A stretch of DNA of 29,890 nt from a virus. Where the stretch lies: the IMG/VR virus record IMGVR_UViG_3300037492_000382, positions 1 through 29,890 of that record. One strand, written 5' to 3'. A model generated the notes under the pieces. It did no database searches. It was not told the origin of the DNA and saw only the letters and a program-made list of their open reading frames with translations. This document shows positions 1-29,890 of this stretch, in pieces. A program made the position numbers and the translations under genes. The first letter of the stretch is position 1. Each line of letters begins with the position of its first letter.

Positions 1-1
1 C

Positions 2-94
2 ACGATCGAGAGGATCGCCCGAAAGAATCGCCTGAGTCAGGCGGAGTGGTCGCGCCGGGCGCTGGCCGCAGCGGCAGGGTACAAGCTCAGATAG
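2..94 (+). CDS. 3' end of an upstream gene (partial)
   Basis: An open frame runs in from the left edge and stops at TAG 92-94, giving 30 C-terminal residues. It ends 7 bases before the next start codon, a typical same-operon spacing. The fragment contains IERIARKNRLSQAEWSRRAL, a basic amphipathic helix that could belong to a ribbon-helix-helix or helix-turn-helix regulator. The piece is too short to name a family. No start is visible, so its length and function are unknown. Confidence 0.4.
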   Translation, partial: TIERIARKNRLSQAEWSRRALAAAAGYKLR

Positions 95-101
95 GAGAAG
101 C

Positions 102-944
102 ATGGACGAGAAGGATGCGGAGATCGGGATACACGAAGGGGTGCCGTTCGATCGTTATCAGCAGTGGGGCGCCGTCACCGGCGGGTTCCTCTGGACCCTC
201 AAGGAGCAGTCACCGGCGCACGCGGTGGCCGAGCGAGACGCGGAGCGAGAGCCGACCCCCGCGATGATCTTCGGGGCGGCCTTTCACACTGCGATGCTGG
301 AGCCCGATGACCTGGAGCGGCGCTACGTCGCCAAGCCGGAGGGCATGTCCTTCGCTACCAAGGAGGGCAAGCTCTGGCGGCTCCAGCAGACGAAAGAGAT
401 CATCACCGCAAAGGAGTGGGACGCTTTGCGCGGGATGCAAGACTCCCTGTTCGCGCATCCGTTCGCGGGGGCGATCATGCGGGAGCAGGGAATGAAGGAG
501 GTCAGCGTCCTTTGGGAGGACCAGACCGGCTACGGCAAATCCCGAGGACTCGACCCGGTCCGCTGCCAGGGGCGCCCGGACTTCCTTCCCGACGGGCGAC
601 TGATCGACCTGAAGACTGCTTTGGATGCGAGACCGCACGCCTTCGCCAGACAGGCCGACAGCATGGGTTACTGGATGAAGATGGCGTGGTACCAGGAGGG
701 TTTGGAGCTGGCAGGAGCGAAGCGACCGCAAGAGGTCATGCTCATCGCGATCGAGAAGGAGCCTCCCTACGCGGTCAACGTCTTCCTCCTGCCCACCGAG
801 ACGCTGAACTGCGGCAAGGCGTACAAGGAGGCCGCGCTGTTCACCTACCGGACGTGCCTGCTCGACGGGGTGTGGCCGGCGTACGAGGAGACGATCCATC
901 CGATCACACTACCGCCGTGGAGGATCACCGCCATCTATGGCTGA
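102..944 (+). CDS. RecE-like PD-(D/E)XK exonuclease (DUF3799 type)
   Basis: The 280-residue product matches the phage RecE/exonuclease VIII-like family, which degrades one strand of duplex DNA to leave single strands for annealing. Visible signatures are the N-terminal GAAFHTAMLEP segment (about 58-68), an acidic residue at E133, GRPDF with D160, IDLKT with D169 and K171 (the PD-(D/E)XK core), and a following Q-x-x-x-x-x-Y helix around 184-190. The start ATG has AGGAGA 5-6 bases upstream. The next long gene begins 107 bases downstream and encodes the probable annealing partner, so the two likely form a RecE/RecT-style recombination pair. The family call rests on motifs and context; activity on double-strand ends is inferred. 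Confidence 0.82.
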   Translation: MDEKDAEIGIHEGVPFDRYQQWGAVTGGFLWTLKEQSPAHAVAERDAEREPTPAMIFGAAFHTAMLEPDDLERRYVAKPEGMSFATKEGKLWRLQQTKEIITAKEWDALRGMQDSLFAHPFAGAIMREQGMKEVSVLWEDQTGYGKSRGLDPVRCQGRPDFLPDGRLIDLKTALDARPHAFARQADSMGYWMKMAWYQEGLELAGAKRPQEVMLIAIEKEPPYAVNVFLLPTETLNCGKAYKEAALFTYRTCLLDGVWPAYEETIHPITLPPWRITAIYG

Positions 945-1051
945 CAATCGAAAGACCGTCAAGGAGCGCATTGCCGACTGGCGTCGATGTTCGGAATGAG
1001 TACAGGGCCAATCTGGCAGATAATCCACGGGAACACCTGGAAGGAGACCCG

Positions 1052-2122
1052 ATGAACGACGAAGACAACGAAGTCACCGAGAGCCCCGTCACCACGATGG
1101 CAATCGCTCAGGCACGCGAGGCCGGCCTGTGGTCATCCTTGGTACAGATGGCAGGAGCCGAACCTCGCAACTGGGGAAAGATCATCCGAGAGGCAACTGC
1201 GATGGTCACGCACTCAGACGAAGGGGCAGCGAAGTGCTCGTACGCGTTCGAGCGCGGCGGCAAAATGATAGTTGGCCCAAGCATCTCGCTTGCCAAGGCG
1301 CTGCAAGCGGCGGCAGGAAAGATCGCCGTCAGGGTGCGCTCCAGCCACGAGACGGAGACGGCAGTCGTCGTTGATGTCGCGGCTCTGGATCTGTGTTCCA
1401 TGAACTACGTCGAAGTGCAGGCGTCGAGACGGATCGTGAACTCGCGAGGACAGAGGTTCAATGAGGATATGATCTCCGTCACGAGGGCCGCAGCTATGTC
1501 GATCGCGCATCGGAATGGGGTCTTGCGCTTGATCCCGGACTTCGTGATCGAAGCGGTCTATCAGGCGAGCAAGGACTGTGCTGTCGGCGACATCGTGTCC
1601 ATCGCCAGCCGGCGCGAGAAGGCGATCGACGTCATGCACAAGGCCGGCGTGACCGACGCCATGATCCTCGACGTGCTCAAGCTCCAGACTCTGGACCAGA
1701 TCATGGCCGACGAGCTCCTCGTCCTCCGCTCCCTCTACAAGCAGATGCGGGACGAGGGGAAGCCGGTCGAGGAGGTCTTCCGTGTCGGCGGTCTCATGGC
1801 CGCAGACGAGGCTCGCGCCGCGCAGGATCGCATCCGATCGACGCAGGCGCCGACGAACGGTACCGCGAAGCCGAATGGCAACGGAACGGCTCAGGCCAAG
1901 GAAGAGACGGCGCCACCGCCGGTTCCTCCGTCCTCGGAGCCGAGCGGCGAGCCGACGCCGGAGGAGAAGGCCAAGATCGAGGCGCGGGAGAAGGCGGAAG
2001 CCGCCGCTTACGTGGAGCCGACAAAGCCGCCGCAGAAGAGGGGCGGACCGAACCACGGACCGGCGCGCCGGGGTGGCCAGGACTCCGAGACGCGCTCGAA
2101 CGGCCAGCCCTGGGACGAGTAG
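1052..2122 (+). CDS. Putative phage ssDNA-annealing / recombination protein (RecT-like by context)
   Basis: ATG 1052 is chosen because it follows AAGGAGACCCG. The frame stays open far upstream, but only as a shadow across the nuclease gene. The 356-residue product has a folded N-terminal part of about 260 residues, with GPSISLAKALQ (75-85) and a motif around 120-165 containing NSRGQRFNEDM and IAHRNGVLRLIP. I recognise this as a conserved phage protein commonly encoded beside RecE-like nucleases and annotated as recombination-related. Residues 261-356 are low-complexity Pro/Ala/Glu/Lys and end in QPWDE, an acidic tail loosely like those of SSB-type proteins. ssDNA annealing is inferred from neighbours and weak resemblance; another recombination role is possible. 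Confidence 0.55.
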   Translation: MNDEDNEVTESPVTTMAIAQAREAGLWSSLVQMAGAEPRNWGKIIREATAMVTHSDEGAAKCSYAFERGGKMIVGPSISLAKALQAAAGKIAVRVRSSHETETAVVVDVAALDLCSMNYVEVQASRRIVNSRGQRFNEDMISVTRAAAMSIAHRNGVLRLIPDFVIEAVYQASKDCAVGDIVSIASRREKAIDVMHKAGVTDAMILDVLKLQTLDQIMADELLVLRSLYKQMRDEGKPVEEVFRVGGLMAADEARAAQDRIRSTQAPTNGTAKPNGNGTAQAKEETAPPPVPPSSEPSGEPTPEEKAKIEAREKAEAAAYVEPTKPPQKRGGPNHGPARRGGQDSETRSNGQPWDE

Positions 2123-2181
2123 AGGTTTGCCGGCCATGCGACGGAAGGCACCAGTCGTCCTGTAGCACGGCGGGCAATGCA

Positions 2182-2217
2182 CGGCGGCCCGGAGAGGGGC
2201 GACGCTCTGGGCCGCTG
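2182..2217 (+). promoter_or_regulatory. Strong GC-rich intergenic stem-loop
   Basis: Bases 2182-2194 pair with 2205-2217 to give a 13-bp stem with two G-U pairs and a 10-base loop. It sits in the gap between the annealing-protein gene and the ATPase gene, about 20 bases before a strong ribosome binding site. No T-run follows, so it is not a classical intrinsic terminator. A role in mRNA processing, stability or attenuation is inference. Confidence 0.5.
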
Positions 2218-2237
2218 GTGATCACGAAGGAGGTCTG

Positions 2238-2315
2238 ATGGTTCCGCAAGCGACGATGGAAGAATGTCCTATGACAGAAGGGAGAGAGCAGTGGTCATCA
2301 AGTCGATGCGCGTAA
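2238..2315 (+). CDS. Possible 25-residue leader ORF overlapping the ATPase start
   Basis: An ATG at 2238 lies 5 bases after a near-perfect AAGGAGG, the best ribosome binding site in this stretch. Its frame closes after 25 codons at TAA 2313-2315, past the likely GTG start (2291) of the ATPase gene, which is in another frame. The peptide resembles nothing I recognise. It may be a leader used for translational coupling, or the remnant of an original ATPase start displaced by a small indel. Confidence 0.3.
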   Translation: MVPQATMEECPMTEGREQWSSSRCA

Positions 2316-3568
2316 CCAACATCAAGAAGCTCAAGGACTGCCTATTTGTGCCACCCGAGGACGCTAGCATCTGCGTTCTTGCTGGCAAGAATGATCAAGG
2401 CAAGAGCACGAGTCTCGACTGCGTGGCCTATGCGCTCGGAGGCGCAACGCTGATCTGTGACGAGCCGATCCGGCGGGGCGAGAGCACGGCCTCCGTCAAG
2501 GTGGACCTAGGCAGCATCGTCGTGACCCGCAAGTGGACCAAGAAAGGATCGCGGCTGGAGGTGGTCGACAAGTCCGTCGGCTGTGAGCCGGTTCCGCAGC
2601 CCCAAGGCTTGCTTGACCGACTCGTCGGAACGGGGATGCTCTTCGACCCACTCGCCTTCTCCCGGATGCCCCCGCGCGAGCAGGCGCGCGTCCTGGCGGA
2701 GCTCCTGAAGATCGACTTCGTCGCTGCGGACACGGCCAGGGTCTCCGCGGTGGAGGAGCGCACCGCCGCGAGGAGGGAGCAGAAGGCCGCGCAGGAGAAG
2801 GCCGAGAAGCTGGGCGAGACGATCACGGACTTCAGCGCCAGAGAGGTCTCTATCTCAGATCTCGTGTCCTTGATCCAGGCCGGCACGCTGAAGAATCAGC
2901 ACAGGGCCGGACTCAAGCAGACGGTCGAGGATGCGGAGAAGGCCATCCAGGCAGCGGACGAGAAGGTGCGCCGTCTTCAGCAAGAGATCGAGGAAGCGAC
3001 GGCTGCCCTGCGGGTGCGCGAGACAGAGAAGGAGGAGGCCACCCGACTCTTCGGCGCTGCCCCGGAGTTCGACGTCTCGGGCTTGCAGACACAGCTTGCC
3101 TCTGCGGAGACGCGCAACGCCGAGGCCCGCAGGGTCTGCGACTACAACACGCTCGTCGCGTCTGTCGAGATAGCGTCCAAAGAAGCCGAGGCGGCCGACA
3201 CGAAGGTGCTGAAGATCGACTCCTGGAAGAAGAGGCAGCTCGTGGAGGCGCCGTTCCCGATCCCCGGCCTGGCGTTCGCCGAGGACGGGTCCGGAGTCCT
3301 CCTGAACGACCTACCCTTCGAGCAGGCCGGGGACGCTGCTAAGGTCAAGGTCGGAGTGGCGATGGGCTTGGCGATGTCGAAGGAGGTCAAGGTTCTCCTC
3401 ATCCGCGACGGCTCGCTGCTGGACGAGGACTCGATGGCCGCGATCGAGGCGATGGCGGCGGAGGCCGGCGCGCAGATCTGGGTGGAAAGAGTAGGGATGG
3501 ATGGACCAGCGACCTGGGTAATCGAACAAGGAGAAATAGCCCGTGGCCCATCCGATGATACTATTTGA
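2291..3568 (+). CDS. SMC/RecF-like AAA ATPase of phage recombination cassettes
   Basis: From GTG 2291, preceded by AGGGAGAG, the product has 425 residues and begins directly with the first beta-strand, as RecF/SbcC-type proteins do. An in-frame ATG at 2264 adds nine residues without a good ribosome site. Walker A is GKNDQGKST at 32-40. A coiled coil covers roughly 150-305. The C-terminal lobe has FEQAGDAAKVKVGVAMGLAM (343-362), standing where the ABC signature should be, and VLLIRDGSLLDEDS (368-381) as a Walker-B-like strand lacking the usual D-E pair. ATP-dependent handling of DNA ends with the RecE-like nuclease is inferred from context. The last 26 bases overlap an inserted HNH gene, so the natural C-terminus may have been altered. 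Confidence 0.75.
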   Translation: MVIKSMRVTNIKKLKDCLFVPPEDASICVLAGKNDQGKSTSLDCVAYALGGATLICDEPIRRGESTASVKVDLGSIVVTRKWTKKGSRLEVVDKSVGCEPVPQPQGLLDRLVGTGMLFDPLAFSRMPPREQARVLAELLKIDFVAADTARVSAVEERTAARREQKAAQEKAEKLGETITDFSAREVSISDLVSLIQAGTLKNQHRAGLKQTVEDAEKAIQAADEKVRRLQQEIEEATAALRVRETEKEEATRLFGAAPEFDVSGLQTQLASAETRNAEARRVCDYNTLVASVEIASKEAEAADTKVLKIDSWKKRQLVEAPFPIPGLAFAEDGSGVLLNDLPFEQAGDAAKVKVGVAMGLAMSKEVKVLLIRDGSLLDEDSMAAIEAMAAEAGAQIWVERVGMDGPATWVIEQGEIARGPSDDTI

Positions 3569-4040
3569 CCTACTGAAACGGCATTCGACTCCGAGTTCAG
3601 ACGGCTGCCTTCTCTGGACGGCATACAAGGATAAAGATGGTTACGGACTGCTTCGGCACAAATCACTCCCACGAACGACCCGTGCCCATCGTTTATCGTG
3701 GGAACTTCGCAACGGAAAGATCCCTCTTAATCTGTGCGTTCTCCATAGCTGTGACAATCCTTCTTGCATCAAACCGAGCCACCTATTCCTTGGAACGCAG
3801 GCAGACAACTTGAAAGATGCGTCCGCTAAGGGGCGGCTATCCTATCCGCATCCAAAGACTCGCGGAAGCCGCAATCCCAAGGCCAAACTCACGAGCAGTA
3901 AGGTTCTCCGCATTCGAATCCTCTATGCCTCTGGAATGACCCAGAAGCGTATTGCTCTGAGGTTCGGAGTCGAAGAGCCGTGCATATTCAAGATCCTCAG
4001 TGGAAGATCGTGGGGATGGCTGACATGCACCCTCCTCTAA
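3543..4040 (+). CDS. HNH homing endonuclease with C-terminal helix-turn-helix
   Basis: The 165-residue product starts at GTG 3543, with GGAG nine bases upstream; ATG 3555 is an alternative. The N-terminal GCLLWTAYKDKDGYG and RAHRLSWEL lead into the HNH core, with H68, C70, D71, N72, C75 and H80 in LHSCDNPSCIKPSHLFLGT, and then N89. Residues 110-158 (NPKAKLTSSKVLRIRILYAS onward) form a helix-turn-helix DNA-recognition module usual in free-standing phage HNH genes. It is visibly more AT-rich than its neighbours: 53% GC in bases 3661-3720 against 67% in 3061-3120. It overlaps the ATPase gene end, pointing to recent insertion as a mobile, self-propagating gene. It probably nicks or cuts phage DNA near its insertion site. 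Confidence 0.88.
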   Translation: MAHPMILFDLLKRHSTPSSDGCLLWTAYKDKDGYGLLRHKSLPRTTRAHRLSWELRNGKIPLNLCVLHSCDNPSCIKPSHLFLGTQADNLKDASAKGRLSYPHPKTRGSRNPKAKLTSSKVLRIRILYASGMTQKRIALRFGVEEPCIFKILSGRSWGWLTCTLL

Positions 4041-4213
4041 CTGACTCCGAGATGGCGACGCTTCGCAAGAGAGCGAACGGAGAGCAGGACGGCCTACTCA
4101 ACGCCCTCCTCGACGAAGTCGTCTTCTTGCGGGCCGCGTGGTTCCGCTTGCACTCGGCGGGAGAGAGGCTCTTGGCCGAGACGGAGACGATCGAGCTGGA
4201 CGAGAGGGGGTGA
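4016..4213 (+). CDS. Small hypothetical phage protein
   Basis: The frame gives 65 residues from ATG 4016 (GTGGGG just upstream) or 62 from ATG 4025. It overlaps the HNH gene end by 25 bases. The product is a mostly helical, charged protein (LRKRANGEQDGLLNALLDEV, then a Glu-rich C-terminus). I do not recognise a family. It was probably the gene that followed the ATPase before the HNH insertion. Its stop overlaps the next small gene by 4 bases, supporting genuine translation. Confidence 0.5.
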   Translation: MADMHPPLTDSEMATLRKRANGEQDGLLNALLDEVVFLRAAWFRLHSAGERLLAETETIELDERG

Positions 4214-4326
4214 TTGTCTTCCCGAACATCTGCGATGTGATGGCGTGGATCATCGCTTGCCTGGCGGCGCACCACGGAGGGGGCGGCGGAGTTCCGCTCA
4301 ACATCTTCTGGTGGCTCGACCGCTAG
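4210..4326 (+). CDS. Tiny hydrophobic protein (38 aa)
   Basis: A GTG at 4210 overlaps the previous stop as GTGA and follows GAGAGGGG, so translational coupling is likely. The 38-residue product has a hydrophobic stretch (VMAWIIACLA), a glycine run (GGGGG) and an aromatic end (IFWWLDR). It could be a membrane-associated micropeptide. No family is recognised, and the case rests on the overlap and ribosome site. Confidence 0.4.
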   Translation: MIVFPNICDVMAWIIACLAAHHGGGGGVPLNIFWWLDR

Positions 4327-4339
4327 CAGCGAGTCAGGA

Positions 4340-4396
4340 GTCGGGCTCCCTCGGATCCGAAGACGTCGGAGCAGGTATTCTCCGGGGGAGCCCGGC
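4340..4396 (+). promoter_or_regulatory. Branched intergenic RNA structure
   Basis: Bases 4340-4350 pair with 4386-4396 (11 bp, one G-U), closing a region that itself contains the hairpin TCCGA-AGACG-TCGGA at 4356-4370. The element lies in the 131-base gap before the next gene. A five-codon ORF (ATG 4399) and a 15-codon ORF (GTG 4415, stop overlapping the start at 4458) follow it. No U-tract is present. A regulatory or processing role is inferred. Confidence 0.4.
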
Positions 4397-4457
4397 ATGA
4401 AAGGGTTGTATCAGTGAGAATCACGATCCTCGATCACCCCGCGGAGAGGGGTGAGCC

Positions 4458-5096
4458 GTGACCGCCGCGAACGAGACACAGGACGACACGTGGGCCAAGA
4501 ACACAATCATGGAGGCCCGCGCGCACGCCGACGGCACGATCACGCTCTGTGAAGTGTGCGCGGATACGTGGCGCGAGTACGAGACGGTGGTTATTTCGCG
4601 TCTGCGGCTGCTAGAGGAGGCAATTGAGCGTCTGCGCGGATGCGGCAGTATCAGTCAAGAGCACCTAGAAGGATTCGTCGAGTCCGTCATCGCCGCCTGC
4701 GACCCGCCGCAGCCCGCGCCAGCTCCGAAAGCAATCGCTCCCGACAAGCTCCACGCCCTTTGCGTGGAGGCTGCGCGTGAGGCTGTTGCCGATGCGCGGC
4801 GGTCACTGTTCGGAGTCGCCCCGCCCGCGCCAGCGCCGGTCATCGATGATGAGCACGGCTTGCCCGTGGGTGAGTGCTCGCATACCTCGTGGACGGGCGA
4901 CGAGGGGCCGGTGGAAGTACTCGGGCGGATGCCGCGGCGGTGGAAGTGCGACGGGTGCGGCGTCATCAAGACGGACCCGCCCGCGCCGGATCACGCAACG
5001 ACCGTCTATGACCTTTCCATCGGGCGGGATGTGAAGGTCTCGTGTCCGCCCGCGCCCGTGGCAGTTGATGGAGAGAGTGTGGAAGGCCGCTCCTGA
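4458..5096 (+). CDS. Modular hypothetical protein with Cys/His clusters and Pro-Ala linkers
   Basis: The 212-residue product begins at GTG 4458, after GAGAGGGGTGAG. It shows an N-terminal LCEVCAD pair (about 31-36), a helical segment to about residue 80, and a second helical block. A later putative zinc site consists of ECSH (139-142) with CDGCG further on. The blocks are joined by linkers PPQPAPAPKA, PPAPAPV, PPAPDH and PPAPV, encoded by the recurring word CGCCCGCGCC. This looks like a string of short modules assembled by duplication of the linker. No family is recognised; DNA or protein binding through zinc is only a guess. Confidence 0.6.
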   Translation: MTAANETQDDTWAKNTIMEARAHADGTITLCEVCADTWREYETVVISRLRLLEEAIERLRGCGSISQEHLEGFVESVIAACDPPQPAPAPKAIAPDKLHALCVEAAREAVADARRSLFGVAPPAPAPVIDDEHGLPVGECSHTSWTGDEGPVEVLGRMPRRWKCDGCGVIKTDPPAPDHATTVYDLSIGRDVKVSCPPAPVAVDGESVEGRS

Positions 5097-5229
5097 GTTG
5101 CAGGGTGTCGCCATGACGCTGAAGGCGTTGAGCGTGGCACTGACCGGGCTGCCCGAGATGATCGACGAGCTAGTGGCGCCAGAGCCGGAGAAGTCCGCTG
5201 AGGATCCGGCCGAGAGGCGCGCGGAGTAG
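5068..5229 (+). CDS. Small acidic-tailed hypothetical protein
   Basis: An ATG at 5068 opens a 53-residue frame that overlaps the preceding gene by 29 bases. An internal ATG at 5113, after CAGGG, would give 38 residues. The sequence has a hydrophobic helix (ALSVALTGLPEMIDELV) and a charged C-terminus ending in ERRAE. Neither start has a strong ribosome site. No family is recognised; coding is plausible from composition only. Confidence 0.35.
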   Translation: MERVWKAAPELQGVAMTLKALSVALTGLPEMIDELVAPEPEKSAEDPAERRAE

Positions 5230-5295
5230 TCGCGCTGGCCGGGGCCGCAGGAGCAAGGCCGCAAAGGACGGAACCGCCGGCCCGATCTTATCCGC

Positions 5296-5324
5296 TTGCG
5301 TTCGCGATATGACTATGCTATAAT
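5296..5324 (+). promoter_or_regulatory. Sigma70-type extended -10 promoter
   Basis: TTGCGT (5296-5301) and a perfect TATAAT (5319-5324) are separated by exactly 17 bases. TG at 5316-5317 makes an extended -10. The site stands out as an AT-rich island in GC-rich surroundings. Transcription would start near 5331, and AGGAGG at 5341-5346 lies 5 bases before ATG 5352. It probably drives the genes from 5352 onward, including the tRNA-like gene. Confidence 0.8.
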
Positions 5325-5351
5325 GAAAACGGGTTCAGAAAGGAGGTTCGC

Positions 5352-5723
5352 ATGCAAGCAGAGTTCGAAGAGGCCAATCTCGGCACGATCGGCAACGGAT
5401 CGGCGGGAGACCTGTTCCAGGCCGAACTCCGAGAGGTCCTGCGGAACATCGACGATCCGAACACGAAGCCGGACGCGGTGCGGGTGATCACGCTGGAGGT
5501 CAAGATCAAGCCGTCGGAGAAGAGGGACTCCGCGGCGGTCCAGGTCAACTGCAAGAGCAAGCTGGCCCCGACGAGACCGAACGTCGGGTTCATCTACCTC
5601 GGCAAGAGCAAGGGCGAGATGACCGCGACGGTGTCGAACATCCAGCAGGCGCATCTATTCACCAACGTGACGCCGATCAAGGCGGCAGCAGTCGCGGAAG
5701 GCGACGAGGAGTCAAGCGGATGA
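5352..5723 (+). CDS. Conserved phage protein, 'replication terminator protein' type
   Basis: The 123-residue product has the pattern of a conserved phage/prophage protein often labelled replication terminator protein. Its features are a short helical start, LREVLRNIDDPNTKPDAVR, the strand ITLEVKIKPSEKRD, then VQVNCKSKLAPTRP and a C-terminal beta-rich part. The label is historical and its true role is unknown. It has the strongest start signals in the window: a consensus promoter 28 bases upstream and AGGAGG 5 bases before ATG. Its stop overlaps the next start by 4 bases, and the same two-gene pairing is familiar in other phages. Confidence 0.65.
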   Translation: MQAEFEEANLGTIGNGSAGDLFQAELREVLRNIDDPNTKPDAVRVITLEVKIKPSEKRDSAAVQVNCKSKLAPTRPNVGFIYLGKSKGEMTATVSNIQQAHLFTNVTPIKAAAVAEGDEESSG

Positions 5724-6451
5724 TCGACAGGACATTCCTAGACGGCATCGTGGATTTGGTAAAGGCTCAGACGCCGACGGTGGAGCTCGACGGGCGGACC
5801 TACAGCACGCGCGGGCTGACGCCGATGAAGGGACCGCAGGTCGAGACGCTTACCTTCGCCTCGCTGCTTGGGTTCAGGACCTATCTGGGCAATCCGGCAG
5901 TCGAGCCCTTCGACTTCCCCATCCTGGACGGCGCGAAGCTCGCCTTCCACGTGCCGTCCTTCGACGTGGTGAACCTGATCTCCGAGGCTAAGCCTCCGTT
6001 TCTGGACAGGCAGATTCTGGCCACGGCAAAGGCGTGTTCTTGCGAGTTCCCGTTTCGCCAGTTCATGGACCAGGAGACGTTCGTGATTCAGCTACAGGCG
6101 CAGTTCGAGGAGTCCGCTACGAGGGCGCAGTTGCTCCAGATGGTAGGCACGGCGACCGGCAGCGAGATCAGGACGGAGGAGGACAACGGCGTCACGCAGA
6201 ACGTCACGGCCAAGTCCGGCTCCATGCTCGGGAGGATCGATCTGCCGAACCCGGTGTGCCTGGCTCCCTACCGCACCTTCCGCGAGCTGGATCAGCCGAC
6301 GAGCCCATTCGTCCTGCGAGCCAGAAAGTCAGGCGAAGGAATGGCGTTCGCGCTCTTCGAGGCGGACGGTGGAGCGTGGAAGCATGACGCCCTGAAGACG
6401 CTCCGGGAGTACCTGACTGCGCTCGGCACCGGCCTCCAGATTCTGGGATGA
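5720..6451 (+). CDS. Conserved phage protein (possibly related to the YfdQ/DUF2303 group)
   Basis: The 243-residue product matches a conserved phage protein normally paired with the preceding gene. Recognisable blocks are ELDGRTYSTRGLTPMKGP (23-40), FRQFMDQETFVIQLQAQFEE (about 112-131), VTQNVTAKSGSM, PNPVCLAPYRTFRELDQPTS and ALFEADGGAWKHDAL near the end. I relate it only loosely to the DUF2303 family; the molecular function is unknown. It starts by ATGA overlap, so it is probably co-translated from the 5296 promoter. It is the last gene before a 274-base non-coding stretch holding the tRNA. Confidence 0.6.
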   Translation: MIDRTFLDGIVDLVKAQTPTVELDGRTYSTRGLTPMKGPQVETLTFASLLGFRTYLGNPAVEPFDFPILDGAKLAFHVPSFDVVNLISEAKPPFLDRQILATAKACSCEFPFRQFMDQETFVIQLQAQFEESATRAQLLQMVGTATGSEIRTEEDNGVTQNVTAKSGSMLGRIDLPNPVCLAPYRTFRELDQPTSPFVLRARKSGEGMAFALFEADGGAWKHDALKTLREYLTALGTGLQILG

Positions 6452-6456
6452 CACGA

Positions 6457-6520
6457 TTGGGCGGGCGGCCTGCGGGCTCCCGGCGGTTCGGTGAGCGGAA
6501 CATCGAATCGGCCCGCCCAA
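6457..6520 (+). promoter_or_regulatory. Perfect 10-bp inverted repeat upstream of the tRNA
   Basis: TTGGGCGGGC (6457-6466) is perfectly complementary to GCCCGCCCAA (6511-6520). The 44-base interior is G/C-rich and includes GTTC...GAAC at 6486-6501. The element begins 5 bases after a stop codon and ends 5 bases before the tRNA acceptor stem. It could act as an RNA-processing or terminator-like structure, although no U-run follows. Its function is inferred only from position. Confidence 0.45.
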
Positions 6521-6525
6521 CTAGC

Positions 6526-6614
6526 TGCGGGGTAGCTCAGTGGTAGAGCATCTGGCGTAACTCGGTGTCGAGGTCATATCCAGGTGGTCGCGGGTTCGAA
6601 TCCTGCCCCTGCAA
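6526..6614 (+). tRNA. tRNA-like gene, anticodon CAU, with a 17-nt insertion in the anticodon loop
   Basis: A complete cloverleaf can be drawn. The acceptor stem TGCGGGG (6526-6532) pairs with CCCTGCA (6607-6613) with one G-U. The D arm is GCTC/GAGC (6535-6549). The anticodon stem TCTGG (6551-6555) pairs with CCAGG (6580-6584), a 5-base variable loop follows, and the T arm GCGGG/CCTGC carries TTCGAAT. The discriminator is A6614 and CCA is not encoded. The anticodon loop has 24 bases instead of 7. Its 5' C and 3' TCATAT are what an elongator Met or Ile2 (CAU) tRNA would have, leaving GTAACTCGGTGTCGAGG (6557-6573) as an insertion, within which CTCG-GTGT-CGAG forms a hairpin. It may be functional after splicing, or a disrupted tRNA. 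Confidence 0.75.
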
Positions 6615-6678
6615 ACGGCCAACAAGGAGCAGAGGGGCGCCCGCGCAGACGCGCGGCTACACCCACCCAACCGACAGC

Positions 6679-6713
6679 CGGCCGGGGGAGCTCGTGCCTG
6701 CGAACCCCGGCCG
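6679..6713 (+). promoter_or_regulatory. Stem-loop downstream of the tRNA
   Basis: Bases 6679-6687 pair perfectly with 6705-6713 (9 bp, GC only) around a 17-base loop, directly ahead of the AGAGGAG ribosome site of the gene at 6726. A second hairpin, CCGCGC-AGAC-GCGCGG, lies at 6641-6656. Neither has a U-tract. They may mark the 3' processing end of the tRNA transcript or control the following gene. Confidence 0.4.
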
Positions 6714-6725
6714 CTAGAGGAGATC

Positions 6726-7103
6726 ATGAAGCCTGAGCCGAACCGAGAGCTGGACCCGTACCGGGAGCGAGGTCTGTCTGACTACGACTCTCCCTTCGGG
6801 GCCTCGTGGGGGTTGTTCTACATCCCCATCGCACCGAAGTTGTTCCTCAAGGTCTTGTCATCCGGTGTGACCAGCGCCACGGAAGGGCCGCAAGCATGGG
6901 AGCACGTCTCGGTGTCGCTACCGAACCGGACACCAACGTGGGAGGAGATGGTTAGGGTGAAGGACCTATTCTGGGGCGCGGAAGAACTCGTGCTCCAGTT
7001 CCATCCACCGCGCTCGCAGTACGTCAGCCACTGCGGGAACTGCCTGCACCTGTGGAGGCACCCCGGGTACGAGCCGGAGCTCCCGCCGAAGGAGTCGCTG
7101 TGA
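6726..7103 (+). CDS. Conserved phage protein (DUF7694-like)
   Basis: The 125-residue product starts at ATG 6726 with AGAGGAG upstream. The C-terminal half carries a pattern I recognise from small conserved phage proteins: WEHVSVSLPNRTPTWEEM, then VKDLFWGAEELVLQFHPP, then YVSHCGNCLHLWRHPG. The H and C residues in the last block could bind metal. The role is unknown. It heads a chain of short genes overlapping by 4-17 bases up to about 8115, so it is probably co-translated with them. Confidence 0.6.
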   Translation: MKPEPNRELDPYRERGLSDYDSPFGASWGLFYIPIAPKLFLKVLSSGVTSATEGPQAWEHVSVSLPNRTPTWEEMVRVKDLFWGAEELVLQFHPPRSQYVSHCGNCLHLWRHPGYEPELPPKESL

Positions 7104-7423
7104 CCGACGAGAAGTGGATCGACGAGGCGCTATGGAAGGCGTCGCTGGCGGCGGAGGTCATCGCAGAGACGCGAGTGGCCGAGTCGCTCACGAGGTCCGG
7201 CGCCGACTTCCCGCGGAAGAATCCGGTCGACCCGTCCGTGCCGATGCACCCGAACTGCCGGTGCGTGCCGATGTGCGATGACACGAGCAAGGCAGGTTTC
7301 CCCATGATCTGCGGCCGATGTGGAAGGAAGTGGCGCAGGTTGTACCCCGAGCCTAAGTGGGGCGAGATGGCGTGGTGCGTGTTCTGTAAGAGGAAAGTAG
7401 GCCAAAGGAAGGACGACCTATGA
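7100..7423 (+). CDS. Small zinc-ribbon-like protein with an HPNCRC motif
   Basis: GTG 7100 overlaps the previous stop (GTGA) and follows AAGGAG. The 107-residue product has a helical N-terminus, then VPMHPNCRCVPMCDD around 48-62, then a four-cysteine zinc ribbon (ICGRCGRKW and WCVFCKRKV, about 70-101). The HPNCRC string is a hallmark of the C-terminus of SPP1 gp7/Mu gpF-type head-morphogenesis proteins. Here it sits in a small early-region protein with no such domain, so it may be coincidence or a captured fragment. Function unknown. Confidence 0.5.
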   Translation: MTDEKWIDEALWKASLAAEVIAETRVAESLTRSGADFPRKNPVDPSVPMHPNCRCVPMCDDTSKAGFPMICGRCGRKWRRLYPEPKWGEMAWCVFCKRKVGQRKDDL

Positions 7424-7704
7424 CGCGACCAGAAGAACAGGAAGAGCGCGATCACTTCTTCGAGTGCGGCAGGGACCTGATCGACGTCACGACGATGGCT
7501 GGGCCGAGGAGTCCTCGAGTCCTCCACGAGCTGTACCACGGCGAGGTCTTTCTCGTCGAGGTTCGCCACGGCGACTGGCGCGAGATGATAGCCGGTGCGG
7601 CCTGGTGCAAGATCGACAACCAGGACGTGACGAGGGAAGAGTTCCAGCGCCGCTACGCCGAGGCGAAGGAACGAAAGAGGGTGCGAGATGAACAAGCCGC
7701 GTGA
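7420..7704 (+). CDS. Hypothetical phage protein
   Basis: The 94-residue product starts at an ATGA overlap with the previous gene, within reach of AAGGA. It is charged, with a central beta-rich portion (GEVFLVEVRHGDWREMI) and a basic helical C-terminus (REEFQRRYAEAKERKRVRDE). No family is recognised. Gene context and overlaps support real coding. The last 17 bases overlap the next gene. Confidence 0.5.
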   Translation: MTRPEEQEERDHFFECGRDLIDVTTMAGPRSPRVLHELYHGEVFLVEVRHGDWREMIAGAAWCKIDNQDVTREEFQRRYAEAKERKRVRDEQAA

Positions 7705-7885
7705 AGGAACCTGCCGCTCCTGCGGCGACCCGATCTTCTGGATGGGGACCGCGAAGGGGAGCTGGATCCCGGTCAATCCCGAGGAGGACGGCTCCGCGCC
7801 CGAGGGCGACCTCTTCGATCCGCAGACGATGACGAGCCACTTTGCCACATGCGCCGACGCCAACGACTGGAGGAAGAAGAAGTGA
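7688..7885 (+). CDS. Small zinc-finger-like phage protein
   Basis: The 65-residue product has CRSCGDPIFWMGTAKGSW near the N-terminus, a PVNPEEDG turn, and SHFATC near the C-terminus. C-x2-C with a later H-x3-C would make a single zinc site. I recognise this layout from many small phage proteins of unknown role. It overlaps both neighbours, ending in a GTGA overlap. Confidence 0.55.
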   Translation: MNKPREGTCRSCGDPIFWMGTAKGSWIPVNPEEDGSAPEGDLFDPQTMTSHFATCADANDWRKKK

Positions 7886-8115
7886 GCGAGCACAAGTTCG
7901 AGATCGAGTGGACGCAGCAGGCGCGCCTCTGGAGCGTTACCGCGGAGACGCAGGAGATCGCGCTACTGGTCGGCGAGAGCCTCTCGCTCAACCCCTCCGT
8001 CGGCTCGGTGCGCGTGACCGGGATCGTCAAGCAGTGGAGCCGTGTCGAGGAATCGACCGCGGCGCCGTGCTCCGTCCGCCAGGTGACGCCCATCGAAGCT
8101 GCGAACCACGACTGA
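7882..8115 (+). CDS. Hypothetical phage protein
   Basis: GTG 7882 lies in a GTGA overlap with GGAGGAAG upstream. The 77-residue product alternates predicted strands and a helix (FEIEWTQQARLWSVTAET, LVGESLSLNPSVGSVRVTG) and lacks signal or membrane segments. No family is recognised. Its stop overlaps the ATG of the next, apparently broken, reading frame. Confidence 0.5.
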   Translation: MSEHKFEIEWTQQARLWSVTAETQEIALLVGESLSLNPSVGSVRVTGIVKQWSRVEESTAAPCSVRQVTPIEAANHD

Positions 8116-8310
8116 TGCGCAAGCCGTCGCTCACGCGCGCCGTCAAGAACGGCCTCCTGGCGAGAACTCGCATCTTGCCCAACGGTTGTTTGGAGTGGAA
8201 TCGACCGCCGGACCTACCGCGACCTGCGCCGGGCTGAGAAGTGGCTTGAAGACATGGTCGCCTGGGAAGAGCGGTATCGGCCGGGAGCGAAGAGGAGGAT
8301 CGGACGGTAA
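8115..8310 (+). pseudogene. Possible relic of an HNH gene fused out of frame to another C-terminus
   Basis: ATG 8115 (TGATG overlap) opens a frame reading MRKPSLTRAVKNGLLARTRI then LPNGCLEWN, which resembles the N-terminus of GC(L)W-type HNH endonucleases such as the one at 3543. The frame then degrades into a Pro-rich end and stops at 8237. From about 8200, a +1-shifted frame reads ATC GAC and continues as TYRDLRRAEKWLEDMVAWEE to TAA 8308-8310, with coding-like helical composition but no start of its own. The simplest reading is a deletion or frameshift junction. Alternatively, the first frame is just a 40-residue gene. Confidence 0.35.
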
Positions 8311-8362
8311 GACAGACCATTGGATCAGCAGCTAAGTTTCACACAAAGGAGGACATCTCGAC

Positions 8363-9055
8363 ATGCCGCCGAGGAAGATGGAAGAGAGGAAGCATCCGAT
8401 GGACTTGCAAACGAAGACGTCGAAGAAGATCACGGCGAAGGGTCCGACAACCCCAAAGACCAAAGCGGTGAGCCTTGCTCGGATCGACATCCGACGGTTC
8501 TCCGTGGAAATCGTAGGGACAGCGCCGCTCATCATGCACCGATGGTCAACGAAGCAGAAGCAGCAGATGCTCAAGAAGCAGATGCAAGAGACGACGACGA
8601 GGACACCGAAAGACCCACTTGAGTGTTACGAGTCCAGCAAGTACGTCCTCCCCGACAAGAATGGAAACTTGACGATCCCATGCTTTCCTGCTTCGGCGTT
8701 CAAGCTCTGCGCCGTTCGCGGTGGGAAGCCACTCAAGATGGTGATGACGGACAGCTTAGCCTCGTTCTTCGTGACTGGGGTCTACTCGCCTCGGGACGGA
8801 CGCGAGATGGTCCCGATCCGTGGCAAGTTCTCCATGAGGGAGGACATGGTCCGTCTGGACGACAAGACCGCCGACATCCGGTTTCGAGCACAGATCGTCG
8901 ACTGGGCTGCGACGCTTCAGATCGAGTACAACGCGGCCGCCGTCAGCCCGGAGCAGATCATCAACGCGCTCAATTCCGGCGGATTCGGCACCGGCGTGGG
9001 TGAGTGGAGGGTGGAGAAGAAGGGCGAAGCGGGTCGCTTCCGCGTGGTGGCGTAG
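8363..9055 (+). CDS. Conserved phage protein of recombination regions
   Basis: The 230-residue product starts at ATG 8363, ten bases after AAAGGAGG. After a basic N-terminal tail of about 40 residues, it matches a conserved phage family I recognise by VEIVGTAPLIMHRWS, KQKQQMLKKQMQE, CFPASAFKLCAVRGGK, SMREDMVRLDDKTADIRF and the terminal GGFGTGVGEWR. Homologues typically lie near recombination or replication genes. The glycine-rich loop and strand pattern would fit a ferredoxin-like nucleic-acid-binding fold, but that is inference. A 5-nt-period repeat array begins 13 bases after its stop. Confidence 0.65.
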   Translation: MPPRKMEERKHPMDLQTKTSKKITAKGPTTPKTKAVSLARIDIRRFSVEIVGTAPLIMHRWSTKQKQQMLKKQMQETTTRTPKDPLECYESSKYVLPDKNGNLTIPCFPASAFKLCAVRGGKPLKMVMTDSLASFFVTGVYSPRDGREMVPIRGKFSMREDMVRLDDKTADIRFRAQIVDWAATLQIEYNAAAVSPEQIINALNSGGFGTGVGEWRVEKKGEAGRFRVVA

Positions 9056-9068
9056 ACCACCGCAAGAC

Positions 9069-9203
9069 GTGGCAGTCATGGACTTGGTTAGGCTCGGCGA
9101 GGCTGGGCGATACAGGGTCGGGTTCGGCCGGGCAGTCATGGACAGGGTAGAGCCCGCAGGGGCTAGGCGTGGCACGGTACGGCTCGGATTGGCAGGCATG
9201 GTT
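9069..9203 (+). repeat. Pentanucleotide NNGGY array
   Basis: The 135 bases can be read as 27 consecutive 5-base units. Eighteen have GG at positions 3-4, and nearly all of those end in C or T, for example TAGGC TCGGC GAGGC TGGGC (9089-9108) and TAGGC GTGGC ACGGT ACGGC (9164-9183). A 13-base exact repeat, GGCAGTCATGGAC, occurs at 9071-9083 and 9131-9143, spaced 60 bases (12 units). The period is not a multiple of three, so it is not a coding repeat. GG every 5 bases is an ideal spacing for two-tier G-quadruplexes. Function unknown; see findings. Confidence 0.85.
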
Positions 9204-9223
9204 TGAAGAAGGAGAACTACGAC

Positions 9224-9727
9224 GTGACGTTCAAGTGGGCTAGCGGATCTCGCTTCGCAGCCGACCCGGACAAGGTCGGCAAGGAACTGAGGAAGGGCGG
9301 AAAGAAGCACACGGCGGAGTCCATCCTCCTTCTAGCAAGGTCGGCCGAGACGGAGTTGCACAAGTGCTTCGTCTGGGACGACAAGAAGGCGGCGCATCTT
9401 CACAGGATGGATACGGCTCGATGTATCGGAAGGAGCCTCGTGATCGAAGAGGAGGTCTCCGGCAACCCCGGGGAGACGATCCAGGTCCGCGCCTTCGAGT
9501 GCGTGAACGAGGGGACGAACGGCGAGTCGAGGATGGCCTACGTTCCGACCCGCCAGGCCCTCTCCGACTCCGACATGAGGGCGCAGATCTTCAAGCGCCT
9601 GGCGGACGACATCGAGACGGCAACGAAGACGGCACAGAAGTACCGAGCCCTGCTCAGACCGGTCTCGTCTACGGTGGAGAGGCACCTCGTGGCCGCCGGG
9701 AAAGCCCTTTCGGGAACCGCGAGATGA
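9224..9727 (+). CDS. Conserved phage protein of recombination regions
   Basis: GTG 9224 is preferred because AAGGAG lies nine bases upstream; a TTG at 9203, inside the repeat array, would add seven residues. The 167-residue product has a patterned N-terminus (FKWASGSRFAADPDKVGKEL), a block LHKCFVWDDKKAAHLHRMDT, a beta-rich centre (VSGNPGETIQVRAFECV) and a helical C-terminus (FKRLADDIETATKTAQKYRA). It resembles a conserved phage family of unknown function found near recombination genes. It overlaps the following HNH gene by 4 bases. Confidence 0.6.
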   Translation: MTFKWASGSRFAADPDKVGKELRKGGKKHTAESILLLARSAETELHKCFVWDDKKAAHLHRMDTARCIGRSLVIEEEVSGNPGETIQVRAFECVNEGTNGESRMAYVPTRQALSDSDMRAQIFKRLADDIETATKTAQKYRALLRPVSSTVERHLVAAGKALSGTAR

Positions 9728-10371
9728 CGACCAAGCCGAGGAAACGCAAGCCGCCATTCACTCCTCGATCCCAGATCAAGGCGGCGCTCCACAAGTTGTG
9801 GCTTGAATCCCGCGAGCGGCGCGAGGCGCTCTACCGCACGAGCTACTGCTGCGCCAAGTGCCGGCGGAAGGCGAGCAAGGCGAAGGGGCGTGAGTTCGCG
9901 GTCAGCGTACACCACCTCGACGGGATCGACTGGATCGCCCTGGTCGATCTGGTGCGCGAGCGCCTCCTGCCGTCCCCGGACCGCCTGATGCCGCTCTGCC
10001 ACGAGGACCACGAGATCGCCGACGCCGAGAGGCGGGAGAAGGCTGCCATCGAGAAGCATCTCGTCGCCAAGTTCTCGGAGATCTCTCAACGCTTGAGAGA
10101 CAACGCGATCATCAACGGGACCGCCGGGTTCATCGACCCACCGGAGTTCGCCACCGGCCGGCCCCGAGAGAGCCGCGAAGCGATCCCCGGACCTACTCGT
10201 TCTGGTGCAGGTGCGGGATCTGGACGTACGGAGGCAGGCTCTCCGCCGGAGGCGCGTCGCTCCAGACGAACCAGAGGTCGAGCTCGTTCGGCTCGCCAGG
10301 TCTCGGCCGGACCTCGCAGTGACCGACCCAGAACGAAGCCTGGAAGGTGGTCTGACCGTTCTTCCCGATGA
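9724..10371 (+). CDS. HNH-type nuclease, C-terminus running into the convergent gene
   Basis: ATG 9724 overlaps the previous stop (ATGA). In the 215-residue frame, residues 41-97 hold an HNH-like zinc fold: CAKC (43-46), HHLDGI with H63-H64, and LMPLCHEDHEI with C92, D95 and H96. A basic, helical N-terminus precedes it. Residues from about 145 on are Arg/Gly/Ser/Pro-rich low complexity, encoded opposite the minus-strand gene at 10193-10405. They may be an unselected extension after loss of an earlier stop. It probably cleaves or nicks DNA during recombination or packaging. Confidence 0.65.
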   Translation: MTTKPRKRKPPFTPRSQIKAALHKLWLESRERREALYRTSYCCAKCRRKASKAKGREFAVSVHHLDGIDWIALVDLVRERLLPSPDRLMPLCHEDHEIADAERREKAAIEKHLVAKFSEISQRLRDNAIINGTAGFIDPPEFATGRPRESREAIPGPTRSGAGAGSGRTEAGSPPEARRSRRTRGRARSARQVSAGPRSDRPRTKPGRWSDRSSR

Positions 10372-10405
10372 CCTGCGTCAGCTTGACCAGCAGTGTCTCA
10401 GGCAC
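10193..10405 (-). CDS. Small hypothetical protein, last gene of the late operon
   Basis: On the minus strand, GTG at 10405 follows GGAGGAGTC, a strong ribosome site, giving 70 residues starting PETLLVKLTQVIG. The product is beta-rich and aromatic (TTFQASFWVGHCEVRP, DLWFVWSD) and ends IPHLHQNE. No family is recognised. It lies downstream of the lysis genes and converges with the plus-strand HNH gene, which overlaps it by 179 bases tail-to-tail. Confidence 0.5.
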   Translation of the reverse strand: MPETLLVKLTQVIGKNGQTTFQASFWVGHCEVRPRPGEPNELDLWFVWSDAPPAESLPPYVQIPHLHQNE

Positions 10406-10431
10406 GACTCCTCCTTTGTCAGCGAGTGCTC

Positions 10432-10698
10432 TCATCCGAGACCGTTGCGGTCGATCACGATTCGATCCCGGACCGTCATGGTCATGAGGGCGGCCACGGT
10501 CTCGGTCTTCTTGATCGCGATCTCCCGCTGGACTTCCTGGACCGAGTAGGAGGCGACGGCAGCGGAGATGACACCGATCACGGCCGCGATCCCGAGTACG
10601 GGGTTAGGCACGGAGACGTAGGCAACGATCGACCCGGAGATGGTGGTCCCCACCCAACCCCACCACGCCCGCTTGCGGTAGAACGGCTTGCGGGTCAT
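10432..10698 (-). CDS. Small membrane protein, holin candidate
   Basis: The 88-residue product has a basic N-terminus (MTRKPFYRKRAWW), two closely spaced hydrophobic segments at about 13-29 and 34-52, and a soluble helical C-terminus (VQEVQREIAIKKTETVAALM). Size, topology and position next to the lysozyme suit a holin or accessory lysis protein, which would permeabilise the inner membrane. No specific family is recognised. It starts by a 4-base overlap with the preceding membrane-protein gene. Confidence 0.55.
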   Translation of the reverse strand: MTRKPFYRKRAWWGWVGTTISGSIVAYVSVPNPVLGIAAVIGVISAAVASYSVQEVQREIAIKKTETVAALMTMTVRDRIVIDRNGLG

Positions 10699-10916
10699 CG
10701 GCCGGCCTTGGCCGGGTCCCAGTTGACCAGCCGCGTCAGCAACTTGATGAGACCTGCCAAGGCCGGAAGGACGGCGGTCCAGATGACGGTCTCCAGCTCC
10801 CCGAACGGGTGGAAGGACGCCACCGCCCCGATCAGGAACCGGACCAGCATGGCCCCAAGGACGTAGAGCACCGTCTTGGCGAAGGTGAGCAAGAGATTCA
10901 ACGGTTTCGGTGACAT
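10695..10916 (-). CDS. Small membrane protein, holin candidate
   Basis: The 73-residue product has two hydrophobic segments, about 6-30 (LLLTFAKTVLYVLGAMLVRF region) and 44-62 (TVIWTAVLPALAGLIKLL), joined by a short loop and ending WDPAKAGR. It lies between the lysozyme and another two-segment membrane protein. Two adjacent small membrane proteins suggest a holin/antiholin pair, but which is which cannot be told. ATG 10916 is preceded by GAGGAG. Confidence 0.55.
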   Translation of the reverse strand: MSPKPLNLLLTFAKTVLYVLGAMLVRFLIGAVASFHPFGELETVIWTAVLPALAGLIKLLTRLVNWDPAKAGR

Positions 10917-10928
10917 GACGAACTCCTC

Positions 10929-11462
10929 TCAGTCATAGGCTCTGGTGAGCCATCCATTGAGAAACGATCCCAGCTCCGGCCGCTTGGCCACGAGCTGCCG
11001 GTAGAAAGAAGCCGCCTCGCAGCGGAGGCAGGCGACCAGGACGTGCGGCAGGGCCGCGGCGACAGAAGCGCGGGTGCGAGGTCCCAAGAGGCCGTCTTCA
11101 GTGACGCGGTCGCTCCCGGCTCTACAAGCCCTCTGGAGGATCAGGTGCGCCTGTCTCGGCCCACAGTTGACGGCGAGGTCGAAGAGCTTGATCGCTACGT
11201 CTTCCGGCAACGTCTCGTATCCGTACCGATCCCAGAACTCGATCGTGAAGATCCGGGCCGCCATGGGCCACGTCATCCCGCGGATGTCGTCTTCGTCCAC
11301 GTCGCCGTCCCCGTCCACGTCCGCGAAGTCGTCCCAGATACTGCGCAGGAACCGCAACGAGACGCCGAATTTCGTCACGCCTCCAGGATCGGCGGCTTCA
11401 TCCGTGACCTCGCCACCTTCATGCTCCTTGATGACGAGCAAGGCTCGATCCAGGGCAGTCAT
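10929..11462 (-). CDS. Endolysin, GH108-type N-acetylmuramidase with an embedded EF-hand
   Basis: The 177-residue product begins with the GH108 signature: EHEGG (E15 the expected catalytic acid) followed by DPGGVTKFGVS. After it lies a perfect calcium-binding loop, DVDGDGDVDEDD (48-59), then WPMAARIFTIEFWDRYGYET and, in the C-terminal half, a peptidoglycan-binding region (LFDLAVNCGPRQAHLILQ, DGLLGPRTRASVAAAL). It would hydrolyse the peptidoglycan glycan backbone at lysis. No signal peptide is visible, so export depends on a holin. Dockerin-like EF-hands in this position are known in other phage GH108 enzymes. It overlaps the upstream coiled-coil gene by 4 bases. Confidence 0.88.
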   Translation of the reverse strand: MTALDRALLVIKEHEGGEVTDEAADPGGVTKFGVSLRFLRSIWDDFADVDGDGDVDEDDIRGMTWPMAARIFTIEFWDRYGYETLPEDVAIKLFDLAVNCGPRQAHLILQRACRAGSDRVTEDGLLGPRTRASVAAALPHVLVACLRCEAASFYRQLVAKRPELGSFLNGWLTRAYD

Positions 11463-11932
11463 GGCTTGAAACTCAACCGAACGATCAAGTCGACAATCCC
11501 AAACACTGCCGACACAGCCAAGGCGATGATAGAAAGTTGCACTCCCCTAGACGTTCTTCCAGCCTGTCGTTCTTCAGTCTTCTCTAAGATTTCGACACGA
11601 AACACCAGACTGTCATGCTTAGACTCGTAGACCGTGCGCTCCAACATGTTCTTCATGATCATCTCGTTCTGCGAATCTAGTTTCTCTTGCAGCCTGTTCA
11701 TCCGATGTAGGCGTTCGTCGAGCGTAACAGCGGTGTCGTGCGTCCTTCGTTCCACGTCAAGGCGGTCTCTGTTTCGCTCCTTGTCCGACGCCTCCAATCG
11801 AAGAAGAATCTCGCGGCTCATGGACGCTACAGTGATGTCATGGGCGCTGACTTTCAGATCGCAGACCTTCTCCAATTCCTGGAGCTTCTCGTCGATGTAA
11901 GGACAGGAGGTCCTCGGGCAATCATCGGTCAT
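11459..11932 (-). CDS. Coiled-coil protein with C-terminal membrane anchor
   Basis: The 157-residue product has an N-terminal cysteine pair (CPRTSC), a long charged heptad region from about 12 to 120 (for example DEKLQELEKVCDLK and RLHRMNRLQEKLDSQNEMI), and one hydrophobic segment at about 128-152 (VQLSIIALAVSAVFGIVDLI), with a short basic end. GGAGGACAAG precedes ATG 11932. This topology is common between tail and lysin genes and may belong to lysis control or to membrane contact during infection; the role is unproven. Confidence 0.6.
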   Translation of the reverse strand: MTDDCPRTSCPYIDEKLQELEKVCDLKVSAHDITVASMSREILLRLEASDKERNRDRLDVERRTHDTAVTLDERLHRMNRLQEKLDSQNEMIMKNMLERTVYESKHDSLVFRVEILEKTEERQAGRTSRGVQLSIIALAVSAVFGIVDLIVRLSFKP

Positions 11933-11974
11933 GCGCTTGTCCTCCCTCCCTCTCGATCATCCATGCGCCGATGG

Positions 11975-14566
11975 TCAGCTTTCAGACGAAGCGGACGAGG
12001 ACGAAGCGGACGAGGAGGAGGAGGAGGACGAAGAAGAGGAGGACCCGGAGCCGCCGGACTTCCCGGCAGTGACGATCTCTTCCTCCCACGTGATCTGCGA
12101 GTCGCCCACGCCCTCAAAGTCGAGCAGCCCCTCGTTGATGACCATGTTCTCGATGCGGATGACGAAGGTGCCGGCGGCCGTCGTGACCGCGACCACGTCC
12201 CCGGGGTTGAGGAAGAGATACTTCCGAGAGCAGAAGAAGTGGTACCGGGCGCGCTCGATCCACGCCTGGGCGATCTTCCGCGTGGCGTAGGTCTCGGCCT
12301 CGCTGGCGAGCATGACCAATGGCAGGCTGAGCCCGACCTTCTCCAGCGATCGCGTCGACCAACTCGCCTTGCGAGCTAAGGCCGAGATGTACTCCTTCTG
12401 GCCGTCTAGGTAGCCCACCTCCACCATCGCCGGCATGGCCTCCGCGTTCTCATAGGAGGTGACGAGGTCCTGCGGGCGTTCGGAGTCGGACGGGTGCGCG
12501 GCCAGGTCTCCGATCGGGATGTCAGTCCAGGCGATCCCGTCGCGGAAGAGGAAGAAGATCTTCCCGTCCACCTCGACACCGTCGAAGCCGTACGCCTCGC
12601 AGAGAGGAGAGAGAGCTCCCCGCGCCTGCATCCGGTTCTCCAGCAAGTAGCCCCGGAGGACGTCGGCCTCTGCGCTCGCGAGGTCGGTCACGTCGATCTG
12701 TCCCGCGGTTAGGCCGGCGCGCAGGCAGATGTCCGTCACGCAGGCGGAGAGGGTCGTCTCCACGGGTTCGGACTGCGAGGTCGCGATGGCGTAGGAGTAA
12801 TGACCTCCCGCGGCGATGAGCGTCCAGTAGTATCCGGAGGGTGGAGATGGGATCGTGGTCTCTCCATCCGTGTTCCTTCCCCAACCGACTACGGTGCCGT
12901 CGAACTTGATCGCCAAGCAGTGAAAGGATCCACAACAAATTCCGCAGAAGTCCGAGGTCCCAGGGACGTTCGAGACCTGTCCATAGCCGTCATAGCCCCA
13001 GGCCGACAGCGATCCGTCCGTCTTCAACCCTACGCCATGCCCGTCTCCGCAGGCGATGTCCTCGAAGTATCCGCCTGGTATTCCAGACACTTGTCCGTAG
13101 GCGTTACTCCCCCACGCCTGCAAGCCGGATGCGGCGGAGATCCCGAGACTCCACCAGTAACCACCGGCGACGCGAATGAAGTCAGTGTAAGCAGGAACGG
13201 TACACTGACCATAGGTATTGTCTCCCCACGCAAGGAGCGTCCCATCGGACTTCAGACCGAGAGAGTGAAGATGCCCACAGGCAATCGCTACGAAGTCTGA
13301 GTTCGGAGAAGGAATCGTGCATTGTCCGCTGGTGTTGAGGCCCCACGCCACCAGCGTACCGTCAGCCTTGAGCCCGAGGCTGTGCGACCCTCCCGCAGCC
13401 ACCGCGATGAATCCACCGTTGGGATTCGGAACGTCGCACTCTCCAGAGGCGTTGCCCCCGTGAGTCAAGATCGAGCCGTCGGACTTCAGGCCGAGAACGT
13501 GGTTGTCTGAAGAGGAGCACCGAATGAAGTCGTCTCCTTCACCACCGAAGATCCCGTCGCCTGAAAGGCCCCAGTTATGCAACTCTCCGCCCGCCAGCAC
13601 CGGGGCCACCGATGACACCTCGAAGCTGAACGTCGGGATGGAGTTGTTCGTGAGGTGCAGCGGGAAGTTCTTGAAGACGATGTAGGCCAGGTCGCGGTAG
13701 GCCGGCGTGATGGCGGCGTCCGCAGAATTATAGTCAGGCTCAAACAACACCCACTCGCGTTCGCCGTTGTGCTTATAGACGCAGTGATCATCCTGATTGT
13801 AGATCATCTGGCCCTTCTGAGGTTTACCGGATCGATCGGATGTGTCCGTAGGAGCTCCGCCGAAGACCCAAGTCATCCTGTCGTTGAACCGGCCCCACTC
13901 GGCTATGTATCCCTTGTGGCGAGACCATTGCCCAGTAGCGTTGGGACTCAAGGCGTGTATATCCCCGACGCTAGGATTCCCTGGCGCGGACGTCCGGCCC
14001 ACGTCTAGCACCTGCAAGAGACCCACATTGCTCGACTCTCCCAAGATCGAAGGGTCTTGTACTTGAGTGGGAGTCCCAAGGTGAACGGTGAACTGCACCT
14101 GAGAGGCGAGCTCCGCCGCGGGTTCCGTCAGTGGTTCGCGCGAGCCCATCCCCCGCGTATCAACGAAGCACAACTCGTTGGCCCAGATCCTCGTGATCCC
14201 CCCGATAGGTCCGCGGCAGATTCCGATGGCGAACGTGCAGAGGACAGGATCGAGTCCGGCGTTCTTGGTGATCTTGCCCATCCAGATCATGTTGCCGGCG
14301 AACTTTGCCGTGCCGTAGATCGAAGGGATGACGACGCCCCAAGCGCCCGTCTGCGTTCCTAGGTCAAACGATTGCGGGCCTTCAAGTCGGTTCGCCGGCT
14401 TTCCCTTCCAGGCGTCGATCACCATGCCGACCATAGAGACGGCCCCGGAGATCGCCTGCGCCCCGGCGAAGCCCTGCGCTGCCCCTCCGAAGGATCCGGG
14501 CTTGAAGGTCTGAGCCGAGGGTTGATGGAAGCCTCCACCGCCCGGAGTCGGATTACCGAATGGCAT
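11975..14566 (-). CDS. Tail-tip (GTA gp15-like) protein with an inserted RCC1-type seven-repeat propeller
   Basis: The 863-residue product is the large baseplate/tail-tip component. Residues 60-100 and 285-320 match the N-terminal tail domain of the GTA gp15-like family (LEGPQSFDLGTQTGAWGVVI and AYRDLAYIVFKNFPLHLTNN). Residues 600-830 continue that family (VETTLSACVTDICLRAGL; MQARGALSPLCEAYGFDGVE; NPGDVVAVT). Between them, about 325-597, are seven repeats of W-G-x-(N/D)-x-x-G type at 332, 369, 408, 447, 485, 523 and 562, spaced 37-39 residues, each followed by a G-x-x-H-(S/C)-(L/V)-(G/A)-(L/I)-K-x-D-G motif. That is an RCC1/BLIP-II-like propeller. No TIM-barrel segment is evident. The protein ends in a poly-Ser tail. 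It probably forms the central tip and may display the propeller for receptor binding. Confidence 0.85.
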   Translation of the reverse strand: MPFGNPTPGGGGFHQPSAQTFKPGSFGGAAQGFAGAQAISGAVSMVGMVIDAWKGKPANRLEGPQSFDLGTQTGAWGVVIPSIYGTAKFAGNMIWMGKITKNAGLDPVLCTFAIGICRGPIGGITRIWANELCFVDTRGMGSREPLTEPAAELASQVQFTVHLGTPTQVQDPSILGESSNVGLLQVLDVGRTSAPGNPSVGDIHALSPNATGQWSRHKGYIAEWGRFNDRMTWVFGGAPTDTSDRSGKPQKGQMIYNQDDHCVYKHNGEREWVLFEPDYNSADAAITPAYRDLAYIVFKNFPLHLTNNSIPTFSFEVSSVAPVLAGGELHNWGLSGDGIFGGEGDDFIRCSSSDNHVLGLKSDGSILTHGGNASGECDVPNPNGGFIAVAAGGSHSLGLKADGTLVAWGLNTSGQCTIPSPNSDFVAIACGHLHSLGLKSDGTLLAWGDNTYGQCTVPAYTDFIRVAGGYWWSLGISAASGLQAWGSNAYGQVSGIPGGYFEDIACGDGHGVGLKTDGSLSAWGYDGYGQVSNVPGTSDFCGICCGSFHCLAIKFDGTVVGWGRNTDGETTIPSPPSGYYWTLIAAGGHYSYAIATSQSEPVETTLSACVTDICLRAGLTAGQIDVTDLASAEADVLRGYLLENRMQARGALSPLCEAYGFDGVEVDGKIFFLFRDGIAWTDIPIGDLAAHPSDSERPQDLVTSYENAEAMPAMVEVGYLDGQKEYISALARKASWSTRSLEKVGLSLPLVMLASEAETYATRKIAQAWIERARYHFFCSRKYLFLNPGDVVAVTTAAGTFVIRIENMVINEGLLDFEGVGDSQITWEEEIVTAGKSGGSGSSSSSSSSSSSSASSSSASSES
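11984..12043 (-). repeat. TCN triplet tract coding a poly-Ser tail
   Basis: The last twenty-odd residues of the tail-tip protein are serine with occasional alanine (842-861), encoded by consecutive TCC/TCT/TCG codons on the minus strand. The tract is imperfect, so slippage is limited, but any triplet gain or loss would keep frame and stop. It may be a flexible surface tail or an O-glycosylation target. Confidence 0.7.
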
Positions 14567-14570
14567 GGCG

Positions 14571-15488
14571 TCAATGTCCCCAGGGAGTTCGACTCGTTGG
14601 ATTGTAGGCGATCGTGCTCATGGCCTCGGGCTCCGTCGGCACGAACGGCTCGCCCCGGAAGTTGATGGCGTTCGCAAAGCGATTGCGGCACATATTGATC
14701 GTCTTGTCGCAGCCGACGTCGATGTGGAAGGTGTCATCGACCTCGATCGGGAACGGCATCGGGCAGAGCAGCGTGAAGATCGTGTGGTCGAAGATGTCCA
14801 CGTCGACCGCCGACTTGATCTCCATCGTGAGCTGGTAATTCGCGCTTCCTACCTTCGTCCATATTAGCGTTCCGCCAGTGAGCTTGACGCCTTCCAGGTC
14901 GAGGATATGACTGGAGTTGAACCGCTGCGTCGCTCCTTCGAGTGCCGCACCGACGACTCCGGTCGTGTTGAATGCCGGCACGTTGAGGGCCACGCCACAC
15001 TGCGCGTCGCCCAGCTTGGCCCGGCAGGTCTCGGAGTAGGTGTCCCCGATCTCGACCTGTAGCTTCTGCGTGAGGCTGCGCATCTCGATCTGGCAGACGT
15101 GGTCGTTGAGGTCGAACCGGCCGACGCTCCATCCTTGCGCCAGGTAGACGACGCCCATCGAAGGATCTTCCCAGTTCACTAGAAACAGGTCCAGCGTGGC
15201 TACGTCCAACTGACCTGAACGCAAGCCGGCATCCGTGATCCCCAGGGCAGCGAAGAAGGAGGTGATCTCAAGGTTGTCCACGGAGAGCGTTAGGTTCTGG
15301 TTGATCGACGTCGCGCTCATCGCGAACAGAGGAGAATAGGTGATCCCGTCGACGATCAGGTCGCAGTCGTGGTCTGTGAATGCGATCGGGTCCTTCCCCA
15401 CCCCGTACGGCCAGATCACGCAGCAGGTCGCCAGGGTGGTGACCTCCTGCTCCATGTGCGACTGAAGTGCTACGGAGATCGTCCTCAT
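14571..15488 (-). CDS. Tail hub protein, DUF2163 / phage BR0599 type
   Basis: The 305-residue product matches the GTA gp13 family: an N-terminal DUF2163 domain (TCCVIWPYG, FTDHDCDLIVDGITYSP) and a C-terminal BR0599 domain ending GCDKTINMCRNRFANAINF then RGEPFVP. Cysteines C155, C164, C260 and C267 are placed like those that hold a metal or Fe-S centre in the hub of the Rhodobacter gene transfer agent; that assignment is from known structure, not seen here. It links the distal tail ring to the tip protein. Its start overlaps the end of the DUF2460 gene by 4 bases, and the tip gene begins 4 bases after its stop. Confidence 0.85.
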   Translation of the reverse strand: MRTISVALQSHMEQEVTTLATCCVIWPYGVGKDPIAFTDHDCDLIVDGITYSPLFAMSATSINQNLTLSVDNLEITSFFAALGITDAGLRSGQLDVATLDLFLVNWEDPSMGVVYLAQGWSVGRFDLNDHVCQIEMRSLTQKLQVEIGDTYSETCRAKLGDAQCGVALNVPAFNTTGVVGAALEGATQRFNSSHILDLEGVKLTGGTLIWTKVGSANYQLTMEIKSAVDVDIFDHTIFTLLCPMPFPIEVDDTFHIDVGCDKTINMCRNRFANAINFRGEPFVPTEPEAMSTIAYNPTSRTPWGH

Positions 15489-16087
15489 TCTCGCACCTGC
15501 ACCAGCGGGAGCGAGGCGCTGCCCGCCAGATAGTCGTCGATGCTCACCGAGTGGAAGTCGTCATCGAACCGCATCGGAACGTAGAACTCGAAGGTCGCGG
15601 TCAAGGCGTCGCCGGCAGCCGGAGCCGATGAAAAGTTGACGTTGCCCGTCGTGTAGGTGATCGTGATCCCAGCCAACTGCTCGACGCCGTTCTTGAAGAC
15701 ATGGACGGTTCCCAACTTCGGCCTGGTGATCCTCCGCGTGTAGGTGACCAGTCCGTCGGTGTAGGTCTTCGCGAGCTGGTAGTTATGCTGGCCCGCGACT
15801 CCGGTAGCGAAGCGGGAGAGCGTGGCGTCATAGTCCTTGGGGTTGCGGAATAGAAAGCCGCGCGCCCGCCCGCCGCGCCCGATGAAGAAGAGTTGCAGCG
15901 CGTCCAACTGGGTCTGGGATCGAACGCCGTAGCTGATGTCCCACCGCTCCCGGTAGAACTGCCAACGCTGGTTGCGCTGCTCGCTGCCGTCACCTCGCTC
16001 GATGATCTCCGTGGAGAACTCCGGTCCACCTTGACTTCCGTAGGCGATGTCCTCCGGGAAGACGATCTCGTCGACGACGAAGCTCAT
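15485..16087 (-). CDS. Distal tail protein, DUF2460 family (copy 2)
   Basis: The 200-residue product carries the DUF2460/GTA gp12 pattern: FPEDIAYGSQGGPEFSTEI at the N-terminus, RERWDISYGVRSQTQLDAL, FFIGRGGRARGFLFRNPKDY, a central VTYTRRITRP strand, and MRFDDDFHSVSIDDYLAGS near the end. Six copies of such a protein normally form the ring between tube and hub. It is a clear paralogue of the adjacent upstream gene, overlaps it by 4 bases, and likewise overlaps the hub gene. Confidence 0.88.
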   Translation of the reverse strand: MSFVVDEIVFPEDIAYGSQGGPEFSTEIIERGDGSEQRNQRWQFYRERWDISYGVRSQTQLDALQLFFIGRGGRARGFLFRNPKDYDATLSRFATGVAGQHNYQLAKTYTDGLVTYTRRITRPKLGTVHVFKNGVEQLAGITITYTTGNVNFSSAPAAGDALTATFEFYVPMRFDDDFHSVSIDDYLAGSASLPLVQVRE

Positions 16088-16689
16088 ACCAGCTCCCGGA
16101 TCGGGACCTGCGCGGAGCCGGCGAGGTAGTCCGCCAGCACCCGCGTGAGGTAGTCCGAGTCGAACCTGGCCTTGATCCAGAAGTCATAAGAGACCGCGAC
16201 GGCCACTCCGTTCCCCGGCGCGACGTCCAGCAGCAGGCTGTGCGTTGCCGGAAAGTACTCATAGCCGGCCCCGGCGACTCCCCCCACGAACACCTCCAGA
16301 CTAGCCTCCGAGATGAACAGGTTCGTGCGCGTCCTGGTGACGACTCCGGAGACGTAGGTCTTCGAGAGAGGGATCGTGAAGCTGCGATTGGCACCGTTGC
16401 CCGTTCCGATGCTCTGCTGCTCGTTGCGATGGTCCAGCGGATCCTCGAAGTAGAAGCCGGCTGCCATGCCCCGGCGGCAGGTGAAGAAGGTCATCAGCGC
16501 GTCCAGGTCGGCGTCGGTCTTCACTCCGTAGGCCACGTTCCAGCGGGCGCGATGGATCGGCTGGCGCATCGTACCCTGCACCTCGCCGCCGCCGAGCTCC
16601 ATCAGCTCAGTCTTGAACTCCGGTCCACCCGCGCTCCCGTAGGAGATGTCCGTCGGGAAGAGAATCGCGTCGAAGGAAGCGTAGGTCAT
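16084..16689 (-). CDS. Distal tail protein, DUF2460 family (copy 1)
   Basis: The 201-residue product has the same layout as its neighbour: FPTDISYGSAGGPEFKTEL, RARWNVAYGVKTDADLDAL, FFTCRRGMAAGFYFEDPLDH, TYVSGVVTRTRTN and ARFDSDYLTRVLADYLAGS. Length and motif order are conserved but most residues differ, so the duplication is old. One copy may form the ring and the other a second ring or adaptor. It overlaps the tape-measure gene by 4 bases. Confidence 0.88.
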   Translation of the reverse strand: MTYASFDAILFPTDISYGSAGGPEFKTELMELGGGEVQGTMRQPIHRARWNVAYGVKTDADLDALMTFFTCRRGMAAGFYFEDPLDHRNEQQSIGTGNGANRSFTIPLSKTYVSGVVTRTRTNLFISEASLEVFVGGVAGAGYEYFPATHSLLLDVAPGNGVAVAVSYDFWIKARFDSDYLTRVLADYLAGSAQVPIRELV

Positions 16690-19670
16690 GCCATGCTCCG
16701 CTGCCCGGCGCGCACCGCCAGAGCGATCCGGGCCGCGACCTGCGAAGAGGACGCCCGGAACGACTGGGCGTCCGGCGTCTGGATGTAGACGGTGACCGGC
16801 GCCGCGGCCTGGGTAGCCGCGTGCTGGCCCGTGCCGGTGAGGCGCTCCGTGAAGGCCGGGTCGCGGAACCGCGACAGCGGGATCACCGCCTCCGGGCCGG
16901 CCTCGCCGATGATGCTCCTGGTCGGGCGATTGAAGATGCCTCCCCTCGCTGACATGCGCTCGCCTTCATAGACGACCCCAAGGTCCACCCCGGTGTCCAT
17001 CGTGGCTTCGGCCGGCCCGCCGCCCTTCAGGAAGTCCACCAGCCAGCCGCCCATGCTCTTCGCTCCGCTCATCTTCTGCGCGGCCGCGTCCCCGAACGCC
17101 ACGATCAAGGAGCTCAGAAGACTGCCGAGCATGTCCAGCATCGTGCGATGGAAGTCTGCCCACTCGCCCTTGGCCGTCATGAAGAAGCCGACCATGATGT
17201 CGGAGATGTTCCGAAAGCCTCCGTCGGCGATGTCAACCCACTTCTGCACGGAGTCGCGGGTGCGCTGCTGCTCGTCGGCGAGCGCCTGCGCCCGCTGGTC
17301 CTTGTAGCGAGCCTCCGAAGCGTCCCACGCCTCGACCATCGCCCGGTGCCGGTCCGCCTGCCCCTTGCGCATCTCGTCGGTCTTGTAGCCGGGCTGCTCC
17401 TTGAGGAGGTCGTCGATCTTCTTGCGGGCGATCTTCGTGGTGAAGGCCACGTCCTGTCCGGCGGCGATTGCGGCCGCCGCCCACTGCCCGATCTTCGCCT
17501 CCTGGTCCATGTAGTACGCGGTCCAGACGTCGCTCATCTCCGCGGCCGTGAGGTCCTGCGACTTCAGGAGGTCCCGCAAGCCGGCGATCACGTCGTCGTG
17601 CGCCCGCTCCCGCGCCTTCTGCTCGTCGGCCAGGGCCTTCTTCGCGGCGTCGGCATCTTCCCCTCCCGCTCCGCCCTTGGGAAGGATCGTCGCCTTGCTG
17701 GTGTCGGTTCCCGAGAAGAAGAGGTGGAGCTGCTTCTTCATCTGTTCCAGGTGTCCCTTGCGCAGCGTGTCCTCGTCCTTGAGTGACAGGCCGAACTTGG
17801 TCCGTCCGTCCGCGATCTCCTGCGCCAGCATCTCGGCCCGGTTCTCGTCGTAGTCAGCCCAGATCTGGCGCTTCCTCTCGGCGAGCTTCTCGGTGGTCAT
17901 CCCCTCCTGATCTGCGTAGTACTTCGCCATCGCCTGGATCTCAGAGAAGTACTTTTCGTTGTCGATGCGGGCCACGTCGAGAAATTGACGCTGTCCCTTG
18001 AGGCCGTGCTCGAAGTCCCATTGCTGCTCCGGCGTGCGCCAGTTCTTCTTGTCCTCCTGTTCCTGGTCAATGCGTTCGATCGTCGCGTTGTAGTCCTCAT
18101 AGCCTTTGACCGCATCGCTCCAGGTCGTCGTGACCGAGGAGTCAAAGGCCGCTTTCGCGGCGGCGAGGTTCTTGGACTCCGGACTGTCACCCCCGAAGAA
18201 CTTTCCCTTGGCGATAGCTTTACCAGATGCCTCCATCCATGCCATGAAGTTCGAAGCGACCTTCTGCGCGTTGACGAACAGCATGACCACCTCTTTGGAG
18301 ACCCCGGCGATGAAGGCGCCGAATACCTGCAGAGACGACGAGAGGAACGAGACGATCTCGCTCGTCCGCATCTTCTGCTGTGTGACCATCTTGTCCCAGT
18401 CTGTCATCGGAGGGACGTGAAAGGCTTCAGCTATCGCCAATGACGTCGTCTTTGCTTCCTCATGAACCTCGATCAGCTTCTCAATCGTGAGACCCAATGC
18501 TTGCGCCGCGGCCGTTCCTACTGCGGCCAAGATCCCGGCGAACGTCGAGAAAGCTCCAATGACCTCGGTGATGATCTGCATGATCGCGGATAGGAACTTG
18601 ACGATGACCTCGCGGTTCTTGTCGATCCAGTTCCAGGTCCCTTCGAGCACCTCGATCAGCCGCTTTTGATAGCTCTCATAGACCGAGTCGCCCAGTGACT
18701 TCCACAGACCCTTGAGACGGCCGAAGGCGCTCTGGGCGGAGCTGGACATCTTGGCGGCCAGCACCGTCGTCTCTCCCCCGACGGTCTGGAGGGTGTCCGT
18801 CAGCGCCCGCACCTGTGCGGTGTTCTGGGCCAGGATCAGCGCGGCCCGGCCGGCCCGCTGGCCGAACATGTCCATGATGTCCGCGTTCGTGTAGCCCTGC
18901 TTGCCCATCTCTTCCAGCACGTCGATCAGGTCTCCGGAGGAGAACTTGAGCTTGATCGCCACCTCGTTCGCCCGCTGGATCGCCATCGCGAGCTGGGTTC
19001 CAGCCATCGAGCCCTTCACGCCGGAGTTGGAGAGAACGCCGAGCTGAGCGTTCAGCTCTTCGAAGGTGTAGCCGAACGCCTTTCCGATCGGGACGACGTA
19101 GGTGTAGGACTCGGCCAGGGTGTCGAGCGTGGAGTTCATGCGGGTGAAGGTGCCGACCATGACGTCGGCCATGCCGGCGAGGTCCTTCGTCTCCTTGCCC
19201 ATCCCCCGCATGGCGTTGACCGCGATGTCCGTCGACCTGGCGATCTCCATCTCGCCGATCTTCGCCAGGTTGAGCACGGTCGGCATCGCCTCGATCGCCT
19301 GGACCGCGGTGAAGCCTGCGGAGGCCAGGAAGTAGAACCCGCGGCCGATCTGGTTAGCCGACTGGGACGATCTCTCGCTAAAGGAGATGGCGGCCTCCTT
19401 GACCTTCTCCATCTCCTCCTGCGTCGAGCGGAACACCCCGCCCACGGTCTCCATCGTGTGGGCGAACGCCATACCGTCGCGGGTGAACTCCTTGAAGAGC
19501 TCGAAGACGCCGAAGCTGGCGGCTAGCCCGGCCATCGCCGGCAGGATGGCCGTCATCTCCTTCGCCAAGCCCTTCATCTCGTGCTTGGCGCCGGCCACGC
19601 CCTTCTCGAACCCTGAGGCGTCCAGGCCGAGCTTGGCCCGCAGGGTTCCGACGTCTACGCTTCCGGCCAT
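16686..19670 (-). CDS. Tail tape measure protein
   Basis: At 994 residues this is the longest protein in the window. It lies just after the chaperone pair, as tape measures do. The N-terminal third holds the conserved core (ISFSERSSQSANQIGRGFYF, VLNLAKIGEMEIARSTDIAV, GVLSNSGVKGSMAGTQLAMA). A hydrophobic helical segment at about 360-400 (IITEVIGAFSTFAGILAAVG) is the usual membrane-inserting region. The rest is long helical stretches rich in Lys/Glu/Gln and a Gly-rich C-terminus with GEAGPEAVIPLSRF. By the usual 0.15 nm per residue, a tail of about 150 nm would be expected (inference). The initiator ATG is 5 bases from the upstream stop. Confidence 0.92.
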   Translation of the reverse strand: MAGSVDVGTLRAKLGLDASGFEKGVAGAKHEMKGLAKEMTAILPAMAGLAASFGVFELFKEFTRDGMAFAHTMETVGGVFRSTQEEMEKVKEAAISFSERSSQSANQIGRGFYFLASAGFTAVQAIEAMPTVLNLAKIGEMEIARSTDIAVNAMRGMGKETKDLAGMADVMVGTFTRMNSTLDTLAESYTYVVPIGKAFGYTFEELNAQLGVLSNSGVKGSMAGTQLAMAIQRANEVAIKLKFSSGDLIDVLEEMGKQGYTNADIMDMFGQRAGRAALILAQNTAQVRALTDTLQTVGGETTVLAAKMSSSAQSAFGRLKGLWKSLGDSVYESYQKRLIEVLEGTWNWIDKNREVIVKFLSAIMQIITEVIGAFSTFAGILAAVGTAAAQALGLTIEKLIEVHEEAKTTSLAIAEAFHVPPMTDWDKMVTQQKMRTSEIVSFLSSSLQVFGAFIAGVSKEVVMLFVNAQKVASNFMAWMEASGKAIAKGKFFGGDSPESKNLAAAKAAFDSSVTTTWSDAVKGYEDYNATIERIDQEQEDKKNWRTPEQQWDFEHGLKGQRQFLDVARIDNEKYFSEIQAMAKYYADQEGMTTEKLAERKRQIWADYDENRAEMLAQEIADGRTKFGLSLKDEDTLRKGHLEQMKKQLHLFFSGTDTSKATILPKGGAGGEDADAAKKALADEQKARERAHDDVIAGLRDLLKSQDLTAAEMSDVWTAYYMDQEAKIGQWAAAAIAAGQDVAFTTKIARKKIDDLLKEQPGYKTDEMRKGQADRHRAMVEAWDASEARYKDQRAQALADEQQRTRDSVQKWVDIADGGFRNISDIMVGFFMTAKGEWADFHRTMLDMLGSLLSSLIVAFGDAAAQKMSGAKSMGGWLVDFLKGGGPAEATMDTGVDLGVVYEGERMSARGGIFNRPTRSIIGEAGPEAVIPLSRFRDPAFTERLTGTGQHAATQAAAPVTVYIQTPDAQSFRASSSQVAARIALAVRAGQRSMA

Positions 19671-19674
19671 GCCT

Positions 19675-20396
19675 TCACCCCCTCGCCGCCCGCTTCGCTT
19701 CCTGGGCCGCCCTGGCCTTCCCAGCCTCAGCCAGCGGCATGAAGAGGGCCTTCATCTCCGCGGGCGTCTGCTTGCGCTTCTTCACGATCCGCTTCTCCGG
19801 AGAGTCGGGCATGAAGTCCTCCGGCTTGAACGCGGGCGTGCCCTTCTTGCGGTTCATGTTCGCCCACAAGGAGGCAAGCACGCCGGTGCGCAGCCAGTCC
19901 AGTCGGTCCCCGAACGGCTCCACCTCCGCGTAGGCGATCCACTCCGCCAACTGCGCGGCGGTGAGCTCCCGCAGCAGGTGGTCGGGGTGCGCGAAGCCGA
20001 GAGCCAGAGCTAGGCGGAAGTGGAATCGGCGCTCTGGCCGCCGGAGGAGTTTCCCACTTCTGCTTCCACCGCCTCCCGGTCCATCTTGGACAGGCGCCGC
20101 CCGACGTCCAGGATCTTGTCCAGCGCCGACTCGCACTTGGTGCCGAGGGACTCCAGGTCCGCCGCCGAGAAGATCAGGTTGCCGTGCTCGTCAACGATGG
20201 ACTGCGAGGCGAAGAGCGCCCGGAAGCCGATCATGTTGCGCGGCTTTCCGTCCTCTCCTATCATCGCCTGCCCGATCCGCTCCTTGGCTGTCGCTCCGAT
20301 GCTGCGGACGAAGACGGTGCCACCCCACTCGGGGATCGGCACCTCTTCCATCTCGACGTCGTTGGCGGCGAGGATCTGCTCCCGTGTCAGGGCCAT
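19675..20396 (-). CDS. Tail assembly chaperone GT, -1 frameshift product
   Basis: Read by -1 slippage at 20049-20055, the product joins residues 1-116 of the G protein to 124 residues encoded in the next frame, about 240 in total. The T part reads LALALGFAHPDHLLRELTAA then QLAEWIAYAEVEPFG and a basic C-terminus (MPLAEAGKARAAQEAKRAAR), typical of T domains of long-tailed phages. T has no plausible start of its own. G and GT together coat the tape measure and recruit tube subunits, then leave the virion. The tape measure gene begins 4 bases beyond the stop. Confidence 0.82.
20010..20396 (-). CDS. Tail assembly chaperone G
   Basis: The unshifted frame yields 128 residues from ATG 20396, with GGGAGGAAGCGC upstream, ending at TAG 20010-20012. 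The protein starts MALTREQILAANDVEMEEVP, has a beta-rich middle (GGTVFVRSIGATAKERIGQA) and helical acidic C-terminal part (KCESALDKILDVGRRLSKMD). Position between tube and tape measure plus the frameshift signal identify it as the G chaperone. It acts only during tail assembly. Confidence 0.82.
   Translation of the reverse strand: MALTREQILAANDVEMEEVPIPEWGGTVFVRSIGATAKERIGQAMIGEDGKPRNMIGFRALFASQSIVDEHGNLIFSAADLESLGTKCESALDKILDVGRRLSKMDREAVEAEVGNSSGGQSADSTSA
20027..20055 (-). promoter_or_regulatory. Programmed -1 ribosomal frameshift signal
   Basis: On the minus strand, G-GGA-AAC (heptamer GGGAAAC, 20055-20049) fits the X-XXY-YYZ rule in the G frame. After a 5-base spacer (TCCTC), CGGCG (20043-20039) pairs with CGCCG (20031-20027) around a 7-base loop. 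The zero frame terminates soon after, and the -1 frame leads into the T domain. All elements of a classical signal are present. Confidence 0.88.
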
Positions 20397-20421
20397 GCGC
20401 TTCCTCCCGAGGCAGTGCCTC

Positions 20422-20847
20422 CTAGCTGGTGACGGTGACGACGCCGGTGATCTTGATCGTGACGTCGCAGGTGATCTTCTCGTCCGGGGTGATGGCGGCG
20501 AAGGGGCAGGCCGTCACGAGACCCGAGAACTGGAAGGTCGTGGCCGTGGAGTCCGGCAGGACGATCTTGTAGACTCGGGCCGTGTTCGAGTCGAAGTCCG
20601 ACTTCATTGTCCCCCAGGTCCCCATCGTGAAGTTCATGCTCAGCGAGATCTCGCCGGAGTCCTTCATGCCGGCGATGAACTCCTTGTAGCCTCCCGTGCT
20701 GTCCAGGCTGGTCACGTCGATCTGGTTCCGCTGCATCGTCGGTCCAGAGATCGAGTTGACCTCCGCGATGGCGACGAACACCGTGTTCGCCGGTGGAGTC
20801 GCCCTTGAGAAGGTGGTACCGACACCAGCTACCGCTCCGCTTGACAT
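20422..20847 (-). CDS. Major tail tube protein
   Basis: The 141-residue product is the usual size for a tube subunit of a siphovirus. Key blocks are FVAIAEVNSISGPTMQRNQI, DVTSLDSTGGYKEFIAGMKD (with SGEISLSMNF following), YKIVLPDSTATTFQFSGLVT, and a final beta-strand region (DVTIKITGVVTVTS). AAGGGAGAACGAGC precedes ATG 20847. It polymerises as hexamer rings around the tape measure. The next gene upstream encodes a longer paralogue, separated by 67 bases. Confidence 0.9.
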   Translation of the reverse strand: MSSGAVAGVGTTFSRATPPANTVFVAIAEVNSISGPTMQRNQIDVTSLDSTGGYKEFIAGMKDSGEISLSMNFTMGTWGTMKSDFDSNTARVYKIVLPDSTATTFQFSGLVTACPFAAITPDEKITCDVTIKITGVVTVTS

Positions 20848-20914
20848 TGCTCGTTCTCCCTTCCTCGTTTCCCTTCCCTGAGAGTCGCTGCCGTTCCCTG
20901 GCCGCGACGTGATC

Positions 20915-22609
20915 CTACCAGACCAGAGGTTCGACTGCGGTATGATGGAGGCGAGAGTGGAGGACCGCCACCGCCAAGCGGCCCAGGTGCATCTTGTTGG
21001 AGGTCGACGCGCGGCTCAGCCCGACCTCGATCAGGTCCAAGTCCGCAATGGTGAACGCCAGTCCCGTCGCCGGGTTGAGCTGGAGTACCTGCCGGTTGAC
21101 CCCGTAGTAGCCGCCCGTCGTGATCGTATCGCTTCCATCGTCGTTGGCGGATCGCGTGGCTCCCGCCCCCGGGTTGAGCCCGTCGTAGCAGTCCAGGAAC
21201 GGGGTGCCCGTGGACAGTGCTCCCGCTACCTCACACCGGTAGAGCGATATCCCCTTCACGGCATAGATCTTGTCCGGCTCGTGCCCGGTCCAGACGCCGG
21301 AGATCGGCGTCACTCCCACGGAGACGACCTGAACGCCGGTCGTGGCGTTGCGAAGGAACCCAGCGGCTACCTCCACGTCCTTGTCCGTCGGGATGCTCGG
21401 CCTCGGATTCTCGATCGGAGCCCCGTCCATCGCGGACCAGAGGTCGTCCGTGGATCCCTGGGTGAAGTACGGAGCACCCGACTGCGAGGCTCCGATGGCC
21501 CAGGCGTCCTTCGTCACGTCGCGCACCGGCACGAGGTTGGTGATACCCCAGGTTCCCGTCATCCGCTCGCTTCCGTAGATGACGTGGTCATATCGAAAAC
21601 GAACCCCGGCCGGCTGATCGAGTGTGCTGTAGCCAAGATGAAACCCGGATACCCCGTTCAAGGAATCCCACAACTCCTCGGATCCGATCAGGACGTCGTC
21701 GACATAGAAGAGGGTCTGGAAGCCGTCGTGTCTGCTGGCATAGAAAGCGATCTTGTACCACTGCCCCGGAACCAAGGCAGAAGACGACTCGAAGACCTTC
21801 GCGCCGTCAGCATCGTAGACCCCAAGCAATCCGCCCGCAGTGAGCTTGAGGTAGACGTTTCCTCCGGCGATGACACCGGTCGCCACGAAAGCGACATCGG
21901 AGGGGAGCTGATCGCAGGAGAAATAGAAGCACAGCCAGGACCCATAATGCGTCGTGCCCACTGGCCGACCGTCATCTCCCACGGTCTGGACCGAAACATA
22001 CGGCTGAGCTCCCACCGATGAGTCCAGCAGGAGGACCCTCTCCCCGATGCCCTCGGTGGCGGTGCCGAGAGGGAAGGACACGTCATCGTAGGAAATGAAG
22101 AACTCGCCCCACCCGGTCTCGAACCCCATCATGTTGTAGACGGTCCCGGCGTAGTCCGGCTCAGGATCCTCCGGCTCCGGGATGGTCTCCAGGATGACGA
22201 TCCTGCCGCTGACCTTGAAGACGACCTCAGCGGAGATCTTCCCGTCCGGCAGGATCTCGTTGATCTTGCAGCTCATGGCGATGGCACGGAAGCGGAGCGT
22301 GCTCAAGGCGGAATCCGGAAGCTCGATGCGGTACTCCCGCAGGACGCCCGCGACGAAGTCCGTCCGGAAGACGTCGTAGGTCGACCGCAGGAAGTTCGCC
22401 TGGATCGTGACCGCGCCGCCGTCGCGGATGCCTCCGATGTACTCGTGGTAGCCGCCGGCAGACCCGAGGTTCGAGACCTTGATCGCGTTGCGGCCGAGAC
22501 CAGGACCGGAGATGGAGGTGATGCCGGCGATCGGGAGGAAGACGCCGTCGTAGGCCACGGCTTCGCGCAGGAACCTCGCCCCGTGTCCGGTGATCGCCGC
22601 GGTGGTCAC
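20915..22609 (-). CDS. Tail-tube paralogue fused to a LamG/concanavalin-like domain
   Basis: Residues 1-137 of this 564-residue product repeat the tube fold next door: IAGITSISGPGLGRNAIKVS, LGSAGGYHEYIGGIRDGGAV and YRIELPDSALSTLRFRAIAM all have direct counterparts there. After a PEPEDPEP linker, residues about 155-335 look like a LamG/concanavalin jelly roll (FETGWGEFF, GNVYLKLTAGGLLGVYDADG, PGQWYKIAFYASRHDG, YVDDVLIG). A further 220-residue domain of unknown fold follows (SLYRCEVAGALSTGTPFLDC), ending in a His-rich stretch. The protein may be a decorated minor tube subunit exposing a glycan-binding domain on the tail surface. It overlaps the terminator gene by 4 bases. Confidence 0.78.
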   Translation of the reverse strand: MTTAAITGHGARFLREAVAYDGVFLPIAGITSISGPGLGRNAIKVSNLGSAGGYHEYIGGIRDGGAVTIQANFLRSTYDVFRTDFVAGVLREYRIELPDSALSTLRFRAIAMSCKINEILPDGKISAEVVFKVSGRIVILETIPEPEDPEPDYAGTVYNMMGFETGWGEFFISYDDVSFPLGTATEGIGERVLLLDSSVGAQPYVSVQTVGDDGRPVGTTHYGSWLCFYFSCDQLPSDVAFVATGVIAGGNVYLKLTAGGLLGVYDADGAKVFESSSALVPGQWYKIAFYASRHDGFQTLFYVDDVLIGSEELWDSLNGVSGFHLGYSTLDQPAGVRFRYDHVIYGSERMTGTWGITNLVPVRDVTKDAWAIGASQSGAPYFTQGSTDDLWSAMDGAPIENPRPSIPTDKDVEVAAGFLRNATTGVQVVSVGVTPISGVWTGHEPDKIYAVKGISLYRCEVAGALSTGTPFLDCYDGLNPGAGATRSANDDGSDTITTGGYYGVNRQVLQLNPATGLAFTIADLDLIEVGLSRASTSNKMHLGRLAVAVLHSRLHHTAVEPLVW

Positions 22610-23010
22610 GGGTGGCTCGTCCGGTGGATGCGGAAGTTGACGGTCAACTGCGGACGGTGGTTCTCATCGTAGCCGACGAAGCCGACGTCCGAGAGGCAGG
22701 TGATCAGGATGTAGCGAGCGCCGTTGATGACAGGGCGGCGCTGAGCGATCAGCACGTCCCGGATCCGCTGGGCCATCTGGTGCGCCGCGACGTAGGCGCC
22801 ACCTACCTTGCCGCCCCGCACCTGTACCTGAACGTTCGGCCTCTCGTAGGTGTACTCCAGCTCCGGACCCTCGCCGGGGTAGTCGTAGACGCCGACGGCC
22901 AGGGCGTTCGTCTCGGGGATCTCGGAGACGAAGAGGTTCGTCCCCAGGGTCAACCCGAGGGTGCCGTTGGCGATCAGGAGATCCTTGATGTCAACGCTGG
23001 GCGGGTTCAT
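22606..23010 (-). CDS. Tail terminator / minor capsid protein 3-like
   Basis: The 134-residue product fits the tail terminator group by position and by pattern: a helical start (PPSVDIKDLLIANGTLG), PNVQVQVRGGKVGGAYVAAH, QRIRDVLIAQRRPVINGARY, and the closing strand pair (VGYDENHRPQLTVNFRIHRT). Terminators cap the growing tube at the length set by the tape measure and bind the head connector. It overlaps the neck gene by 4 bases. Confidence 0.78.
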   Translation of the reverse strand: MNPPSVDIKDLLIANGTLGLTLGTNLFVSEIPETNALAVGVYDYPGEGPELEYTYERPNVQVQVRGGKVGGAYVAAHQMAQRIRDVLIAQRRPVINGARYILITCLSDVGFVGYDENHRPQLTVNFRIHRTSHP

Positions 23011-23441
23011 GTGGCGTTGCTCTCTCCGGAGGACTGCATGCCACCGCCGGCCTGAGGCCTCAGCAGGTGCTGCACGTCGACCGCGGAGCCGAAGAGCTTC
23101 AGGATGTCATTGGAGGACTGCCACAGCGCCGTCTCCAGAAACTTCCACTGGGTCCCTTTGGCCCTGTAGTTCTTGTTGATCTCGTGGACGTAGGGTGCGT
23201 AGGCGGAGGTGTAGTAGATGACCCCGGTGTACCCGGCCTGTCCCTGCTTCTCGACCTGCGTGCCCATCGAGCGCCGGAGGTTGCCCGTGTCCACCGGCGT
23301 CAGCGGCGTGGCCCGGCGGCGCACCATGAGCAGCGCGGCGTGCATGGCGCCCTTGCAGGTCCGGTCCAGACCTTGCAGGATCTTGTTGAGATTCTTCGTC
23401 ACCTCGGAGGAGTCGAGGGTCATGCTGGCCGGCGTCGCCAT
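23007..23441 (-). CDS. Neck / HK97 gp10-like tail completion protein
   Basis: The 144-residue product shows the HK97 gp10-like signature: ATPLTPVDTGNLRRSMGTQV, YAPYVHEINKNYRAKGTQWK and FLETALWQSSNDILKLF. The family works at the head-tail interface during joining. The C-terminal 25 residues (PQAGGGMQSSGESNAT) are flexible. It lies between the stopper and terminator genes in the standard order. Confidence 0.82.
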   Translation of the reverse strand: MATPASMTLDSSEVTKNLNKILQGLDRTCKGAMHAALLMVRRRATPLTPVDTGNLRRSMGTQVEKQGQAGYTGVIYYTSAYAPYVHEINKNYRAKGTQWKFLETALWQSSNDILKLFGSAVDVQHLLRPQAGGGMQSSGESNAT

Positions 23442-23460
23442 CGTCGATCCCTCCCCTCGC

Positions 23461-23823
23461 TCAGACCAGGAAGACCTTCCGCAGCGGGACTATCCCGCTC
23501 ACGTCCCACGTCTTGCCGACGGACCGTATCTCCGCCGTGTCGAGCCCCTCGCCCGGAGTCTCTGCCCCGGAGGAGAGTTCCGCAAGGGTACAGAGCCGCA
23601 GGTGGCCCCCGACCGCGAGGTCCTCCGCCACGTAGACCTGGGCCTTGGAGACCGCCTCCCGGCCTGCCTGGTCGACGAAGACGGCGTTCCCGTCCTGCCA
23701 GCGGCACTTGATCTCCCGAGGCGCCTCGTAGGTGGACCCGCCGTATCCGTCCGGCGTCGGGCCTCCCCAGTAGACCGCCTTCTGGTTCAACACCGATGAG
23801 ACGATCTGCGACATGCCAGGCAT
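23461..23823 (-). CDS. Head closure (stopper) protein
   Basis: The 120-residue product is beta-rich (AVYWGGPTPDGYGGSTYEA, IKCRWQDGNAVFVDQAGREA, VYVAEDLAVGGHLRLC, WDVSGIVPLRKVFLV), as in SPP1 gp16/lambda FII-type stoppers that seal the portal channel after packaging. The assignment rests on size, fold pattern and order, directly after the adaptor gene with a one-base overlap. Confidence 0.75.
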   Translation of the reverse strand: MPGMSQIVSSVLNQKAVYWGGPTPDGYGGSTYEAPREIKCRWQDGNAVFVDQAGREAVSKAQVYVAEDLAVGGHLRLCTLAELSSGAETPGEGLDTAEIRSVGKTWDVSGIVPLRKVFLV

Positions 23824-24188
23824 CAGCAGATCACCTTGACTTCGATCGGCCTCTTGGCGTTCTGGAGCGCGGCGAACCTCGCGTGCGTGTCCAGCAGGAG
23901 GACCTGCTGCCCGTAGGAGGTGAACTCCAGGCCCTTGCCGAACTGAGCGAAGCCGGCGTAGACCGCGTCGGCGTCGCCGATCTTCTGACTCATGAGGCGC
24001 GGATCACGGATGGCGATGAGGTGGGCCGCGAGCCACCGCTCGATCTCTCGAAGGTGTTGTTCCGTATAGCCTTCGTTGCCGACGACGGCTGAGACGAGCA
24101 CGTTCGCAGCCGTCAGGAAGGGGTTGAGCTCGTCCTCGGTCAGGGCCGTGTCGATGATCGCCTTGACGTCAGCCTCGGTCGTTCGCAT
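23823..24188 (-). CDS. Head-tail adaptor (connector) protein
   Basis: The 121-residue product is mainly helical and fits the gp6/gp15-like adaptor family: MRTTEADVKAIIDTALTEDE, LNPFLTAANVLVSAVV, LREIERWLAAHLIAIRDPRL, and a C-terminal SYGQQVLLLDTHARFAAL. Twelve copies would extend the portal. AGAAGGAGG lies 6 bases before ATG 24188. It is the first virion gene after the sugar cassette, so capsid and portal genes must lie on the far side of that cassette. Confidence 0.8.
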   Translation of the reverse strand: MRTTEADVKAIIDTALTEDELNPFLTAANVLVSAVVGNEGYTEQHLREIERWLAAHLIAIRDPRLMSQKIGDADAVYAGFAQFGKGLEFTSYGQQVLLLDTHARFAALQNAKRPIEVKVIC

Positions 24189-24229
24189 CGGAGCCTCCTT
24201 CTGAAATATGGTCGAAGTCTAGGCCCATG

Positions 24230-25225
24230 CTACCGCAGGTGCCACGGCGCATTCGCCCGCCGATGATGTTCGGCCAGTAGTTGATCGAAGATCCATGCGT
24301 AGGTCTTGGAGATCCCATCCACGAGCGGGGTGTTCGGCTCCCATCCCAGGACGCTGCGGATCATAGAGTTGTCGCTGTTACGACCGGCCACACCTGTCGG
24401 GGAGTTGAGGAGGTAGTGTCGCTCCAGCTTGACGTTCGCGCAGGACTCCACGACTCCCACGAGTTCGTCCACGGTAACCTTCTCCGAGCTCCCGATATTC
24501 ACCGGCTCGGAGCAGTTGCTCTCCATGAGCCGGAGGGTGCCCTCGATACAATCATCGATCCAGGTGAAGCTCCGCGTCTTGCTCCCGTCGCCCCAGATCT
24601 CGATTCCGCCTGCTCTGTTGATGACCGCCTCGGCCACCTTCCGGCAGATGGCGGCCGGCGCCTTCTCTCGACCGCCTCGAAAAGCCCCATGCGACCCATA
24701 GATGTTGTGGTAGCGAGCGACTCGGATCTGAAGTCCGACGTCCTCCGCGAAGTGCCGGCACATCCTCTCTGAGAACAGCTTCTCCCAGCCGTAGCCGTCC
24801 TCCGGGCTGGCCGGGTAGGCGTCCGCCTCGACCAGACCCCTGATCGACGGGTTCGTTTGCTTGTCGGCCGCGTAGACGCAGGCGGAAGAGGAGAAGAAGA
24901 ATCGCTCCACCTTCGCCTCCGAAGCCGCCATGAGGAGGTGGGTGTTGATGAGGACGTTGAGCATGCACGCAACCTTGTGACTCTCGATGAAGCCGATCCC
25001 GCCCATGTCTGCCGCGAGGTTGTAGACCTTCGAGCACCCGGCGACAGCGGTGTGGCAGTCGGAGATTCGCTTCAGGTCTAGGACGCGGTTCTCAGCTTCC
25101 GGATGCTTCTGGTACCAGTCGATGAATGGTTTGATGTCCACCGCGCGAACCTCGTTGCCGTCGGCGAGGAGGCGCTTTACCAACCAACCACCGATGAACC
25201 CGCCGGCTCCGCAGACCGCGATCAT
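24230..25225 (-). CDS. GDP-mannose 3,5-epimerase homologue (extended SDR)
   Basis: The 331-residue product closely follows GDP-mannose 3,5-epimerases, which convert GDP-D-mannose to GDP-L-galactose (and GDP-L-gulose). The NAD-binding GAGGFIG is at 6-12. NLAADMGGIGFIESH covers 69-83, the catalytic SSSAC with C116 is at 112-116, GYGWEK holds the Tyr-Lys pair Y145/K149, FRGGREKAPAA has the family lysine K188, and GDGSKTRSFTWIDDCIEG and GRNSDNSMIRSVLGW complete the pattern. The SDR fold is certain; the substrate is inferred from these family-specific motifs. It follows the dehydrogenase gene with a 4-base overlap. A GT11 transferase in the same cassette could use its product. Confidence 0.85.
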   Translation of the reverse strand: MIAVCGAGGFIGGWLVKRLLADGNEVRAVDIKPFIDWYQKHPEAENRVLDLKRISDCHTAVAGCSKVYNLAADMGGIGFIESHKVACMLNVLINTHLLMAASEAKVERFFFSSSACVYAADKQTNPSIRGLVEADAYPASPEDGYGWEKLFSERMCRHFAEDVGLQIRVARYHNIYGSHGAFRGGREKAPAAICRKVAEAVINRAGGIEIWGDGSKTRSFTWIDDCIEGTLRLMESNCSEPVNIGSSEKVTVDELVGVVESCANVKLERHYLLNSPTGVAGRNSDNSMIRSVLGWEPNTPLVDGISKTYAWIFDQLLAEHHRRANAPWHLR

Positions 25226-26319
25226 GGCAGGACCTCGTAGCAGAAACGGTCACCGTGGATTAGGCGAACCTGCTTGATCACGTCCTCGCGGTCGGCGATG
25301 AAAACCTTCTTGCCGGCCTCGCGAGCGAGGACCGCGAGCGCGAGCCGCTGCGACATCTCGATCATGTCGGTTCCTTCCTTGTAGGTCACGCCCACGATGC
25401 GGAAGAACTTCGACGGGTCGAGTAGGACACGGGCAAGTTGCTCTTCGAGGTGCAGTTGGTTCTGGGCGTCGGAGGCGGCCGAGAGCCTTATGTCCAATCC
25501 CACGGCAGCCGCGGCCAACCCCAAGGCTCGATTGTCGCGGGGGAGGCACGGCCCACCGTAGCCGTCTCCGTATCGCATGTACCGATTCCCCACGCGGCTG
25601 TCATGGCCGATACAGGACAGGGCGTTGTCCACGTCTCCGCCACACGCCAGCCTATGAAGAAGGTCTCCGATCGCATTGGCGAAGGAGATCTTCATGGTCA
25701 GAAAGCAGTTCATGGCGATCTTCGTCACCTCTGCCGCCGTGATCCCCATATGGAAGATGAAGGCGTCGTTCTTGACGATGCGCCGGTAGACCTCGGTGAT
25801 CGCCTCTCCGGCCTTGTCGTCGTCCTCTCCCACGAGGACCAAGTCGGGACGAGTCAGCCCCTTGAGGATCTCTCCCTGGGCGATGAACTCCGGGTTGTAG
25901 GACAGCCGAAACCGCTTTGACTTTGCGAGCATACTTGCCGAGAGGATGTAACCTGGCATCGTGGTGCAGCAGATCACGAGGTCCTTCTCTTCATCAGCCA
26001 CGGGCAGGCGAGCCAACACGTCGTCGACGGCCGTGTGGTCATAACTCCCATTCGGAAGCGATGGAGTAGGAACGAACACGAAGGAGATCGGGCATGCCTC
26101 GACGACTTCCGGAATCGTCTTCACGACAGAGAGGTCGAGAGTCTTCGCCATCAGCTCGTTCACGCCGGGCTCTTTGGAACGGAATGATCCGTCTTCGACG
26201 CTCCGCAGGTAGGGCAGGTCCTTATCCGTCGCCACGACCCTGAACCCGGCGTCAGCCGCGGCCAGCGCGAAACACAGTCCGAGCTTTCCGACTCCGATGA
26301 CGCCTACTGTTTCTGGCAT
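25222..26319 (-). CDS. Nucleotide-sugar dehydrogenase (UDP-glucose/GDP-mannose type)
   Basis: The 365-residue product has the N-terminal Rossmann motif GVGKLG (9-14), VPTPSLPNGSYD, SYNPEFIAQGEILKG (140-154), EVTKIAMNCFLTMKISFANA with K200, the catalytic cysteine C258 in GGPCLPRDNRA, and the C-terminal VTYKEGTDMIEMSQ. Such enzymes oxidise C6 of a nucleotide sugar twice to the uronic acid using NAD. UDP-glucose or GDP-mannose cannot be chosen between by eye. It is slightly shorter than most family members at the C-terminus. It overlaps the upstream glycosyltransferase gene by 16 bases. Confidence 0.85.
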   Translation of the reverse strand: MPETVGVIGVGKLGLCFALAAADAGFRVVATDKDLPYLRSVEDGSFRSKEPGVNELMAKTLDLSVVKTIPEVVEACPISFVFVPTPSLPNGSYDHTAVDDVLARLPVADEEKDLVICCTTMPGYILSASMLAKSKRFRLSYNPEFIAQGEILKGLTRPDLVLVGEDDDKAGEAITEVYRRIVKNDAFIFHMGITAAEVTKIAMNCFLTMKISFANAIGDLLHRLACGGDVDNALSCIGHDSRVGNRYMRYGDGYGGPCLPRDNRALGLAAAAVGLDIRLSAASDAQNQLHLEEQLARVLLDPSKFFRIVGVTYKEGTDMIEMSQRLALAVLAREAGKKVFIADREDVIKQVRLIHGDRFCYEVLP

Positions 26320-27179
26320 GCGCTGATCCTCAGCGCACCGTTCTCTTCGACGGTGGCATAGTTGATGAGACCCCAGTCCGCTCGGTTCTGATAACCGTCC
26401 TGATTGTAGCTCATTCCTTCGGGAGGTTTGCCGTGGAACAGGTGATCATAAGCACCCGGAAGGTGTTGAAGAGTGACTCCTTGCCGGTGCATCTGCCACA
26501 AGATCTCACCGTCCATTCCAGACCGATGCCAGTACTCATTTCTGTGGATCGGACTGACCTCGTCGAATCCTTGCGCGACGGAGAGCATGGTCGTTCTACT
26601 GACCATAAGGAAGTTGCCACCGTAGTTTGCAGAGACCCTCCAGTCAGGACAGCGCCTGTCATCAAGATGCGATGTTCTGATCACATCTCTCGTCTGGGGA
26701 TGAAGGTCTCTGTGAAGGCTCGGACGGAAGAAGTGCTGATCATCATCGACCACAGACTGTGCAACGACGGCCGCAAGCAACTCTTCGGACAGCATCACGT
26801 CCCCGTTCAGGATGAGGACGTAACGGCCGGCGGCTCTGCGGATGCCGACGTTCTTGGCGAAGTGCTCGAAGAATCCGGTGGCGGGGATCAATCCCTCGGC
26901 TCTCGCGACGCTTTCACCAACGATGATAGTCCGCACTCTTCTATCTGCAAAGATCGGCTTGAGCTGATCGACCATGCACAATGGATCGCCAGGTGAGCAC
27001 CAGTCGACGATGATCCACTCCGCATTGATGTCCGTCCGTGCGAGCAGGTCTAGATTGTGAGAGACGGCCAAGCCGAACCGATCGACGAAAGGTAGACCGC
27101 CCGTGAAGACTCGTCCTCCTTTGGACGGATCGGACCCGTAGTCCTTGTTCCGTGCCGACGTGACGATGGAGAGGTCCAT
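26304..27179 (-). CDS. Glycosyltransferase, GT-A fold (GT2-like)
   Basis: ATG 27179, sharing one base with the upstream stop (TGATG), gives 291 residues starting MDLSIVTSARNKDYG. A central RRAAGRYVLILNGDVMLSEE supplies the GT-A nucleotide-sugar and metal-binding acidic motif. GGNFLMVSRTTMLSVAQGFD and HRSGMDGEILWQMHRQGVTL are acceptor-side motifs seen in galactosyl/GT2-like enzymes, and YDHLFHGKPPEG follows. Donor and acceptor are unknown. Base composition is a little more AT-rich than the structural genes (53% GC in 26461-26520). Confidence 0.75.
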   Translation of the reverse strand: MDLSIVTSARNKDYGSDPSKGGRVFTGGLPFVDRFGLAVSHNLDLLARTDINAEWIIVDWCSPGDPLCMVDQLKPIFADRRVRTIIVGESVARAEGLIPATGFFEHFAKNVGIRRAAGRYVLILNGDVMLSEELLAAVVAQSVVDDDQHFFRPSLHRDLHPQTRDVIRTSHLDDRRCPDWRVSANYGGNFLMVSRTTMLSVAQGFDEVSPIHRNEYWHRSGMDGEILWQMHRQGVTLQHLPGAYDHLFHGKPPEGMSYNQDGYQNRADWGLINYATVEENGALRISACQKQ

Positions 27180-27820
27180 CACATCCTCATGTAGCAGGCG
27201 TCGCCCCACCAGCGGTGCACCATGTAGGTCTCAACCCTCTTGAACCCGCGCGCCGCCAGGTACTCGTCCAGCTCGCCGACCTGGACGCACCCTTCGTACA
27301 GCTCCGCGCAGTTGATCTCCGTGACGATGGCCTGGATCCCCCGAATGGTCTGCTCAGCACCGCGCAGAACGGCTCCCTCGTAGCCCTGCACGTCCATGCA
27401 CAAAAAGTCGAATACCGCTCCCTCAATCTCGACTTCCTTGAGGACCCCGTCGAGCGTCCTCTGCGGAACGACAAGCTCGGAATCGAACACCACGTCCGGG
27501 GACATCTGGGTGTGCAGTTTTGGACGCAGACACGAGCTGGACATCCCCTTGTTCGCCGGATGGTGCTCGACGCTCATGGTGACCGTACCGTCCTCGGGAC
27601 CCAGTGCCACCTGGAAGGCCCGAGGTCGCTTGACCTTCACGATCTTCTTGAGCAGCTCCGCGTAGGGCATCGGCAACGGCTCGAAGAACAAAGCGTCCTC
27701 GATGCCCATCGCGACGAACGAGTCCACCTCCTGTCCCATGTGCGCCCCGACCTGGATCACGCCCTTGGGACGGAAGCGATGAAGCGCGAATATCTTCGCG
27801 GTGTCTACGAGCATGATCAC
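27179..27820 (-). CDS. FkbM-family methyltransferase
   Basis: The 213-residue product has VIQVGAHMGQEVDSFVAMGI as the SAM-binding motif, the acidic FFEPLP, DFLCMDVQGYEGAVLRGAEQ, AIVTEINCAELYEGC and the ending RWWGDACYMRM, all typical of FkbM methyltransferases that often O-methylate sugars. It overlaps the upstream methyltransferase gene by 4 bases (ATGA) and the following glycosyltransferase by one base. Methylating a sugar on the same glycan is the likely role. Confidence 0.85.
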   Translation of the reverse strand: MIMLVDTAKIFALHRFRPKGVIQVGAHMGQEVDSFVAMGIEDALFFEPLPMPYAELLKKIVKVKRPRAFQVALGPEDGTVTMSVEHHPANKGMSSSCLRPKLHTQMSPDVVFDSELVVPQRTLDGVLKEVEIEGAVFDFLCMDVQGYEGAVLRGAEQTIRGIQAIVTEINCAELYEGCVQVGELDEYLAARGFKRVETYMVHRWWGDACYMRM

Positions 27821-28383
27821 CTCCCCGGACGAAAGACCATGAGGTTGTCCTTGAACCAGTCGAAACAGGCGGCGGTGCGCAGCCGAACCGTCGCGAACGG
27901 GTCGGCGTGGAATCTACGGATCGCGAACTCGTCAGCCCACTCACCAGGCGCCCGACAGGCGATGTGTCCGTAGCCGGTCTGTCCAGGAACCGCTCCTGAG
28001 AATACGATCAGACGCGGCGTCCGCGCGGCGATCGCGTCGAACAGCGCCTTGTGGCGCTCCATCGCGACGTGCTCGGTGACCTCCAGGCACAGAACCAGGT
28101 CGAAGTGCCCGAGGTCGCGAGGAGGGCCGAAGGTCACGTCTTCGGCGAGGACCCTCCACCTGCCGGCGTCGACGGAGATCAGCGGTTCAATCCCGAGCAG
28201 CGGACCAGCCATCGAGTCGGACAGGAACTCAAGATAACGGCCCAACCCGCAGCCGATGTCGATGACGGACCGACACGGAGGGACGGCCAGGTCTCGAATC
28301 GCGCCGGCGAGCGCCTCGTCGAAGAAGGGCATCTCCTCGTGGTCTCCAACGGTCCACGGGCCACCGAACTCCGCCTCGCTCAT
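27817..28383 (-). CDS. Class I SAM-dependent methyltransferase
   Basis: ATG 28383 overlaps the stop of the fucosyltransferase-like gene (ATGA); the longer open frame is a shadow across that gene. The 188-residue product has motif I at SVIDIGCGLGRYLEFLSDS, LLGIEPLISVDAGRW for the acidic loop, HFDLVLCLEVTEHVAMERH (motif IV), and a C-terminal part (ARTPRLIVFSGAVPGQTGYG, FRPGR). It fits the Methyltransf_23/11 type. The substrate is unknown; sugar or lipid-linked glycan is likely from context. Confidence 0.78.
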   Translation of the reverse strand: MSEAEFGGPWTVGDHEEMPFFDEALAGAIRDLAVPPCRSVIDIGCGLGRYLEFLSDSMAGPLLGIEPLISVDAGRWRVLAEDVTFGPPRDLGHFDLVLCLEVTEHVAMERHKALFDAIAARTPRLIVFSGAVPGQTGYGHIACRAPGEWADEFAIRRFHADPFATVRLRTAACFDWFKDNLMVFRPGR

Positions 28384-29246
28384 TTCGGCCCCGCGGAAAG
28401 CCACCGCTCTGGGAACAGGTCCTTGATGTCCCATCGCGGAGGAGGGTAGGCCGGACCGAACCAGAGCGTGGGGCGGACGATGATCGCCGATGGCTTCTCG
28501 GACAGCCACGCGGCCCACCAGGACATCGTGCTGTTCGAGATGATCTTGTGGTCGCAGAGCAGCATGCACGCGAAGTCCCATACCGGATCGTCTTCCGGAC
28601 CTCCCCGGTAGACGGCGTTCGGCAGAGGAAAGTTCTCGGAGCACCAGGCAGCGTCCGCACTGTCGTTCGAGAATACCACGTACGCAAGAGCTTGCTTCGT
28701 GCACTGTGACAGTAGGTCGATTGCGTTCCGATAGTACGCGAGAGGTTGAAGCGGAATGAACGAGGCGTGCAATTTGGGATCGATTCCGCCGCCGTGGACG
28801 TTGTCTCCCCTCCTCATGTGCAGCATGACGGTGGAATATCCCGGAGGCAGGGTCCTGTCCCACTCGCTGCGATAACCATCCATGTCCGCCGTGGCTCTCT
28901 CGACATACTTGGACGCCGGGACTAGATGGCTCCGAACGGTTTCCCCGACGTGCTCGAAGTACTTCTCCGTCTGGTAGTAACCGAAGAAGTCCGTTCCGTC
29001 CTCAACGCTGAAGACTGATTCGTCGAAGCCGTACTGTCGCTCGCGATGACTCGGTGTGATCCGGCGTGACGGATGGATTGAGGCGTTGAAGACTTCTTCC
29101 GGGAGATGGAACTCACCGAGGAGATGACGCATCCGCGGGATTCCTATCTTGAAGCCGGTTTTGGCTGCCACGCCCAGGAGCAGAGCGTACTGGAAGAGCT
29201 GGTTGCCAAGGCGGCCGTGACTGCCGAGACGGCTGAACGAGATCAT
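28380..29246 (-). CDS. Alpha-1,2-fucosyltransferase-like enzyme (GT11)
   Basis: The 288-residue product shows the GT11 features: GRLGNQLFQYA (11-21), FGYYQTEKYFE (88-98), MLHMRRGDN (141-149, the nucleotide-binding H-x-R-R-G-D), FSNDSADAAW, and ISNSTMSWWAAWL (236-248). These enzymes transfer L-fucose from GDP-L-fucose in alpha-1,2 linkage. No GDP-fucose synthesis gene is present here, but GDP-L-galactose, which differs only by a 6-hydroxyl, could be supplied by the epimerase at 24230-25225. It overlaps neighbouring genes by 4 bases on both sides. Confidence 0.88.
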   Translation of the reverse strand: MISFSRLGSHGRLGNQLFQYALLLGVAAKTGFKIGIPRMRHLLGEFHLPEEVFNASIHPSRRITPSHRERQYGFDESVFSVEDGTDFFGYYQTEKYFEHVGETVRSHLVPASKYVERATADMDGYRSEWDRTLPPGYSTVMLHMRRGDNVHGGGIDPKLHASFIPLQPLAYYRNAIDLLSQCTKQALAYVVFSNDSADAAWCSENFPLPNAVYRGGPEDDPVWDFACMLLCDHKIISNSTMSWWAAWLSEKPSAIIVRPTLWFGPAYPPPRWDIKDLFPERWLSAGPK

Positions 29247-29884
29247 GACAGGGCACCCTGCGAAGACCGGACGCGCTGTGCTGCGGCTCGGTGTTCTGCC
29301 CGATGCGCGACCGTCAGGGAGTCGTCGTGCTTGCGGTACAGCACCAAGGGCTGCGGAACGTGGACGAACTCAACTCCCGCTCTCAAGGCGCGGAACATGA
29401 AGTCGAGATCTTCCGCCAAGAGCAGCGACGGATCGTACCCCCCCACGAGGTCGAACGCCTTCCTGGTCATCACCGGGCTGGTGACGAGGTGGTCTCGCTG
29501 GAGCAGCCCGTCCATCGTCACCACTTCGCCTAGCATCGGGCGCTGACGATCCCAGAGGATGCCGGACGTGCAGATGCAGTTCTCTCGCTCGCCTATCGCT
29601 TGGAGCGAAAGGCTCAGCTTGTCCACATGCCACGCGTCGTCGGCATCGAGGAAAGCGATGAATGGGCAGGAGCAGAGTCGAGCACCGGCATTCCGCGCTA
29701 CTGCCGGTCCAGCGTGATCGATCCTCAGGCCGGCGCCCGGGATTGGATGGTCGGACCCGTCATCGACGACGAAGAGGTGAAGGTCCACCGCTTGTTGGCG
29801 CACGGACTCAACGGCCTCCGCTAGATAGCGATCGCAGTTGTAGACCGGGATCACGACGTCAACTACGGGATGCTCCGCGCTCAC
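29243..29884 (-). CDS. Family 2 glycosyltransferase
   Basis: The 213-residue product begins VDVVIPVYNCDRYLAEAVES, followed by VDDGS, AGPAVARNAGARL and FLDADDAW, which holds the D-x-D metal motif; LLAEDLDFMFRAL is the usual ED acceptor-side motif. The start is GTG 29884, overlapping a likely upstream stop as GTGA at the window edge, so another gene probably precedes it. It is shorter than many GT2 proteins, with a basic C-terminus. It transfers an unknown sugar, probably to the same glycan as the neighbouring enzymes. Confidence 0.85.
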   Translation of the reverse strand: MSAEHPVVDVVIPVYNCDRYLAEAVESVRQQAVDLHLFVVDDGSDHPIPGAGLRIDHAGPAVARNAGARLCSCPFIAFLDADDAWHVDKLSLSLQAIGERENCICTSGILWDRQRPMLGEVVTMDGLLQRDHLVTSPVMTRKAFDLVGGYDPSLLLAEDLDFMFRALRAGVEFVHVPQPLVLYRKHDDSLTVAHRAEHRAAAQRVRSSQGALS

Positions 29885-29890
29885 GGCATC

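Follow-up and report, generated by a model that had tools for sequence, protein, structure and literature searches.

The window analysed here, the 29,890-nt stretch of viral DNA that constitutes record IMGVR_UViG_3300037492_000382, encodes an 863-residue tail-tip protein of the GTA gp15 or 'megatron' type in which a predicted seven-bladed RCC1/BLIP-II-type propeller stands, as judged by homology of its flanks, where the megatron of RcGTA has its peripheral domain. Homologues fill this place (the slot) with different domains, and we lean towards the view that the propeller, in the peripheral slot of its GTA-type megatron, serves as an exchangeable module for surface contact. The evidence points to a swappable module of this kind rather than to a new kind of machine.

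Identification and domain layout of the tail-tip protein

The assignment of the ORF to the GTA gp15-like tip proteins, made in an initial annotation of the window, was borne out by PHROGs, by phmmer and by profile matches to the RcGTA megatron (gp15, Rcc01698; 6tba chain 8A). The phmmer match comprised the C-terminal part of the protein (residues 601-820; 3.7e-16), and a profile of the block following the slot (C block, profile A2) matched residues 764-957 of the RcGTA megatron (6e-34). A profile of the block preceding the slot (N block, profile A1, with the window sequence first) matched residues 57-201 of the RcGTA megatron (8.3e-38) and residues 55-207 of the megatron of roseophage R4C (PDB 8gtc chain M; 3.6e-32), while the N block of the window itself gives 6.2e-43 with a profile that contains it. 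The A1 and A2 alignments, each of ten tip proteins, proved too diverse for scanning the collection, and smaller alignments were used there. Judged by these similarities, the protein is a megatron-like tip protein from a siphophage whose tail tip is GTA-like, but one without the full RcGTA-type set of megatron domains, as PF23666 is missing.

The RcGTA megatron has been divided into iris/penetration (residues 1-46), adhesin-like (47-229), peripheral (230-744), central (745-984) and fibre-binding (985-1304) regions (PMC7296036). The adhesin-like and central domains of the window protein are homologous to those of RcGTA and occur in the same order, a block order that is also found in R4C, and since the flanking blocks match the two RcGTA segments given above, the propeller is placed by homology in the position of the peripheral domain, which in RcGTA is a TIM barrel instead (Table 1). 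Homology is the basis for placing all domains, given that a full-length fold without alignment reached a pLDDT of 34. The N block holds an additional window-specific stretch, at about residues 175-286 in the alignment.

Table 1. Tail-tip gene, its domains and the adjoining tail genes, with positions in the window.
Feature	Position	Strand	Basis
Tail-tip protein, GTA gp15/megatron-like, 863 aa	11975..14566	-	PHROGs tail protein family phrog_4271, 2.8e-66; RcGTA megatron 6tba_8A
Residues 1-61, Gly/Ala-rich N-terminus, positional match to 'iris/penetration' region	14384..14566	-	Alignment; map in PMC7296036
Residues 62-317, N block, 'adhesin-like' domain, C-terminal end ...IPTFSFEV	13616..14383	-	Profile A1; alignment
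Residues 318-601, predicted seven-bladed RCC1-type propeller in peripheral-domain slot	12764..13615	-	Pfam RCC1_2; AlphaFold; Foldseek
Residues 602-809, C block, 'central' domain (Phage-tail_3)	12140..12763	-	Pfam PF13550, 1.1e-21; profile A2
Residues 835-863, Gly/Ser tail, poly-serine	11978..12064	-	In relatives, about 350 more residues with fibre-binding domain
Hub protein partner, Gp84_N / BR0599 type, RcGTA gp13-like	14571..15488	-	Pfam 1.6e-43, 9.9e-19
Two adjoining DUF2460 distal-tail genes (15485-16087, 16084-16689)	15485..16689	-	Pfam 1.3e-55, 5e-37

The slot holds a predicted RCC1/BLIP-II-type propeller

The propeller fills the entire interval between the two conserved blocks. Its repeat motifs begin at residues 332, 369, 408, 447, 485, 523 and 562, with spacings of 37, 39, 39, 38, 38 and 39 residues. 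The initial annotation had described seven WG repeats spaced 37-39 residues in residues 325-597 (12776-13594); coordinates, frame, count and spacing all hold, but the motifs are not uniformly WG, since the second is HG and the other six are WG. When the protein sequence was shuffled 10,000 times, chains of motifs spaced 36-40 residues never had more than two members, so chance does not account for the seven regularly spaced motifs. When the repeats were compared with RCC1 and BLIP-II, as had been suggested, they matched Pfam RCC1_2 (PF13540) with E-values from 8.7e-39 to 4.6e-41, and the closest solved sequences were those of BLIP-II (best E 4.8e-38).

An AlphaFold model of the propeller, based on an alignment over residues 318-605 of 30 RCC1 propellers, 29 of them taken from viral contigs and one from the window, reached a pLDDT of 86.3 and a pTM of 0.85. 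It comprises six three-stranded blades and a seventh that is closed by strands from the N- and C-terminal ends, as is usual for RCC1-type propellers. The complete propeller deduced earlier from the repeat count is accordingly matched by the predicted fold, and a closed seven-bladed structure of the RCC1/BLIP-II type is well supported as a prediction. Foldseek searches of the PDB returned BLIP-II first (1jtd_B, E 2.1e-22, TM 0.78/0.82; 33-35% sequence identity in the structural alignment), followed by UVR8, RPGR and RCC1, and searches of predicted viral structures returned many proteins named 'regulator of chromosome condensation' and one named tail tubular protein. BLIP-II (PDB 1jtd, 3qhy) is also a short-bladed RCC1-like propeller with seven blades and is the best match in both sequence and fold, but it is a stand-alone secreted inhibitor acting outside any virion, and its ligand cannot be transferred to the window protein.

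RCC1 repeats are widespread among phage genomes, as in Marinobacter phage PS6, whose RCC1 gene shows 34% identity, and in the IMG/VR loci L123-L197, the first of which is about 38% identical across the propeller. These phage proteins differ from the one described here in that they are separate genes, long tandem arrays or other large proteins, and none of those compared (PS6; L123-L197) has both megatron blocks. In one of them (L126:781-3768), a seven-repeat RCC1 propeller is followed by a long poly-serine stretch, comparable to the poly-serine tail of the 863-residue protein. The literature searched, which lay mostly outside subscription journals, contained no previous description of a megatron with an RCC1 domain.

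Domain exchange at the peripheral slot

Viral-contig scans, one genome scan and a phage-record search together yielded 257 proteins with both blocks, which collapsed into 156 clusters when grouped by C block at 90% identity. The slot is filled in 148 clusters, with 150-800 residues, and is empty in the remaining eight, where the blocks lie 2-13 residues apart; slot lengths of 150-250 residues were seen in three clusters, 250-460 in 76, 460-600 in 63 and longer ones in six. Among the occupants there are 66 TIM barrels, counted as matches to a profile made from slots with the GTA TIM barrel, 81 other occupants of 150-800 residues, and a single RCC1 domain, that of the window. The TIM barrel is therefore not a defining feature of the wider family, being present in only these 66 of the 156 relatives. 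Of 81 filled slots in an earlier set, Pfam assigned 22-23 to GTA_TIM, one to RCC1 and one to a Gly-rich domain. The megatron gene is interrupted immediately ahead of the slot in L102, L103 and L107 and immediately behind it in L110 and L112, and since the genes are split at these points, the slot edges are true module boundaries.

The slot of L248 resembles YVTN/WD propellers, and for most of the other slots no fold is assigned. That many slots are propellers remained an impression, because the sequence tests mostly failed and L248 was the only one to match YVTN/WD; hhalign comparison of slots with L248 was negative, the slots of L115, L262 and the ten-member cluster A8 gave no useful PDB match, and the lectin-like look of the L012 and L016 slots was confirmed by no Pfam model. 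In L260, L225, L290 and L213, there are two or three tandem megatron genes per phage, with differing slot contents.

This survey bears directly on how the propeller came to its place. The initial annotation regarded it as an insertion between normally adjoining blocks, a view that the flank comparison does not support, as the blocks are contiguous only in the eight empty-slot clusters; it had also allowed that the whole class might always carry the segment as an ordinary domain, and a domain is indeed nearly always present, but not an RCC1 domain. A tree built from the two blocks, with the slot left out, places the window in a clade of nine with 98% SH-aLRT, and the other eight members have filled slots, none of them with RCC1. 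The nearest members by path carry slots of 356 (L287), 338 (L294), 801 (L207), 785 (L286) and 355 (L225) residues. An earlier tree of 87 rows had the same window neighbourhood; with 1.2 changes per column, the window branch is a long one, and sampling around it is thin. Given that all eight clade relatives carry other domains in the slot, the simplest reading of the sequences is that RCC1 replaced a resident slot domain in the window's lineage. Fresh insertion between otherwise contiguous blocks would find a model in the eight clusters in which the blocks are directly joined, showing that an empty site exists in nature, but with a domain in all other clusters, nearest relatives included, replacement is far more parsimonious, and we regard insertion as very improbable.

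It could also be argued that the gene is a product of chimeric assembly, an unrelated RCC1 gene having been fused to a tip gene, as the architecture occurs in one virus only among the 156 clusters and GC3 is 0.69 in the slot, below the 0.89 of the C block. However, GC3 of the N block is also lowish (0.75), a single uninterrupted frame spans both propeller junctions, and a second IMG/VR contig, 3300037487_002004, has an identical tip gene, its 11 differences from the window in 12,972 bases all lying elsewhere, which makes such an artefact hardly credible. In view of the N block value, we do not argue for recent import from the low GC3 of the slot.

Absence of the fibre-binding domain

The window protein ends in its poly-serine tail within about 55 residues after the central domain, and the fibre-binding domain PF23666, which both RcGTA and R4C possess, has no match in either the window record or the near-identical contig 3300037487_002004. 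Directly past the stop codon of the tip gene there is a short gene with a probable membrane segment at its end, followed by a GH108 lysozyme gene. Among the 156 relatives, 141 carry the domain in the same ORF; for most of those that seem to lack it, it is encoded by a neighbouring ORF or the gene is cut by the contig end. L098 and L228 were considered as further relatives lacking the domain and were rejected, since it was found in an adjoining ORF in both; L225 seems to be without it. A tip protein lacking this domain fits a tip that would contact its host by other means.

The initial annotation had also pointed out that the window has no separate tail-fibre gene. Terminase, portal and capsid genes were not found among the genes scanned in the 29.9-kb record, which is therefore a fragment, and for this reason the missing fibre gene carries little weight: such a gene may lie outside the record, and the second contig adds only 2.1 kb of further genes.

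Proposed role of the propeller

In the RcGTA particle, the peripheral TIM barrel protrudes from the baseplate core and its function is described as unknown (preprint PMC13420450). In R4C the peripheral domain is predicted to be mannanase-like and has an extra carbohydrate-binding module, and for the systems with solved structures a saccharide-binding role of this position is discussed (PMC10276861 for R4C). The R4C slot, with its mannanase-like domain and CBM11-like module, contains no propeller, and this phage has fibres in addition to the fibre-binding domain, unlike the window; it nevertheless shows accessory carbohydrate-binding domains being added at the peripheral position.

We read the gene as encoding the baseplate protein, of megatron type, of a siphophage whose tail tip resembles that of GTAs. 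Its peripheral slot, at which the megatron family exchanges whole domains, holds the predicted RCC1/BLIP-II-type propeller instead of the RcGTA TIM barrel or the other domains of the nearest relatives. If RcGTA is taken as the model, the propeller would protrude in three copies from the sides of a trimeric baseplate and would probably bind a host-surface protein or glycan there, and the tip, having no domain to hold fibres, would contact the cell directly. Receptor binding by the propeller is plausible by this analogy, and the idea gains support from the lack of the fibre-binding domain in the 863-residue protein. The blade loops show no variation between the two contigs, in which the tip gene is identical. 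That the three slot-held propellers would be the main or sole receptor-binding device of a fibre-less GTA-like tip is a more speculative proposition, which we consider rather doubtful; if true, it would be one case of a general rule in which the slot serves as a plug-in site for the exchange of adhesion domains.

RCC1 propellers have a wide range of binding partners, and BLIP-II acts as the inhibitor of an enzyme. The slot may serve assembly instead of adhesion, as suggested by loop 591-599 of the RcGTA peripheral TIM barrel, which touches the tailspike TspA (preprint PMC13420450), and the propeller could mainly be a structural or docking platform that stabilises the baseplate or holds a virion protein such as a tailspike or an enzyme, with no contact to the host. 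Propellers are common platforms for protein-protein contacts, BLIP-II, the nearest fold, binds proteins, and the empty-slot relatives indicate that the position is dispensable for the core. Yet the variety of slot contents (TIM barrel, RCC1, YVTN-like, Gly-rich, unassigned or none) is better explained by changing partners outside the virion, and a tailspike gene was not recognised in the record; we therefore consider docking unlikely, if by no means negligible. Still less probable is an enzyme or inhibitor, directed for instance against a surface polymer or a secreted host enzyme in the way that BLIP-II acts on beta-lactamase. The closest fold is that of an inhibitor, and the alternative occupant GTA_TIM resembles a GH113 glycoside hydrolase, but no catalytic signature was found in the propeller, and an identity of about one third to BLIP-II does not allow its binding specificity to be assumed. 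To our knowledge, RCC1-type propellers are not generally hydrolases.

Taken with the genes split at the slot edges, the varied occupants lead to the testable proposal that the peripheral slot is an exchangeable contact module. Such a proposal bears on the role of the protruding peripheral domain of GTA megatrons, and it would direct annotators to host-range determinants in GTA-like phages without obvious fibres.

Other features of the record

The order of the RcGTA cluster (tape measure, distal tail, hub, peptidase, megatron) is followed in part: the tape measure, distal tail and hub genes are arranged as in RcGTA, with two departures. GTA-like clusters usually have one DUF2460 distal-tail gene, which is doubled here. 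An NlpC/P60 peptidase gene usually lies between hub and megatron in GTA-like phages; unlike in RcGTA, none was found between these genes in the window (14566-14571), nor elsewhere in the record.

Next to a tail-tube gene of normal size (20422-20847), there is a 564-residue tail-tube paralogue (20915-22609, minus strand), residues 5-161 of which match a major-tail-protein family (7.1e-10). Its long extension has a weak match to Laminin_G_3, a lectin-like family (1.8e-4, under the Pfam cut-off), and from this similarity the protein could be another candidate surface binder.

Adjoining the head-tail connector genes is a block of sugar genes (24233-29890, minus strand) that includes an epimerase, a UDP-glucose dehydrogenase, FkbM-type and other methyltransferases and a glycosyltransferase, and the second contig continues this block with more probable glycosyltransferase-like ORFs. 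The early region contains a tRNA-Tyr gene with anticodon GTA (6526-6614, plus strand), and an ORF at 3543-4040 (plus strand) resembles, by eye, an HNH-type homing endonuclease.
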